Shown here one piece after another: positions 1 to 64,000 of a stretch of 64,000 nucleotides of DNA (its first letter is position 1; each line of letters begins with the position of its first letter). Both the position numbers and the translations under genes were made by a program. This DNA comes from Gammaproteobacteria bacterium. GTDB taxonomy: Bacteria > Pseudomonadota > Gammaproteobacteria > Pseudomonadales > Pseudohongiellaceae. The DNA lies in NCBI GenBank assembly GCA_029253585.1, contig JAQWZF010000023.1:248001-312000 (forward strand), given 5' to 3'. A model generated the notes under the pieces. That model saw nothing but the letters and a program-made list of their open reading frames with translations, had not been told where the DNA came from and did not search any database.

Positions 1-504
<504 letters not shown>

Positions 505-540
505 TACTGTCATCAATTAGTCGCTATATGCAGCTAGCCC

Positions 541-568
541 TTGAATCCTGAATTTTTGGCCTTATCAT
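541..568 (+). promoter_or_regulatory. Candidate sigma-70 promoter for trxA
   Basis: TTGAAT at 541-546 and TATCAT at 563-568 are separated by 16 bases and lie about 95 bases upstream of the trxA start. The -10 box matches consensus at 5 of 6 positions and the -35 box at 4 of 6. This is inferred from sequence alone. Confidence 0.45.
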
Positions 569-662
569 AGGCAGCACACGAGCGTGTAATCGAGTACTTG
601 ATTCTTACAGCTCCTCATTTACGAGTCTGAATTCCCAAATAGCAAACACAAGGAAACCTTCT

Positions 663-989
663 ATGAGCGACAATATCGTTCACATTTCTGACAGCAGTTT
701 CGAAACCGACGTCCTCCAGGCCGAGGGTCCAGTCCTGGTTGATTTCTGGGCAGAATGGTGTGGCCCCTGCAAGATGATTGCTCCGGTACTCGAAGAATTG
801 GCCGGCGAATACGACGGCAAGCTGAAGATCTGCAAGATGGATGTCGATGCCAACGTCGAAACGGCACCAAAATATGGCGTAAGAGGCATTCCTACGCTAA
901 TCGTTTTCAACAATGGTGATGTTGCTGGCACCAAAGTAGGCGCCCTATCCAAGTCACAACTTTCCGCATTTATTGACAGCGTGATTTAA
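663..989 (+). CDS. trxA: Thioredoxin 1
   Basis: A 108-residue single-domain thioredoxin, the usual length for the family. The redox motif WCGPCK is at residues 32-37 (Cys33 and Cys36), and the conserved cis-proline segment GIPT is near residue 76. It acts as a general cytoplasmic disulfide reductant for ribonucleotide reductase, PAPS reductase and methionine sulfoxide reductases. The ATG at 663 is preceded by AAGGAA at a good distance. It sits between hemB and rho, a conserved neighbourhood. Confidence 0.98.
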
Positions 990-1006
990 ATTGCGTTTAA
1001 TGAGGC

Positions 1007-1025
1007 GTCCCGGCGTTCTCGGGAC
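1007..1025 (+). other. Short stem-loop downstream of trxA
   Basis: GTCCCG (1007-1012) and CGGGAC (1020-1025) form a perfect 6-bp stem with a 7-base loop, 18 bases after the trxA stop. No T-run follows, so it is not a classical intrinsic terminator. It could be a 3'-end stabiliser or part of a Rho-dependent end. Confidence 0.35.
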
Positions 1026-1210
1026 ACCATAGGATGTGACCAGATCGATAATTTTAATTAGTATTACCGATCAAACTACCGAAATAGCAAACTCAATACC
1101 CTGATTCTCTATCACGACTCGCCGGATGCTTGTCCGATATTCTGAATCACAATTAATTCAAATTGAATCTCACCTCGAGTAATTGATTATTTTCTTCAGG
1201 CGAGATTTAG

Positions 1211-1239
1211 TAGACATAAAGAAAAAGTAGGACTATATT
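1211..1239 (+). promoter_or_regulatory. Strong candidate promoter of rho
   Basis: TAGACA (1211-1216), a 17-base spacer and TATATT (1234-1239) each match the sigma-70 consensus at 5 of 6 positions with ideal spacing. Transcription would start near 1246, giving rho an untranslated leader of roughly 300 bases. Confidence 0.6.
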
Positions 1240-1370
1240 GCGGGGAAGTCGAAGCTGAAAACATTGTCGACTAAATAGATAAGCAAAAAAACTACAGTCG
1301 ACATACTAACTACCGATACTAATCACTAGTTAACAGCGCAGAGAATTAAAGCACAACAATCCTGCTGTAC

Positions 1371-1549
1371 ACTATTTTCCAAATTTAAAACCCAAAATCT
1401 AATACCCAAAGCCAACCCCAAGCACCACCACTTTATCTATGACACTTAACTGTGCATGCCAATAAGTGTTTAGGCGGCTTGACTATAAGCACTATAGCTA
1501 CAGCCAACCCAGACTAGACACTCCCAACCACATAAGAAGACCCAAAAAC
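1371..1549 (+). promoter_or_regulatory. C-rich, G-poor rho leader (rut-like)
   Basis: By hand count, bases 1371-1440 contain about 23 C and only 2 G, and bases 1501-1550 about 19 C and 5 G. Many are CC or TC/AC dinucleotides in an A-rich, probably unstructured context. Rho prefers such C-over-G bubbles as loading (rut) sites, and rho is known to be autoregulated by Rho-dependent attenuation in E. coli. The position just upstream of the rho start fits the same arrangement here. The function is inference from composition and location. The rest of 990-1370 shows only the promoter at 1211 and the stem-loop at 1007. Confidence 0.5.
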
Positions 1550-2809
1550 ATGAACCTAACCGAATTAAAACAAAAGCCAATCGCAGAACTTCAAGCTACT
1601 GCCCATGAAATGGGATTGGAAAATGTTTCTAGAACGCGCAAGCAAGACATCATCTTCGTCATACTAAAAAAGCACGCTAAGAATGGCGAAGATATTCACG
1701 GTGATGGTGTATTAGAAATTTTACAGGATGGGTTTGGCTTCCTGCGCTCAGCAGACTCTTCTTACCTGGCGGGCCCGGATGACATCTATGTCTCTCCGAG
1801 TCAGATACGACGCTTTAATCTTCGCACAGGCGACACGGTAGCTGGAAAGATTAGACCACCTAAGGACGGCGAGCGTTATTTTGCGCTACTAAAGATTCAT
1901 GAAATCAATTTTAGCAGCCCCGAAGAATCCAAAAATAAAATCCTTTTCGAAAACCTTACTCCACTCTTTCCAACCCAACGGCTCACTCTCGAAGTTGGTA
2001 ACGGCAGCACCGAAGACTTAAGTGCCCGCGTTATCGATCTTTCTGCGCCTATCGGCAAAGGGCAACGCGGACTTATCGTATCTCCGCCGAAGGCAGGTAA
2101 GACACTAATTCTGCAGAACATGGCGCAGTCAATTGCCAAGAACAACCCAGAGTGTAGACTCATCGTATTATTGATCGATGAACGTCCGGAAGAAGTAACA
2201 GAGATGCAACGCTCGGTACGCGGCGAAGTTGTTGCCAGTACGTTTGATGAGCCCCCGGCGCGCCACGTGCAAGTTGCCGAGATGGTTATCGAGAAAGCAA
2301 AGCGCCTGGTTGAACACAAAGAAGACGTGATCATTCTTTTGGACTCGATCACGCGACTCGCACGAGCCTACAACACAATCATTCCTTCTTCAGGCAAAGT
2401 ACTAACTGGTGGTGTCGACGCGCATGCGCTGGAACGACCAAAGCGTTTCTTTGGTGCAGCGCGTAATCTGGAAGAAGGTGGAAGCCTGACTATTATAGCG
2501 ACCGCATTGATCGAAACCGGCTCGAAGATGGACGAGGTGATCTATGAAGAATTTAAGGGTACGGGCAATATGGAACTGCATCTCGACAGAAAGATCGCCG
2601 AGAAGCGTGTCTACCCCGCTATCAATGTTCGTCGATCCGGCACACGCCGTGAAGAATTGCTAACCTCGGAAGAAGAATTGCAACGCATGTGGATTCTGCG
2701 CAAGCTACTAAGCTCGATGGAAGATGTACAGGCGACAGAATTCATTCTCGATAAGTTGAAAGAAACCAAAACTAACGACGAGTTTTTCAATTCGATGAAA
2801 AGAAAGTAG
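1550..2809 (+). CDS. rho: Transcription termination factor Rho
   Basis: A 419-residue RNA-dependent ATPase/helicase, identical in length to E. coli Rho and similar almost throughout. The Rho N-terminal domain is followed by the cold-shock-like RNA-binding domain ([16 protein letters not shown]), the P-loop segment SPPKAGKT, Walker [14 protein letters not shown] and the Q/R-loop regions. The start at ATG 1550 (MNLTELK) is chosen because it aligns exactly with known Rho proteins. The in-frame GTG at 1466 would add 28 residues that look like leader, not protein. The gene is monocistronic or followed by ubiD 78 bases later. Its leader has features expected for autoregulation. Confidence 0.98.
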
Positions 2810-2887
2810 TTCACTGTTAAAACTAGAACGAAATCGTTTCTACCAGACTCTATAGCTTAACTACCACAGCTACGTAAGCGGCCAGCC

Positions 2888-4366
2888 ATGTCATTCAAAG
2901 ATTTGCGCGACTTCATCGAACTTCTTGAGAAAGAAGGCGAACTCAAGCGAATCACTATGGAAGTAGATCCTTATCTGGAAGTTTCCGAGATAAGCGATCG
3001 AACTCTGCGAAGCAATGGTCCCGCCCTGCTTTTCGAGAATCCTAAAGGCTCCAACATCCCCCTACTTGCCAATTTATTTGGCAATACCCGACGCATTGCA
3101 TTGGCCATGGGCCAGGAAGACATCGATGGTCTGCGGGACGTTGGCAAGCTTCTCGCCTTTCTAAAAGAACCCGAACCACCGAAAGGCTGGAAAGACCTTT
3201 GGAAAACACTGCCAAGTTACAAGAGCGTTTTGAACATGCCGGCAAACGTGAAGAAGTCGGCGCCGTGCCAGGAAGTAATTATCGAAGGCGACGATGTCGA
3301 TCTTGGCTTCCTGCCTATTCAGACTTGCTGGCCGGGTGATGCGGCACCGTTAGTGACATGGCCGCTGGTCATCACTAAAGGCCCCGAGAAAGAACGTCAG
3401 AACCTCGGTATCTACCGCATGCAACTGCTTGGCAAGAACAAGCTAATCATGCGCTGGTTATCCCATCGTGGTGGCGCCCTGGACTTCAGAGAATGGCAGC
3501 AGGCTCATCCCGGCGAGGCATTTCCGATTTCCATAGCGATAGGCGCCGACCCTGCCACCATACTGGCTACGGTTACTCCTGTTCCCGACACGCTCTCCGA
3601 ATATGCCTTCGCCGGATTACTGCGCGGCAGCAAGACCGACGTGGTGAAGTCGCGTACGAATGACCTACAGGTGCCGGCTAGCGCCGAGTTTGTTTTAGAG
3701 GGCGTCATAAAGCCGGGCGAGATGGCCGACGAGGGACCTTATGGCGACCACACCGGTTATTACAACGAAGTTGAAAAATTTCCTGTGTTCACGGTGACCT
3801 GCCTTACACATCGTAAAAATCCGATTTATCACAGCACCTATACGGGTCGGCCACCCGACGAGCCGGCAATGTTAGGTGTAGCGCTGAACGAAGTGTTCGT
3901 TCCACTTCTGCAGAAACAATATCCTGAGATCGTCGACTTCTATCTGCCGCCGGAAGGCTGCTCCTATCGACTCGCCGTGGTCAGCATAAAGAAACAATAC
4001 CCGGGTCACGCAAAGCGCATAATGATGGGCGTGTGGTCATTCCTGAGACAGTTCATGTATACGAAGTTTGTCATCGTGGTTGATGATGATGTGAATATAC
4101 GAAGCTGGGACGATGTTATCTGGGCAATTACAACGCGAATGGATCCGGCCAGAGATACAGTGCTTATAGAAAATACACCGATAGACTATCTCGATTTTGC
4201 ATCACCCGTGTCAGGCTTAGGCTCGAAGATGGGAATGGACGCAACAAATAAGATGGAAGGTGAGACGCAACGCACATGGGGCGACACCATTAACATGAGC
4301 GATGAAGTTAAGGCCCGCGTCGATCAGATGTGGAAAGAGCTTGGCATCGACGGAAATAAAAGCTAA
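2888..4366 (+). CDS. ubiD: 4-hydroxy-3-polyprenylbenzoate decarboxylase
   Basis: A 492-residue UbiD-family decarboxylase that uses prenylated FMN to decarboxylate polyprenyl-4-hydroxybenzoate in ubiquinone biosynthesis. Recognisable segments include the N-terminal [19 protein letters not shown], the [10 protein letters not shown] motif with conserved acidic residues, and the C-terminal [11 protein letters not shown]. Length is normal. It follows rho in the same direction, as in Pseudomonas. The partner ubiX (prFMN synthase) is not in the window. Confidence 0.96.
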
Positions 4367-4604
4367 CACCAACGCTACTTTCCAGAGAAAGTGCCCTTAG
4401 CGAAAACTGTGCCGCTCTGGGTACAATGATTACCCTTTTATTGCAATGTTGTATTTCCGATTCGCATATTTTTTCAGAACGGACGCGGTACAGCTTCTTG
4501 GGCGTCTACCTTCCAACAAAGGCAATCGCGAAGATTGGCGAAACACCGACGAATTGAGTACTATTTCCATACAACAGAATATCTGCATCAGGGAATTCTT
4601 TAGA

Positions 4605-5045
4605 ATGAAAATAAAAACCATCAGCCAACTTGTCTTGAACACTACGTTGCTGTTCTCGCTGCTTTTCACATTGACTGCACAAGGCGCAGAGGAAGTGATC
4701 AATCTGGAGAACACAAACTGGCAACTGCGAAATATGAAAGTGCTAGGTGGCTTTCTGTTTACACCTGATGACCCGAGCAAGTATCGGCTCAATTTCCGTA
4801 GCGACAATCGTCTCACCGGCACGTCGGACTGTAACACCATCACCGGTAACTATTTTCAGAAAGAAACAGGCTTTCGTTTCGACCCCTTCGTATCTACCCG
4901 AAAACTATGCCCACCGGGGTCGCTGCACAACAATCTGGTATTGATACTAAAAGATATTAACGCGATCGAATTCCGTGACGGCTATATGTATATGACCAAT
5001 GGCTATCAGGGCGTGGAGTTAGAGTTCGAAGCTAGGGGCTTCTAG
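4605..5045 (+). CDS. Secreted META/HslJ-like domain protein
   Basis: A 146-residue protein with a signal peptide (about residues 1-28, LLFSLLFTLTAQGA, probable cleavage after AQGA). The following domain resembles META/HslJ domains: an N-terminal NTNWQLRNM strand, then a segment with G-T-S-D-C-N-T-ITGNY and a later Cys. The ATG at 4605 is preferred over the in-frame ATG at 4446 because the upstream 53 residues look non-coding and would bury the signal peptide. Likely periplasmic; its specific role is unknown. Two cysteines (in TSDCNT and KLCPPG) could form a disulfide. Confidence 0.75.
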   Translation: MKIKTISQLVLNTTLLFSLLFTLTAQGAEEVINLENTNWQLRNMKVLGGFLFTPDDPSKYRLNFRSDNRLTGTSDCNTITGNYFQKETGFRFDPFVSTRKLCPPGSLHNNLVLILKDINAIEFRDGYMYMTNGYQGVELEFEARGF

Positions 5046-5354
5046 AAGCCTGCGGCTCGTCATGAGCATAGCATCGCCCAATATAGCTATGAATTATTGG
5101 ATAGTTGATTAACCAAAAAATAAGATACCCGCCAGCAAGTTCCAGCCATCTTCTTATAATTCTGTGCAAACATGGCTTGACGATCCAGTAGTTGGAAAGA
5201 GTCGACTATAAGGAAATTTAATCGCAGAGACCTTGCTCTACATCAAGCCGATTGAAGAAAGAAATATCGCAGCGGCAACCAGAAAGACTTAAACAAGAAG
5301 GACTTAAAAAAGAAGGGCTAGACGAAAGAAGAATTAACTGGGAGGATTGACAAC
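5046..5354. other. Intergenic stretch with a short tandem repeat
   Basis: No gene is visible. A 15-base unit occurs twice head to tail at 5287-5301 and 5302-5316 (ACTTAAACAAGAAGG and ACTTAAAAAAGAAGG), with a third degenerate copy after it. Read on the minus strand, the region downstream of hemY is pyrimidine-rich and G-poor, which would suit Rho-dependent ending of the hem operon. That role is inference. Confidence 0.4.
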
Positions 5355-6617
5355 TTAGTCTTTCTTAACTACAGCCAGAGCCGGCAGAGGCAACAACGGC
5401 AGCTCCGCCCCAATCGCCGCCACGAACTTCGCCTGATGCATATCGCTTGCCTGAGTCTCGCCAAGATGTTTCAACAGACGTGCCAATTCACCATGGGCTG
5501 CGGCGATTGGGGCGACCTCGATACTTGTCTCGAAGTACTCTCTAGCTTTACCCCATAGCTCATTACGCATAGCGAGCCTGCCTAGTGACAGCAGGAGATG
5601 GGCGTTCCCTGGCCGGGCCTGCAGCCAACCCTCGGCGATTAACAGGTGCTTGTGACTATTGCCGAAATCGATCTCGCCATAGCGTGCAACGAGAAGGTCG
5701 CTCCAGGCGTTGCTGAGCACTGCCTCGATAACCTTGGCGGCGAGGTCTGCACGATTTAGTGTAAGGAGTATATCGGCATAGTGTTTTACGATTCGCTCAT
5801 CCTGCTTGTAGTTGGCAGGCCCCTTCTTCCAGGCCTTTTCCAACTGCAGAGCTATCTCATCATCGCTGAAGTCCGCGCGGCGACTACTCATAGTGTAGAG
5901 GTTTTCCATAAAGATACGAACACGAATACTCTCAGCCTCATCGCCATCGATGACTTCATTCTTCTCAAGAGACGGCAGTAGTCTTTCTAACTGCTCCCAG
6001 TCTTCAAGCTTCAGATACACTTCCTTTAGAAGTTGTAGCAGGGAATGATCGTTGAGAGAAGTTGCTTTCATCTGTTGCAGCACCGCTCCGCACTGTTCCA
6101 GTTGATTCGACTTGAACAATAACTGCGCCTTCAATGAGTTAATCGTTGAACGTGCCGACGGGTATTCGATCTCGGCTTTCTCCAAAGATTGCATCCAGAC
6201 ATTCTTGTCACCACGCTCATGGGCAGCATAGGCAGCGGCTAAATAATTGACTACCGTTGCGTCTGAGTCTTTCATTCCCTTGGTTAGCAGCTTATAGCTG
6301 GAATCCCAATTGCCGCGGGTGAAGTAAAGCAGACCCTCGACAGTTTTGCTCCGGCTCTTGGCTTTCAGCTTGTCTTTGTAATTGCGGCCGAAGCGGATCA
6401 GATACCATGGGTTTATCCAGCGAAACACCATAAGGATTAACTTAATAAGCAGATACAGTATTGCGATCGTAACTAGCAGTGCGAATAAGCTAGTCTCAAA
6501 TGTATAACTGCCGAAGGCGATCAACAAATAGCCGGGGTCACCCGGAAAACCAAGATAGAGGCTGACGAATAACGCCAGCACGATCGCCAGAAGACTATAT
6601 ATATAGAGCTTAATCAT
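5355..6617 (-). CDS. hemY: Haem biosynthesis-associated TPR membrane protein HemY
   Basis: A 420-residue inner-membrane protein. Two N-terminal hydrophobic segments (about residues 3-25 and 40-68) are followed by the HemY N-terminal domain and tetratricopeptide-like helical repeats to the C-terminus (HLLLSLGRLAMRNELWGKAREYFE). It is the last gene of hemCDXY, 8 bases after hemX. This HemY is the gammaproteobacterial scaffold-type protein, not the protoporphyrinogen oxidase of the same name in Bacillus. Its precise function in late haem synthesis is not fully established. Confidence 0.93.
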   Translation of the reverse strand: MIKLYIYSLLAIVLALFVSLYLGFPGDPGYLLIAFGSYTFETSLFALLVTIAILYLLIKLILMVFRWINPWYLIRFGRNYKDKLKAKSRSKTVEGLLYFTRGNWDSSYKLLTKGMKDSDATVVNYLAAAYAAHERGDKNVWMQSLEKAEIEYPSARSTINSLKAQLLFKSNQLEQCGAVLQQMKATSLNDHSLLQLLKEVYLKLEDWEQLERLLPSLEKNEVIDGDEAESIRVRIFMENLYTMSSRRADFSDDEIALQLEKAWKKGPANYKQDERIVKHYADILLTLNRADLAAKVIEAVLSNAWSDLLVARYGEIDFGNSHKHLLIAEGWLQARPGNAHLLLSLGRLAMRNELWGKAREYFETSIEVAPIAAAHGELARLLKHLGETQASDMHQAKFVAAIGAELPLLPLPALAVVKKD

Positions 6618-6625
6618 GAGTTGCT

Positions 6626-7741
6626 CTAACGCTCGCTTGCGGTGAGCTTGTTAATCAGGGCCAACGACTGGCTCAAGCCCGGCAGGATTGGATTAATGTC
6701 GTAGTCGCCTAGCTGGCTAAGCGATGCTGCTATCGCCCTGCCCTGTTCCGAGTCTGTTACGGCATAGCGCTGAAACCAATCCTGGCTCTTTGCCATAGCC
6801 TGTTGATAGAGCGCATTATCACGCATCAGCAGTGCGAGTTGCGCTTGCTCCAACATAAGTCTCAAGTTTTGTTTAATGAGTTCATCCTGAGCCGGTGCTA
6901 GCATAGCCTGCGGAGTTTCTTCCCACTTGCGCCAAACGAAAACAGAGCTAAGAAATTCCAGACTGGACTCGAGGTAGCCGTTTGTATCGGCACCAAAGGT
7001 TAAGGGTTGCGACTCTGCATCGCGACGGTTCTCGAAATCTGTGCGCATTGAATTCAGCAGGTCGATGCCCTGCATCTCGGCGAGAAGATTATCCAATTGC
7101 AGGTAGACGCCCTCTCTATCAAGTCCCTCGATATTTCGCAGCTGTTGCAATTCAGTAGCAATGGCCTGACGAACAGCAAACACACTAGCACTACCGGAAT
7201 CCAATAGCGCCTGATCGGCACGCTGCAATTGCGCAGCAGCAGTTGCCACGTCGCCCTCTAACTGTAGTTTCTGGCTAGCGATGCCAATGAGATATTCGGC
7301 CTCGAGTATCTTCCATTCCCGGTTGGTTTCGTTCGTCGATCTGAGTTGTTGTGCCTGTAGGTCGGCAAGCTGAGTCGTATGCCGATCGACTTCTTGTTTT
7401 AGAGTTGATTCGAGCTCTAACAACGCCGAATCATCGAATTCAATCGGCTCGAGGGTCTGCAATTGGTTCTGCTTAAGCTCTCTAATGAGGGCCGTTTGCT
7501 GTTCCAGATTCTGTGTGAGTTGCTGATTGTCCACCGTCATCTGCGCCAGCTGAGATTGCACAGATATTTGTTGATAGGCTAGAAGCAGAACACCGGCGAT
7601 TATAGGTAAAAGTATAACGAGTACGACAAGAAAACGACGTCGAACCGTCTGTTGCTTGCGCGAGATTCGGCTGCTGGCCTTGGCCGAATTACTCTTGGAG
7701 ATCTCATCTAAGATTTTGGGTGTTTCTGCCTGCTCTGTCAC
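6626..7741 (-). CDS. hemX: HemX, uroporphyrinogen-III methyltransferase-like membrane protein
   Basis: A 371-residue HemX-family protein with a short basic cytoplasmic N-terminus, one membrane segment (about residues 33-57) and a long coiled-coil stretch (about 65-135) before the helical HemX domain. Despite its historical name it has no visible SAM-binding motif, so enzymatic activity is doubtful. It lies between hemD (36 bases) and hemY (8 bases) in one operon. It is thought to organise the pathway at the membrane together with HemY. Confidence 0.92.
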   Translation of the reverse strand: MTEQAETPKILDEISKSNSAKASSRISRKQQTVRRRFLVVLVILLPIIAGVLLLAYQQISVQSQLAQMTVDNQQLTQNLEQQTALIRELKQNQLQTLEPIEFDDSALLELESTLKQEVDRHTTQLADLQAQQLRSTNETNREWKILEAEYLIGIASQKLQLEGDVATAAAQLQRADQALLDSGSASVFAVRQAIATELQQLRNIEGLDREGVYLQLDNLLAEMQGIDLLNSMRTDFENRRDAESQPLTFGADTNGYLESSLEFLSSVFVWRKWEETPQAMLAPAQDELIKQNLRLMLEQAQLALLMRDNALYQQAMAKSQDWFQRYAVTDSEQGRAIAASLSQLGDYDINPILPGLSQSLALINKLTASER

Positions 7742-7777
7742 TTTACCGCCTTCTGAGTCGTGAACTAGATTCTAAGC

Positions 7778-8596
7778 TTACTCTTGATTTGCACCGAGTT
7801 CACCCAGCGCCGCTACAAAACTGGTCGGATCTGCGCCGGATGCGTTATACACTCGCGTGTAACCAGCCTCCATCGCCTGCTGTGCCACTCTCTGCGAGGG
7901 GGTTAGTAAACTAAGCTGCTGCATGATTTCTCTATTGTCGGCACGGCCGTCTTCCTGCAGCCCTTTATCGATCAATAATGCTGTGAGTCTATCTAAAGAT
8001 TCGCTGCTTGTAACGGTGAGTATACTCACGCCTGCCGCCCTCAAGGCTTGACAAAAATTTGCGCTCTCATACATCACCGGCTTGCGGCTATAGGCCTCCA
8101 GATAGTCTACCGTTGCGCCTCTGTGCCTGAGGGTCTCGGCTAGTAATTCTCTACCGCCCTGCCCCCGCACTATGCCGATCTTTCTGTCTGCCACATCTTG
8201 CAGTTGTGGCAGTTCAAGAATGTCTTCGCTGGTCATGCCGGTGCTGGGCTGAATGACCTCACAACCAAAGGCGCTGCCAGCCGCTTTCGCTGTACTCGAG
8301 CCTACCGCGATTACATCGATCCCTACAGGAAACTGCGGCCAGTAATTGTTAATAGCTTCCCCACCAAACGTAACCGCGTTATTGCTAACGAAGATGAGCG
8401 CACTATAGCTATCCAGCTGCATCACTTTATCTTTGAGGTCTTGCAGTGCTGCAGGTTCGACTATAGGGGCAATATCGATCAATGGAAGCGATAGGACACG
8501 ACCGCCTGCATCTTCGATTGCTTGCTGCAGGACCTGCTGTTGATTGGAAGGCCGTGTGATGAGAACTGTCAATCCGGAAAGAGAATCAGAGTTCAT
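7778..8596 (-). CDS. hemD: Uroporphyrinogen-III synthase
   Basis: A 272-residue enzyme that cyclises and inverts ring D of hydroxymethylbilane to uroporphyrinogen III. Family sequence is weakly conserved, but the N-terminal LTVLITRPSNQQQVL, the domain pattern FVSNNAV and the late ILTVTSSESL are typical. It follows hemC by 61 bases. That gap contains a short 9-base tandem repeat immediately upstream of its start, so translation may depend on a separate ribosome entry. Confidence 0.93.
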   Translation of the reverse strand: MNSDSLSGLTVLITRPSNQQQVLQQAIEDAGGRVLSLPLIDIAPIVEPAALQDLKDKVMQLDSYSALIFVSNNAVTFGGEAINNYWPQFPVGIDVIAVGSSTAKAAGSAFGCEVIQPSTGMTSEDILELPQLQDVADRKIGIVRGQGGRELLAETLRHRGATVDYLEAYSRKPVMYESANFCQALRAAGVSILTVTSSESLDRLTALLIDKGLQEDGRADNREIMQQLSLLTPSQRVAQQAMEAGYTRVYNASGADPTSFVAALGELGANQE

Positions 8597-8610
8597 GAAT
8601 TAACCTGTTT

Positions 8611-8641
8611 GATCTGGTTGATCTGGTTGATCTGGTTGATT
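8611..8641 (-). repeat. Nine-base tandem repeat between hemC and hemD
   Basis: GATCTGGTT occurs three times in perfect tandem at 8611-8619, 8620-8628 and 8629-8637, followed by GATT. On the coding (minus) strand this is AACCAGATC repeated, starting 15 bases upstream of the hemD ATG. Such a slippage-prone array in a cotranscribed gap could vary in copy number and alter hemD spacing. Confidence 0.85.
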
Positions 8642-8657
8642 CCGCGGTCATCTACGC

Positions 8658-9584
8658 TTAGTCACGAAGAGCAGCGAGTATTTCTTCGGCGCCCTGAGAG
8701 AGGAGATCTTCGGCGACTGTTAGCCCCAAATGTTCCGCCTGATGCCTGTCGCCGCGAATCTCGCTGCGAATAATGATGCTGCCATCGAGGTTGCCTACCA
8801 AAGCGCGCAGGTGCAATTCCTCACCATCGAGTTCTGCGTAGCTGGCGATGGGAACCTGACACCCCCCCTGCAGACGCGCATTGACCGCGCGTTCTGCGAC
8901 CACTCGTGTTGCCGTATCGACGTGGTGCAGGCAATCGAGCAGCTTTAGGGTTTCGATATCCTGTGTGCGGCATTCGATGCCGACGGCACCCTGCCCGCCC
9001 GCGGGCAGAGAGTCCTGAAAGGACAGACTCTCACTTATGCGCTCCGCTAGCTCCAGTCGTTTCAAACCTGCAGCTGCAAGAATGATAGCGTCGTATTCGC
9101 CAGCATCCAGTTTCGACAAACGCGTGCCGACGTTGCCACGCAGGTCCGCGATCTTTAAGTCCGGGCGCAACTCCCGCAGCTGGCATTGACGGCGAAAACT
9201 GGAAGTACCGACAACCGCACCTTGCGGAAGATCGGCGAGCTTGCCAAATTTATTGGAGACGAAGGCATCGGCTGGATCTTCACGCTCGCAGATAATGGCG
9301 AGACCGAGACCCTCGGGAAATTCCATTGGCACATCCTTCATAGAATGCACGGCGATGTCGGCTCTATCCTCGAGCATGGCATGCTCCAATTCCTTCACGA
9401 ACAGGCCTTTGCCGCCGACCTTGGCCAGTGGCGTATCCAGAATCTTGTCACCTCGGGTGCTCATGGCCAGTAGCTCTACATTTAGGTCGCTATGAGCCAG
9501 CTCCAGGGCCGCCTTCACATAGTTAGCCTGCCACAGGGCGAGAGGACTCTTACGGGTAGCGATGCGCAGGGTTTTAGATGACAT
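8658..9584 (-). CDS. hemC: Hydroxymethylbilane synthase (porphobilinogen deaminase)
   Basis: A 308-residue enzyme that polymerises four porphobilinogens. The N-terminus [13 protein letters not shown] and [18 protein letters not shown] are diagnostic. The dipyrromethane cofactor cysteine is in the motif [13 protein letters not shown]. Length is normal. It is the first gene of hemC-hemD-hemX-hemY and faces ridA across a 208-base divergent region that contains a promoter candidate for each direction. Confidence 0.97.
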
Positions 9585-9643
9585 GATATGCGGCTCTTCA
9601 GGTGTTTGGTGTTGAGACTGTTTTTATTCTCGAATTGCTTGGT

Positions 9644-9672
9644 ATTTTACGGTAATTGTGTAGATTTGTCCG
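9644..9672 (-). promoter_or_regulatory. Candidate promoter of the hemCDXY operon
   Basis: On the minus strand, CGGACA (9672-9667) and TAAAAT (9649-9644) are separated by 17 bases, about 60 bases before the hemC start. They match consensus at 4 of 6 and 5 of 6 positions. Confidence 0.45.
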
Positions 9673-9726
9673 AATTTACTGGCCTTCAGGGGTGCGCGAA
9701 GGGAATTATTAAGCGCTTGGCTATCC

Positions 9727-9735
9727 TGCTATAAT
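9727..9735 (+). promoter_or_regulatory. Extended -10 promoter for ridA-argH
   Basis: A perfect TATAAT at 9730-9735 is preceded by TGC, giving the extended -10 form TGnTATAAT. No good -35 box is present at 17 bases, as is usual for extended -10 promoters. Transcription would start near 9742, about 50 bases before ridA. Confidence 0.6.
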
Positions 9736-9792
9736 GCTGGCCCTCTTTAAATAGCACTTAATCAAAAGTATAAATCTGGATGGAATTGCAAC

Positions 9793-10182
9793 ATGACTAG
9801 AAAGCTAATTTCCAGCGGTTCAGAATTCGAAAGCAAGATTGGCTACTCCCGCGCGGTAGTAGACGGCGACTTTGTATTCGTTTCGGGAACAACGGGATAC
9901 GATTACGAAGCCATGACGATTTCAGAGAACGTCGCAGAGCAGGCGGACCAATGCCTCAAGAATATCCAACAAGTTTTGGAATCTGCCGGCAGCGGCCTTT
10001 CTGGAATTGTACGGATCCGCTATATACTTCCCAACAAGGCTGACTTCGAGCCCTGTTGGCCTGTATTGCAAAAGTACCTGGCCACCGTTCTCCCTGCGGC
10101 AACGGTGTTCGAGGCGGGCCTGCTCGATGAAAAAATGAAGATCGAAATAGAAGTGACCGCAAAGCTAACTGCGAACCCTTAA
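9793..10182 (+). CDS. RidA-family (YjgF/UK114) protein
   Basis: A 129-residue protein with the RidA fold pattern: GYSRAVVDGDFVFVSGTTG near the start, a central EQADQCLKNIQQVLESAG, and the C-terminal KIEIEVTA. Canonical RidA deaminates reactive enamine/imine intermediates, and a conserved Arg lies in the segment near residue 104. Here the corresponding segment reads LPAATVFEAGL and lacks an obvious arginine, so it may belong to a non-deaminating Rid subgroup. That assignment is inference. It is 62 bases upstream of argH and probably cotranscribed. Confidence 0.85.
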   Translation: MTRKLISSGSEFESKIGYSRAVVDGDFVFVSGTTGYDYEAMTISENVAEQADQCLKNIQQVLESAGSGLSGIVRIRYILPNKADFEPCWPVLQKYLATVLPAATVFEAGLLDEKMKIEIEVTAKLTANP

Positions 10183-10244
10183 AAATCGAATCGAGAACAT
10201 ATTGATTTGTCTTACTAACATTACTTACAGTGCAAAACTAAGCT

Positions 10245-11642
10245 ATGAGCAAGAATAAGGATCAAAACAAACTCTGGGGCGGCAGGTTCTCTGAAGCCAC
10301 GGACGCCTTCGTGCAACGATTTACTGCCTCGGTGGATTTCGATCGTCGCTTGTTCCAGCAAGATATAAATGGCTCACTCGCACATGCCAAGATGTTAGCG
10401 AAGGCCGGAATTCTATCAGCGGACGAAGAGACACAGATACTGGTTGGTCTCGAAGCAATTCGACAAGATATTCTTAACGATAACTTCGAATGGTCGGTTG
10501 AACTCGAAGATGTCCACATGAACATCGAGTCCGCCCTCACTGCTCGCATCGGAGATATAGGCAAAAAACTTCATACCGGTAGATCGCGAAACGATCAGGT
10601 GGCCACCGATATTCGCCTGTTTGTACGCGACGAGATAGATCAGATAGCCGAATTGATCACGAAGTTACAATCGGCTCTTTGTGGGGTTGCCGAGAAAGAG
10701 GCAGCCACAATCATGCCTGGTTTCACTCATTTACAGACCGCGCAGCCAGTTAGTTTCGGTCATCATATGATGGCCTGGTACGAGATGTTGGAAAGAGACT
10801 ACAGCCGCCTGCTCGACTGTCGTAAAAGAGTAAACCTGTCACCTCTGGGGGCGGCCGCTTTGGCTGGCACTACTTATCCGATCGACAGAAATTTTACGGC
10901 ACAGCAGCTTGGCTTCGATTCGCCCACGAGGAACTCCCTGGATTCGGTGAGTGATAGAGACTTCGCGATCGAGCTTGCCTCTTTTGCCAGCCTGCTGATG
11001 ACACACCTTTCTCGGTTCTCTGAGGAATTGGTGCTTTGGACTTCGGCACAGTTTAATTTTATAAACCTGCCCGACAGATATTGCACTGGCTCCTCTATTA
11101 TGCCGCAGAAGAAGAATCCTGACGTACCCGAGCTGATCCGCGGGAAGACAGGCCGCGTACATGGACATCTGATCTCACTACTGACATTGATGAAGTCACA
11201 GCCACTGGCCTATAACAAAGACAATCAGGAAGACAAGGAGCCATTGTTCGACCTGATCGATACGGTTAAGGATTGTCTTTTTGCCTATAGCGAGATGATG
11301 CCAGCTGTCGAGTGCAATAAGGCCGAAATGTATGCCGCTGCGAAGCAGGGCTACGCTACGGCAACGGATCTGGCGGACTATCTGGTGAAGAAAGGGATGC
11401 CATTTAGAGATGCCCACGAGGTAGTAGGCAAATCGGTCGCCTTCGGTATAGAGCAGAGTAAAGATCTGGCAGAACTAAGCCTGGAAGAACTGAAAACCTT
11501 CTCTGATCTTATCGGCGACGATATTTTCGAGGTGCTTACTCTCGAAGGCTCTATAGGCGCTCGCGACCACATCGGTGGCACTGCCCCTAAGCAGGTGTTG
11601 GCGGCGGTAGCTGTTGCGAAGGCTGACCTCGCACAACGCTAG
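10245..11642 (+). CDS. argH: Argininosuccinate lyase
   Basis: A 465-residue member of the fumarase/aspartase superfamily that cleaves argininosuccinate to arginine and fumarate. The N-terminal [21 protein letters not shown] and the signature loop [20 protein letters not shown] (catalytic Ser) are present. Length is normal. It overlaps the convergent protease gene tail to tail by 4 bases (11639-11642). The likely promoter is shared with ridA. Confidence 0.97.
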
Positions 11643-12700
11643 CGACTGCCCGGCGCTAGCAATCGAATATCGTATTCCTGAACCTGATTGTCACGCAAGG
11701 TCTTTACCTTAACCAAGTCTCCCGCGCGCCGCTGTTCCAACACATCTGCGTAATCATCTTCGTTGCGCACCGGCTGTCCGTCGATCTCCACGATCACATC
11801 ACCTAACTGAATGCGGCCACGCTGGCTGCGAGTTAGCCCGCGCATACCCAGACGCTCAGGATCGCTGCCTTGGAATACATCCAGTACGATAACCCCCTCT
11901 ATACCCCACTGACGACGATAGTAGTCTGCCTGTGGAATCTGGGCGATACCCATGGCTGGCGTCTGTACCCTGCCATAGGCGATCAATTCCGGTACGATGC
12001 GCTTGACGGTGTTGACCGGGATGGCGAAGCCTATACCTGAGCTACCACCACTGGGGCTATAGATTGCCGTATTTACCCCAATCAGTTGCCCCAGCGAGTT
12101 CAATAGAGGCCCGCCAGAGTTGCCCGGATTGATAGCGGCATCGGTCTGAATCACATCACGAATCTTACGCCGACTCACCGAATCGATCTCCCGTCCCAGG
12201 GCGCTGACCACACCGACGGTCATGGTCGTATCCAGACCGAAGGGATTGCCGATGGCGATAACCTTCCTGCCGACTTCCAGCAGCGATGAATCCCCGGGCT
12301 TTACCGCGACCAGGTTGGTGTCCGGCGCCTCTATCTTGAGTACGGCTAAATCTTTATCCGGATCCACGCCCACTGCGGTAGCCGCATAGGTGGTGCCGTC
12401 CTGCAGCGTTACCGTGACGCGGTCCGCCTGTTGCACAACATGATAATTGGTGACCACATAGCCTTCTTCGTTCCAGATGAATCCGGTGCCACTACCCTGC
12501 GGCACTTCCTGTGGATTGAAGGCATAGAAAGAGCGCACTAATCGAGAGTTGGTGATATTAACCACCGACGGGCTAACCGACTTGAAGATCTCGATATTAT
12601 TCTCCTCGTCATTGGTCTTGAACTGGCTGTAATCTGAAGTCTGTGCGCCGGCCACGGCCGTGAGCATGAAGCCTGCCAACAGGGAGTAGAGATATTTCAT
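11639..12700 (-). CDS. Periplasmic trypsin-like serine protease (DegS/HtrA family)
   Basis: A 353-residue HtrA-type protease. An N-terminal hydrophobic segment ([20 protein letters not shown]) could be a cleaved signal. The catalytic triad is visible: His87 in TNYHVV, Asp117 in DKDLAVL, Ser195 in [10 protein letters not shown]. One C-terminal PDZ domain (about residues 245-350) follows. The single PDZ and the size resemble DegS, which triggers the sigma-E response, more than DegP. The ATG at 12700 is chosen over the GTG at 12712 because GGAAAG sits at good spacing before it and it gives a clean signal peptide. Confidence 0.9.
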
Positions 12701-12835
12701 TGGGCTTTCCACCTGTGTTCCTAAATTCCGCTAACTAGAGAGTTTGATCTACTATTATTGATCTAGGATTACTAAGATTGGAGCGTTTTTAGCAGATTCA
12801 AGTGGGGAAGTGCAGAGAGAGATTATTCTAGCGTA

Positions 12836-14743
12836 TCAGCTGTAACTGCCTACTTCTTCGAGTACCTCCATCCACTGCTCCTCTGCCGCGTTTAGCTGCG
12901 ACTTGAGAGCGCCTTGCTCCTGGATCAACGCGTTCAGTTCTATCTTGTTCTCTTCCAGATACATGGCCTCATCCGCCAGTGACGACTCGATTGTCACTAA
13001 CCTCTTTTGCAGCTTATCGATCTGCGCTTCCAGGCTCTTTTCCTGCTTTTTTAATGGCCCCAATTTCTCGCGGTGATCCGCAGCCTGCTGGCGCTTCTCT
13101 TTCTTGTCGAGCTTAGGCTTGGGGGCTGCAGATGTGGCATTCTTCGCCTGCGCCTCATTCTCTTCATAGGCCGCGAATGACTGCGTGCTCAACCATTTCT
13201 CATAGTCTTTCAGATCGCCCTTGAATTCGGCGAAGACGCCCTTGTGAATAGAATAGAACTCATCGACGGTGTTCACCAATAGGTGACGATCATGTGACAC
13301 CACAAGCATTGCACCCTGATATTGTTGCAATGCCACTGTTAGCGCGTGACACATCTCCAGGTCCAGATGATTAGTGGGCTCATCGAGTAGCAGAAGATTG
13401 GGTTTCTGCCACGCTACCTTGGCTAGCGCGAGTCTTGCCTTTTCGCCGCCAGAGAAATTCTTGATGGTTTCATTCACCCGCGTGCCGCGAAAATCGAAGC
13501 TACCGAGATAGTCCCTAATCTGCTGTTCCGTAGCATTGCCCTCTTCCTTCTGTATGAGTTGTATTGGTGTCGCCAGTTGATCCAGCTCATCTACTTGATG
13601 CTGCGCGAAGTAACCGATCTTTAACTTCTTCGATCGAATGATATCTCCGCCTAGTTGCTGCATCTGTTCGGCCAGCACCTTCAACAGTGTGGACTTGCCA
13701 CTGCCATTGAAACCCAACAAACCAAAACGGGATTCCGAACTAACACTGAGCTCTATCTTCTCGACTAGCGGCGCATCGAAACCAATGGACAGCGCATCCA
13801 TCTGCATAAGGTAACTAGATGGCTCATCTATTTTTGGAAACTGAAAACGGAAAGGCGAATCTACATGTGCAGGCGCAATATCCTGCATACGATTCAATTC
13901 TTTAAGCCGACTCTGTGCCTGTTTCGCCTTCGTTGCCTTAGCCTTGAAGCGACGCACGAAACTTTCTATCTCGGATTTTCTTCGCTGCTGCTTTTCATAT
14001 AATGCTTGTTGTAGCGCCATTCTTTCGGCACGCTGCCTCTCGTAGGAACTATAGTTGCCTTTATAAACTTTCAGGCCACCATTATCGAAGCTAATGACAT
14101 TATTGATCACCGAATCGAGAAAGGTCCGGTCGTGGGAGATCAACAAGATAGTGCCCTGATAATTTTGTAGCCATTGCTCCAGCCAGACTGTTGCCTCCAA
14201 GTCCAGATGGTTGGTAGGCTCATCCAGCATCAACAGATCCGACGGGCACATCAGAGCGGCGGCGAGATTCAGTCGAACGCGCCAACCTCCGGAAAAACTA
14301 CTAACCGGCTGATCGAAGTCTTCGACGGCGAAACCAAGACCCGAAAGGAGCCTTTGTGCACGGTGTCTAATGTCATAGCCATCAATTTCTTCCAGTTTGC
14401 CAAAGAGCTCAGCGAGGCCGAGATCATTGCCGTCCGCTTCTGCCTTTTTGATGGATTGTTCTAGCTGCCGGAACTCGATATGCGCATCCAGTATGAAGTC
14501 GAGGGCACTGCGCTTGCTACCCGGAGTCTCTTGCGCCATCGATGAGCTGCGCAGCCCATTCGGCATCTCGATCTCTCCCTCTTCCAGAGCAATCTCTCCA
14601 CTGAGCGCACGAAACAGGCTCGTCTTTCCACAGCCGTTGCGGCCGATGATACCCGTGCGCTGGCCCTTGTGAATAACCACAGAGACGTTGCGCAGCAGAA
14701 TCTGGCTACCGCGCATCAGCATTATGTTATTTAGAGAAATCAT
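12836..14743 (-). CDS. yheS: ABC-F family ATPase, YheS type
   Basis: A 635-residue soluble protein with two ABC ATPase domains and no membrane segments. Walker A motifs are GRNGCGKTS (domain 1) and GFNGSGKST (domain 2), with signatures FSGGWR and FSGGEKAR and Walker B LLMLDEPTNHLD and LLLLDEPTNHLD. A charged linker and a C-terminal coiled coil (about 540-630) complete the ABC-F layout. Length and sequence resemble E. coli YheS (about 637 residues), a ribosome-associated translation factor that relieves stalling. Confidence 0.93.
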   Translation of the reverse strand: MISLNNIMLMRGSQILLRNVSVVIHKGQRTGIIGRNGCGKTSLFRALSGEIALEEGEIEMPNGLRSSSMAQETPGSKRSALDFILDAHIEFRQLEQSIKKAEADGNDLGLAELFGKLEEIDGYDIRHRAQRLLSGLGFAVEDFDQPVSSFSGGWRVRLNLAAALMCPSDLLMLDEPTNHLDLEATVWLEQWLQNYQGTILLISHDRTFLDSVINNVISFDNGGLKVYKGNYSSYERQRAERMALQQALYEKQQRRKSEIESFVRRFKAKATKAKQAQSRLKELNRMQDIAPAHVDSPFRFQFPKIDEPSSYLMQMDALSIGFDAPLVEKIELSVSSESRFGLLGFNGSGKSTLLKVLAEQMQQLGGDIIRSKKLKIGYFAQHQVDELDQLATPIQLIQKEEGNATEQQIRDYLGSFDFRGTRVNETIKNFSGGEKARLALAKVAWQKPNLLLLDEPTNHLDLEMCHALTVALQQYQGAMLVVSHDRHLLVNTVDEFYSIHKGVFAEFKGDLKDYEKWLSTQSFAAYEENEAQAKNATSAAPKPKLDKKEKRQQAADHREKLGPLKKQEKSLEAQIDKLQKRLVTIESSLADEAMYLEENKIELNALIQEQGALKSQLNAAEEQWMEVLEEVGSYS

Positions 14744-14929
14744 GATGCCCGTGAATGCCTATTGAAAGTGTCTAGCGAAATAACGAAGCGCCACATAATA
14801 CACTAGTTTCCGTTCATTCTGGCGCTCTGGGGCCGCATCGGTGGCCGTAATGAGTGAATCTGGGCCTCAAGACTATCCGATGCCGCCCCAGACTTGATCG
14901 GAGGTTCCCTTATTCGTACTATTGGTCCC

Positions 14930-14952
14930 TGCCTCTCTATTCAAGAGAGGCA
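14930..14952 (+). other. Hairpin in the leader of the response-regulator gene
   Basis: TGCCTCTC (14930-14937) and GAGAGGCA (14945-14952) form a perfect 8-bp stem with a 7-base loop, ending 19 bases before the ATG at 14972. It may affect translation of the two-component operon. No T-run follows, so it is not a terminator. Confidence 0.5.
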
Positions 14953-14971
14953 AAGCAGGTCGGAAACGATA

Positions 14972-15670
14972 ATGAAACAAATATTGATCATTGATGACGA
15001 CGAGAAGTTGGGCCAGCTCCTCACTCAGTATCTCGAGAGATACGACATGCAGGCTCATGTCGCAATGACACCAAGCAAGGGGTTTGAGTTATTGAAAAAG
15101 GTGAAGCCAGACCTTCTGATTCTTGATGTGATGCTACCGGAGAAAGACGGGTTTGAGATATGCAGAGAGATCCGGGCCAAGTCCTCCATTTTCGGGCAAC
15201 TGCCAATCTTGATGCTAACCGCACACGCCGAGGTTACCGATCGCATCGTTGGACTTGAACTGGGCGCGGATGACTACCTGCCAAAACCTTTCGAGCCCCG
15301 CGAACTAGTCGCGAGAATACACAATATCCTGCGCCGCAGTAGTGATGACAATAGCCTGCACGTCATTAAGAACATCAATGGCCTCGAAGTCGACTCTTCG
15401 CGTCGCGAAGTTAAACTCGATTCCGAGGTTCTTGATCTCACCACAATGGAATACGAACTGCTAATTCTTTTCATGCAGTTTCCGAACAAGACATTTACCC
15501 GCGATGAGTTGATGAACCGACTACGCGGGATAGATGCCGAACTCTTTTCGAGAGCAGTAGACACTCTGGTAAGCCGCTTGCGACATAAGTTAAATGACAC
15601 ATCGAAAACACCACGGTTTATTAAAACTGTGTGGGGTCGTGGTTATACTTTTGTCGGCGAGCAAATATGA
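14972..15670 (+). CDS. OmpR/PhoB-type response regulator
   Basis: A 232-residue regulator with a receiver domain (residues 1-120; acidic pocket DDD at 8-10, phosphoacceptor Asp52 in LILDVMLP, switch Thr in MLTAH, Lys in LPKPF) and a C-terminal winged-helix DNA-binding domain (about 135-230, ending GRGYTFVGE). The ATG at 14972 gives the canonical N-terminus. It overlaps the histidine kinase by ATGA, implying translational coupling. CpxR-like in organisation, but the stimulus cannot be deduced. Confidence 0.93.
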   Translation: MKQILIIDDDEKLGQLLTQYLERYDMQAHVAMTPSKGFELLKKVKPDLLILDVMLPEKDGFEICREIRAKSSIFGQLPILMLTAHAEVTDRIVGLELGADDYLPKPFEPRELVARIHNILRRSSDDNSLHVIKNINGLEVDSSRREVKLDSEVLDLTTMEYELLILFMQFPNKTFTRDELMNRLRGIDAELFSRAVDTLVSRLRHKLNDTSKTPRFIKTVWGRGYTFVGEQI

Positions 15671-16998
15671 CCACACTGGTTCAGGTTGTCAGGCGGTCGC
15701 TGTTCGTTCGCCTGCTGCTTATATTTGGCATTACGGTAATTCTATTCTTCGCTATCTTCTCTATTTCGCTGCGTACCGTTAACCAGAACAGCAATACTAT
15801 TGATGCCATTCCCGACTTCTTCACCCGTAACATCGAATCGATCATCGAGGATATAGGCACGCCTCCAAATCTCAATAACGCTATGCGCCTTGCCGATGAG
15901 CTGGAATGGAGTATTGCGATCAACAATCCGATCATGCGCTGGAGCTCCGACAACGAATATCGCTTACCTGTAGAACAGTCCGTATTCAATCGAACACTTA
16001 ATTCCGACGCCGAAGTTCGTTCGATCGATAATGAAGATATCATCATGGTTCAACGCGGGGGTTACGACTTCTATCTGTATCAACGATCGCTTAATGAAAA
16101 CAACTCGAACTACGTAGTGCTCTATATCGGCGTTGCGTTGGCAAGTATCGTTCTGTTTCTCAACTACTTCATGGTAAATCGTCTGCTCGATCCGGTGCGT
16201 CTGTTAAGGAAAGGAGCAGAGCGGATTCGACTGGGCGACCTCAGCTTTCGGGTGAAGAGCAATCGACAGGATGAACTGGGGGAACTCACCGAAAGCATCA
16301 ATCACATGGCGGATTCCCTACAATCGATGTTGGAGGCGAAGCGGCAACTACTACTCGCCATTAGCCATGAATTGCGCACCCCGATTACCAAAGCCAAACT
16401 GCGTCTAGAGTTCATGCCGGAAAGTGACGAGAAAGATCAGCTCAAAGAAGACATTCAGGAAATAGAACTGCTGATCACCGATCTTATCGAGGCGGAGCGA
16501 CTCAACGAAGAACACGCCGTGCTCACTGCCGAACCCACACCCCTTGCAGCGTTCGTCGAAAGAGTCTGCGAGCAGTTCAAGAGTTATCCCAGCGGCCTGG
16601 AACTGGAACTGCCCGATGAGGACCGCGAGTTCATCATCGATAATCTGCGCGTTAGGCTGCTGATTACGAATCTAGTCAACAACGCCATACGCCATGGCGA
16701 GGGCAACCCTATAATTGTTCGAATTAGCTTCAATGGCGAATTTGCACTCCTGGAAGTGAAAGACCATGGCGAGGGTATAGCCGAAGAACACCTGACACAG
16801 ATTAGCGAACCCTTCTATCGCGCCGACAGCGCCAGACAGAGAAATACCGGCGGTTTTGGGCTGGGCCTGTATCTGTGCCGCCTGATCGCACAGGCGCACG
16901 GCGGAGAATTAATCATCGAGAGTCAGCTTGCTGAAGGCACTCACATAAAGGTGAAACTACCGCCGCACCCACCTCGGGAAGAACCGGTAGAGGAATAG
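15667..16998 (+). CDS. Membrane sensor histidine kinase
   Basis: A 443-residue kinase paired with the upstream regulator. Membrane segment 1 (about 12-34), a periplasmic sensor region (about 35-150), membrane segment 2 (about 151-170), HAMP (171-222), and the H-box with phosphoacceptor His234 (ISHELRTPITKAK) are followed by N, G and F boxes (NNAIRH, DHGEGI, GGFGLGLYL). The start at 15667 overlaps the regulator stop. The sensor region has no domain I recognise. The next gene, gldG, converges on it with a 29-base gap. Confidence 0.92.
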   Translation: MTTLVQVVRRSLFVRLLLIFGITVILFFAIFSISLRTVNQNSNTIDAIPDFFTRNIESIIEDIGTPPNLNNAMRLADELEWSIAINNPIMRWSSDNEYRLPVEQSVFNRTLNSDAEVRSIDNEDIIMVQRGGYDFYLYQRSLNENNSNYVVLYIGVALASIVLFLNYFMVNRLLDPVRLLRKGAERIRLGDLSFRVKSNRQDELGELTESINHMADSLQSMLEAKRQLLLAISHELRTPITKAKLRLEFMPESDEKDQLKEDIQEIELLITDLIEAERLNEEHAVLTAEPTPLAAFVERVCEQFKSYPSGLELELPDEDREFIIDNLRVRLLITNLVNNAIRHGEGNPIIVRISFNGEFALLEVKDHGEGIAEEHLTQISEPFYRADSARQRNTGGFGLGLYLCRLIAQAHGGELIIESQLAEGTHIKVKLPPHPPREEPVEE

Positions 16999-17027
16999 CG
17001 CCAGTAATGACGCTATTCCGAGCGGAC

Positions 17028-18986
17028 TTAGGCTCGTGTAACCTTGCGACGCTGCGCTCTAACATAGCTCAACAGCAAGGCCAGGATACTCAAGATTACT
17101 GGAATCAAAGCCGTGTTGATCAACTTAAGATTCGAGCCAAGCTGTTCTATATCTTCAGTTAGTTGATATTGCACGTCGCGAAGACTACGGCGAGTCGCTA
17201 GCATCTCTTCATTAAAGCGATCGACCTCACTCTGAATCTCTGGTGTTACCTGCCCGATCAAATCGCCACTCTCGTCTTGATTCAACTCGGCAAGTGCCGC
17301 CTCAGTCTCAGCAAGCCGCGCGAGCAACTCGGCCTCTTCTACACGCAGACGATCATCCGCCTGCCTCTGTAATTGAATCACGCGAGTGAATGGACGGGAA
17401 TAAGTGCCGCGGCTTCGAATGCCAGATAGATCTGCCCCACCACTTAAGTCGTCCAGCGAATTAATAACCATATCGCCGTTGTTAGAGAAAGGTTGCGGTA
17501 TACGCTGACCCATGAACTGAGTAACACGCACCCACATCCTGTCGCTTAACATATCCGTATCCGCGAACACTAGAATGTTTACCTCGCCATTTGAGCTAGT
17601 TAGATGCTCGGCGACTGGCACATCTTCAACAGGGTCCTCTGCAACAACATCACTGTCGGCCTCTTCCGCCTCTGCGGAGACTTCGACTTCTTCGATAAGC
17701 CTGCCGTCAGGAAATGCCGTCTCTATCACTCCACTCACTCGAGCGGCGATGGTAAAGCTTCTATCTTCGGAGACGAACTCATCAAATAGCACCGAAGGGT
17801 CGGTAACATCTTCGAGCAGACCGGCATCCATTAACATCGCATCACTGGATGAAACCATCAGAGGCTCGAATCTGGTCGTCGATCCCGCAGCCTGACTAAT
17901 GACTCCCGGGGATGAGAGATTAATATTCTCAAGACGACTGGTAACGATATCGTCCTGTGTTAAGAAATTTCTCTGCACGCCTAACATGCCCAAGTGCGCG
18001 ATAGGACGTTGGCCCTGTCCCATCGAAACACGTAGAGCGAGTTCGTTATCAGTAAGCACCTTGTCAGAAGCAAATTCTATTCCCCAGGCTTCCAATAGAC
18101 CGGGTAGTTCGGATCTCATGCCAGCCGGGATTAAATTGCCCTGCTGGGAACGACTCACCATAGAATCTGCACTCGGATCCAGAAACAACATCGTCTTTCC
18201 ACCACGCATCACAAATTGATCGATAGCGTAGAGCATCTGCTCAGACAGACCCTCAGGATGAACGATCATGAGTATGTCGATCTCTTCGTCGATTTCCGCG
18301 GCCGTGACGTCTACGCGCTGCACGGCATAGAGTTGGCGAATGATATCCATGATCATCCACTGCTGCGTTGCCTGCCCCGCGATGGGATCGAAGCCACCGT
18401 CGATATCTAATTGCGTAACAAGTCCTACGACCTGCAGGTCGGGGTTGTTCACCTTGCTGATAAGCTTCATGAATTCGTATTCGAGAAACCGCTCCTGATC
18501 TGGCCGAATCAACGGCAGGGTCTCCGCTGCACGTCCCAGTGCGGGGTTAACTGCGGCACCCTCTTCCTGAGCTGCCACCAGCCCGAAGTAGATAGCCTGG
18601 CCACCCTGACTCACGGGAACCGCCTGTATGCCAAACTCGGTGGCGAGATCCTCATCCTCTGAAAAGGGTTCCGGATCAATGACGCTGAAGCTAAGACGCC
18701 CGTTGCTGGCGAGTACGATCTCCCGCAGCAACTCCTGCACGCGCGTGCCGTAGCTTCGTATCTGCGGTATATCCTCTGTCGCGCTCTCCGAATAGAAGAA
18801 CATGAGTTCGATAGGCGTCTGCAGACTGGAAACGATATTGCGTGTGCCGTCTGATAATGAATAGAGATTGTCTTCGGTTAAATCGATTCGCAGGCTCGGT
18901 AATGAGCTGATAAGGGCTACCGCCACTATTGTAGCGACAGCGATAACGGCTATGCCGGCTTTGGAAAATAGGAATTTAATATTCAT
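17028..18986 (-). CDS. GldG-like auxiliary component of an ABC transporter
   Basis: A 652-residue protein with an N-terminal membrane segment (about 8-28), a long extracytoplasmic region resembling the GldG/ABC-2 auxiliary family (LRIDLTEDNLYSLSDGTRNIV; later NILVFADTDMLSDRMWVRV), a coiled-coil stretch (about 555-625) and a C-terminal membrane segment (about 628-648). The ATG at 18986 follows a strong GGAGG. It is third in the order ATPase, permease, GldG-like. In many gammaproteobacteria a DUF4340 protein comes next, but here a convergent kinase follows. Substrate unknown. Confidence 0.85.
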   Translation of the reverse strand: MNIKFLFSKAGIAVIAVATIVAVALISSLPSLRIDLTEDNLYSLSDGTRNIVSSLQTPIELMFFYSESATEDIPQIRSYGTRVQELLREIVLASNGRLSFSVIDPEPFSEDEDLATEFGIQAVPVSQGGQAIYFGLVAAQEEGAAVNPALGRAAETLPLIRPDQERFLEYEFMKLISKVNNPDLQVVGLVTQLDIDGGFDPIAGQATQQWMIMDIIRQLYAVQRVDVTAAEIDEEIDILMIVHPEGLSEQMLYAIDQFVMRGGKTMLFLDPSADSMVSRSQQGNLIPAGMRSELPGLLEAWGIEFASDKVLTDNELALRVSMGQGQRPIAHLGMLGVQRNFLTQDDIVTSRLENINLSSPGVISQAAGSTTRFEPLMVSSSDAMLMDAGLLEDVTDPSVLFDEFVSEDRSFTIAARVSGVIETAFPDGRLIEEVEVSAEAEEADSDVVAEDPVEDVPVAEHLTSSNGEVNILVFADTDMLSDRMWVRVTQFMGQRIPQPFSNNGDMVINSLDDLSGGADLSGIRSRGTYSRPFTRVIQLQRQADDRLRVEEAELLARLAETEAALAELNQDESGDLIGQVTPEIQSEVDRFNEEMLATRRSLRDVQYQLTEDIEQLGSNLKLINTALIPVILSILALLLSYVRAQRRKVTRA

Positions 18987-19000
18987 CAAAGCACTCCTCC

Positions 19001-19735
19001 CTAGTTTGCTTTTTTCATTTCGATGACCACCGCACTGGCGAGAAGCCAAGCAGCGATGAACACGCTAAAGAACAGGAAGTCACGAATATCCAGAACTCCT
19101 TTAGCAATCGAATCGAAGTGTGTAAGAAAACCCATAGCGGAGAAGGCATCCACAAAAAACTGTGGAATCCATGCAGGGAAGGCATTGAGAAGTATGGGCG
19201 AACCCATAATGACGAAGATAAAACAGATGCTCACCGTCAAAATAAAGGCAATGACTGAATTCTTCGTACAGGCCGACATACAGGAACCGATGGAGAGGAA
19301 CCCGCCAGCCATGAACCAGCTTCCCAGATAGGCAGCGAAGATTACACCATTATCGGGGTCGCCCAGATAGTTCACCGTCAACCAGATTGGAAAGGTAAGC
19401 AGCAGAGCGATTCCAATCAGCGCCCAGGCCGCCAGAAATTTCCCGAGAACGGCATCGGCTAATCGAACCGGTAGTGTAAGCAATAACTCGATGGTTCCGG
19501 TCTTACGCTCATCCGCCCATAACGTCATTGCTATGGCCGGGATCATAAACAGATACAGCCAGGGGTGAAAGCTAAAGAACGGTAAAAGATCGGCCTGACC
19601 TCGAGCGTAGAAACCACCTAGATCGAATGTAAAAATACCATTCGATATCAGGAAAATAACTATGAAGATATAGGCGAGCGGAGTCGCAAAATAGCTTAGT
19701 AATTCGCGCTTGAAGATAATCGGTAGATTTCCCAT
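19001..19735 (-). CDS. ABC-2 type permease, GldF-like
   Basis: A 244-residue integral membrane protein with about six hydrophobic segments. The early motif LPIIFKRELLSYFATPLAYIF and the loop WADERKTGTIELLLTLPVRLADAVLGKFLAAW are characteristic of ABC-2/GldF permeases. It overlaps the upstream ATPase stop by TAATG and lies 14 bases before gldG, so the three genes form one operon. It forms the membrane channel of the transporter; the cargo is not known in these bacteria. Confidence 0.9.
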   Translation of the reverse strand: MGNLPIIFKRELLSYFATPLAYIFIVIFLISNGIFTFDLGGFYARGQADLLPFFSFHPWLYLFMIPAIAMTLWADERKTGTIELLLTLPVRLADAVLGKFLAAWALIGIALLLTFPIWLTVNYLGDPDNGVIFAAYLGSWFMAGGFLSIGSCMSACTKNSVIAFILTVSICFIFVIMGSPILLNAFPAWIPQFFVDAFSAMGFLTHFDSIAKGVLDIRDFLFFSVFIAAWLLASAVVIEMKKAN

Positions 19736-20670
19736 TATTGCGCTCCTCGTTTCTGCTGCGTCACGGTTCTGAATACATCTTCAAGTTGGCCGCGACTGAC
19801 ATGAAACTCGGTAACCGGCCAGTGCTCAGCCTGTGCGATCCCGGATACCTGAGAGAATATTGACTTGCCATCACTGGCGAGAATGCGAAAGACCATCTCG
19901 TCCTCGCCGTCCTTCTCTACCTCGCTCACCTCACTAAGATCCGCAAGGTCAGCCGCCAAATCATAGTTCTCGCTTAGGCGGACACTCACGGCCTGATGAT
20001 ACTTCGAGCGCGACTCAAGCTCGGCCGGTGTACCATCAGCTACAATCCTGCCCTGCGCGATGATGATGGCACGACTACAGACCGCGGTAACCTCTTCGAG
20101 GATATGGGTCGAGATGATGACGATCTTGTCGCGTGCAAGATTCTTAATGAGCTCGCGAACATGGTGTTTCTGATTTGGATCGAGGCCGTCGGTCGGCTCG
20201 TCCAGGATTAGCACCTTGGGATCGTGCATGATTGCCTGCGCCAGTCCTACCCGTCGTTTAAACCCCTTGGACAGCGTCTCAATAGTCTGTTGGCTAACAG
20301 AATTAAGCTCTACCTCGTCTAACACATGCTGCACGCGTTGATCAATTTCTTCGCCTCTAAAGCCTCTAACCTGAGCGACAAAGTTGAGAAACTCCAAGGT
20401 AGTCATGTCGCCGTAGGAAGGGGCTCCCTCCGGCAGGTAGCCCATGAGCGACTTGGCCTCGATTGGGTTCTCGCTGATATCGAAACCGTCAATTCTTACC
20501 GTGCCATGACTAGCAGAAAGGAAGCCAGTGATTAGCTTCATAGTCGTGGACTTACCGGCGCCGTTGGGACCGAGAAAGCCGAGGACCTCACCTTCCTTCA
20601 CGGTGAAGGTCAGAGCGTCAATGGCGGTAAACTGGTCGAAGTTTTTTGTTAAATTAGTAATTTCAATCAT
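19735..20670 (-). CDS. ABC transporter ATPase, GldA-like
   Basis: A 311-residue ATPase: Walker A GPNGAGKST, signature LSKGFKRRVGLAQAI, Walker B VLILDEPTDGLDP, switch His in STHILEE. The C-terminal DUF4162-like extension (about residues 230-311) ends QLEDVFRTVT. First gene of the three-gene operon. The upstream 500-base gap holds a long inverted repeat at 20908-21027. Confidence 0.92.
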   Translation of the reverse strand: MIEITNLTKNFDQFTAIDALTFTVKEGEVLGFLGPNGAGKSTTMKLITGFLSASHGTVRIDGFDISENPIEAKSLMGYLPEGAPSYGDMTTLEFLNFVAQVRGFRGEEIDQRVQHVLDEVELNSVSQQTIETLSKGFKRRVGLAQAIMHDPKVLILDEPTDGLDPNQKHHVRELIKNLARDKIVIISTHILEEVTAVCSRAIIIAQGRIVADGTPAELESRSKYHQAVSVRLSENYDLAADLADLSEVSEVEKDGEDEMVFRILASDGKSIFSQVSGIAQAEHWPVTEFHVSRGQLEDVFRTVTQQKRGAQ

Positions 20671-21184
20671 CTACTTTCAGACCCTGGGCTTATTGTATTC
20701 TGAGTGTGTTTTGCAGGAGTAACTGCAATGCTTTCCGGCCTATCCGCAGCCCACATTGGAACTGCAGTGAAATGCCGCAAAATATGATGGGTAAATATAG
20801 GCACGTTGCCGCTATTTTTCAAGGCTGGAAGGTCCAAACCGCACTATACACAGGATAGAAAGTAAATCGGTGAAAGACTGCTGTGTCAGTTTGAATGTCG
20901 CTGTGAATTTTCAAGGGTAGTGAATTGCCAGCGGACTGACACCGTGCGAGGCGGGACACCGAGCGCGAGCGTACAGGGATGTATTCACAGTTCGCGTCAG
21001 TCCGCTGGCGATTCGCTACCCCGAAAACGAATTCGAAAACAGAGGGGGGTTAGACTAAACAGGCAATAGTCCAACTGGACACTAGCCATACAGACCTCTG
21101 CCCCGGCGGGAATTTAGTCTGTGTTTCTAGTAGCGCTGGCGTTATAATCTCGACTTCCCGGCTAATCCGATACCAATACGCCCA
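20671..21184. other. Divergent intergenic region containing a long inverted repeat
   Basis: About 510 bases without a credible gene separate gldA (minus) and lptM (plus). Apart from the inverted repeat at 20908-21027, I see no clear gene; promoters for both flanks must lie here but none is near consensus. Confidence 0.6.
20908..21027. repeat. 120-base imperfect inverted repeat
   Basis: The left arm (20908-20942) and right arm (20994-21027) are reverse complements over about 34 bases with roughly 5 mismatches. The core GCCAGCGGACTGAC is perfectly paired. The 51-base centre contains GTACAGGGATGTATTCACAG. Length, symmetry and position suggest an intergenic palindromic element of the dispersed repeat type found in many gammaproteobacteria. 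No second copy is apparent elsewhere in the window. As RNA or single-stranded DNA it would fold into one long hairpin. Confidence 0.85.
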
Positions 21185-21328
21185 ATGAAAATTCAAACCA
21201 ACAGATTCTTTGCCCTTCTAGCGCTAGTAAGCCTGACGCTAAGCCTTAGCTATTGCGGACAGAAAGGCGGTCTTACTCGCTCCGAACCCTCAGCGTTCAC
21301 TGCCTCAAACTTCGTCTCGGGCAAATAG
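21185..21328 (+). CDS. lptM: Small lipoprotein LptM (YifL)
   Basis: A 47-residue lipoprotein: basic N-terminus, hydrophobic stretch, then Cys24 in SYCGQKGGL, matching the family pattern C-G-Q-K-G-P/G-L. LptM helps the LptD outer-membrane LPS translocon to oxidise and assemble. It lies directly upstream of lysA-dapF, the conserved location. The residue before the lipidated Cys is Tyr, where Gly, Ala or Ser is usual, so lipobox processing could be inefficient. ATG at 21185; stop TAG 21326-21328. Confidence 0.88.
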   Translation: MKIQTNRFFALLALVSLTLSLSYCGQKGGLTRSEPSAFTASNFVSGK

Positions 21329-21372
21329 CTCATAGGGCCCTGCGGCCCTAATAAACTGGACTCCAAATACGA

Positions 21373-22620
21373 ATGGATTATTTCAATTACAAAGGTGATG
21401 CGCTCTACGCGGAAGACCTGGCCGTTGCCGATATCGCGGAACAGCACGGCACGCCCTGCTTCATCTATTCTCGAGCTACCATTGAGCGGCACTACAGAGC
21501 CTACGAACGGGCGCTTGCCGGGCTGCCCAATATGATTTGCTACGCGGTCAAGGCGAACTCCAACCTGGCGGTGCTGGATGTTCTGGCTCGCATGGGGGCT
21601 GGCTTCGATATTGTCTCCGGTGGCGAGCTGAGTCGCGTACTACAGGCCGGCGGCGACCCGGCGAAAGTTATCTTCTCCGGCCTGGGCAAGACCGTAGCGG
21701 AGATTGAACAGGCGCTTAAGGCCAATATCCACTGTTTCAACGTCGAGTCCGAGGCCGAGCTTAGCCGCCTGAACGAAGTGGCGATTCGACTGGGTCTACC
21801 CGCCTCTATATCCGTGCGAGTGAATCCTGACGTAGATGCCGGCACCCATCCTTATATATCTACAGGCCTCAAGGAGAACAAGTTCGGCATATCCACGGAC
21901 CGCGCGCTTGAAGTCTACAGGACTGCCGCGCAGCTGGAAGGCATCAAGGTAGCAGGCATCGACTGCCACATCGGATCACAGCTTACCTCGGTAGAGCCGT
22001 ATCTCGATGCGATCGATAGATTGCTCGCCATGGTTGACCGTCTCAACGAAGAGGGCATCAGCCTCAATCACTTCGATATGGGCGGCGGCTTAGGTGTGAA
22101 CTACGGCGCCGAGAGTCCGCCACTACCCTCCGAACTGATAGCGGCGGTAAAGAGTCGCTTTGCCGACCGCGGACTTACGCTGATGGTTGAGCCCGGGCGC
22201 TCTATCGCTGCCAACGCTGGCATCTTCGTCACCCGAGTCGAGTATATTAAGCATACCGATCACAAGAACTTCGCGATTGTAGACGGCGCCATGAACGACC
22301 TCTTGAGGCCCGCGCTCTACAGCGCCTGGCAGGAGATCATTCCGGTGATCAAGCGCGAGGGCGACGCGCTTAGCTATGACGTCGTTGGGCCGATTTGCGA
22401 ATCGGCCGATTTCCTTGGCAAGGACCGCGAACTGATAGTGGCTGCAGACGATCTATTGGCAGTGCGCTCCGCTGGTGCCTATGGCTTCGTGATGAGTTCA
22501 AACTACAACACGCGCCCGCGAGTTGCGGAAATCATGGTAGATGGCTCACTCGCGCAGGTTGTTAGACGACGCGAAGTTTTAGAAGATTTGCTCGAACTGG
22601 AGACTTGCCTGCCAAGCTGA
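21373..22620 (+). CDS. lysA: Diaminopimelate decarboxylase
   Basis: A 415-residue PLP enzyme of alanine-racemase fold that makes lysine from meso-diaminopimelate. The PLP lysine is in YAVKANSNLAVL, the glycine-rich phosphate loop in HFDMGGGLGVNY, and the dimer-contributed Cys in GPICESADFLGKDR. Length is normal. It starts 44 bases after lptM and leads straight into dapF, which acts on the preceding substrate in the pathway. Confidence 0.97.
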   Translation: MDYFNYKGDALYAEDLAVADIAEQHGTPCFIYSRATIERHYRAYERALAGLPNMICYAVKANSNLAVLDVLARMGAGFDIVSGGELSRVLQAGGDPAKVIFSGLGKTVAEIEQALKANIHCFNVESEAELSRLNEVAIRLGLPASISVRVNPDVDAGTHPYISTGLKENKFGISTDRALEVYRTAAQLEGIKVAGIDCHIGSQLTSVEPYLDAIDRLLAMVDRLNEEGISLNHFDMGGGLGVNYGAESPPLPSELIAAVKSRFADRGLTLMVEPGRSIAANAGIFVTRVEYIKHTDHKNFAIVDGAMNDLLRPALYSAWQEIIPVIKREGDALSYDVVGPICESADFLGKDRELIVAADDLLAVRSAGAYGFVMSSNYNTRPRVAEIMVDGSLAQVVRRREVLEDLLELETCLPS

Positions 22621-22628
22621 GTCAAATT

Positions 22629-23471
22629 ATGGATATTCACTTTACAAAAATGCATGGCCTGGGCAACGACTTCATAGTGCTCAATAATCTAGACAATGAG
22701 TATAAGCTGAACGCACAGCAGATTTCTCTGCTCGGGGATCGCTGCTTCGGCATTGGCTTCGATCAATTACTGGTACTTGAGTCGGCCGCAGAGGCAGATA
22801 TCGATTTCAGCTATCGTATCTTCAATACCGACGGACGGGAAGTCGAGCATTGTGGTAACGGCGCCCGCTGCTTCGCTAAATATGTCACTGATAAGGGCCT
22901 GACCGACAAGGACAGCATCGTAGTAAAGACGCTCAATCGACTGCTCACACTGACAATAGACGACAATGACCAGGTGCGTGTCAATATGGAGGCACCGGTA
23001 TTCAAGCCGAGTGAAATTCCCTTTGTCAGCAGCAGCGATACCGTCGTGCATTCTCGCCAACTAATTGTTTCCGGCGAATCAGTGTCGGTAGATTTTTGCG
23101 CCTTGTCCATGGGCAACCCCCAAGCCGTAATTAATGTTGAAGACCTGAGCAAAACAGCCGTAAAAGAGATAGGGGCAGCTCTTGGCTCACATCCGGATTT
23201 TCCCGAAGGGTGTAATGTGGGTTTCATGCAGCTGCTCGATAGAAAGTCCATTGAATTACGCGTCTATGAACGCGGTGCTGGCGAGACGCTAGCCTGCGGC
23301 ACTGGGGCCTGTGCTGCGGTAGTGGCCGGTTGCTTACAGGGTCTGTTAGATGATACCGTCAGGGTCAAATTGCGCGGCGGCGAACTTACTATTAAATGGC
23401 TCGGAATCGGCTCTCCCGTCTTTATGACAGGGCCAGCTACTACAGTTTATGAAGGGACAATTCAGATATGA
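22629..23471 (+). CDS. dapF: Diaminopimelate epimerase
   Basis: A 280-residue cofactor-independent racemase converting LL- to meso-diaminopimelate. Both catalytic cysteines are present in the conserved motifs EHCGNGARC and ACGTGACAA. The ATG at 22629 (MDIHFTKMHGLGND) is preferred to the in-frame TTG at 22605 because it matches the family start. The stop overlaps the next gene by 4 bases (ATGA). Confidence 0.97.
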   Translation: MDIHFTKMHGLGNDFIVLNNLDNEYKLNAQQISLLGDRCFGIGFDQLLVLESAAEADIDFSYRIFNTDGREVEHCGNGARCFAKYVTDKGLTDKDSIVVKTLNRLLTLTIDDNDQVRVNMEAPVFKPSEIPFVSSSDTVVHSRQLIVSGESVSVDFCALSMGNPQAVINVEDLSKTAVKEIGAALGSHPDFPEGCNVGFMQLLDRKSIELRVYERGAGETLACGTGACAAVVAGCLQGLLDDTVRVKLRGGELTIKWLGIGSPVFMTGPATTVYEGTIQI

Positions 23472-24193
23472 ACAGCGATAATTCGGCAGCTGAAAAATTT
23501 GAGACCGAGAGCAGCAACAAGCTCTCTGCAGATGACGTTGCCAGCTACCTGAAAACTAACCCCGATTTTTTTATCGAGCAAGAAGACTTGCTCGCAGACC
23601 TTTCGCTTCCACATGAAAGCGGCAAGGCTATTTCTTTATTAGAACGACAAGTTACTATCTTAAGAGATCGAGGACTCGACGCTCGACAGAAACTAAATAA
23701 CCTCCTTGAGAATGCACGCAATAACGATCAGCTTTTTGACACAACACGTAATTTGGTGTTGGCTCTACTCCGAGCGAAAGACATTACTGAGATTGCCGAT
23801 GTTGCTCAAGATCAATTGTCCAATCAAGCCAACATCGATTCCTGCGAGGTCATAATATTCACCAGGCAGGGACAAAGAGTTTCCGACTCGGTACGACTCG
23901 AGGCTGAAGACAATATTAAAGAACGCTTTGCCGATGTATTTCGCCTGAAACGAACCCACTGCGGCCCGATAGGCGAGGAACAGACTCAATACCTCTTCCC
24001 TGCCAGTGGCAACAACATCAAGTCAACGGCACTGTGCCCTGTAATAAGCAATGGTGATGTGTTGGCGCTTATCGCCTTCGGAAATAGTTCTGACAACTAT
24101 TTCAATGTGAATCTGGACACACTGTTCCTCGATTTTATTGGTCATGTAGTCGGCGTTGTCCTCGACAAGCAACTAAGCGAAACCGCACAGTAA
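23468..24193 (+). CDS. DUF484 family protein
   Basis: A 241-residue protein with the family N-terminus (SADDVASYLKTNPDFFIEQEDLLADLSLPHES), a short coiled coil and a GAF-like C-terminal half. DUF484 proteins sit between dapF and xerC in many gammaproteobacteria; function unknown. Here it is translationally coupled to dapF by a 4-base overlap, but xerC is absent downstream, where two glycosyltransferases lie on the opposite strand. Confidence 0.9.
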   Translation: MNSDNSAAEKFETESSNKLSADDVASYLKTNPDFFIEQEDLLADLSLPHESGKAISLLERQVTILRDRGLDARQKLNNLLENARNNDQLFDTTRNLVLALLRAKDITEIADVAQDQLSNQANIDSCEVIIFTRQGQRVSDSVRLEAEDNIKERFADVFRLKRTHCGPIGEEQTQYLFPASGNNIKSTALCPVISNGDVLALIAFGNSSDNYFNVNLDTLFLDFIGHVVGVVLDKQLSETAQ

Positions 24194-24319
24194 ACTCTTT
24201 GACGTGCCATGGGGCTTAAGCAGAGGTTGCCTGTATGTCTACTGAAAATCCAGCTGAAAACCTCAATCAGGTTTCAATACTCTTCTCGATTCTGGCTGAT
24301 GCCGACTCTCTCTGCTGCG

Positions 24320-25255
24320 TTAGAATTTTCTAGCTACGCGGTACAGAAAACGCTGCACAATACCGATCTTGATCCCCATGCCTCCGCAAAGCCGCAGGTT
24401 TACGCGCTGCCTGCCTGATAGCTCTACCCCATAACGACGGCGAAACTCAGCGGCCTGAATAGCTACTTCGACCAGATGATCATTGGCTTTGCGTGTCAGT
24501 ATTCTGCGCCACAATGTCATGTTAACGGCCGATACGTTAGTAAATTCCTTTGCTCCAATCGCGTTTTTTTCATGCTGGCGGTAGTGCACCAAGGGCATAT
24601 CTAAATAGACAATTCTGCCAAATGCTGCCGCCACCAAGCCAAGCCACCAGTCGTGCATGATTGCATTGACTGCAATCGGCAATGCTTTCGCAGCAAGGGT
24701 CTCGTTGATTAAAGCCGTGCAGCCGGTCACTAGATTGCTGATGACTAAGTTCGGGAAACTATTTCTCTCAATCTCCAAGCCTTGGTAGCTGACAAACGAT
24801 CTTGATATCACCGTATTCTGCTCCGAGACAACTTCGAGGTCGCTATGCACGAGCACGGCTTGTGCCGAGCCCCTATCTGCCTCTGCCTCCATCATGGCCG
24901 CTACTTGTTTCTCAATTTTGTCCGGGAACCAGGTATCGTCCTGGTCGCAAAACATCATATAGGCGGACTCGAGTCCTATCGCAGTTTTATTCTTGAGAAC
25001 GTAGTCGATAAGGAAAGCGAAACCTCCACTAGCGCCTTTGTTTTCATCGTCGCGCGGCAGTAAATGTATCTGGCCAGGATTCGCCAGTGCATAGCCTTCC
25101 AATATAGCCACGGTCCCATCGGACGAACCATCGTCTCGTACAACCAGAATAAAATCGGAATATGATTGCGCCAGAAGTGAGTTAAGTTGCTCTCCGAGAA
25201 ACCTCTCCCCATTGTAAGTGGAAAGCAGTACCGCTATTTTTGTTTGATTACTCAT
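24320..25255 (-). CDS. Family 2 glycosyltransferase
   Basis: A 311-residue GT-A fold transferase. The N-terminal VLLSTYNGERFLGEQLNSLL, the DDGSSDGT nucleotide-binding motif and the DQDDTWFPDKI metal-binding motif are clear. The pattern resembles polysaccharide or O-antigen rhamnosyl/galactosyl transferases. It follows another GT2 gene by 6 bases, and both follow a small membrane-protein gene, so the three probably act together in surface glycan assembly. The acceptor is unknown. Confidence 0.88.
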   Translation of the reverse strand: MSNQTKIAVLLSTYNGERFLGEQLNSLLAQSYSDFILVVRDDGSSDGTVAILEGYALANPGQIHLLPRDDENKGASGGFAFLIDYVLKNKTAIGLESAYMMFCDQDDTWFPDKIEKQVAAMMEAEADRGSAQAVLVHSDLEVVSEQNTVISRSFVSYQGLEIERNSFPNLVISNLVTGCTALINETLAAKALPIAVNAIMHDWWLGLVAAAFGRIVYLDMPLVHYRQHEKNAIGAKEFTNVSAVNMTLWRRILTRKANDHLVEVAIQAAEFRRRYGVELSGRQRVNLRLCGGMGIKIGIVQRFLYRVARKF

Positions 25256-25261
25256 CTGTAA

Positions 25262-26194
25262 CTACGCCAAAGTCTTAGCATCACGAATCCCGGAGCGAAT
25301 ATTTTGGAAATATTCCCCGCGCTGTGGAGAAGATAGCAATAACCAAACCACTTTCAAGGTAAAGCGAATCATGTCTCGAAATTTCCATCCCATCGGAGAG
25401 TACGGCGCACTGTACAGGTGCATTCTATTTCTACTGGAGTAGTACGTACGCGAGGGATTATGTTTTGCGATCAACCCTGCCTTGACCAAAGGATTAGAAC
25501 TACGTTCACCTATGGCATGATAGAGCACGGCAGCATCGGTACCAACGAGATCGAAACCTAAAGATTTGGCACGAAAACACCATTCCAGGTCGATGTTGTC
25601 GATGAAGTAGCTTTCCTTCATGTCCCCAGCCTCAGCGATGCAGTCAAGAGATAACATCGAGCCTGAGGTAATTAGAAAATCCGCAATAAAGTGTTTCTCC
25701 TGGCCAGCGAAGTGCCTGTCTGAGCGCAGAAATATCTTGCTGAATAATTTGAACGGTGTCTGTCGCATAGTCTGGGGGTTGATAATTCGAGGACCTATTG
25801 CGGCGATACCCTTAGCGCTGTATCCACTCGCGTCTTTGTGGGCTGCTATCATGCGCCTAACGAATAAGTCACACAGGCTGCTGTCCTGATCGAACAGAAA
25901 GATATAGTCATACTTTTTTGCACGCGCCCAGGCAATACCCTTGTTGAGAGCCTTTGCTAGGCCCTCGTTTCCATCTAGGCGCATCAGTTTGACGCAGCGC
26001 TTATAGACCATAATAGAATCAGCTATTTCACCGATGGCCTCTGAGCCATTATCGATGACAATGAAGTCGGTTTCTTTGTTGAGCTGGCTGACCAGTTTCA
26101 GGAGTGCGGTTACGTCAGGATTATAGGTCACCACCACAGCGCAGCTGCCCGGTTCAGCGGGATCTTTCTCCGCCAGTGCTTCCTTAGCTGTCAC
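25262..26194 (-). CDS. Family 2 glycosyltransferase, rhamnosyltransferase-like
   Basis: A 310-residue GT2 enzyme: CAVVVTYNPDVTALLKLVSQL, the VIDNGS motif and FDQDSSLCD, which resemble the rhamnosyltransferase subfamily used in O-antigen synthesis. The start overlaps the end of the upstream membrane-protein gene by 11 bases, indicating coupling. Located between dapF-DUF484 and gshB, where such genes are not part of the usual conserved order, so the three-gene set may be an insertion in place of xerC and its neighbours. Confidence 0.85.
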   Translation of the reverse strand: MTAKEALAEKDPAEPGSCAVVVTYNPDVTALLKLVSQLNKETDFIVIDNGSEAIGEIADSIMVYKRCVKLMRLDGNEGLAKALNKGIAWARAKKYDYIFLFDQDSSLCDLFVRRMIAAHKDASGYSAKGIAAIGPRIINPQTMRQTPFKLFSKIFLRSDRHFAGQEKHFIADFLITSGSMLSLDCIAEAGDMKESYFIDNIDLEWCFRAKSLGFDLVGTDAAVLYHAIGERSSNPLVKAGLIAKHNPSRTYYSSRNRMHLYSAPYSPMGWKFRDMIRFTLKVVWLLLSSPQRGEYFQNIRSGIRDAKTLA

Positions 26195-26693
26195 CTGGCA
26201 CTTCCGCTGAGATTGAGAGCCGACTGGGGTCGTTACTCGACAGGATCAAGAAATAGGCAATAGAGGCGATACCCAAGCACAGCCCAACAACCACGCCGGC
26301 ATCGACTATACCACGCCAGGGTTGTGGCAGACTGCGTGCGATAAGCACGAAGCAGATAACCATAGAGGTAAGGGCGAACGAGAGAAACTGGCGTTTTCTA
26401 GTGGCATAGATATAGCCCATACAGAAAAGTGGCGCGAGCAGCACATGCATTGGCCTGGGGTTGGCAGCAAGGTATCGAGCCCTCACCACCACTCTGGGCG
26501 CAAAGGCACGATGAAATCCCTTATATCCTTCCGCATAGGCCATATAGATCACACTAAAGCACAGCGCAAACCAGTGAAATGCAGACATTGGGGAATTTTC
26601 CAGCTCCAGAACCATTGGTGCTAGCCTATATATAGCGAAGCTCAGCAGTAATATTACCCCGCCGATACCCCATGCCATGCCGAATACTTTCAC
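26184..26693 (-). CDS. Small integral membrane protein of unknown function
   Basis: A 169-residue protein with about four hydrophobic segments (around residues 5-27, 40-57, 85-115 and 128-152) and a basic loop rich in Arg/Pro between them (FAPRVVVRARYLAANPRP). I do not recognise a family. Overlap with the glycosyltransferase start suggests a shared operon and possibly a role in glycan export, anchoring or modification. Confidence 0.7.
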   Translation of the reverse strand: MKVFGMAWGIGGVILLLSFAIYRLAPMVLELENSPMSAFHWFALCFSVIYMAYAEGYKGFHRAFAPRVVVRARYLAANPRPMHVLLAPLFCMGYIYATRKRQFLSFALTSMVICFVLIARSLPQPWRGIVDAGVVVGLCLGIASIAYFLILSSNDPSRLSISAEVPGDS

Positions 26694-26927
26694 TGTAGAT
26701 CACTGCCTTGAAATAAGGCGCCATTATAGCGGCTTTAGTGAAGAACCTGAAAAATCATTCCACTCGCTTTGGATAGCTTGCGAAACGGCAGCTTTGGGAC
26801 ATCGCATCTAAAGATAAAGTGGGATATTATTTCGCCCTGAATCATGGCGGCTGTGGCTCACTAAATGAGTTCGGCCGACCCCATTCAGCCCCCCTTACTG
26901 CTGCAGCTTTACTATAGGATCGAACAA

Positions 26928-27881
26928 ATGGGTGTAAAACTTGGTGTAGTGATGGACCCGATAGAATCCATCACTGTGAAGAAGGACACGACACTTGCAA
27001 TGTTACTAGCCGCTCAAAAGCGCGGTTGGATTATTCACTATATGCTGCAGTCCGATATGTATCTGGATCAGGGTCAATGTCGCGCAACAATTCAAACACT
27101 GTCGGTCAGAGATGATGAAGAAGATTGGTTTAGTCTTGGCAGCAAGGCCGACATCGCGCTATTCGAACTTGATGTAATACTCATGCGAAAAGACCCCCCT
27201 TTCGATATAGATTATATCTATTCCACGTATCTTCTTGAGCAGGCTCAGCGCGAAGGGACGATGATCGTGAATGATCCGCAAAGCCTGCGTGACTGCAACG
27301 AAAAATTGTTCGCGACTCAATTCCCGCAGTGCTGCCCACCGCTAGTCGTTGCATCCTCGCAGGAAAAGCTAAAGGCATTTCACCAAGAACACGAAGATGT
27401 AATATACAAGCCTCTAGATGGAATGGGCGGTGCTTCAATATTCCGCGTGAAGGTTGGCGATCCCAACCTGAGCGTTGTAATAGAAACTCTGACTGATAAC
27501 GGTCGAAAACAGATCATGGCGCAGAAGTTTATTCCTGATATCGTCAACGGTGACAAGCGTATCTTGATGATCGATGGCGAACCGGTAAATTATGCCCTCG
27601 CCAGAATTCCGGCATCAGGAGAAACCAGAGGCAATCTGGCAGCCGGAGGAAGCGGTGTAGCACAAGAGCTAACCGAGAAAGATCGCTGGATCTGTGAACA
27701 AGTCGGTCCTGTTTTGAGAGAAAAGAACTTACTCTTCGTTGGTCTCGATGTAATAGGCGACTATTTGACCGAAATTAACGTCACCAGCCCAACTTGCATA
27801 CGAGAGATAGACAAAGCGTTCAATCTCGACATTGCTGGCGACTTAATGGATTGTATTCAGGCGAAGCTAGAAGCAGCCTGA
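26928..27881 (+). CDS. gshB: Glutathione synthetase
   Basis: A 317-residue ATP-grasp ligase joining glycine to gamma-glutamylcysteine. Key segments: MGVKLGVVMDPIESITVKKDTT, ILMRKDPPFD, PLDGMGGASIFRV, ARIPASGETRGNLAAGG and EINVTSPTCIREI. The ATG at 26928 aligns with E. coli GshB. The in-frame upstream start at 26865 would add residues absent from the family. It leads the conserved series gshB-tonB-algH-ruvX. Confidence 0.97.
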   Translation: MGVKLGVVMDPIESITVKKDTTLAMLLAAQKRGWIIHYMLQSDMYLDQGQCRATIQTLSVRDDEEDWFSLGSKADIALFELDVILMRKDPPFDIDYIYSTYLLEQAQREGTMIVNDPQSLRDCNEKLFATQFPQCCPPLVVASSQEKLKAFHQEHEDVIYKPLDGMGGASIFRVKVGDPNLSVVIETLTDNGRKQIMAQKFIPDIVNGDKRILMIDGEPVNYALARIPASGETRGNLAAGGSGVAQELTEKDRWICEQVGPVLREKNLLFVGLDVIGDYLTEINVTSPTCIREIDKAFNLDIAGDLMDCIQAKLEAA

Positions 27882-27911
27882 CTACAGCCATATCTCTAAC
27901 AAGGCAGATAC

Positions 27912-28787
27912 ATGGCTACCAGTGATGAGAAACTTTCCAGGGAGCGTTTTGGCTTTACTGTTTTTCTCTCGGCATGTGTTCACGCGATCATAATTCTAGG
28001 CGTTGGTTTTACCTACCTGGAAGAATTGAATAGCGAGCCAGCGCTTGAAATTACCATGGCTCAGTATCGTAGTGAGCTCGCTCCCGATAAAGCCGATTTC
28101 CTGGCGCAAGAAGATCAAATAGGTAGTGGTGCACTCGATAATGCTGCAGCACCAAGCTCTCCCTTTGAGTCCGACTTAATTGCTGACGTGATTCAGGAGG
28201 TCGTTCCTATTTCACAGGCACAGGAAATAATCAATGAGATAGATGTCCAAGACACCGCGGTTATTTCTTCATTCCAGAATGAGCAGCAAGTTCAGCAGCA
28301 ACTGGACGAGCTAGAACCTGAAAAAGAAATGCCTTTGTCCGACCAGACTACTCCAGATAACCTGAGTCTCGCGATCGCGAGCCTACAGGCACAACTAGAC
28401 ATTCAAAGACAGGCCTACGCCAAGCGGCCTAGAAAGTATACAATTTCATCGGCCTCCACAATTAAGAGTCAGGACGCACTCTATTTAGATAGCTGGCGTA
28501 GGAGAATAGAAGCTGTTGGAAACATTAATTATCCTGCCGAAGCTAGAATGCAACAAGTCTATGGCAGCCTAAGAATGTTGGTAGCGCTACTTCCTAATGG
28601 CGATGTCTCTGAGATAAAAATCCTGCAGTCTTCGGGCTATTCCATTCTTGACCAGGCTGCTGTCCAGATTGTCAACATGGCTGCGCCGTTCGATCCGTTT
28701 CCTGAGGCAATGCGCGCCGAAGCTGATATACTGGAAATCATACGTACCTGGCGCTTCCATGAGGGGAACGCGCTAACTAGTTTTTAA
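27912..28787 (+). CDS. TonB-family energy transducer
   Basis: A 291-residue protein with one N-terminal membrane anchor (about residues 14-35), an acidic, Gln-rich periplasmic linker and a C-terminal TonB domain (about 200-285; YPAEARMQQVYGSLRMLVALLPNGDVSEIKILQSSGYSILDQAAVQIV). The linker lacks the Pro-Lys/Pro-Glu repeats of classic TonB. The position between gshB and algH matches the TonB3-type gene of Pseudomonas, linked there to type IV pilus function. That is notable because pilT next door is dead. Confidence 0.88.
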   Translation: MATSDEKLSRERFGFTVFLSACVHAIIILGVGFTYLEELNSEPALEITMAQYRSELAPDKADFLAQEDQIGSGALDNAAAPSSPFESDLIADVIQEVVPISQAQEIINEIDVQDTAVISSFQNEQQVQQQLDELEPEKEMPLSDQTTPDNLSLAIASLQAQLDIQRQAYAKRPRKYTISSASTIKSQDALYLDSWRRRIEAVGNINYPAEARMQQVYGSLRMLVALLPNGDVSEIKILQSSGYSILDQAAVQIVNMAAPFDPFPEAMRAEADILEIIRTWRFHEGNALTSF

Positions 28788-28821
28788 GGCGCCTCTGTCA
28801 CTAGATTTAACATTCAAACCA

Positions 28822-29400
28822 ATGAACGACTTCAGCAAGCCAAGCTACCTAGAGAATCAGTTCCTGATCGCAATGCCGCAGATGGCGGATTCTTTTTTTG
28901 CGAACACTCTCACCTATCTGTGGAAACACAACGACGATGGTGCGCTAGGCATAGTCATCAATAAGCCATTGCGGGCGAGCATCGCCGACATATTCGATGA
29001 ACTACAGATCGAATGCACTATAGAAGACGGCCCTTTTCGAGAAAGATCCGTTCTGGCGGGCGGGCCGGTGGAGCAAGATAAAGGCTTTATTATCCATGAT
29101 GCGCCTAAAGCCTGGGAGTCTTCGATATCCGTAACAGATGGCATCAGTATCTGCACATCGAAATCCGTCCTGGAAGACATCGCCCGTGGCAATGGTCCTG
29201 CAAACTACGTCGTCGCGCTAGGCTGTGCCGGTTGGGAAGCCGGTCAGCTGGAGCAGGAGATTAGTGCGAATGCCTGGCTTACGGTTCCTGCAAAAAGCGA
29301 TCTGATTTTTTCCAGCGACTATGCGAAGAAGACCCAGCGCGCGGCGTCACTCTTAGGTGTGGATCTACAACACCTTTCACCGGCCGCTGGCCATTCCTAA
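28822..29400 (+). CDS. algH: YqgE/AlgH family (DUF179) protein
   Basis: A 192-residue protein with the diagnostic start YLENQFLIAMPQMADSFFANTLTYLWKHNDDGALGIVINKP, then GGPVEQDKGFIIH and GCAGWEAGQLEQEI. Called a regulator of alginate synthesis in Pseudomonas, but its biochemical function is not settled. It lies 34 bases after the tonB-like gene and 24 before ruvX. A run of seven Ts within the gene is intact and in frame. Confidence 0.93.
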   Translation: MNDFSKPSYLENQFLIAMPQMADSFFANTLTYLWKHNDDGALGIVINKPLRASIADIFDELQIECTIEDGPFRERSVLAGGPVEQDKGFIIHDAPKAWESSISVTDGISICTSKSVLEDIARGNGPANYVVALGCAGWEAGQLEQEISANAWLTVPAKSDLIFSSDYAKKTQRAASLLGVDLQHLSPAAGHS

Positions 29401-29424
29401 ACTCACACAATTCGGCTACGGCAA

Positions 29425-29877
29425 TTGATCCTAAACAGCTTTCCCAAGAATGACGAACCAATCTCCGCCTTAGGCTTTGACTATGGCACACAGCGTATAG
29501 GGGTGGCATTCGGCCAGAGTCTCACCGGCACGGCGCAGCCTGTCTGTGTGCTCAGAGCTAGAGATGGCATTCCGGACTGGGCCGAGATCGAGTCATTGAT
29601 AGCCGAGTGGAGGCCAAACCTCTTTGTGGTGGGCCTTCCCTACAACCTCGACGGCAGCGAGAGTGTTCTCATGGTCAGAGCTGTGAAGTTTGCCAATCGC
29701 CTCAATGGTCGCTTTAACAAACCTAGTTACGGAATGGACGAACGACTCTCTTCTGTTGAGGCCGCCGAACGGATTCTAGAAGAGAATCGGGGCTCAAAAA
29801 AAAGAGCTGCTATAGATGACATAGCAGCTCAGATTATTTTACAAAATTGGTTCTCCGAATTGGCTGCCACCAAGTAG
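29425..29877 (+). CDS. ruvX: Putative pre-16S rRNA nuclease / Holliday junction resolvase-like YqgF
   Basis: A 150-residue RNase H-fold nuclease. The N-terminal catalytic motif is LGFDYGTQRIGVAFGQ; further motifs are VVGLPYNLDGSES and the C-terminal AAIDDIAAQIILQNW. In E. coli YqgF processes the 5' end of 16S rRNA. No ATG fits the N-terminus; TTG at 29425 is the most likely start. The run AAAAAAAA near its end is in frame. Confidence 0.9.
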   Translation: MILNSFPKNDEPISALGFDYGTQRIGVAFGQSLTGTAQPVCVLRARDGIPDWAEIESLIAEWRPNLFVVGLPYNLDGSESVLMVRAVKFANRLNGRFNKPSYGMDERLSSVEAAERILEENRGSKKRAAIDDIAAQIILQNWFSELAATK

Positions 29878-29901
29878 AGCCAGGCAGTCACAATCCCGAA
29901 C

Positions 29902-30934
29902 TTAGAAAGACTCAGGCATCTTCGCCTTAAGCTTCGCCTCTTCTCTCCTTATCATACCCTTCGCCAACAGATCCTTCAGACATTGATCCAATGTCTGCAT
30001 TCCCAAATCAGCACCTGTTTGAATTGCTGAATACATCTGTGCAACCTTATCTTCACGAATCAAGTTTCTAATTGCCGGACTACCCATCATGATTTCATGC
30101 GCGGCTACTCGGCCACCACCGGGCTTCTTCATGAGTGCTTGGGAAATAACAGCCTGCAAAGATTTCGACAACGTCAATCGAACCATATCTTTTTCAGCCG
30201 CCGGAAATACGTCGATAACCCTGTCGATCGTTTTCGCTGCAGAGGTAGTATGCAGCGTACCGAAAACCAAGTGACCAGTTTCGGCAGCTGTTAGTGCCAG
30301 GCGAATAGTTCCAGGTCACGCAGCTCGCCCACGAGAATGATGTCCGGGTCTTCACGCAAGGCTGATCGTAGCGCCTCATTAAATCCATGTGTATCACGGT
30401 GAACTTCGCGCTGGTTCACCAGGCATTTTTTACTTTGATGAACAAATTCTATAGGGTCCTCAATAGTAAGTATGTGCTCGTACTTGGATTCGTTAATGTA
30501 ATCGACCATCTCGGCGAGCGTTGTACTCTTACCGGAACCCATAGGCCCCGTTACCACAACCAGTCCTCTAGGCACGTCAGAGATCTTTCTAAAAACCTCC
30601 CCATCCCAAGCTGCTTCATTGTTAGAACTTTTGAGGGAATAGTACGAAATACTGCTGCAGATCCGCGGTTCTGCATAAAAGCATTGACACGAAATCGACC
30701 AAGATTCGGCACTTCGAATGAGAAGTCAGTTTCCAGAAACTCTTCATAATCTTTGCGCTGCTTGTCATTCATGATCTCATAAATAAGCGAGTGCACTTCC
30801 TTATGATCCATCTCCGGCACATTGATTCATCGGATGTCACCATCCACACGAATAAGAGGCGGCATGCCAGCCCTTATATGTTAATCCGATGCGCCTTGTT
30901 TTACGCTGAATCCGAGTAGTTCTGTAATATCCAT
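29902..30934 (-). pseudogene. pilT: Broken twitching-motility ATPase PilT
   Basis: Translation pieces from three frames add up to one PilT: MDITELLGFSVKQGASD at the start (ATG 30934-30932), then MPPLIRVDGDIR, KEVHSLIYEIMNDKQRKD, the Walker [28 protein letters not shown], and IRNLIREDKVAQMYSAIQ at the end. Four lesions are visible: TAA at codon 18 (30883-30881), TGA at codon 36 (30829-30827), a missing base in a C/G run near 30599-30602, and a missing base near 30309-30311. Total length (1033 bases) is 2 short of an intact 344-residue gene. Retraction of type IV pili by this gene is lost. pilU is not adjacent. Confidence 0.93.
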
Positions 30935-31105
30935 TAGACTTCATTACCGACTTTATAATTTTTCTATTTTGGTGCTCTAGTGTTTATCGAAAAATAGCTG
31001 ATTATGTGACGCCTATAACACTAGCCAATAGTCACAAGCTGCCCTATAGTACCTGTCCTTTAGAGAATATCCCATACCCGGTAAGCGCATAAATCAATTC
31101 AAAAC

Positions 31106-31789
31106 GTGACCACCATAGCAGAAAATATTGGGCGGCAGAACGGCCAAATACGGGAGCTTGAGCAACTATACGAGCGCCCAATCGGTAGCGTGAAGCTTCT
31201 GGCCGTGAGCAAGCGACACTCGATAGAGAGCATCATTGCTGCCAGCGAGGCCGGTATTCAAGATTTTGGTGAGAATTACCTGCAGGAAGCCTTGGATAAG
31301 ATACAGAAATTGTCTTCGATACGCGCGAACTGGCACTTCATAGGGCCCATTCAGTCGAATAAGACCAAACCCATTGCCGAGAATTTCCAGTGGGTGCATA
31401 GCATAGACCGCCTAAAGATTGCTCTGCGCCTGAGCGAACAGCGCGGCCCTAGCCGCCCGGAACTGAACGTCTGTGTTCAGATTAACCTTTCAGCAGAGGC
31501 CAGCAAGTCTGGCGTAGCTCTGGATGAGGCACAGGCCCTGTGCGATAGCATCGAGGCACTGCCAAATCTTAGATTACGCGGACTGATGGCAATTCCGGCA
31601 GCTGTACCCGATATCGAGTCACAACGGCAATCATTTCGCTCTCTGGCGATCGAATTTACCAGAATCAAGGCCCGCTATACCCATCTAGACACGCTATCTA
31701 TGGGTATGAGCAATGATTTCGAGGCCGCCGTTGCCGAAGGTTCCACGCTTATTCGAATAGGCACAGCAATATTCGGCCCTCGCGACTAA
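31106..31789 (+). CDS. yggS: PLP homeostasis protein YggS (PipY/PLPBP family)
   Basis: A 227-residue single-domain alanine-racemase-fold protein. PLP-binding Lys is in KLLAVSKRHS. Also GENYLQEALDKI, WHFIGPIQSNKTK and the C-terminal LSMGMSNDFEAAVAEGSTLIRIGTAIFGPR. Not an enzyme; it buffers PLP and influences amino-acid pools. GTG start at 31106. Divergent from the dead pilT and first of the yggS-proC-yggT-yggU cluster. Confidence 0.95.
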   Translation: MTTIAENIGRQNGQIRELEQLYERPIGSVKLLAVSKRHSIESIIAASEAGIQDFGENYLQEALDKIQKLSSIRANWHFIGPIQSNKTKPIAENFQWVHSIDRLKIALRLSEQRGPSRPELNVCVQINLSAEASKSGVALDEAQALCDSIEALPNLRLRGLMAIPAAVPDIESQRQSFRSLAIEFTRIKARYTHLDTLSMGMSNDFEAAVAEGSTLIRIGTAIFGPRD

Positions 31790-31926
31790 GCAGACACTGC
31801 GCCTTTGCCAGTGTTTGAAAGCCTAGCAAACTAATTATCTAGCCCCCTGCAAATACGATAGAATATGCGCTGTTTCAAGCCGCCTGCTGCGCTACGATGA
31901 GGCAATGGCTAGGCCAAGGAGAAATT

Positions 31927-32751
31927 TTGAATAGCACTAAGATTGGCTTTATTGGCGCGGGAAACATGGCCAACAGCTTAATTCGCGGCCTTGTCGCCAA
32001 GGGCACGCTCGCGCAGAATATCTGGGCCAGCGACCTGGATACCGACAAGCTTAACTTGCTTGCCAGCGACTGTGGAATCCACGCGGGTAGCAATCACGAC
32101 ATAGCAACCAATGTCGACGTGGTCGTTTTGGCTGTAAAGCCTCAGGTGATGAAAGTCGTCTGTAAGGCATTGGTCGCAGATCTGAATGATCGGGACGTAT
32201 TATTGATATCTATCGCCGCGGGTATAACCACCTCACACCTGGAAAATTGGTTCGGCCAATCCGCTGCTATCGTGCGCTGCATGCCGAATACCCCTGCCCT
32301 GGTTGGTATGGGTGCCAGTGGCTTGTTTGCCAACTCACGGGTTTCACAGCAGCAAAAGCAGTTGGCAGAGAATGTAATTAGTGCCGTAGGCTTTGTCAGC
32401 TGGGTCGATCAGGATTCAGACATCGACATCGTCACAGCCATTTCCGGGAGCGGGCCTGCGTATTTTTTCCTTTTCATGGAAGCCATGCAGACCACTGCTA
32501 AAGAGATGGGGCTTAGTGAAGAGTTGGCCAGAGAGCTCACTTATCACACGGCAGCGGGCGCCGCGGCACTTGCACAGCAAAGCGAGGATGAGATTGCCAC
32601 TTTGCGCAAGAACGTAACTTCTCCAGGGGGGACTACGGAGCAAGCCATTCTGCAGTTTGAAAGCGGAGATCTTCGAGGCTTAGTGGCCACGGCCCTAAAT
32701 GCAGCCAGAACACGCTCTGTTGAACTGGCCGAAGAAACAGATAACACGTAG
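31927..32751 (+). CDS. proC: Pyrroline-5-carboxylate reductase
   Basis: A 274-residue NAD(P)H-dependent enzyme for the last step of proline synthesis. Rossmann start KIGFIGAGNMANSLIRGL; AISGSGPAYFF; VTSPGGTTEQAI near the C-terminus. A strong AAGGAG lies 5-6 bases before TTG 31927, which decides this start over the ATG at 31897, which has no ribosome site. TTG here implies modest translation. Confidence 0.95.
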   Translation: MNSTKIGFIGAGNMANSLIRGLVAKGTLAQNIWASDLDTDKLNLLASDCGIHAGSNHDIATNVDVVVLAVKPQVMKVVCKALVADLNDRDVLLISIAAGITTSHLENWFGQSAAIVRCMPNTPALVGMGASGLFANSRVSQQQKQLAENVISAVGFVSWVDQDSDIDIVTAISGSGPAYFFLFMEAMQTTAKEMGLSEELARELTYHTAAGAAALAQQSEDEIATLRKNVTSPGGTTEQAILQFESGDLRGLVATALNAARTRSVELAEETDNT

Positions 32752-32818
32752 TATCTATTACGCATCAACAGCTAGTTGGATTAGTTATTCCTACTAGTGA
32801 CATTCACAGATTTTGGAC

Positions 32819-33418
32819 ATGGGAAATATGGGAAGCTCTGCAGCATTAATCTTTAACACGATTGTTGGAATTTACTTACTGGCCGTATTGCTACGATTCC
32901 TTCTGCAAGTTGCAAAGGCAGATTTCTACAATCCTGTTTCTCAGGCGGTGATAAAAATCACGGACCCTATGGTCAAAGTTTTTAGAACCTTCATACCGGG
33001 GTACAGAGGCATAGATTTTTCTACGCTTGTGCTGGCATTTTTAATCGAGGCTGCGGCAATCTGCATGCTGATTATTCTTTATGGCGGCACCATACCGGGT
33101 GTAGGCCCTATCGTGACTTGGGCATTCGTTGGTGTAGTCTTGTTTATTATTAGCATTTACTACTATGCAATATTGGCATCGATCATCATGTCGTTCGTTA
33201 TGATGTTCTCGGGAAGCACTAACCCTCACCCGCTGCTACTACTGGTCTGGCAATTGACTGAGCCGGTTATGGCGCCGGTGAGAAAGATAGTTCCACCAAT
33301 GGGCGGACTCGACTTTTCTCCGATCTTTATTTTTATAGCCATTCAGCTTATTCAAAACTTTGTTCTTTCTACCTTCGGTATTAATCAACAACATGCGATG
33401 GTTATCGTTGGTATCTAA
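32819..33418 (+). CDS. yggT: YggT family membrane protein
   Basis: A 199-residue protein with two repeats of the YggT domain, each with a hydrophobic helix pair and the motif ADFYNPVSQAVIKITDP and later PHPLLLLVWQLTEPVMAPVRKIVPPMGGLDFSP. About four to six membrane segments. Function is unsettled, with osmotic shock resistance and Sec/cell-division links proposed. ATG 32819 or 32828 are both possible; the TTG at 32813 is less likely. Confidence 0.88.
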   Translation: MGNMGSSAALIFNTIVGIYLLAVLLRFLLQVAKADFYNPVSQAVIKITDPMVKVFRTFIPGYRGIDFSTLVLAFLIEAAAICMLIILYGGTIPGVGPIVTWAFVGVVLFIISIYYYAILASIIMSFVMMFSGSTNPHPLLLLVWQLTEPVMAPVRKIVPPMGGLDFSPIFIFIAIQLIQNFVLSTFGINQQHAMVIVGI

Positions 33419-33460
33419 TCAGCTTCTTCTTAAAGTCTGTGAGTAAGTAATGTCTACGCT

Positions 33461-33749
33461 ATGTACTATAGATGGGAGCAAGATGCCTTATACTTGGACT
33501 GCAGCATTCAGCCAAAGTCCAACGAAGATAGAATAGTCGGGGCAGTAGGTGAGAGCCTCAGAATTCGAATCTGCGCGGCGCCCACAGAAGGTAAGACGAA
33601 CAGACAACTGATTCGTTTCATGGCGAAGAAATTTCATACTAAACAAACAGCTATAACTATAGTCAATGGACAGACATAAAAGATTGTGCATCAAGAAACC
33701 CCTAACTGCTCCTGATGGCTTAGACATAGCTGAGGACACGCTTACATAA
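33461..33749 (+). pseudogene. yggU: Frameshifted DUF167 (YggU) gene
   Basis: From ATG 33461 the frame reads MYYRWEQDALYLDCSIQPKS through KKFHTKQTAITIVNGQT and meets TAA at 33677-33679 after 72 residues. The frame shifted at about 33671 continues RHKRLCIKKPLTAPDGLDIAEDTLT to a TAA at 33747-33749, which is the expected C-terminal part of the family (compare the R-x-K-x-x-x-I motif). The combined length, about 96 residues, is normal, so one indel has split the gene. It may be a real mutation or a sequence error. Confidence 0.82.
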
Positions 33750-33767
33750 TCTAGGCTCCAATTTGCG

Positions 33768-34970
33768 ATGACAGACTCAATACCAACAGACTCGGTCGGC
33801 CTGGTTAAACCACAGGTCTACAAATTCGATGAGCCACTGACTCTTCGAAGCGGCAAGGTATTGCCCGAATATGAGCTGGTGGTCGAGACCTATGGCTCAT
33901 TGAATAGCGCCAAGACGAATGCGGTACTGATCTGTCATGCGCTTAGCGGAGATCATCATGCCGCTGGCTACAACAGCGAGGCGGATACTAAGCCAGGTTG
34001 GTGGGACAACTGCATCGGCCCAGGCAAGGCGATAGATACAAATCTTTTCTACGTGGTTAGCCTGAATAATCTCGGCGGCTGCGCAGGAAGCACCGGCCCC
34101 GCCTCGATTAATCCAGAGACCAGTAAGTACTTTGGTCCCGATTTTCCTGTAGTCACCGTTCGCGACTGGGTAAACAGCCAACTGCGTCTGATGGATCGTA
34201 TGCAGATTCCGGAATGGGCCGCTGTGGTCGGAGGTAGCCTCGGTGGCATGCAGGTACTGCGCTGGGCGATTAGTTTTCCGGAGCGTATGCGCCATGCGGT
34301 CTGCATAGCAGCCGCGCCAAAACTATCCGCGCAGAATATTGCATTTAATGAGGTAGCACGTCATTCGATCACCAGTGACGCGAATTTTCGTGAGGGTCGC
34401 TACCTAGAGGAAGGCACCTATCCTAAACAGGGTTTGATGCTTGCCCGTATGGTTGGCCATATAACCTATTTATCGGATAGTGCGATGCGCGCAAAATTTG
34501 GCAAGTCGGCTCCCGATTTCGAGCAGGAAACCTCTGAGAATTTTGGTAGAGACTTGCGCTCGGGAAAATTGAGTTTTGGATTCAATGTAGATTTTCAGGT
34601 AGAGAGTTATCTGCACTATCAGGGTGAGCGCTTCTCCGAGAACTTCGATGCCAACACTTATCTGCTGATGACTAAGGCTTTAGACTACTTCGATCCGACC
34701 GTGGACTTCGAAGGCGATCTATCGAAGGCTTTTGCCAATAGCGACTGCAAGTTTCTACTTATGTCATTTAGCACCGACTGGAGGTTTCCGCCTGAGCGAT
34801 CTCGAGAAATCGTAAACGATCTGTTAAAGGCGGGTAGAGAAGTTAGCTATCTAGAAATCGAAGCTGACCAGGGTCACGATGCATTCTTGCTGCCAATCCC
34901 CCGCTATGTAGAAGCACTGTCAGGATATTTGCAGCGCGTACATCAGGAGAATGAAAGCGATGCGTCCTGA
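33768..34970 (+). CDS. metX: Homoserine O-acyltransferase (MetX family)
   Basis: A 400-residue alpha/beta-hydrolase that acylates homoserine in methionine synthesis. Nucleophile Ser is in [12 protein letters not shown]; the catalytic Asp is in [10 protein letters not shown]; His is in [22 protein letters not shown] is typical. The family includes acetyl- and succinyl-transferases. The pairing with metW, as in Pseudomonas, suggests succinyl specificity, which cannot be confirmed from sequence here. The end overlaps metW. Confidence 0.94.
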
Positions 34971-35559
34971 TCTGGAAATTATTCAGCAGTGGATAAAACC
35001 CAACAGCAAGGTTCTCGATCTTGGTTGTGGCGATGGCAGCCTGTTGCATTATCTGCAAGCAACAAAAAATGTTCATGGTATCGGGCTGGAGATCGATGCG
35101 GCAAATATTCAACATTGTCTCGAGAATGGAACAAACGTCATCGAACAGAATCTTGATGAAGGACTGTCAAATTTTCGATCCGAAAGCCTCGACACCGTGC
35201 TCTTGGCGCAGACACTACAAGCTCTCAGCAAACCAGACCACTTGATCGATGAGATGTTGCGCATCGGCAAGAACGGTATCGTCACCTTCCCTAACTTTGG
35301 CAACTGGAAGAGCAGGCTCTATCTGGCGAGTCGAGGGCGCATGCCTGTTTCGAAGTTTATACCGCATTCTTGGTACAACACGCCGAATATTCATTTCTGC
35401 ACGGTAAAGGATTTCGACGCGCTATGCGCGGAGAAGAACATTAAGATATTGGCCAGGACAGTTGTGGATCTGGAACATCAGGGCAGTTGGTATATGAGAG
35501 CCTGGCCTAACCTGCTGGGTGAAATCGCGATCTACCATATTAGCAAGAACACCGATTAA
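34960..35559 (+). CDS. metW: Methionine biosynthesis protein MetW
   Basis: A 199-residue SAM-methyltransferase-fold protein: [24 protein letters not shown] (motif I), LLAQTLQAL, and FPNFGNW. It functions with MetX in homoserine activation. ATG 34960 is chosen on family N-terminus; ATG 34951 is also possible but leaves GGAGA only one base away. Overlaps metX by 11 bases, so coupled. Confidence 0.93.
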
Positions 35560-35583
35560 GCTTGGCAGGGGCCACAGATCAGC

Positions 35584-36186
35584 ATGCGAAAAGTAATTCT
35601 AGCTAGCGGCAACAAGGGTAAGCTCGTTGAGCTGCAGGCTATTCTCAAACAGAAAGACGTACACCTGGTACCGCAATCGGAGTTCTCTGTGGTTGATGCC
35701 GATGAGACAGGTCTTAGCTTCATCGAGAATGCATTGATAAAGGCACGTCATGCCTGCCTCGCGACAGGACTGCCCGCCATCTCCGATGACAGTGGTATCG
35801 AAGTGGACGCACTAGGCGGTGAGCCTGGTATCTATTCCGCGCGTTATGCCGGTTCCCATGGCCCTGCCGCCGACAAAGAGAATAACACCAAGTTACTGCA
35901 TGAATTACGAGACATTCCCGAAGCAGAACGTACTGCGCGATTTCAATGTGTTATCACCTATATGCGTCATGACAAAGATCCCATGCCCTTAATCTGCCAA
36001 GGCACCTGGGAAGGCCGCATTCTATTCGCCGAAGAAGGTGCGAATGGCTTTGGCTATGATCCGCTATTCTATGTACCAAGCCACGGCTGCGCTTCTGCGC
36101 TGCTAAGCCCCGCAATGAAGAACGCTATCAGTCATAGAGGTCAAGCGCTCGCGCAGCTATTAGAATGCTGGAACTCCCACCACTAA
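35584..36186 (+). CDS. rdgB: dITP/XTP pyrophosphatase
   Basis: A 200-residue HAM1/RdgB NTPase that removes inosine and xanthosine triphosphates. Conserved SGNKGKLVEL at the start, DADETGLSFIENALIKARHA, DDSGIEVDALGGEPGIYSARYA, NGFGYDPLFYVP and SHRGQAL. Normal length. Overlaps hemW by 22 bases. Confidence 0.96.
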   Translation: MRKVILASGNKGKLVELQAILKQKDVHLVPQSEFSVVDADETGLSFIENALIKARHACLATGLPAISDDSGIEVDALGGEPGIYSARYAGSHGPAADKENNTKLLHELRDIPEAERTARFQCVITYMRHDKDPMPLICQGTWEGRILFAEEGANGFGYDPLFYVPSHGCASALLSPAMKNAISHRGQALAQLLECWNSHH

Positions 36187-37316
36187 GTCTCTACATCCAC
36201 ATACCCTGGTGTGTGAAGAAGTGTCCCTACTGTGATTTCAATTCTCATGAAGCTCAATCGAGCTTACCGGAAGCAGATTACGTAGAGACTCTTTGTCAGG
36301 ATTTCGACCGTGACTATGCCTTCTGTGAAGGCCGCCCTATTCAGTCTATTTTTATAGGCGGAGGCACACCCAGCCTGTTTGCCGCGAAGTCTTTCGAAAA
36401 ACTTCTGCAACATATTCAAAATAGAGCCACACTCAGCAGCGAATGCGAAATCACCCTAGAGGCGAACCCGGGCACGGCGGAGGCTGAGAAATTTTCTGGC
36501 TACCGCGCGGCTGGAATAAATCGACTGTCGATCGGCATTCAGAGTTTCAATGATCGTCAGCTGCAGAATCTAGGCCGCATTCATTCAGCCAATGAATCTA
36601 AACGTGCGATCGGCTATGCCCAAAGAGCCGGCTTCGCAAACTTCAACCTGGACCTGATGCATGGCTTGCCCGGGCAGAAGGAGGCAGATGCTCTAGACGA
36701 CCTGAAATCCGTAATCGATCTCGAACCTTTACACATCTCCTGGTATCAACTCACTATCGAACCTAATACGGTGTTCTATGCGCGGCCACCGAAACTGCCT
36801 TCCGAAGATGTATTGAATGCATTGGAAGAGGCCGGCCTCGCTCTTCTGCAAGACTCAGGCTATCAACGCTATGAGGTATCGGCTTTCGCAAAGCAAGGCT
36901 GCCACTCGCGACATAATCTAAATTATTGGGAATTTGGCGACTACATCGGTATTGGAGCAGGCGCTCACGGCAAGATCACACTGCTAGAGGCTGGAAATAG
37001 AACTGATACGATTGTGAGGACGCTCAAGCACAAACAGCCGAATCACTACTTGAAGAGCTGCATTGATAGCGACCTCAAACGTATCGAGATCAGCGAAGAC
37101 GATCGGGCCCTGGAGTTCCTATTGAACGCACTGCGCAGTAGACACGGCTTCACAGAGTCGATGTTTCAAGCCAGAACCGGGCTCTCTTTTAGCAGAATTG
37201 GAAAGAAGGTAGAATACCTGACCGCAAGTGGACTGCTGCAGAAGCAAGCAGGTCGTATATCCGCCTCTGACAAGGGCTATCGACTACTGAATAGTCTCTT
37301 GCAAGAATTTCTTTAA
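36165..37316 (+). CDS. hemW: Radical SAM haem chaperone HemW
   Basis: A 383-residue radical-SAM protein. The iron-sulfur motif CVKKCPYCDFNSH (C-x3-C-x2-C) is near residue 16; GGGTPSLF, LEANPGTAE and RLSIGIQSFND follow, with a C-terminal HemW domain. It resembles coproporphyrinogen III oxidase HemN but is shorter, and HemW proteins insert haem into client enzymes rather than oxidise the porphyrin. The usual rdgB-hemW order is kept. Confidence 0.95.
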   Translation: MLELPPLSLYIHIPWCVKKCPYCDFNSHEAQSSLPEADYVETLCQDFDRDYAFCEGRPIQSIFIGGGTPSLFAAKSFEKLLQHIQNRATLSSECEITLEANPGTAEAEKFSGYRAAGINRLSIGIQSFNDRQLQNLGRIHSANESKRAIGYAQRAGFANFNLDLMHGLPGQKEADALDDLKSVIDLEPLHISWYQLTIEPNTVFYARPPKLPSEDVLNALEEAGLALLQDSGYQRYEVSAFAKQGCHSRHNLNYWEFGDYIGIGAGAHGKITLLEAGNRTDTIVRTLKHKQPNHYLKSCIDSDLKRIEISEDDRALEFLLNALRSRHGFTESMFQARTGLSFSRIGKKVEYLTASGLLQKQAGRISASDKGYRLLNSLLQEFL

Positions 37317-37324
37317 GGACTCCC

Positions 37325-37678
37325 ATGGAAAAATTGTACGAGAAGCACTGCGAAGCCTGCCAAATGGGTGCGCCGCTGGTAACCGAAGAAGAGGCAAACG
37401 AACTGCTGCTTAAAGTACCAGCCTGGAGACGAAATTTTCATGAGGGTGTAGAGAAACTCAGCCGCGAGTTTCATTTCGTGGAGTTCAAAGATGCCTTTAG
37501 CTTTACCTATAAGATAGCTAACTTGGCCGAGCGCGAGAATCACCACCCCTCGATCATGACCGAATGGGGAAAGGTAACGGTCTACTGGTGGACGCATAAG
37601 ATCAACGGCTTACATGTAAACGATTTCATCATGGCAGCGAAGACCGACATGATTGCCAAACTCTCCGCTCCCTCCTAA
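37325..37678 (+). CDS. phhB: Pterin-4a-carbinolamine dehydratase
   Basis: A 117-residue enzyme that recycles the 4a-hydroxy-tetrahydropterin made by aromatic amino-acid hydroxylases. The central catalytic motif ENHHPSIMTEWGKVTVYWWTH has the paired histidines and the later His. The gene begins 8 bases after hemW. No phenylalanine hydroxylase is in the window, so its partner reaction is unknown here. Confidence 0.93.
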   Translation: MEKLYEKHCEACQMGAPLVTEEEANELLLKVPAWRRNFHEGVEKLSREFHFVEFKDAFSFTYKIANLAERENHHPSIMTEWGKVTVYWWTHKINGLHVNDFIMAAKTDMIAKLSAPS

Positions 37679-37708
37679 CTCTCATAAATCATTGACTGGA
37701 GAATATCC

Positions 37709-38866
37709 GTGTCGGTTAATTCCAAAGTCCTGCTTAGGCAGCTCAACGATGTTGTCAGCTTGCCCAGTGTTAGCTCTGCAAATCCGAGTATCGACACGAG
37801 CAATAAGGCCGTTATCGACTATCTAGCTAATCAATTCGAAGCGCTGGGATTCGACTGCGAGATTATCCCTATTCCTGGTAGCGAAGAAGCCAAGTTCAAC
37901 CTCATAGCCACGCTCGGCTCCGGTCCCGGAGGTTTGGTTCTTGCAGGCCATACCGATACAGTGCCTCTCGATGAAGAGCTGTGGTCGATCAATCCGTTTA
38001 GTGTGACGGAAAAAAATGGCAAGCTGTACGGACTAGGCATTACCGACATGAAGGGTTTCTTTCCAATCATCATGGAGGCCGTTAAGCCGCTTCTTGAGAA
38101 CGATTTCAAGGAGCCGCTTATTATTCTCGCAACCGCAGACGAAGAGACATCTATGCAGGGTGCTCGTAGTATTGCCGCTATGGGACGCCCTAGGGCCAGG
38201 GCTGCAATCATAGGTGAGCCTACCGGTCTGAAGCCGGTTAAGGCGCACAAGGGAATCATGATGGATTCGGTTCGCCTGTTAGGCCAGAGCGGTCATTCCT
38301 CCGACCCCTCGCTTGGCAACAACGCACTCGATGCAATGCATGCGGTTATCTCTGATCTGATGCACTATAGAGAGGAATTGAAACAGAGATTCAGCAGTGA
38401 GCTTTTTAGTATTCCCTACCCCACTCTCAACCTTGGCGTAATCTATGGTGGCGACAACCCCAATCGAATCTGCGGGCACTGTGAGCTGGAGTTTGATATA
38501 CGATTGATGCCAGGCATGCATATAGAATCCACACGGGCAGAGATCAGGAATCGAATCGCGAGCCTTATGGATCCCCTTGGGATTCAGTTCGAGTTAGCCC
38601 CCCTCTTCACCGGCGTCCCTGCATTCTTCGCCGATGAGAACAGCGCGCTTCTAAAGACCGCAGAGAAGTTGACCGGGCATGCAGGAATTAGCGTAGGGTT
38701 TGGCACCGAGGGGCCCTTCCTGCAGGAATTGGGGATGGACACCATAATTATGGGCCCCGGCAATATCGATCAGGCCCATCAGCCGGACGAATATATGTCG
38801 ATAGATATGATAGAGCCGTGTCTGGATGTACTTACCAAGATGATTCGTCATCACTGCCTGTGCTAG
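37709..38866 (+). CDS. argE: Acetylornithine deacetylase
   Basis: A 385-residue M20-family metallohydrolase of arginine synthesis. Metal-binding motifs: GHTDTVPLD, GLGITDMKGFFP and ATADEETSMQGAR (catalytic Glu pair), IIGEPTGLKPV, and C-terminal MGPGNIDQAHQPDEYM. GTG start. Adjacent to argA, which supports the arginine assignment over other M20 deacylases. Confidence 0.94.
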   Translation: MSVNSKVLLRQLNDVVSLPSVSSANPSIDTSNKAVIDYLANQFEALGFDCEIIPIPGSEEAKFNLIATLGSGPGGLVLAGHTDTVPLDEELWSINPFSVTEKNGKLYGLGITDMKGFFPIIMEAVKPLLENDFKEPLIILATADEETSMQGARSIAAMGRPRARAAIIGEPTGLKPVKAHKGIMMDSVRLLGQSGHSSDPSLGNNALDAMHAVISDLMHYREELKQRFSSELFSIPYPTLNLGVIYGGDNPNRICGHCELEFDIRLMPGMHIESTRAEIRNRIASLMDPLGIQFELAPLFTGVPAFFADENSALLKTAEKLTGHAGISVGFGTEGPFLQELGMDTIIMGPGNIDQAHQPDEYMSIDMIEPCLDVLTKMIRHHCLC

Positions 38867-38887
38867 CAGTCAAGAGAGAACTAAACC

Positions 38888-40219
38888 ATGGACATTAAAG
38901 AACAAGACAGTCTAAGTATGATCGAATGGTTTCGCGCCTCGACCAGCTATATAAATACGCACAGGGGGAAGGTGTTCGTCGTGCTACTGAGCGGCGAAGC
39001 TCTGGCAGATAAGAATCTATCCAATGTCGTCTATGACCTTACCCTACTGCACAGCCTGGGCGTCAAACTTGTCCTCGTACACGGGGCCAGACCGCAAATC
39101 TCGGCGGCTCTAGAGGCCAGCGGCAAAGACTCTCAGTACCATAAAAATATCCGTATCACGGGAGCTGACTGCATTGAGACCGTGACCCAGATAGTCGGTG
39201 GAGAGAGCGCGAGACTCGAGGCTCTCTTCTCTATGGGTATTAGCAATTCACCCATGCAGGGCTCAGACGTCCGACTCTGCCGAGGCAATTTTGTAACGGC
39301 TAAGCCTGTTGGAATTCACGATGGCATCGATTATCAGTATACGGGCAAGGTCAGAAAGATCCGCTCCGATGATATCCTAAGACAGCTCGAGCAGAATAAT
39401 ATTGTGCTGCTTTCTAATCTGGGTTATTCGCTAACGGGAGAAGTATTCAATCTTTCCGCAGAAGAGGTAGCGACCGAGGCGGCTATCGAACTGCAAGCAG
39501 ACAAAATGATTCTAATGGTTCCAACCGAGGGCGTGCTAGACGACGAGGGAAGCCTTGTTGCCTCGCTGAGCGAAGAGGATGCCAAATTTTACGCAGACAA
39601 GCTCTCTAAGTTAGATGAAGATTCACAGTGTATCAGCCGCGCACTTGATGCGTGCCTGCGCGCCTATGCCAATCGAGTGCATCGCTCTCATCTAATAAGC
39701 TTTAGGGAAAACGGCGCACTCATTCGTGAATTATTCACGCGACAGGGGAACGGCAGCCTGATCAGCAGTGACAGTTTCGAGAGCCTACGCGCCGCAACAA
39801 TCGAGGACGTGGCCGGCATACTTCAGTTGATTAAGCCTCTGGAGGAAAACGGATCGCTCGTAGAGCGCTCCCGAGAATTACTCGAAACCGAGATCGAGAA
39901 TTTCAAGGTTGTTGAATTGGAAGAATCCATTATTGCCTGTGCCGCACTCTACCCAATTGGCGAAAGCTTCGCCGAGATTGCATGCATTGCTATCGACAAC
40001 GACTTCCAGAAGAACGGTTACGGCGATCGCCTACTTAACAGTTTAGAGAGCCAGGCTAAGAGTGATGGCATAAAGACCTTGTTCGTCCTGACTACGGTTG
40101 CATCACACTGGTTCTTGGGAAAAGGGTTTCAGGAAGCGCTTTTGAGTGACCTGCCCGAGCAGAGACAGCAGCTGTACAACTATCAGCGGAAATCAAAAGT
40201 ATTGCTGAAGAAGCTGTAG
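38888..40219 (+). CDS. argA: N-acetylglutamate synthase
   Basis: A 443-residue fusion: amino-acid-kinase-like N-terminal domain (about 1-290; VLVHGARPQISAAL) and C-terminal GNAT acetyltransferase domain (about 300-440; CIAIDNDFQKNGYGDRLLNSLE). Catalyses the first, feedback-regulated arginine step. Normal length for gammaproteobacterial ArgA. Convergent with folA with a 16-base gap. Confidence 0.96.
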   Translation: MDIKEQDSLSMIEWFRASTSYINTHRGKVFVVLLSGEALADKNLSNVVYDLTLLHSLGVKLVLVHGARPQISAALEASGKDSQYHKNIRITGADCIETVTQIVGGESARLEALFSMGISNSPMQGSDVRLCRGNFVTAKPVGIHDGIDYQYTGKVRKIRSDDILRQLEQNNIVLLSNLGYSLTGEVFNLSAEEVATEAAIELQADKMILMVPTEGVLDDEGSLVASLSEEDAKFYADKLSKLDEDSQCISRALDACLRAYANRVHRSHLISFRENGALIRELFTRQGNGSLISSDSFESLRAATIEDVAGILQLIKPLEENGSLVERSRELLETEIENFKVVELEESIIACAALYPIGESFAEIACIAIDNDFQKNGYGDRLLNSLESQAKSDGIKTLFVLTTVASHWFLGKGFQEALLSDLPEQRQQLYNYQRKSKVLLKKL

Positions 40220-40235
40220 GCTTGTTGCTGGATTA

Positions 40236-40742
40236 TTAGGCTATACGTTCTAACACACAGATACTGTAATCGTAGCTATTGGATTCGTCGCGCTGAAAAT
40301 TTTGCCGCGAAACTTCATTCCAGTTTGCCTCATCAAACTCGGCCAGATAAGTATCACCTTCAACGGTGGCATGCACTCGTGTTAGGTGTATAGAGTCAGC
40401 CAAGGGCAGGGCTGCCTGATACAGTATTGCGCCTCCGATCACGAAAGCCTCTGCACTGCCCGTGGACTTCGATATTGTCTGGGCAAGCTCTAAGGCTTGC
40501 TCCAGCGAACCCACAAGCTCCGCACCTTCCGCCTGATATCCCGGCTTGCTGGTGATGACGATACTGGTCCTTCCAGGCAATGCACGCCCTATAGATTCCC
40601 AGGTATTGCGCCCCATGATCATACAGTTACCCATGGTGGTGGCCTTAAAATACTGCAGATCTGCAGGCAGATGCCAGGGTAGCCCATTGTCGCGGCCTAT
40701 CACGCGATTCTCTGACATGGCGCATATCAACGCGAGTTTCAT
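40236..40742 (-). CDS. folA: Dihydrofolate reductase
   Basis: A 168-residue enzyme with ICAMSENRVIGRDNGLPWHLPADLQYFK, MGRNTWESIGRALPGR and EAFVIGGAILYQAALP. Reduces dihydrofolate to tetrahydrofolate. It follows thyA in an lgt-thyA-folA operon, coupling dTMP synthesis with folate recycling. The acidic residue normally Asp/Glu in the substrate site is Asp in PADLQYF. Confidence 0.96.
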   Translation of the reverse strand: MKLALICAMSENRVIGRDNGLPWHLPADLQYFKATTMGNCMIMGRNTWESIGRALPGRTSIVITSKPGYQAEGAELVGSLEQALELAQTISKSTGSAEAFVIGGAILYQAALPLADSIHLTRVHATVEGDTYLAEFDEANWNEVSRQNFQRDESNSYDYSICVLERIA

Positions 40743-40781
40743 AAATGAATGCCCTTGGTAGTAGAAACAAAATACAAATAG

Positions 40782-41633
40782 CTAGACGGAGAAGGGATAG
40801 GCAATTGGGTCATGATGTTGATAGCCCTCAACCTCGAAGTCGTCCAAGCTAACCCAGGTTTCAATATCTTCTAGAGATCTAATGTCCGGATTAATCTTTA
40901 ACTTAGGCAGGGTAAAGGGTTTACGCTGTAATTGCACATCACGCATCAACTCCACCTGATCTTCATAAATATGGGCATTAACGATTTTATGGTACGCAAG
41001 CCCCGCCGACTTACCGCTAATCTGCGCAACGAGGGCTAATAGGGCAAACACTTGAATCTGATTAAAATTTAATCCTAGAGGAACATCACAAGATCGTTGG
41101 TAGCTGGTCAGATTGAGAACGTCACCCAATAATGAAAACGTATGGGTGTGCATACAAGGACGCAGGCAGCCTTGGTCGAACTCTCCGGGATTATAGAATG
41201 TCAGAATCTCACCACGATCATCGATACCCTTGGTGAGGTTGTCGACTATCTTTTTCAACTGATCAATAGTCGATCCATCCGGCTTCTGCCAACGTCTACC
41301 CTGAACACCATAGACACGCCCCATATCGTCCTGGCCCTTGCGCACAGGATTATTCAACCATGCTTCATTATCATTCGCGTTAGCATCCCAGGACTTCGTG
41401 CCTAGTTCACGAAAATCGGCAGCGTTGTCCAGGCCCTTCAGATAACCAAGTAATTCGGCGATGGCTGCCTTCCAGAAACTCTTGCGCGTTGTAATGATAG
41501 GAAATTTGTTACCCGCCACATCATAGCTAAGATCGGCATTGATGACGGTAAGGCATTTCTTGCCCGTGCGTTCATTCTCAATCCAGACACCTTCGTCGAC
41601 GATTCTCTGACAGAGATTTAAATATTGCTGCAT
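40782..41633 (-). CDS. thyA: Thymidylate synthase
   Basis: A 283-residue thymidylate synthase. The catalytic Cys is in [14 protein letters not shown] and the phosphate-binding Arg in [16 protein letters not shown]. It resembles the longer ThyA of Vibrio and Shewanella (about 283 residues) rather than the 264-residue E. coli/Pseudomonas type, which has PPCHxxxQF. Otherwise complete. Located between lgt (35 bases) and folA (39 bases). Confidence 0.94.
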
Positions 41634-41668
41634 GGCGCTATCACTTTCCCTAATTTATTTTAGTAAAC

Positions 41669-42469
41669 TTACACCGCTTTTACGTGTGGCTGCGACTTCC
41701 TATAGGCGAGTAGCATTAGTATCACGCCACCGATAATTAATGGGGCGGACAAGACTTGCCCCATAGTGAGCCAATCGAAGGCAACATAGCCCAGGTGCAA
41801 GTCGGGTTCACGATAAAATTCGACAAAGAACCTAAAGCTTCCGTATCCCAATGCAAACAAGCCCGTTACCGCCATCCGCGGCCTTGGCTTCGACGAGAAC
41901 CACCATACAAGAGTAAACAGTACTGCGCCCTCTAGAACTACTTCATACAACTGCGAGGGGTGTCTTGCCAGCTCATCGACATGAGGAAAGACCATACCCC
42001 AAGCCACATCGGTCGGTCTGCCCCAGAGCTCGCCACCTATAAAATTGCCGAATCTTCCGGCGCCCAGCCCGAACGGTACAAGAGGCGCGATAAAATCCAT
42101 GACCTCGAAGAATTCCTTCGTGATGCTGCGCGAATACAGGAAAAATGCGAGAAGTACTCCCAACAAACCACCATGGAAAGACATGCCTCCTTCCCATACC
42201 CTCAGTATCCATATCGGGTCGGAGATAAATCGATCGAAGTTGTAGAACAGCACAGAGCCCATGCGCCCACCGAGCACCGCACCCATGGCCCCATAGAATA
42301 CTAGATCTGATATCTGCTCGGCGGTCCACTTCCCGGGAGACTGTTTGCTGCGGTAGCTTGCCAGTGCCCACGCACCCCCGAAGGCAATCATATACATGAT
42401 TCCATACCAATGGATGCTAATGGGGCCCAGTGATAGCGCCACTGGATCGAACTGCGGAAATGTCAGCAT
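41669..42469 (-). CDS. lgt: Prolipoprotein diacylglyceryl transferase
   Basis: A 266-residue polytopic inner-membrane enzyme that lipidates the lipobox cysteine. The signature is present as GRFGNFIGGELWGRP; most homologues have Asn where this has the first Gly (GNFINGE), a small variation. HPSQLYEVVLEG carries conserved residues. About seven membrane segments. First gene of lgt-thyA-folA. Confidence 0.95.
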   Translation of the reverse strand: MLTFPQFDPVALSLGPISIHWYGIMYMIAFGGAWALASYRSKQSPGKWTAEQISDLVFYGAMGAVLGGRMGSVLFYNFDRFISDPIWILRVWEGGMSFHGGLLGVLLAFFLYSRSITKEFFEVMDFIAPLVPFGLGAGRFGNFIGGELWGRPTDVAWGMVFPHVDELARHPSQLYEVVLEGAVLFTLVWWFSSKPRPRMAVTGLFALGYGSFRFFVEFYREPDLHLGYVAFDWLTMGQVLSAPLIIGGVILMLLAYRKSQPHVKAV

Positions 42470-42609
42470 GAGTTAGCGTCGTCTGAGTGCGTTGGACAGC
42501 CTAAGGGCCGATGAGCGTCCATTATACTCAACCCGTGACAAGAAAGTTTGGCAAATTTGCAGGCAGCACGTTCTATTCATTCGCTGCCCGAGAAGCTAAC
42601 ATAGAGAGA

Positions 42610-43392
42610 ATGTGCCTTATCATTCTTGCTTACCAGACGGACCCCCTTCTCCCCCTCGTAGTTGCTGCCAATAGAGACGAGCTCTTCGCCCGACCAAGCG
42701 CCCAAGCCAGCCTTTGGACAGATGAAGAATCCGGCAAACAAATACTCTCTGGCAGGGATTTACAGGCGGGCGGGACCTGGCTGGGTATTACCCATAGCGG
42801 GCGGTTCGCCGCTGTAACGAATATTCGAGACCCATCGCTGACCGAGCGCAGGCCCCGGTCTCGCGGCGATCTGACGCGGCTATTTCTAGTGGGCGATGAT
42901 TCTCCCGAACAGTATTGTGCACGTCTAGCCAAAAGCTACGACCAATTCGCCGGCTATAACCTGCTCGTGGGTGATGGCGACTCCCTCTACTATGTGAACA
43001 ATCAGGAAGCGCAAGCCTGGAGGCTAGAGCCTGGTATCTTTGGGCTTTCCAATGGCCTATTGAATTCCTCCTGGCCTAAGATAGACAGGGGAAGAGAGGT
43101 GCTGACGTCTCTGATGGACGCACCCCAGGCACTGCATACCGATGCGCTAATAGAGATGATGGGTGACAGATCACAGGCTGCAGACGCCGACCTTCCTGAT
43201 ACAGGAATCGGTATAGAGATCGAGCGCAAACTGTCCTCCGCTTTTATACTGAACCCTCAAAGGGGGTATGGAACGTTATGCTCCACCGCCCTAATCTTCG
43301 AAAAATCCGGTAACAAGCGATTCAGTGAACAGAACTTTGATCATCTAGGGAACAAGACTCAGGGGCATTTCTACCAGCTACCCGCCCTCTAA
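42610..43392 (+). CDS. NRDE (TANGO2-like) family protein
   Basis: A 260-residue protein beginning MCLIILAYQ with the name-giving ANRDE motif at about residue 25 and GTWLGITHSGRFAAVTNIRD downstream. Family members are implicated in haem or lipid handling in eukaryotes; bacterial function is unclear. The ATG at 42610 is preferred to 42511 because the family starts with MC and the upstream 33 residues are unlike other members. Confidence 0.9.
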   Translation: MCLIILAYQTDPLLPLVVAANRDELFARPSAQASLWTDEESGKQILSGRDLQAGGTWLGITHSGRFAAVTNIRDPSLTERRPRSRGDLTRLFLVGDDSPEQYCARLAKSYDQFAGYNLLVGDGDSLYYVNNQEAQAWRLEPGIFGLSNGLLNSSWPKIDRGREVLTSLMDAPQALHTDALIEMMGDRSQAADADLPDTGIGIEIERKLSSAFILNPQRGYGTLCSTALIFEKSGNKRFSEQNFDHLGNKTQGHFYQLPAL

Positions 43393-43456
43393 CGCTTATC
43401 TCAACGCGGCTTACTGTCTCGCTCTTTCTTTTAACAACGGCCATCAAAAGGTCATC

Positions 43457-44034
43457 ATGTACATACCCAAGCACTTTAACGTCAGCGACGAAAAGTCTAT
43501 TCGCGACTTTATTGAAGAGAACTCCTTTGGCCAATTGATTTCTACTCATGAAGGCTCGGTAGTCTCTACACATATGCCCTTCCTCTACGACGCTCAAAAT
43601 AGGAAGCTTTTAGGGCACCTGGCGAAAGCAAACCCTCAATGGCAACAAATAGAGAAGCAAAATATCTTGGTCACACTGCAGGGTGACCATGCCTATGTAA
43701 GCCCAAGCTGGTATGAGTATGCCGGCGTCCCAACTTGGAACTATCAGGCGCTACATCTGGAAGGCGTCGCTGAGAACTTCAATGACCCCGAGAGGCTCAA
43801 ATTTGTAGTCGATGCACTTACTAACAAGCACGAGTCTGCTTACAGCGTTGCCTGAAAACCTGACTATGCGGCTTCTATGTTACACGGCATCGTTGGAATC
43901 GAGATCTCCATAATTTCTATTCAGTGTAAGTTTAAACTCAGTCAAAACCGAAGTGAAATGATCAAACTTCTCTAAGAGACCAGCTGGCAGACAGCGGACA
44001 CAATGCCCTGGCCACGGCGATGGGCCGCACCTAG
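43457..44034 (+). pseudogene. Broken PaiB-type FMN-binding regulator
   Basis: The first 132 residues are PaiB-like (MYIPKHFNVSDEKSIRDFIEE; HAYVSPSWYEYAGVPTWNYQA) and end at TGA 43853-43855. The same frame continues with KPDYAASMLHGIVGIEISI and CKFKLSQNRSE, the conserved C-terminal half, so the TGA replaces a probable Trp codon. A further missing base near 43950 then shifts the frame; DQTSLRDQLADSGHNALATAM continues to TAG 44032-44034. Intact family members are about 200 residues. Two independent lesions indicate a pseudogene. Confidence 0.85.
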
Positions 44035-44133
44035 GGCGCAGCCTGTGTAAGTGTTTGCATGATTTCGCTATTGCTGTATGTTTGCGATAGATTGGATAGA
44101 ACAATTCATAGGATTATTCATCAGGAGAGAACC

Positions 44134-44423
44134 ATGGCGAACGAAGGTTATCATGAGCCGAGCCAGTCGAAGAGCTATCAGATGAAACTCGGGACATGCA
44201 TAGAGCGATTACTTTCCTTATGGAAGAGTTAGAAGCTGTCGATTGGTACAACCAGCGCGTCGACGCATGTAAGGACAAGGAACTCAAAGCAATACTCGAG
44301 CACAATCGAGACGAAGAGAAAGAACATGCCGCCATGGACCTCGAATGGATTCGTCGAAGAGACTCTGTTCTAGATAAAGAACTCAAATACTATCTTTTTA
44401 CCGACAAAAAAATCGGCCACTAG
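44134..44423 (+). pseudogene. Frameshifted encapsulated-ferritin-like (EncFtn) gene
   Basis: The ATG at 44134 has a good GGAGA ribosome site and begins MANEGYHEPS, but the frame soon stops. Moving one base gives PVEELSDETRDMHRAITFLMEELEAVDWYNQRVDACKDKELKAILEHNRDEEKEHAAMDLEWIRR, a near-canonical EncFtn with its iron-binding Glu and His residues. One base is missing near 44160. The whole gene is 290 bases (97 codons minus one base). EncFtn oxidises and stores iron inside encapsulin shells; no encapsulin gene is visible nearby. Confidence 0.87.
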
Positions 44424-44442
44424 TCAACTGAAAAAAGCGCTA

Positions 44443-44986
44443 ATGATACCTGCCGCGGACGCATTACAAAGACTAAAAAAGGCAACGATACATTTCGATC
44501 AGACAAGGGCTTTCATCTGGAGACAGAAACTCTACTAAAATTGAATTCGCAGAAAGATCAGAAATCTTTTGCGAGAGTGTTGGGCTGTTCTGAATCGAGA
44601 GTTCCCGCCGAGATTTTTTCGGACAGGGTATAGACGATCTCTTTGTTATTCGCGTCGCGGGCAATATCGTCGCACTCTCACAAATTGCGAGTATCGAGTT
44701 TGCCGCTGAAGACATCGGCACTCGTCTGACGGTCGTCCTCGGTCATTCCAGATGTGGGGCAGTACAAGCTACTCTCGAGCAGCTGGTCAAACACGTAGAG
44801 AATTTACTGGAGTCGGACGGCGATGAAGAGCTAATGAGCAGGGCGGTACGCGCTAACATCGATGCATTTGTCAATAATTTACATCTTGGCTCGGACATAC
44901 TTAAGGGCCTTGTCGCCGAGAAGGGCCTGATAATTATCGGTGCCGAATACTGCTTCGATACTGGTGCGGTAAACTTCATCGAATAA
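44443..44986 (+). pseudogene. Decayed beta-class carbonic anhydrase
   Basis: Three frames join into one beta-carbonic anhydrase: PAADALQRLKK, then GNDTFRSDKG through FARVLGCSESRVPAEIF, then GIDDLFVIRVAGNIVALSQIASIEFAAEDIGTRL, VLGHSRCGAVQATLEQL and SRAVRANIDAF to TAA 44984-44986. Single bases are missing in an A-run near 44475-44480 and in a T-run near 44615-44621. The zinc ligands Cys and His-x2-Cys survive, but the Asp of the C-x-D-x-R dyad is Glu, and a stretch of about 15-20 residues normally between TLEQL and VENLLE is deleted. Immediately follows the broken ferritin. Confidence 0.85.
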
Positions 44987-45048
44987 CACTGCCCGTTTCA
45001 CAGCAGCAATGTGAAGTCGCAGCGTCCCATTGGTATAGCAAGCGCTAT

Positions 45049-47322
45049 TTAATTTGTACGTGACGAGCGCAGCAGTCGATCGACTCCCGCATTGTACAAT
45101 GCCAAGTCTACGGCGCTGCGAATCATCTGCGCATCATCCATCGCCATCACATCCTCTAAAAGTTTTTCGGCGACTTCCAATGTGATACTACGCAGAACAG
45201 ATTTAACTTTGAGCAGCGAAGCGGCATTCATAGATAGCACGTCATATCCCATAGCCATCAATAATACAGCCGCACCTGGATCTCCCGCCATCTCTCCACA
45301 GATGCTTACCGGCTTGCCTTCCGCTACCGCTCCATTCACTACTTGCTGAAGCGCACCAAGCACCGCAGGGTGAAAGGCCGAATAGAGATTAGCCACACGC
45401 GGATTGTTTCTATCGACCGCCAGTAGATATTGGGTAAGGTCGTTACTGCCAACAGAAATGAAGTCTACTAACTTGGCCAGTGCGCGGGTCTGATAGACGG
45501 CAGCCGGCAGTTCGACCATAACCCCTACAGGGGGGAACTTGACCTTGATTCCCTCTTGAACCAAGTCTCGATACGCCTTCTTAATAAGCTGCAGTGCCGA
45601 GGTCACTTCATTGATATTACTGATCATAGGCAACATGATCTGAAGGTTCTCAAGGCCAACACTAGCGCGCAGCATGGCGTGTATTTGTGCCGTAAAAATT
45701 TCTGGATGGTCCAGTGTGACTCGAATTCCGCGCCAACCCAGGAAGGGGTTGGCTTCTACTATTGGAAAATAGGTTAGTGACTTGTCTCCACCGATATCTA
45801 ATGTACGCATGGTCACTAGTTTTGGAGCGAAGGCCTCTAGTTGTTCACGATAGATCTCATATTGTTCCTGTTCACTTGGAAAACGCTCGCTAAGAAGGAA
45901 CGGCACCTCTGTTCGAAACAAGCCTATCCCTTCTGCTCCCTTATCCAGAGAACGCACAACATCCGTCATAAGCCCCGTGTTAACCCACAGATGAACACGA
46001 TGGTTATCCGCCGTCTCACAGGGAAGGTCTATCAATCCTTCTAAGCCCTTGTCTAGCTGATCCTGTTCCTCGATCGTCTCGAGATAGTGCGTGCGTATCT
46101 GATCCGACGGGTTCGTTATCACCTCACCCTTGTAACCATCGATAATGACTTCTTTACCATGCAACTGTGTATAGGGCAGATCTATCGCTCCCATCACAGT
46201 GGGTATGCCCATAGTTCGGGCAAGTATCGCAACGTGTGAATTACCGGAGCCCTTTACGGAAACCAAGCCCTTCAATTTGGCCTCTGGAACCTCCGCCAAC
46301 ATAGAAGGCGTAATCTCTTCGCTTACCAAGATGGTGTTGTCTGCATACTCCGTCGTCTGAACTACCTTCTCTTGCAAATAGAAGAGTATACGCGCGCATA
46401 GGTCCTTGATATCGACGGCGCGCTCGCTCAGATAGGGATCTTCCATCTCCTCGAAGGTTCTCACGTGTTCATTTGCTACATAGGCAAGAGCACTCTGAGC
46501 CCAGTAGCCCATTCTTATCCTCTGCACGATCTCATTACCCAGAGCCGCATCGTCCAACATTCGCACGTAGACATCGAAGAGTTGACGCTCTTCTTCGGCT
46601 ACCTGCCCAGCTAACTTGGAATGCAGATTGCGCATGTCCTGTCTTACCATCTCAAGACAGCTATTGAAAAATGCTACTTCGCTCTCGATGTCTTGTATGC
46701 GCCGTTGTGGAATCTGGCTAAGGTCAGCAAGAGGAAAAACAACGACGACCTCGCCAATAGCGGCACCGGAAGATCCTGAGACACCTGGGAAAACTGTGTC
46801 TGAAGTCTTGTGACCGGAAGGGCTCATACCTTCGACTGCACCGGTGGCCTCTGCGTGGGCAATTACTCCAGCAAGCTGTGCCGAGAGTGTAATTAGAAAA
46901 GCTTCTTCGCTTTCATCAAAGCGTCGCCGCTCTTCATGTTGAACAACCAATACACCCAGCACAGAACGGTGATGGATAATGGGTACGCCGAGAAAAGAAT
47001 GATAGAGTTCTTCACCGGTGTCTTTTAGATAGTGAAAGCTTGGATGCAGAGAAGCATCCTGCAGATTAATCGGTTCCGCATGTTTTGCAACAAGACCGAC
47101 AAGCCCTTCCCCGGCTTCCAGACTGACATGGCCGACTGATTCTTTATTCAGGCCATCAGAAGCCATCAATACATGGGCATTGATATCACTGTCTAGTAGA
47201 AATACAGAACAGACTTGCGTATCCAATGCATCACGCACTTTGCGGACAATAATATCTAGTGCCGACTGCAGATCTCTAGCCGCGTTTACTTTCTGTACAA
47301 TGCTTCGCAATCGCTCAAGCAT
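45049..47322 (-). CDS. ptsP: PEP-protein phosphotransferase of the nitrogen PTS (EI-Ntr)
   Basis: A 757-residue enzyme: N-terminal GAF domain (about 1-165), PTS EI N-domain with phospho-His in GSGNSHVAILARTMGIP (about residue 356), and the PEP-binding barrel (EGIGLFRTEVPFLL; SICGEMAGDP). Starts the PTS-Ntr phosphorelay to NPr and EIIA-Ntr, linking nitrogen/glutamine status to potassium and stress regulation. Follows rppH on the same strand, a conserved pair. A hairpin lies in the 174-base gap. Confidence 0.95.
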   Translation of the reverse strand: MLERLRSIVQKVNAARDLQSALDIIVRKVRDALDTQVCSVFLLDSDINAHVLMASDGLNKESVGHVSLEAGEGLVGLVAKHAEPINLQDASLHPSFHYLKDTGEELYHSFLGVPIIHHRSVLGVLVVQHEERRRFDESEEAFLITLSAQLAGVIAHAEATGAVEGMSPSGHKTSDTVFPGVSGSSGAAIGEVVVVFPLADLSQIPQRRIQDIESEVAFFNSCLEMVRQDMRNLHSKLAGQVAEEERQLFDVYVRMLDDAALGNEIVQRIRMGYWAQSALAYVANEHVRTFEEMEDPYLSERAVDIKDLCARILFYLQEKVVQTTEYADNTILVSEEITPSMLAEVPEAKLKGLVSVKGSGNSHVAILARTMGIPTVMGAIDLPYTQLHGKEVIIDGYKGEVITNPSDQIRTHYLETIEEQDQLDKGLEGLIDLPCETADNHRVHLWVNTGLMTDVVRSLDKGAEGIGLFRTEVPFLLSERFPSEQEQYEIYREQLEAFAPKLVTMRTLDIGGDKSLTYFPIVEANPFLGWRGIRVTLDHPEIFTAQIHAMLRASVGLENLQIMLPMISNINEVTSALQLIKKAYRDLVQEGIKVKFPPVGVMVELPAAVYQTRALAKLVDFISVGSNDLTQYLLAVDRNNPRVANLYSAFHPAVLGALQQVVNGAVAEGKPVSICGEMAGDPGAAVLLMAMGYDVLSMNAASLLKVKSVLRSITLEVAEKLLEDVMAMDDAQMIRSAVDLALYNAGVDRLLRSSRTN

Positions 47323-47410
47323 TAAGTTCTACTCCAAATCCATCGACGCAAATCTGTTTCGCGCAATCGATACTATTTCGTTAACGACAATAGGGCTTGA
47401 AAGTTTGATC

Positions 47411-47434
47411 CCCAGTTCCAGAGCGCGAACTGGG
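47411..47434. other. Perfect hairpin between rppH and ptsP
   Basis: CCCAGTTC (47411-47418) and GAACTGGG (47427-47434) pair perfectly over 8 bp with an 8-base loop. In the ptsP leader (minus strand) no T-run follows; it may be a processing or mRNA-stability element. Confidence 0.45.
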
Positions 47435-47496
47435 TTTATTAATGGTCATGCTACTACTTATAATTCTTTAAGCTTCTGCATGATGCGGCCTTTTTC

Positions 47497-47994
47497 TCAA
47501 GTGCCTACAGGATTGCCTATATAGCTACTCAGCGGAGTCTCGAGTTGTTGCAGTGCCTTGCGGTAGACATCTCTCTTAAACTCAATTACCTGGTCTACCG
47601 GATACCAAAAATTCACCCAACGCCAATCATCGAATTCTGGTTTGCCAGTTTTGCTCAGTTCGACTCTGCTGTCATCGCTCTCGAGACTTAACAAAAACCA
47701 TTTCTGTTTCTGCCCTATACACGGCGTATCACTGTGTTGGCGTATAAAGTTTTCGGGAAGGCGATAATGCAACCAGTCTTCGGTCTGATGAAGAATCTTT
47801 ACATCCGCTTCAGACAGGCCAACTTCTTCGTCCAACTCCCGAAACAAGGCCTCTTCCACCGATTCACTCTGCTTGATACCGCCCTGTGGAAACTGCCAAG
47901 CACGCTGCCCTATTCTTTTCGCCCAGAGCAATTGTCCTTGCTTGTTGCAAATCACAATGCCGACATTTGAACGAAATCCCTCTGAATCTATCAC
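47497..47994 (-). CDS. rppH: RNA pyrophosphohydrolase
   Basis: A 165-residue Nudix hydrolase that removes pyrophosphate from mRNA 5' ends and so starts RNase E decay. The start [17 protein letters not shown] and the Nudix box [23 protein letters not shown] fit the G-x5-E-x7-REUxEExGU pattern. Normal length. Upstream of ptsP as in other gammaproteobacteria. Confidence 0.96.
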
Positions 47995-48251
47995 TGCCTT
48001 TAACCCTTCTGGTGAAAATATTTGCTCATTGTTTCACAAATGCGCCTATTTGATCAATGGCGAGACTTGTCCAAATGGCAATCTTTCCTAATTATTTCAA
48101 TATGTTATCTGCATATTCAGCATGTCCAACTGAACTGGTTTTAACACCATCTCAGTGCAGATTTGAGCCTGAGGCGGCTATAATGGCTGAATTGGCTGGA
48201 TTGCCAATACCCATACACCAGTATTTGCGCAAGAATCAGCAGAGGAACACC

Positions 48252-48932
48252 ATGCAGTCGATAAGCTCAGGCAGGCTTGCCCTATTCGACCTGGACAATA
48301 CCCTCCTTGAAGGCGATAGCGATCATGCCTGGGGGGAATTCCTGATCAGCAAGAAGCTGGTCGACGCGAACATACATCGCGAAAGAAACGACTATTTTTA
48401 CGAGCAATACAAACAAGGCAAGCTCGACATTCACGGCTATGTAGCGTTTACCCTAGAGCCTGTTCTTCACCTCGACGACAAACAGCGGCAACAGCTACAT
48501 GAAGAATTCATGGCGCATTCTGTAGAGCACATAGTCTTGGCAAAGGGTCAGGCACTGGTTCATAAACATATGTCCGCAGGTGACTTCTGCATAATCGTCA
48601 CCGCAACCAATGAGTTCATAACAACGCCTATCGCAGAGCTGTTCGGCGTGAATCTTCTTATAGCGACGGAGCTTCAAACTATAGATGGAAGATACAATGG
48701 AAAGATCGAAGGACCTCCTTGCTATCAAGACGGGAAGGTTTCGAAGTTAAAGGCATGGATAAGTAATCAAGAGAATCGCTTCGATCTGGCCGAATCGGTT
48801 TTCTATAGCGATTCCATAAATGACTTGCCCTTACTACAACAGGTAGCAGATCCTATAGCTGTTGACCCTGATCAGCGGCTACGCGAGAAGGCAGAATCCG
48901 AAGGTTGGAAAATTCTAACTTTGCGCAGTTAG
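48252..48932 (+). CDS. HAD-IB family phosphatase
   Basis: A 226-residue HAD-superfamily hydrolase of the SerB-like IB group. Motif I is LFDLDNTLLEGDSD, motif II IIVTATN, motif III with Lys near QDGKVSKL, and motif IV YSDSINDLPLL. ATG 48252 follows AGAGGA at good spacing; the longer in-frame ATG at 48057 would add a non-conserved 65-residue tail. Divergent from rppH, matching Pseudomonas gene order. Substrate may be a phosphoserine- or histidinol-phosphate-like compound. Confidence 0.9.
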   Translation: MQSISSGRLALFDLDNTLLEGDSDHAWGEFLISKKLVDANIHRERNDYFYEQYKQGKLDIHGYVAFTLEPVLHLDDKQRQQLHEEFMAHSVEHIVLAKGQALVHKHMSAGDFCIIVTATNEFITTPIAELFGVNLLIATELQTIDGRYNGKIEGPPCYQDGKVSKLKAWISNQENRFDLAESVFYSDSINDLPLLQQVADPIAVDPDQRLREKAESEGWKILTLRS

Positions 48933-48967
48933 AGCCCCTACTACACTTGGTGCAATAGCTACTACTT

Positions 48968-50233
48968 ATGCAAGCATGCCTTATATTGGATTCATATTTA
49001 CAGAGGTCGATAATCGCCGCCGCTACACTACTGCTCGTCCTTTTCGGCTGCAGCGAAAACACGAGCGCACCTCAAGTTGCAGAGCCTGAGGCGGAGAATC
49101 GGCCTAGTGGTTTCGAATTATTAAATCCAGAACTAAGCGCGGCCGCCAAGCAAATCGTACTCGACTATGCGGAGCAGATTCGCGTCGACTTCAGCCAAGT
49201 CAGTATCGAGATAGAAGAATTACGATTCGCAATAAGCGAGTTTATCGCACAAACCAACACTGAGAACTTAGATCGAGCTCGACAATCATGGCTGCTGGCA
49301 CATAGCGCTTATGAACTCACGACTCTACATCGCTACTTTGCGGCATCGATTCTCGACAAACAGAGCAGTATTGCGCTACTGCAACTTCAGTATCAGATTG
49401 ATCACTGGCCTATCGTGCCCGGGTATTTAGATTATGTGAATGGCTACCCCGATAGCGGTATCGTGCATGACATCAATGTGAACTTAGACAGTACCGGCCT
49501 TAGGGACCAGCATGGCGCCTTCGATGTTTCGGAGGTAACCCTGGGCTTTCATGTTCTTGAATTTTTACTTTGGGGTAGCCCAAACACGCAATCTCAGTTG
49601 CGCCCTGCTGATGACTTCATTGAGATCGATGCGCTAGGTGCAAGCCAAAGAGAAAGTGGCTATAGCCTGGAGCAACTGAGCAACAATCGCAGGCGGCAAT
49701 TATTAACTATCATTTCCAACATCTTGCTAGAAGATTTCAGTGAACTAGAGTCTCTATGGAGCAATCAGCTAGAAGGAACAAGACTGATTATCGGCAGGAC
49801 TTCCAAGACCGAACTCATCACAGCTCTAGCCGATTCGATGTCTGCAATGCTAACTGAAGAGCTTCTGCTGCGTTCCTTATATCCGATGCTCAATGGCGAC
49901 TTTGTAGAAAGCATTCAATCGCCCTATAGCCTGTCAACCCAGAATGCCGTGTCGAGCCAACTCAGCGGCCTGGAAAGCTTACTGCTGGAAAGCCAGGCGG
50001 AGAATGGCACCACGCTGGATCTGGTATTTTCTGCAATATCAGACGAATTTTCCGAGTTTTTCTATCAGAATTTCGATGCGAGTAAATCCTGTTTGGTACT
50101 GCTGTACAGCAATACGAACAACGATGCGGCGAGCACTTCTACTGAGAGAGAGATTGAAGTCGTTGAATGTATCAATCTGCTAACCAATATGATCGACAAT
50201 ATCGACCGACTCAAGCTCGAGCTCAACTATTGA
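48968..50233 (+). CDS. Imelysin-family lipoprotein
   Basis: A 421-residue protein with an N-terminal signal and lipobox-like end (LLLVLFGCSEN). The imelysin metal-binding motif GxHxxE is visible as GFHVLEFLLWG (about residue 195). Imelysin-like proteins are periplasmic and linked to iron uptake. A second helical half (GLESLLLESQAENGTTLDLV) completes the fold. No iron uptake genes are adjacent. Confidence 0.88.
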   Translation: MQACLILDSYLQRSIIAAATLLLVLFGCSENTSAPQVAEPEAENRPSGFELLNPELSAAAKQIVLDYAEQIRVDFSQVSIEIEELRFAISEFIAQTNTENLDRARQSWLLAHSAYELTTLHRYFAASILDKQSSIALLQLQYQIDHWPIVPGYLDYVNGYPDSGIVHDINVNLDSTGLRDQHGAFDVSEVTLGFHVLEFLLWGSPNTQSQLRPADDFIEIDALGASQRESGYSLEQLSNNRRRQLLTIISNILLEDFSELESLWSNQLEGTRLIIGRTSKTELITALADSMSAMLTEELLLRSLYPMLNGDFVESIQSPYSLSTQNAVSSQLSGLESLLLESQAENGTTLDLVFSAISDEFSEFFYQNFDASKSCLVLLYSNTNNDAASTSTEREIEVVECINLLTNMIDNIDRLKLELNY

Positions 50234-50238
50234 TCGAC

Positions 50239-50760
50239 CTAACTATGGACTACTACGTCGATCTCAACGATCAAGTCATCTGCCAGCTTCTCTAGCCTGT
50301 CTTGTAATTGTTCCAAGGCAATCGCTTCTGGCACCTCTAGGATGGCTACCGCCTTAAACAAAGGCTCTGACGACATAGGAGCTGGCATGCACTCTGTATT
50401 GAGCCGCTTCACATTTATTCCCAGCGCCGAAACAGCGGATGAAATCTCCTTGATTATGCCTGGTCGATCGTTGCCCACCAGATTCAGCTCAACCATCTGC
50501 GATGCTTGCCCTAAAGATTCATCAGCGGCCCTCTCGATGACGATCTTTAGCTCTGACGAGAGTGCGCTTAGCTCTTCGATGAGCTGATCTGCGCGATCGT
50601 CTGCGACGCTAACTCGCAATATGCCGGCAAATTTCCCCGCAAGTTGAGACATGCTGCTCTCTAACCAATTCCCTGAATTAGCAGCAATCGTTTGAGATAG
50701 AGACTCGACTAATCCTGGCTTGTCGTCTGCGATAACGGTAAGTACTAAATTGCTTGTCAT
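50239..50760 (-). CDS. gcvR: Glycine cleavage regulator GcvR-like, two ACT domains
   Basis: A 173-residue protein consisting of two ACT domains: MTSNLVLTVIADDKPGLVESLSQTI (first) and MVELNLVGNDRPGIIKEISSAVSALGINVKRLNTEC (second). In E. coli GcvR binds GcvA to repress the glycine cleavage operon. No gcvA or gcvTHP genes are in the window, so the name rests on domain layout. Confidence 0.8.
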   Translation of the reverse strand: MTSNLVLTVIADDKPGLVESLSQTIAANSGNWLESSMSQLAGKFAGILRVSVADDRADQLIEELSALSSELKIVIERAADESLGQASQMVELNLVGNDRPGIIKEISSAVSALGINVKRLNTECMPAPMSSEPLFKAVAILEVPEAIALEQLQDRLEKLADDLIVEIDVVVHS

Positions 50761-50793
50761 GACTTCCTCTGTTCTTTCTGATTTAACAAGGGG

Positions 50794-53232
50794 CTAGAAG
50801 AGCCCTATCTGACTATTCAATATTTTGTCTATAGAGGAAGACTTGAATACCAATATGGAATCAGCAATAGGCGCTAGTTGCCTATCGATATAGAACTCAT
50901 AGTCTATCGCCGATTCACGATACTGGCGAGGCTCGGCGCCATTTATTGTCATGATGTACTCGATCCACCCTCCAGCCTGATACAAGCTAGGCAGTTCTCG
51001 CTGCCTGCGAATCTCTTCCGCCTTACGCGCAGCCTGAACGTGTGGTGGGATATTCTTCACATAATCTCTCAGCTTTCGGCGTAGTCGCTTGCGCAGAATC
51101 AACTCACTCTCATATTTGCCATTACTTAGATCGCTTACCGTCTGCTTAATATATTCCTCATAAGGTTGATCGAGAAATATACGTCTATACAGCTCCTTCT
51201 GGAAATCGCGAGCCAGATGCGACCAATCGCTACGTACCGATTCCAGGCCCTTGAATAAAAGGTGGATTGTATCAGAATTGTTACCTTCAACTACTAGCCC
51301 TGCATAGCGCTTTTTACTACCTGCATCCGAACCTCGAACCGTTGGCATAAGAAATTTACTGAAGTGAGTCTCAAATTCCATCTCCAGATAGCTGTCTATA
51401 TCGAATTTCTCTCTTAGTCGTTTCGTCCACCACTCGTTGATTCGTACCGTAAGGTCATCTCCAATTACCTTTACCTGATCGTGGGGAACCGAACCCAGTA
51501 GCACAAATACAGAGTCGGTATCACCATATATTACTTGATAGCCTGCAGCCTCTATAAAGTTCTTACTCTGAATGAGAATCTCGTGGCCGCGCTTGGTAAT
51601 CGAACTTACTAGCCTAGAATCCAGAAAACGACAGCCAACCGTTCCCAGGATTCCATAGAATGAATTCATAATAATTTTGATGGCCTGAGATAGCACCGCA
51701 TTCTGACTCGCCTTCGCCTTATCCCGCGCTGCCCACAGCGTAGAGATTAATTCGGGCAATATAAATTCACTGCGCGAGAATTCGCCTCCATCATAACCCG
51801 GGATCGGGTTCTCCTGAGATGCTGCGACGGCGAGAGCTAGTGGATCTACATGGAAAGTACGGATGATGCTTGGGTACAGGCTCTTGAAGTCTAATACAAT
51901 TACATTCTCATGAATGCCGGGAATCGAGCCCATCACATAACCACCTGGGCTTACGTTGCCTACCGTTGATTGATCAACGAAAGGAGCCACATAACCCTTT
52001 CGATGCAACCGGGGAAGATAGAGGAAATCGAAGGCCGCAACAGAGCCGCCATAACGGTCCAGCTCCAAACCCGTAAGCAGGCTACGTTCTAGGGCGAACG
52101 AGATTAACGCTTCCTTGCCGAAAATGTCCCAAACTAATCGGCAGTCTTCGAGGTTATAAAGCGCAAGGGCAGGTTTATTATTGATAAATAAGTCAGTTAT
52201 CTCTTCCCCGCGCTGATCCACATCGTCCACCAACTTACCTCTATCGAGAAGTTGGCGTGATACATGCTCCAGGGAGAAGTTTTCGAACTGATAAGCCGCC
52301 GACCGCATTAGCTCTATGCCATCGAGTACCGCCCTACCAGGTAACAGTGCGTAATATCTATCGTTGCTGTCCCGGGCTTTACGCCAGACAATAGTTTCGC
52401 TATTTCGCCCTAGTTCTAAGGGCATTTTTAGTCGATCACAGTAATCCTGCAGACAACGCAGATCAAAATTAACTATATTCCAACCCATAATCACATCTGG
52501 GTCCAGCTCTCGAATCTTCTGCACAAAAGCTGTAATAACTTCGCGCTCCGAATTCAGTTGATAGAATTCTAGATTGCGACTTTCATCAGTCTTCAAACTG
52601 GCACTATCTGCCATACCTACCATATAAACTATCGATACATCAGTCGAATAGATGGCAATCGAATATAGCGTGCTCGCCTGATAGTCAGTTTCTATATCGA
52701 TAGAAACTGCTTTCAACTGTGGCCGATACTCAGCCGCCGTCAGACTGCTAGGGTTGATATCGTTGAAACCTTCTTGAGGGCTTAGATCTCCTTCTATTGA
52801 AACTGCAGCGGTAATAAATCGCTCCATGAGAAAGCGATCTGTAGGTTTAAGATCGGCTTCTGTCACCCTTATCTTTTTACCCAAGAGCCTATCTCGAATA
52901 TCAAAAAGCTTCCGCTGGCTCTTCAGATAGAGCGCGGACATGGGCTCAGTATCGAAGTTCTTTAGCTGTGTTGCGGCGATTCGCCAGCCAGCTATGGATG
53001 AGAGAATTTCTTCTACTTGAACTTGCTGCGAGGTAGGGAAGAAACAGACAGCTTCTTGCCCGGAGAAACGAAGACGTAGAGGACCGGTCTTACTTGCTAG
53101 CCAGAAAATTAGATCGACACCCGCCCCGGATTCAACCCACTGTCTAGTGAGTATGAATCCATCGAGTGCAGAGGTTGAGGAAATTAGAGTTAGATGCGCA
53201 CGGTTCGTGGGAACTGGGCGTAGTTCTCCCAA
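50794..53232 (-). CDS. polB: DNA polymerase II (family B)
   Basis: An 812-residue replicative-type family B polymerase used in SOS-linked bypass and fork restart. The 3'-5' exonuclease site VSIDIETDY, polymerase motif A LDFKSLYPSIIRTF, motif B IKIIMNSFYGILG and motif C YGDTDSV are all present. C-terminal QIGLF is typical for interaction with the sliding clamp. The start TTG 53232 has AAGGTGA upstream and overlaps the preceding gene by 43 bases; E. coli PolB starts about 20-29 residues later in alignment, so the first residues are uncertain. Confidence 0.93.
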   Translation of the reverse strand: MGELRPVPTNRAHLTLISSTSALDGFILTRQWVESGAGVDLIFWLASKTGPLRLRFSGQEAVCFFPTSQQVQVEEILSSIAGWRIAATQLKNFDTEPMSALYLKSQRKLFDIRDRLLGKKIRVTEADLKPTDRFLMERFITAAVSIEGDLSPQEGFNDINPSSLTAAEYRPQLKAVSIDIETDYQASTLYSIAIYSTDVSIVYMVGMADSASLKTDESRNLEFYQLNSEREVITAFVQKIRELDPDVIMGWNIVNFDLRCLQDYCDRLKMPLELGRNSETIVWRKARDSNDRYYALLPGRAVLDGIELMRSAAYQFENFSLEHVSRQLLDRGKLVDDVDQRGEEITDLFINNKPALALYNLEDCRLVWDIFGKEALISFALERSLLTGLELDRYGGSVAAFDFLYLPRLHRKGYVAPFVDQSTVGNVSPGGYVMGSIPGIHENVIVLDFKSLYPSIIRTFHVDPLALAVAASQENPIPGYDGGEFSRSEFILPELISTLWAARDKAKASQNAVLSQAIKIIMNSFYGILGTVGCRFLDSRLVSSITKRGHEILIQSKNFIEAAGYQVIYGDTDSVFVLLGSVPHDQVKVIGDDLTVRINEWWTKRLREKFDIDSYLEMEFETHFSKFLMPTVRGSDAGSKKRYAGLVVEGNNSDTIHLLFKGLESVRSDWSHLARDFQKELYRRIFLDQPYEEYIKQTVSDLSNGKYESELILRKRLRRKLRDYVKNIPPHVQAARKAEEIRRQRELPSLYQAGGWIEYIMTINGAEPRQYRESAIDYEFYIDRQLAPIADSILVFKSSSIDKILNSQIGLF

Positions 53233-54365
53233 CGGCTCACCTTATCTGGCAACTCTTCCGCGGTCACCTGCACATTGCCATTAACATCAGTCACGCGGGA
53301 CACAACTGTGTGGTCCCCCGGAGTAGCATCGTTCCAATCATAACGGAATAGCTTCCAAGAGTATTTCGTTGATCGAGGATTAATCTCAGCTCGACCCCAA
53401 GGACCGTCGTCTATTTTTACTTCGACACTTTCTATAGATGTTCCATCGTTGAGCACAAAGCCTTGAATCTCATGCTGGCCACCCATCTCTGTAACACGAA
53501 CGATAGAAGACTTCAGATTCATAGTAGTAACGGAATTCTCAACCCAACGTTCTACCCCACCAATAGTTTCTTTCTTCAAAGTTACATAGTCACGGCCCAT
53601 GAAGCGGCCCATGTAACGAGTGTCTTGAATATGAATCTGACTTAACCATTTTACATTCGCCACACCATACCAACCTGGTATCAACGCACGTACCGGCTTG
53701 CCATGATAATACGGCAGCGGCTCTCCATTCATTTCGAACGCAAGCATATTCTCGGGTCGCATCGCATCGCTTATGGATAGGCTTCGTGCGAATGCCTTCT
53801 CGACGTCTGTTTCGCGAATCGTCTCGGTCTGGGCATCGGTACCGAAGAACACGATTTCTTTGGCGCCGTCTTGAATTCCTGCTTCTTCTAGAATCTTTGC
53901 AAGCGAGACTCCACGCCAGCGAGCGTTTCCAATAAGTCCGTGAAACAGTCCTGGGCTATTACCGCCACATTCGAATCCAACCTGCTGTTCGATATTGTCT
54001 CGCTCCATAAGGTCTTGCAACGAAAACTCCAATTCATTATCTACCATTCCTGTCACTTTCAGCTTATAGGAATCGTTGTCAATCTCTGGCTGGCCATAAT
54101 GCTGTACTATGTAGAAATCATCGTTATCTGTGAAATGGGTCGTTATTTCGCGCGTATCCAACCAGTGAGTCGCGTTTGGTCGAGGCGGACGAACATTGAA
54201 AGCATCAGGCACGTCAGTAAAAGGAACAAGCCTTTCACCTTGTGCTAGCGCGGGAAATACAAACCCCGGAACTGTAGCGGCGCCGGCGGCTAATGCACCA
54301 GTGCCCAGAGCACCTTTAAGAATATCGCGTCGAGAACTGTCTATAGGCTTGTCATCTTGATTCAT
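53190..54365 (-). CDS. Tat-exported sulfite oxidase-like molybdoenzyme
   Basis: A 391-residue oxidoreductase with a twin-arginine signal (SSRRDILKGALG) and hydrophobic segment (about 18-41). The molybdopterin domain has FECGGNSPGLFHGL with the Mo-ligand Cys (about residue 125). The C-terminal half is a Mo-co dimerisation domain (TKYSWKLFRYDW). Closest in layout to SoxC/SorA sulfite dehydrogenases; longer than MsrP. Electron acceptor subunits are not adjacent. Its end overlaps the polB start by 43 bases. Confidence 0.85.
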   Translation of the reverse strand: MNQDDKPIDSSRRDILKGALGTGALAAGAATVPGFVFPALAQGERLVPFTDVPDAFNVRPPRPNATHWLDTREITTHFTDNDDFYIVQHYGQPEIDNDSYKLKVTGMVDNELEFSLQDLMERDNIEQQVGFECGGNSPGLFHGLIGNARWRGVSLAKILEEAGIQDGAKEIVFFGTDAQTETIRETDVEKAFARSLSISDAMRPENMLAFEMNGEPLPYYHGKPVRALIPGWYGVANVKWLSQIHIQDTRYMGRFMGRDYVTLKKETIGGVERWVENSVTTMNLKSSIVRVTEMGGQHEIQGFVLNDGTSIESVEVKIDDGPWGRAEINPRSTKYSWKLFRYDWNDATPGDHTVVSRVTDVNGNVQVTAEELPDKVSRWENYAQFPRTVRI

Positions 54366-54511
54366 GATCTTCTCTCTTTTTCTTGGTTAAGCTGGCTCGT
54401 AGCGTAGACACAGGAGGCATCAGCTTTGATTTGGTTTTTACACGTAGTCGCACAACCTTATCACAACAAACCAGTGTGAACCCAGCCGAAAAGCGACGAA
54501 TTCGTCGATTA

Positions 54512-54760
54512 TCAGGATAGTGAATTTATTTCTTCGTCGAGTCTAAAGTTCTTGTTTGTCACACTGGATTCAAGCACTTGAATGCGGCCCTCAAGCTCCA
54601 GGGTTTTCGCCTTCAGGGCAATATTCTCATCTTGCAGGCTATTGTGTATCTGATCTGCCCCGCTGCGCAGCCCTTCGGTGCAATACTTGATATAGACACT
54701 GAAACTCACGAAGGAGAATACTATTGCAACAATCATTACTGGTATGAAGGCATCAATCAT
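54512..54760 (-). CDS. Small membrane protein with PspB-like architecture
   Basis: An 82-residue protein: membrane segment (about residues 5-25), a short basic loop, then a coiled coil (about 35-72) ending VTNKNFRLDEEINSL. Size, topology and the C-terminal pattern recall PspB, the phage-shock membrane sensor, but no pspA or pspC genes are adjacent. The homology is tentative. Confidence 0.6.
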   Translation of the reverse strand: MIDAFIPVMIVAIVFSFVSFSVYIKYCTEGLRSGADQIHNSLQDENIALKAKTLELEGRIQVLESSVTNKNFRLDEEINSLS

Positions 54761-54962
54761 CTGGATGGCACCCTACTAAGATCGCTCGAAAAATTAAGCC
54801 AATAAGCTAAAACCTATCATTCTGACCTACTGATCAATTCATGTTGGCATCATTCTGCCGATGATTCAATCTGGAGCAATAATTACCAGCCAGGGCAATA
54901 TCTAGAGAGATAAGAACAGGGTACAAGGTTCAGCTTCATGCTTACGTACCGAAGAAACTACT

Positions 54963-55454
54963 ATGACCATAATTCGCAGCTCACATGAACTCCATATTAG
55001 CGCCCCCGCGCCTGCGGCCGGCATACCGGATTGCGAGGTATGGCTTGCCTCTATGAGCGATAGCGGCTGGCGCGTATTAACTGACTTTCGTAACTGGAGC
55101 AATTGGATTCCCGGGATACAGAGCGTGTAGCATGCTGATCAGGAACCACCCGCCAGAGGCACATTGCTCCAGATAAAAAAGGGAAGCTCCGAAACAATAT
55201 GCTCCATCGGTAGCTGGGATCCCTCACGCAATCTTCAGTTCAGCATGGGCCTGGGTGGCGGCGAGATTGCCTACGATTTCCACATTGAAGCAAATCACAG
55301 GGAAGCAGAGATTCATCTGGCACTGAATCTCGAACGCAGTCTAAACGGTCTCGCGCCCGTATTTGCATTTTTCATGAAACGGCGACTTCAGTGCCCTGGC
55401 AAGCAGGTGTTGAAAAATCTGGCGTCTCGGTTACGCCACGCTCGGAATCTATAG
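54963..55454 (+). pseudogene. SRPBCC-like gene with an amber codon
   Basis: ATG 54963 starts a frame that runs 55 codons (ending RNWSNWIPGIQSV) to TAG at 55128-55130. Exactly the same frame continues HADQEPPARGTLLQIKKGSSETICSIGSWDP through to NLASRLRHARNL and TAG 55452-55454. The WxxWIPGI segment and overall pattern fit SRPBCC (polyketide cyclase-like) lipid-binding proteins of about 160 residues. The TAG therefore interrupts one gene by a single base change. Confidence 0.75.
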
Positions 55455-55708
55455 GGCCCATTATTATATATGGTGCCTAGCCCCGCAATCACCCCAACAG
55501 ATTGACGTAGCAAGAACTGCCTAGCTTTAGAGTGAAAAAGTGCTACAAATTACTGGTTTTCCAGTACATTCTATGTAATGCCGCATGGTTCAAACTTGCG
55601 GGACTTGTACATGGTACTCAGCATCTACTTTGAAATACTCAGAAGTAAGTCTTGATTTTGACTCCGGTATTTCCGGATATCTATCACAATGAATAAGCAC
55701 AGAGCACT

Positions 55709-57841
55709 ATGAATTCAAAGTCAGATACTAGTCTATTCGAGACGACGCACCAGGGTCGGGATGTTCAACTATCGATCGATAAGCTCTCCAAAGTTATAGA
55801 CAATTACCATATCGATGTGAAACTTAGCACCAAGTTCTCATCAGACATCAAGAAACTAGTCGCTCTGCTCGTCTCTCAGATCGCCATCCCGAAACCGAAG
55901 CACTGGGACAATCCCGCCACCTTTGACAAAATTCGCGCCGAATATTTGGACATGATGACGTTTTTGATTCATCGCGTTAAGACCGACCTCAGCACCGATG
56001 AAGTCTGTTTTCTGCAATTTACAGCGATAAGAATAATCCTAAGCGTAACCAAAGCAAAACTCGATTCAGATATAGAGAGCGTCACATCACGCTTGGCCGA
56101 CCTAAGACATAAAGGTTCATCTAAGGCTCTAGCCACAGATCAACGTCTGTTTTGGCTAAAGAAAAATTATGATTCCATTCTACTAAGCGTCAACAAACAG
56201 ATATTCTCTCAGTTGCAAAAAGTTGAAGAGAGGCAACTGGCTCCTATTCGAGATCAGTTCCTTGGCAAGGATTATGAGTTCGTAGTCGATGCGCTTCTCA
56301 ATCCAATCTTAACCGTTTCCGATCCCAGCTCATTACCTCTTTTGATAAACGAATTCTGCGTGTTTAGTTGGAATAGCGAAGCGAAGGGGTTTATTGATAT
56401 CAATGCAAAGGTAGAGGCCCTCCTATCCAAGCGACTGAAACAATTTCCAATAGTGACTATAGGGGAAGATTCAACGGCCACGATTGCTGAGGCAGAAATT
56501 CATGATGAACTAGGCGGGTTATTTCAAACTCAGACTTTCTTTGGGCCAGCAAAAGATACCAAGACAATAATAGCTAAAGAGTTTAATTGGCTCGAGTGCC
56601 CCGACTACGTTTCTACGTTGTTTAATATTCAAAAGAAGAGGGGGCTCCTAACAGAAATACGAAGCGAACACGGCTTTGGTGCCTGGTGGAAACGGTGCGG
56701 TGAACTTAAAGGTCTAGAGAAAACACTGGCTGCATTCTTCAAAATGCTTCGCTCGGAAAAGTTACTTGCACAGCTACTATCATCGCATTATATGCGGCGA
56801 TCACTAAACTCCTTGATCATGGAGCATATCGATCTAAAGACTGTCTGCCAGTTCTTTAGCTGGCGAATTACCGTAGCAAAGCTTCAGGACGGCATCAGTG
56901 GGGTAACAAGCTATCTACGGAACAAGTAAACTCTCTCGAAGCACTTAAGTGCGAGTCTTAAAGATTAAGTTTCCAAAGCAGATGCTGCCGATGCATCGAA
57001 GCTAATGTACGAGATTAGTCGCTATAGACAGGGGCTAAAGTATTACCAGTTTGCACATAAAGCCTTCAATCGCCTCGCTATACTAACCAGCGAAGAAGAC
57101 CTAAGGCTCTCTAAGTCGACAGGCACTCTCTATCTCATACCAACCAGCTCCGAGATTGAGCAAGGTGATGCGATCATCTTGAGCTTTCTGGAATACGAGC
57201 AGAGCCCCCAAGAATGGTTCTCTGAAGCAAGAGCATGTGGCTACTCGCGAGACTTGCTGAAGATGGTTCGCTCTAACAATCGGTATTCGACACAGATGGG
57301 TCTGCCGCTCTTGGAATTAGGAGTCGGAATCTGCTTCTCCAGCGCCGGTCTACGATATCTCTACTATGAAGACAAACCCATTATGATCTCTGGCGCAATC
57401 GGCAATGCTGATCGAATGTCTGGCTGCTCCTGGTTTCTAAGAGAAGCAATAGAGAAGAGCTTATTCAATATCGATGTGCTGCGAATCGCAGATAGAGAAT
57501 CCGGTAAGGGGGAGAAAGGTCAGCACTATATTCGCTATAACGTAAATGGAATCCTTCTGGATGATGCCGCATTCACAAAGCTGAAAGACGAGATGCCCAT
57601 GAAGTCTGTCAGCATGAAGCTAAATGGCAAACAATACTTATTCCACATCGGCCAGTATCCCGATGCCAGTGGACGCAAGAAAGATTTGATAATTCGAGAA
57701 AGAAAAGTGGGCATCTGGAAAGACTCGCAGATCTAGGAAGACCCGGATTCTAACGAAGCCTACTACGAGGTTGTAGTAAACCGTAAGGTCATTCCACTGG
57801 TTCTCGAAACGTTGACTGGAAAGCAGGCTGCCACTGCCTGA
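55709..57841 (+). pseudogene. 711-codon gene of unknown function with three in-frame stops
   Basis: One frame spans 55709-57841 with no indel. It is interrupted by TAA at 56927-56929, TAA at 56966-56968 and TAG at 57734-57736. Between stops it keeps coding character: first 406 residues (helical, Lys/Glu-rich, containing LLNPILTVSD and HGFGAWWKRCGEL), then 12 codons, then VSKADAADASKLMYEISRYRQG and 243 more residues, then EDPDSNEAYYEVVVNRKVIPLVLETL to TGA 57839-57841. It may be expressed as fragments from ATG 55709 (406 residues) and ATG 57005 (243 residues). I recognise no domain. Confidence 0.72.
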
Positions 57842-57855
57842 GAAGAAGCTCAGAA

Positions 57856-58398
57856 CTAATGGTGATGCCCCCCAACTCCATGGACGTGGCCATGGGCAAT
57901 CTCTTCAGCCGTAGCATCTCGAATATCAACTACCTGAACTTCGTAATAGAGAGTCTTTCCAGCCAGCGGATGATTGAAATCCACATCGGCGTTGAATTTT
58001 CCAGCCTTTACTATAACGACGGCCCGCCTTCCCTGCTCGGTTTCAACCGTAGCCGGCATGCCTGGCAGTATCTTCTTGACTGGCCCAGGAAATTGCAGAT
58101 GTTTGATAGGCACTCTATGCTCAGAATTCGGACGCCGAGATCCATAGGCATCATCCGGTTTCAGCGTAATCTCTATCGAATCACCGATCCTCTTGCCTTC
58201 CAGGGCTTTTTCTAGCCCCACTACAACATTGTGAAAGCCGTGCAGGTAATACAGTGGATCACTGCCATGGGATTCTTCACGCCAATCCGCACGCTCGCCA
58301 TCTTCTGTGACCTCTGCAAGACGATAATGAAAACTCACTACTTTGTTCATAGTAATAATTTGTTCGGCGCTTGCGCCTGTGGAATCAACTTCGGACAT
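57856..58398 (-). CDS. slyD: SlyD-type FKBP peptidyl-prolyl isomerase
   Basis: A 180-residue FKBP with an inserted IF chaperone domain (about 75-130). Motifs: KVVSFHYRLAEV at the start of the catalytic core, GLEKALEGKRIGD, GRRAVVIVKAGKFNADVDFNHPLAGKTLYYEVQVVDI, and a short His-rich tail HGHVHGVGGHHH. It acts in protein folding and nickel handling. The usual large metal-binding tail is replaced by this small one. An N-terminal extension of about 16 residues precedes the core; a start at the internal Met17 is possible. Confidence 0.9.
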   Translation of the reverse strand: MSEVDSTGASAEQIITMNKVVSFHYRLAEVTEDGERADWREESHGSDPLYYLHGFHNVVVGLEKALEGKRIGDSIEITLKPDDAYGSRRPNSEHRVPIKHLQFPGPVKKILPGMPATVETEQGRRAVVIVKAGKFNADVDFNHPLAGKTLYYEVQVVDIRDATAEEIAHGHVHGVGGHHH

Positions 58399-58572
58399 TG
58401 CATTCTCCTGCGTGAGACCGGATTCTAGCAGATGAAAGTCGACTTTATGTAGCCCGAAAGCCTACTCCGCGAGATCAGCCGAAACTAGTGCAAATCTGAG
58501 AAGTCACGATCATCCGTTGGTGAAAGTATCCCCACTTGCTACTCTCAAGCTAGGCACCACTGAGACATTACT

Positions 58573-59498
58573 ATGCTCCCTGAAGATCCAGATTCCAAAT
58601 TACCTATCTCCTTAGACGATGCTGAGGACTATCTGGATAGGCTGAACCACTATCTTGCACTCTCCCTGTCTCTTCCCGAACGTGCCGCTAGGGCTCTGGG
58701 CTCCCTAGTCGGAGGCAGCACTCTGCTGCTCACTAAAACACTAACTCCCACTGCTATAAAAAATTCGAATAGTTATCACTTCACTCTCGGCATGTTTCAA
58801 ACTTTCCTGATTAACAACGTGGCGCAGATTGATGACATTGAAACCGGCATAGATCTGAAAGAGCATTTCCTGCACAGGAAGCTTCTGGGAACATCGCTAG
58901 AAGCGGCAGGTTTATTAACGATGTCCTTTCTCCGGTTTGGGTATTTGCCATAGCTTCCGATGCGGCCAAAGGAGGCCAGGTTTTCTTGAAGCGCTTAGTT
59001 CAGCAACTCAAAGAGAGCGAGGTAATCAGCGCCGATAGCGACCCCCAATCGCTGGAGCAGGTGCTTCTCTCGATTCATGATATGAGTCGCCAGGGCGCCA
59101 CGGCTATCGATACACCGCCGCTGTCGATGCCAGAAATTGAAGAGCTTGCAGCCGAATTACGAGCATCTACAAAGGCATTGAGAGATAACTCGGCGAACCT
59201 TATACCCAAGTTCGAATCGCTTTGGACACAGATCAGCCAGATCGCCAGAAAAGAAAACTTTAGCACTGATCAAGTCCTTGGCAAGCTATCTATCAGCGCA
59301 GCCTCCCTGGCTCAAACTGGCTTAGGTACAGCCGGCGCAGTAGGAAAGACCGGTTTCTACTTTCTTGACGAAGTCATCTTGAATGATTATCGCGACACCC
59401 TGATTGATATTGCCGAAACCGGTTCTCTCAACTATATGCAGAAAAATATGCAGCCATTTCTTAGTAATGCCCAATCACATTTAGATTTCAAAAAATAA
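58573..59498 (+). pseudogene. Frameshifted gene of unknown function (309 codons)
   Basis: ATG 58573 gives 126 residues to TAG 58951-58953, ending with a changed tail. From about 58925 the frame one base away continues SPVWVFAIASDAAKGGQVFLKRLVQQLKESEVI and runs without stops to TAA 59496-59498. One base is missing around 58923-58928 (ATGTCCTTTC). The joined protein would be about 308 residues with hydrophobic stretches around residues 40-55 and 110-130 and a helical, polar C-terminus. I do not recognise the family. Confidence 0.72.
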
Positions 59499-59809
59499 AC
59501 CAGCTCTCATGCCTAGTTCAAAATCAGTATAAAAAAATTGACGCGCCAACTAAGGCCAAAAAAATAGGTTTCCAAACTGAAACTTCCACTTAGCAATGAC
59601 TAAATTCTCCAAAGCTCTAGCCAAATCCCACAGCATTGAAGAAATCATTACCATCGCAAATTCATTGTGTTAGCCTGAATTCGTCCAAATCACTACGAAG
59701 TCAACGGGATTCGAGACGGACGAAACTATTTACACTATTTGATTAATGCAGGAGGGCTGCATCCGGCTCAAGAATCCAAAAAATTCACTGCCGCATGGAG
59801 CAATAGATT
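59499..59809. other. A-rich intergenic stretch upstream of the HTH gene
   Basis: No gene is convincing. A 25-codon frame at 59597 (MTKFSKALAKSHSIEE) looks coding-like but ends in TAG, with 22 more open codons after it, and could be a gene remnant. An inverted repeat TTCGTCC (59680-59686) / GGACGAA (59718-59724) lies about 90 bases before the regulator start and could be an operator. Confidence 0.4.
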
Positions 59810-60118
59810 ATGACACAGGATCAATTTACAAAATTTTCACCAATCACAGTTGCAGTGAAAAAGAACGTAAGACTATTAAGATTGAATGCTGGCTACTCGA
59901 TGAATGAGGGCGCACGGTTACTTGGCGTTTCTCGTAAGCAATTAGAGGATATTGAAACTATCCGCAACTATGGCTGTCACTTAGACCTTGAACTTCTCGC
60001 GAAGATGAAGGTCATCTACAACACCTCTCTGGACGAGCTCGTAGGTGAAGTCCCCGAAGACTACTACTCTGATTACTATGTTCGACCTCGTAAGCGGCTG
60101 GGCTCAAAACCTCGCTAG
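59810..60118 (+). CDS. XRE-type helix-turn-helix regulator
   Basis: A 102-residue protein with one HTH domain (about residues 16-74): VKKNVRLLRLNAGYSMNEGARLLGVSRKQLEDIETIRNYG is followed by LELLAKMKVIYNTSLDELVGE. Single-domain DNA-binding proteins of this size are often autoregulators. The C-terminal tail is basic (RPRKRLGSKPR). It is intact while its neighbours are broken. Target unknown. Confidence 0.82.
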   Translation: MTQDQFTKFSPITVAVKKNVRLLRLNAGYSMNEGARLLGVSRKQLEDIETIRNYGCHLDLELLAKMKVIYNTSLDELVGEVPEDYYSDYYVRPRKRLGSKPR

Positions 60119-60218
60119 AACACCAAAGCAGGCTCATTGGCTTGGATCTGCTTAATCAGAGTCCGGCGACAAGAACGATGGAGTTTCCCGCCATGTGGCC
60201 GAAAGTACCGAATTGATG

Positions 60219-60224
60219 TATAAT
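60219..60224 (+). promoter_or_regulatory. Perfect -10 box upstream of the SutA-like gene
   Basis: TATAAT at 60219-60224, with a start site near 60231 and ATG at 60258. No good -35 box is seen at 16-18 bases, so an activator may be required. Confidence 0.4.
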
Positions 60225-60257
60225 TACGGGCTTTTGTGGCAATAGAGAAAGTTAGGC

Positions 60258-60434
60258 ATGGCAAATAAATCAAAAAAAGACGCAGCGGTAAGTAATCGCG
60301 CCGATCTAGCAGAACACGTAGACGCATTCCTAAAGGGCGGCGGTAAAGTTCAGCAAATTCCTTCAGGTGTCAGCGGTCAAACATCGACCAGTGGCCCTCG
60401 GCAGATAGTGCTTAGCCACAAAACCAGCTCCTAA
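60258..60434 (+). CDS. Small SutA-like transcription-factor-like protein
   Basis: A 58-residue basic/polar protein: MANKSKKDAAVSNRADLAEHVDAFLKGGGKVQQI, then a Ser/Gly/Gln-rich tail. The pattern R-x-x-L-A-x-x-x-x-x-F-L-x-x-G-G-K-V-Q-x-I is shared with the conserved core of SutA, a small disordered RNA-polymerase-binding regulator of slow-growing Pseudomonas. SutA itself has a much longer acidic N-terminus, missing here, so the relationship is partial. It has its own -10 box. Confidence 0.6.
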   Translation: MANKSKKDAAVSNRADLAEHVDAFLKGGGKVQQIPSGVSGQTSTSGPRQIVLSHKTSS

Positions 60435-60506
60435 GACTAAAACCTCCACAACTACCCGCCGCGATGGTGCCAGAGCGCTCCATTGTGGCACTGCGGCGTC
60501 TGCAGA

Positions 60507-61345
60507 TTAGAGCTGATTGACCTCATAGCCCTTTTGCGCGAGTAAATCCAGCAGTCCATTCTCACCCACAATATGCGCCGCACCTACGTGAACAAACTCG
60601 GTGTCAGCATTCTGTCGATCTGTGGAATCCACTTCAGGTTTCGCTGATACAAAAGCGCATCATAGAGCTCCGGCGCTTCGGCCATCATATCTTCCACAAA
60701 CTACTCGGAAAGACCTGCCGCATCACCGGAACGCCAGACTCCTATCATGCTTTCCATAGCGTCACCGGTCTCTTCGAGGCCTTTCAATGAAAGCAGAATG
60801 AATTCGCTTTCGTTGCCCTCTCCCATTGCCGAAATGAAGCCTATCTGTTCCTGAGCGGTCTCTAATTGTCCCTCTGCTTTTCCGTCTCCCAGTGACCGAG
60901 TGTGAAAAAATGCATCTACATCCTGAGGCGTAAAACCCATGCTCTGAAATACCAATATCTGAAGCGTGCTCATCAAAAGGCCAAGTTAGAATTTCTCCAA
61001 CATGGCGATAGGCAAGCCAGCCGTAGCCGTATAGGCCTCGTCTCTTAGAACTGTTCGCAGCGATCTCTCCCCACTAGAGGTTAGCTGCTGCAACATCTGA
61101 GCCTGTACAGACAAGACATTCATCGAACCGATGTCGGTTTTGAAGATCAGCTCCGAGCTGGCCTGATAGGCCTCCTCGAATTCGCCTGGCAAGGGATAGT
61201 CTCCCGGACGTAGCAGGTGTACCGTTCCACCAAGGTAAAGGATGTTATCGGCCGAGCGCACTGACCAAACAGAGGTGTCTGCCAGCGCCTGGGATGTGCC
61301 TAGTAGTAGCACACAAACAAGAACAGCACAGGATCGAAGTTCCAT
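60507..61345 (-). pseudogene. Broken TraB/GumN family gene
   Basis: From ATG 61345 a signal peptide (LRSCAVLVCVLLLGTSQALA) and SADNILYLGGTVHLLRPGDYPLP begin a normal TraB/GumN protein. The frame meets TAA at 60988-60986 (within a probable FK-GLL position), continues to TAG at 60703-60701 (LSE*FVEDMMAEAPELYDALLYQRN), then shifts one base near 60620, with DTEFVHVGAAHIVGENGLLDLLAQKGYEVNQL to TAA 60509-60507. Three lesions make it a pseudogene. Intact members are about 280-300 residues. Confidence 0.88.
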
Positions 61346-61511
61346 TCTAATTAGATTTCCATTCTGGGCTCCTCGAAGCAAAATAATTCAACAACAGTGC
61401 CAGCCAATGACCAGGCTTTCTCTAGACTTGTTTTACACGACTACTCGTTAAAGGTAGCATGCCCGCAACATCCGTAAAAGCGAATCACTTCCACAAGCCG
61501 ATAAAGTATTT

Positions 61512-61871
61512 ATGTCAAAACTAGTATTCAGGCTGCGCAACGTTCTCGAAGATGAAGCCCAAGACGTACGTGAAATTTTGGAGAATAATGGCATAGGCTA
61601 TTTTGAAACCTCGGCCGGTAACTGGGGCATTTCCTTGCCTGCTATTTGGATAAACGAGACAGAAGAATTTGATCAGGCGCGCCAACTCATTGACGAGTAT
61701 CAGCTTGAGCGCACAGAACGTTTGCGAAGAGAATATCAAGAAAAAAAGGCGAAGGGCGAAATAAAAACACTTTGGCATAGCCTCAAGGAAAGCCCGGTAA
61801 AGTTCATAGCCTTTACCACACTAATCGCGGCAGTACTCTATGTCTGGGCGCAGGCCTTCGTGTTATTTTGA
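61512..61871 (+). CDS. DUF6164-like small membrane protein
   Basis: A 119-residue protein: an N-terminal soluble domain (residues 1-55; LVFRLRNVLEDEAQDVREILENNGIGYFETSAGNWG), a charged helical linker (about 60-85) and a C-terminal membrane segment (about 95-117). The soluble part resembles DUF2007/DUF6164 domains, with few known roles. Intact, with a candidate promoter TTTACA/TAGCAT upstream. Confidence 0.7.
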   Translation: MSKLVFRLRNVLEDEAQDVREILENNGIGYFETSAGNWGISLPAIWINETEEFDQARQLIDEYQLERTERLRREYQEKKAKGEIKTLWHSLKESPVKFIAFTTLIAAVLYVWAQAFVLF

Positions 61872-61910
61872 GCTATTGCGGTATTTGGCTGAGAGTTATC
61901 TTGCTCAGGG

Positions 61911-62284
61911 CTAGGCGAGATTTCCATACTCATCAAGCTCGGCGCTTTTACAAAGCTGAGATGTGACGTCTGTATCGAAATCGAGATCATCCTCTGGAGG
62001 CGATCAAATATCTTCGCAACTCTCGATGAATTCCAGGCCAATGTTTCGTTTGTCGACACGCGTAACTTGCACGGGTAATGCGGGCATTGATTCGTCCCAA
62101 CCCTCACCACGAATTTTGACATCCAGCTCCATCATGACAAAGAACTTCAGATCTTCGTCCAACTTGATCGATACGCCACTTACAGACATATCCTGAATAT
62201 CGCAGGTAGTCGTGCCTAGTAGTGGATGGCTAAGGCTAGCCAAAAATCCACCTCCACCAGTTTATGTCGTCTTCTTTTCCTCAT
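61911..62284 (-). pseudogene. Frameshifted PilZ-domain gene
   Basis: ATG 62284 begins MRKRRRHKLVEVDF, the R-x-x-x-R motif for cyclic-di-GMP, then goes out of frame at a run of five Ts near 62250-62254. One extra base would join it to LASLSHPLLGTTTCDIQDMSVSGVSIKLDEDLKFF, which carries the D-x-S-x-x-G PilZ motif. That frame stops at TGA 62006-62004 but is open for 30 more codons (SPPEDDLDFDTDVTSQLC) to TAG 61913-61911, suggesting a second lesion. Confidence 0.8.
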
Positions 62285-62586
62285 AGCCTCATACTCGTGT
62301 TACATACTTTAGTACGATTTCTCAGTACTGATTGTAATTTACCTGTGAAGGCAATTGAATTCGCGGTTCTTGATTAAAAATCCAACTATGTAATCTGGCG
62401 CGCAACTCTACACACAATTCGCCTAAATTTCCTACTTACTCGAAAGGGGTTCTCAGCTTTCTGGAGCAGTTAAACCCTATGTAGGATATCGAGCCTTGCT
62501 CTAGCCATGAATTCCATGAGTCAGATCTAGGCAAAGACCGACCAACTTTTACTAGCCTGCCGCTTACCCTACAACTACTTCTGTGC
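62285..62586. other. Intergenic stretch without a visible gene
   Basis: About 300 bases of AT-rich sequence between the PilZ pseudogene and the candidate RNA. I find no coding frame, repeat or promoter of note. Confidence 0.6.
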
Positions 62587-62615
62587 TTTACAGTTCCGAG
62601 AATGTGTTATATAAA
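62587..62615 (+). promoter_or_regulatory. Near-consensus sigma-70 promoter of a candidate RNA
   Basis: TTTACA (62587-62592), exactly 17 bases, then TATAAA (62610-62615). Each hexamer matches consensus at 5 of 6 positions. Expected start near 62622. The best-matching promoter I noted in the window. Confidence 0.75.
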
Positions 62616-62621
62616 ATCATC

Positions 62622-62863
62622 AGGCATTTGTTAGTAGTTCTAACAGGGGGGATTTGCTAACAATACTTGGCTACCCTGGCATTAAAAGGAGGTGATCCCA
62701 TCAATAGTCAATCTATTAAGGGAGCCTCCAGTTACTCTATCTAGGTTGTTTGCATAAGACTTACTCGGGTAATTGGAGGGGTTTCGCTGAAGCAATTCAC
62801 GATTCCTTTGCTCCCATAAGTAGTAAATCCCGCTATCGCGTTCAGTGATAGCGGGATTTTTTT
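62622..62863 (+). ncRNA. Candidate structured noncoding RNA, about 240 nt
   Basis: Between the promoter at 62587 and the terminator at 62825-62863 no convincing coding frame exists, but several stems do. TTGTTAG (62628-62634) can pair with CTAACAA (62657-62663), or GTTAG (62630-62634) with CTAAC at 62640-62644, so the two folds compete. A second structure pairs GGAGG (62688-62692) with CCTCC (62725-62729), TCCC (62696-62699) with GGGA (62720-62723) and AATAG (62703-62707) with CTATT (62713-62717). The motif AAGGAGGTGATCC (62686-62698) equals the complement of the 16S rRNA 3' end and lies in that stem. Several GGA motifs could bind CsrA/RsmA. It matches no RNA family I know. Confidence 0.65.
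62825..62863 (+). terminator. Intrinsic terminator of the candidate RNA
   Basis: AAATCCCGCTATCGC (62825-62839) pairs with GTGATAGCGGGATTT (62845-62859), a 15-bp stem with one G-T pair and a 5-base loop, followed by seven Ts (62857-62863). Oriented for plus-strand transcription. The strongest terminator I found in the window. Confidence 0.93.
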
Positions 62864-62888
62864 AAAGAACAGAGGTTTCCTCACTAAG

Positions 62889-64000
62889 CTATCGACTGCC
62901 CAAGTAACTACGCAGCGGTGGTGGAAAATTTTTCTTGATCAATGCCTGCCGCAAATTCCATTGCTCGGCCGGATCAACTTCCCTAAGAAAACTCACCTTA
63001 TCTGATTCCAATACAGCTATCGGAATTCCATTCTCATAGAGCACTCGGTTCTTACTAAGCCTCGACAACTTCCGATTGGGCAGTAGTAGATTGAGAAGGT
63101 TGAGCGGATCGACAGCACTGAGACTGTAATAGTTTACTTTGCTCTCATCGCTGCGCATCTTGAACTTGCGCAGAGCATCAACAGTCTCAGGGAAAGCAAA
63201 CTGCTCACCACCAACTCCGGCTACAAAGCGACCACCGCGAATGCTCCCCCGCAATTCCATCTTACGCAGCGCTGCCAGCAATACTCTCCACGGTGGAGCA
63301 AACAGTTCTCTCTCTAATAGGCCGCGGAACAAGACTCCCCAACGCTGAAGATAAATGCCTATGAGACGCTCCAGTTGATCTGCATCGAGAACATCCCAAT
63401 GCCAAGTGTTGCCTGTCGATAAACTTTGTCGATTATCCGTTTCCAGAAGACTCCACCTGCCAGCATCCTCGACACCGAACATAGCCTTGCGTCCACGCCT
63501 CTTATGCGTACTAGGCTTCTTTTTATTGGGAGTAAGCAAGGCGCGCAAGCCGGTAAAGCTATCACTGGTTATTCTGGCGCTCGAAACCAGTTCGGCGAGA
63601 CCTTGTTCCAGCTGTGCTTTGAGCAGGCCAGTGCGCTGTTGAATCTGGTCGAAGAAGCTGGCGCCGTTACTGGCTAAATCCAATTCAATTCTCTTTGCCA
63701 GCTCACTGATAGGCGCAACATCTTCATTAGCCTGTGCCGCAGAAAGCGCCTTCCATATATCCAAGTTGGCGCGGCTGACAATTGATATAGGTGTTGACTT
63801 GATCGGGCCAGATGATTTCGAAGACTTTACCTCTTTGCGTAGCTGCATACGTAATGACGGATTCGGCAATGAGTAACGACCCCACACTATCCTGCCGCTG
63901 ATACACATTACATCCAGCCAACTCGGGTCGTAGTTGGCGACCCTCACCGGATAGAGGTCTGCCTCCCAACTCGCAGCGGGTGCCGCTATGCCATCCAATA
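62889..64000 (-). CDS. Lhr-type ATP-dependent helicase, C-terminal part (start outside window)
   Basis: At least 369 residues of the C-terminal part of a large DEAD/DEAH helicase-related protein. ISGRIVWGRYS is the Lhr winged-helix motif (usually W-G-R-L), LLERELFAPPWRVLLAALRKMELRGSIRGGRFVAGVGGEQFAFPE is conserved in the Lhr core, and LLPNRKLSRLSKNRVLYENGIPIAVLE is near the C-terminus. The helicase motor would lie upstream, beyond the window. Lhr proteins act in DNA repair. It ends 26 bases after the convergent candidate-RNA terminator. Confidence 0.87.
   Translation of the reverse strand, partial: LDGIAAPAASWEADLYPVRVANYDPSWLDVMCISGRIVWGRYSLPNPSLRMQLRKEVKSSKSSGPIKSTPISIVSRANLDIWKALSAAQANEDVAPISELAKRIELDLASNGASFFDQIQQRTGLLKAQLEQGLAELVSSARITSDSFTGLRALLTPNKKKPSTHKRRGRKAMFGVEDAGRWSLLETDNRQSLSTGNTWHWDVLDADQLERLIGIYLQRWGVLFRGLLERELFAPPWRVLLAALRKMELRGSIRGGRFVAGVGGEQFAFPETVDALRKFKMRSDESKVNYYSLSAVDPLNLLNLLLPNRKLSRLSKNRVLYENGIPIAVLESDKVSFLREVDPAEQWNLRQALIKKNFPPPLRSYLGSR

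Follow-up and report, generated by a model that had tools for sequence, protein, structure and literature searches.

We report here that a locus within the 64,000-nucleotide stretch of DNA analysed in this study (hereafter the window) is best read as a candidate free-standing, structured micro-mRNA of about 240 nt, in which ribosome entry would be gated by competing hairpins and by a weak start codon. We assign this reading a probability of about 0.6. Comparison of related loci shows the order of the predicted parts, namely a 5' pseudoknot, a Shine-Dalgarno (SD) sequence complementary to the full 3' tail of 16S rRNA, an ORF of mostly 13-15 codons, and a terminator. A sequence-only reading of the same DNA had proposed a structured, independently placed RNA with a sequestered SD sequence and mutually exclusive folds, which conservation among the related loci now supports. 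It had also held that the RNA contained nothing to translate, and this is contradicted by a conserved frame starting with AUC, AUU, AUA or AUG. The features of the locus, all on the plus strand, are as follows.

62587..62615, plus strand: promoter, read directly, with -35 TTTACA at 62587-62592, a 17-nt spacer and -10 TATAAA at 62610-62615.
62630..62661, plus strand: pseudoknot stem S1, from covariation, pairing GTTAG 62630-62634 with CTAAC 62657-62661 and AGTTC 62636-62640 with GGATT 62650-62654.
62644..62678, plus strand: pseudoknot stem S2, from pair counts, pairing loop CAGGG 62644-62648 with CCCTG 62674-62678.
62686..62698, plus strand: extended SD sequence AAGGAGGTGATCC, an exact match to the complement of the 16S rRNA 3' tail.
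62688..62729, plus strand: state A hairpin, from pair counts, pairing GGAGG 62688-62692 with CCTCC 62725-62729 and TCCC 62696-62699 with GGGA 62720-62723.
62700..62744, plus strand: short ORF, from stop conservation, indels, synonymous excess and distant AUG, with AUC start 62700-62702, 14 codons, (I/M)NSQSIKGASSYSI, and stop TAG 62742-62744.
62703..62717, plus strand: extra arm of state A, weak outside the genus, pairing AATAG 62703-62707 with CTATT 62713-62717.
62720..62815, plus strand: state B domain, from the MFE fold, closed by GGGAGC 62720-62725 with GCTCCC 62810-62815.
62726..62778, plus strand: state B inner stem, from the MFE fold and covariation, pairing CTCCAGTTAC 62726-62735 with GTAATTGGAG 62769-62778, with the stop codon in the apical loop.
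62825..62863, plus strand: intrinsic terminator, from folding, with a 15-bp stem 62825-62839 / 62845-62859 and a T run.

The promoter with its 17-base spacer and the 15-bp terminator were present as the earlier reading had described them. Both promoter hexamers match five of six bases each, the motif TTTAC-spacer-T[AT]TA[TA]A was found at 29 of 30 genus loci, and transcription would start at about 62621-62623. The RNA folds far below its shuffled versions (MFE fold, z -6.5, 0/200 shuffles), and the MFE fold contains the 15-bp terminator stem. A terminator-like element lies no more than 330 nt from the SD sequence at 99 of the 110 loci with enough sequence in the unthinned set. A strict promoter and terminator scanner called neither element at the locus, in our view because it demands a T at position six of the -10 hexamer and more T outside the stem. 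The locus is flanked on one side by a PilZ-domain ORF (62004-62243) and on the other by the end of an Lhr-type helicase gene, both of them encoded on the minus strand. Elsewhere, a gene that resembles, by eye, one for a LysR-type regulator adjoins the RNA downstream in locus L113 and upstream in L124. On the minus strand of the window at 60701-61381, a TraB/PrgY/gumN-type ORF (60986-61381) is directly followed by another ORF (60701-60976), and the pair looks like one gene split by a frameshift or an assembly error.

The homologues called for by the sequence-only reading were found both within the genus and in distant lineages. A DNA search of 58 related genomes located the locus in 31 of 37 genus genomes, own genome included, and in none of the 21 searched genomes of other families. 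Of 390 genomes of the order, 12 were matched by a covariance model (R1) based on 26 of the 30 genus loci retrieved: eight belong to the genus and four to one other family (f40), whose four loci were read individually. A pattern scan of named genomes, which demanded GGAGGTGAYCC, AT and GGGAGCC and left the third base after AT free, yielded at least 119 stretches, of which at least 100 were accepted as members; among the matches listed, 7 were rejected by hand and 12 were off-spacing, and all 19 were inspected. The members listed were largely metagenome-assembled genomes (MAGs) titled Gammaproteobacteria or Pseudomonadales, together with some from Pseudohongiella, OM182 and the K189A clade, and among the matches listed one member was titled Planktomarina and one SAR86. 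Single members carried the titles Calditrichaeota (L072), Bacteroidetes (L082), Rhodothermaceae (L090) and 'bacterium bin522' (L160), and such MAG titles can be wrong.

A second covariance model (R2), built from 29 non-genus members, scored the window RNA at 8.7e-18 in a separate search. It matched 5 of 274 genomes of the class, own genome included, where L171, L172 and L173 are members and L174, lying within coding sequence, looks like a chance match. In the phylum to which the Rhodothermaceae record belongs it matched 5 of 345 genomes, among them the record itself (L178-L182), and in the order of L173 it matched 3 of 13 (L173, L183 and L184). In a search run without a positive control of its own, R2 found nothing in 9 genomes of two sister genera of the family or in the 6 genus genomes that the DNA search had missed. 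The RNA thus occurs in marine Pseudomonadales and a small number of other bacteria, with a patchy distribution across lineages. Within the genus, L008 (G017) is a decayed copy, in which the -10 hexamer, both the CCCTG and the CCTCC arm, and the stop of the ORF were lost together. In L018 (G025), the state B loop that follows the stop codon is longer by about 60-70 bases, with the rest of the RNA unchanged. Carriage on mobile elements was considered and set aside, as the pattern scan of viral contigs gave 0 stretches and blastn of the window RNA against plasmids found nothing.

No family of Rfam release 15 exceeded its gathering cut-off in the window, which is consistent with the unassigned status given to the RNA earlier. 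The best E-value below the cut-off belonged to RybB (20.3 bits vs 40), over the terminator stem, and among six related loci the only family found was a TPP riboswitch, elsewhere in L160. A tmRNA was also considered and rejected, since no match over the cut-off occurred in the window and the genome's own tmRNA lies elsewhere (G000:C17). A search of the open-licence PubMed Central literature found no description of such an RNA. Because there is no Rfam match over cut-off and a 14-codon ORF starting with AUC is unlikely to be called, annotation probably misses this RNA gene twice.

For counting, 144 loci, most of them from the matches listed by the pattern scan, were thinned below 93% identity to 79 non-redundant members, which are related to each other, so that counts among them are not counts of independent events. 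Of 146 loci, L074 and L167, without downstream sequence, were not used for thinning; the 79 include the degenerate L008 and leave out the late-recognised members L049, L050, L172, L182 and L184. The alignments are chosen subsets: A1 comprises 26 of the 30 genus loci, A2 29 non-genus members, and A3 21 of the 30 genus loci, omitting L003, L006-L008, L015, L017, L025, L030 and L031.

The 5' part is a predicted H-type pseudoknot, the stem S1 of which covaries. Both-side changes were seen in 5 of the 10 pairs of S1 in 21 genus sequences, and in all 9 pairs of the equivalent stems in 29 non-genus sequences. S2 was paired in 100% of cells in the genus set and in 93% in the others, and shows hardly any covariation because it is nearly invariant. 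Two alternative CTAAC partners had been proposed for GTTAG; the far one (62657-62661) is the arm of S1 that covaries, and the near one is not preserved as a complement in many relatives.

Downstream of the pseudoknot, separated from CCCTG by a linker of 5 to 13 nt among the relatives, stands GGAGG within AAGGAGGTGATCC, the 13-base anti-16S sequence already recognised in the earlier reading. It has no other match in the window, even with two mismatches allowed; a 12-mer of it occurs once in the genome, and so does a reversed control pattern, so that, across a whole genome, chance could account for the motif by itself. All 13 bases are kept at 28 of the 30 similarity-found loci, the exceptions being L008 and L009. 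They are whole in 73 of the 79 non-redundant members, most of which were selected by a pattern containing GGAGGTGAYCC; since the pattern demanded these letters as well as AT and GGGAGCC, their conservation is best judged on the 30 similarity-found loci. The 16S tail was read by eye in G750 only, a genome that also holds member L179. This carrier of the RNA, from the phylum of the Rhodothermaceae record, has the standard anti-SD tail GGATCACCTCCTTT (L199). Bacteroidota rarely use SD sequences. The 16S gene was absent or partial in the 20 genus genomes searched, and the anti-SD match in the genus relies on the 16S tail being generally conserved, as stated in PMC5427494. The SD stretch is altered to GCGAGGTGATCC in L182 (G946) and to GGGAGGTGGTC in L184 (G1044), so complementarity to the 16S tail can be reduced in distant lineages. 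The RNA combines a long SD sequence complementary to the 16S tail with a conserved non-AUG start, as an extended-SD non-AUG site does.

A codon AUC, AUU, AUA or AUG was found 7 nt past GGAGG in 79 of 79 members (ATC 61, ATT 11, ATG 6, ATA 1). At the 30 similarity-found loci, which were not selected for AT, this codon is always ATC, ATT or ATA; 28 of them have the stop at codon 15 and L014 has it at codon 16, and the degenerate L008 has lost it from that place. The first in-frame stop lies at codons 12-18 in 77 of the 79 and at codons 14-16 in 75, the other four being L171 (codon 12), L108 (18), L008 (19) and L042 (22); in the two shifted frames a stop at codons 12-18 was found in 33/79 and 0/79. 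The stops used are TAG (48), TAA (24) and TGA (7), and, judged by eye, the stop codon falls within or close to the apical loop of the stem that comes next. A conserved start with an in-frame stop, as in a uORF or attenuator leader, is present. The sequence-only reading had mentioned a TTG-started frame at 62667-62744, of which the frame and the stop were right and the start was wrong. Relatives preserve neither the length of the linker nor the frame upstream, and only 32 of 79 have an in-frame ATG, GTG or TTG ahead of the stop-free stretch.

Single-base variants in codons 2-6 were synonymous in 41 of 82 cases, with 18 expected, among 71 members with standard spacing, as against 17/75 (20 expected) and 23/67 (18 expected) in the shifted frames; as the sequences are related, this excess is a contrast between frames and not a probability. 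In distant members the start position holds AUG, giving MSNECINGASGGTC in L173, MSNRCMYRTSGGTC in L183, MSDMQKGASGVAC in L180, MSDMQKGASGDAC in L181, MSNGCIEVLTG in L171 and MSDMQKGASGAAC in L090, and, outside the 79, MSNGCINGASEGAC in L184 and MSDGCIEVLTG in L172. The peptides of L173, L184, L183, L180, L181 and L090 align with INSQSIKGASGYxx, and those of L171 and L172 align with it at the start only, GAS being absent. Of the 79, 69 are of the Pseudomonadales type, as judged by sequence, and AUG occurs in none of these, though the pattern allowed it.

The conserved form of the predicted peptide is (M/I)-[SN]-[NSD]-...-GAS-x(2-4), and in Pseudomonadales-type members its final 2-4 residues are freely variable. 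GAS is encoded by GGC GCT TCT in L173 and by GGA GCT TCT in L184, against the usual GGA GCC TCC, and L049 has a synonymous GGC in it. Part of the conservation of the ORF is at the RNA level, because GGA GCC TCC is also needed for pairing. Indels keep the frame: L090 and L082 are one codon shorter. L050 carries an additional base ahead of the start and an additional codon within the ORF; read from the fixed start position it is out of frame, but an AUU one base further downstream opens a frame that runs through to TAG (INSPIAIKGASRVAS). A subgroup (L030, L031, L043, L046, L108 and L153) has GCCTTT for GCCTCC, thus GAF for GAS; here GGAGG could pair with CCTTT via two G-U pairs, or AAAGG could replace GGAGG. 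Stop conservation, the synonymous excess, the distant AUG and the frame-keeping indels together are good evidence that the predicted frame is real and that AUC, AUU or AUA serves as its start in the lineage of the window. AUC is normally a very poor start codon, IF3 normally rejects such a start, and the IF3 gene starts with AUU.

Two predicted folds compete for the C-rich arm inside the ORF, CCTCC being the partner of the SD sequence in state A and of a downstream segment in state B. The GGAGG/CCTCC and TCCC/GGGA pairings of state A, two parts of a three-part hairpin proposed earlier, hold in all cells of the 29 chosen non-genus sequences and in 188 of 189 cells of the 21 genus sequences (without the divergent L008, L030 and L031). 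The third part, AATAG/CTATT, held less well, with 97% of cells paired in the genus set and 73% outside the genus. The covariation that had been suggested as a check on this hairpin lent it no support; positions were invariant or changed on one side only, so covariation speaks neither for nor against state A. L171-L173, L183 and L184 either lack the CCTCC partner or have it in a changed form. In state B, both-side changes were seen in 3 of 10 pairs of the inner stem in the 21 genus sequences and in 3 of 7 in the 29 others, and the closing stem is invariant in the former and shows one-sided changes or mismatches in the latter.

Energies were computed over the stretch from the SD sequence to the closing stem, with L072, L180 and L181 excluded because state B was misplaced in them. 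State B lay 0.6-4.8 kcal/mol below state A in 23 of 23 Pseudomonadales-type members computed, with the pseudoknot ignored and without a shuffle control, and in L160 state A lay below state B by 1.0 kcal/mol. A rougher calculation used a fixed 125-nt stretch, which clips the 3' domain of long members, and took as B the best fold with GGAGG unpaired; it placed the two states within 3.7 kcal/mol of each other in 21 of 22. In it, A came out 1.5-3.7 kcal/mol below B in L072, L160 and L179-L181, and B 6.8 below A in L173. A switch needs conserved alternative folds of similar energy, such as those computed here, and the RNA may switch between them.

We propose that, during transcription, the SD sequence would first pair with CCTCC inside the ORF (state A), and the ribosome would be shut out. 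Once the 3' domain is completed, or a 30S subunit captures the SD sequence, CCTCC would move to its downstream partner (state B), upon which ribosomes could gain access and begin translation, if only weakly, at the near-cognate codon, under surveillance by IF3. The 13 bases that match the 16S tail would support initiation at a start codon normally rejected by IF3, and the product would be a conserved peptide of mostly 13-15 residues. A close precedent comes from Staphylococcus aureus, where extended SD sequences are reported to guide initiation at AUU and AUA codons (PMC13009471). Selection would most likely act on translation of the peptide, set by the balance of the hairpins and by the weak start; the peptide is favoured as the carrier of function because of the synonymous excess and because GAS is kept independently of its codons.

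Among the alternatives, the strongest holds that the RNA acts by occupying ribosomes: a full-tail SD sequence with a poor start would park 30S subunits, and the ORF would only release them, so that translation would be affected through ribosome binding and not through a peptide, as for SprF1. The 13-base match, which goes beyond what an SD sequence needs, the restriction to AUH and never AUG in the 69 Pseudomonadales-type members, and the closeness of the pseudoknot to the SD sequence fit this idea, and SprF1 is described as binding ribosomes by a purine-rich stretch and attenuating initiation (PMC8938821). The synonymous excess and the retention of GAS in differing codons, however, point to selection on the peptide, distant members do use AUG, and a parked 30S subunit would have no need of a conserved stop. 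We regard ribosome occupancy as unlikely. Less likely still is a dual-function base-pairing sRNA, in which the switch-exposed CCTCC and GCTCCC would pair with the SD regions of other mRNAs and the ORF would be secondary. The C-rich arms are indeed conserved and swap partner between states, and the RNA stands alone in differing gene contexts, but the internal partners of both arms are conserved as well.

We give very little credence to two further readings. A leader or attenuator of a neighbouring gene would suit the 18 loci at which the next downstream ORF (>=100 aa) lies on the same strand, among the 93 with enough sequence of 116 unthinned loci; at the other 75, however, that ORF is convergent, neighbour gene families vary from one group of loci to another, and a complete terminator follows the RNA. 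As the downstream ORF is mostly convergent and the neighbour families vary, the RNA is not a leader at most loci. A sponge for CsrA/RsmA, proposed on account of several GGA triplets in the sequence, is similarly remote. RsmY, RsmZ and CsrB carry GGA in repeated hairpin loops, whereas the conserved GGA triplets here sit, by eye, in the SD sequence or in pairing helices, no Rfam family exceeded its cut-off, and nothing specific speaks in favour of such a sponge.

Beyond the preferred reading of a gated micro-mRNA, a broader and rather speculative idea is that these RNAs are cross-phylum, free-standing riboregulators. Loading of the 30S subunit on the full-tail SD sequence, checked by IF3 at an obligatory AUC or AUU, would be the input, and the RNA would sense the status of free 30S subunits or initiation factors, flip between near-equal folds and emit a micropeptide. 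We consider this improbable. To our knowledge, purposeful conservation of a non-AUG start is known for few ORFs. A natural comparison of AUC and AUG between lineages, a pair of hairpins and a full match to the 16S tail come together here on one small molecule, so that the roles of IF3, the extended SD sequence and the RNA switch could be tested on one RNA. The candidate peptide, of about 11-15 residues, would moreover be kept between distant bacteria.

Several known systems share parts of this arrangement. In dual-function sRNAs of the SgrS type, a structured sRNA encodes a small protein, and the combination of a structured sRNA locus with a short ORF is alike here, whereas the start is near-cognate and no Rfam family exceeded its cut-off. 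SprF1 and other ribosome-associated non-coding RNAs, as presented in PMC8938821, resemble the RNA in being small and expected to meet the small subunit via a purine-rich stretch, but SprF1 is an antisense antitoxin, and the account of it in that source mentions neither a conserved ORF nor a pseudoknot. The odc1 element, as described in PMC8632094, combines an 11-residue uORF, a pseudoknot and a sequestered ribosome binding site, three features also predicted here; odc1, however, precedes a main ORF, whereas the present RNA ends in a complete terminator and is usually followed by a convergent gene. The extended-SD sites of S. aureus (cvfC1 with AUU, ccpN with AUA, and the IF3 gene), as reported in PMC13009471, likewise place a long SD duplex beside a start of the AUU/AUA type. 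Those sites start ordinary genes, whereas the start described here would open an ORF of 13-15 codons on a free-standing RNA, with a pseudoknot and a competing anti-SD hairpin.
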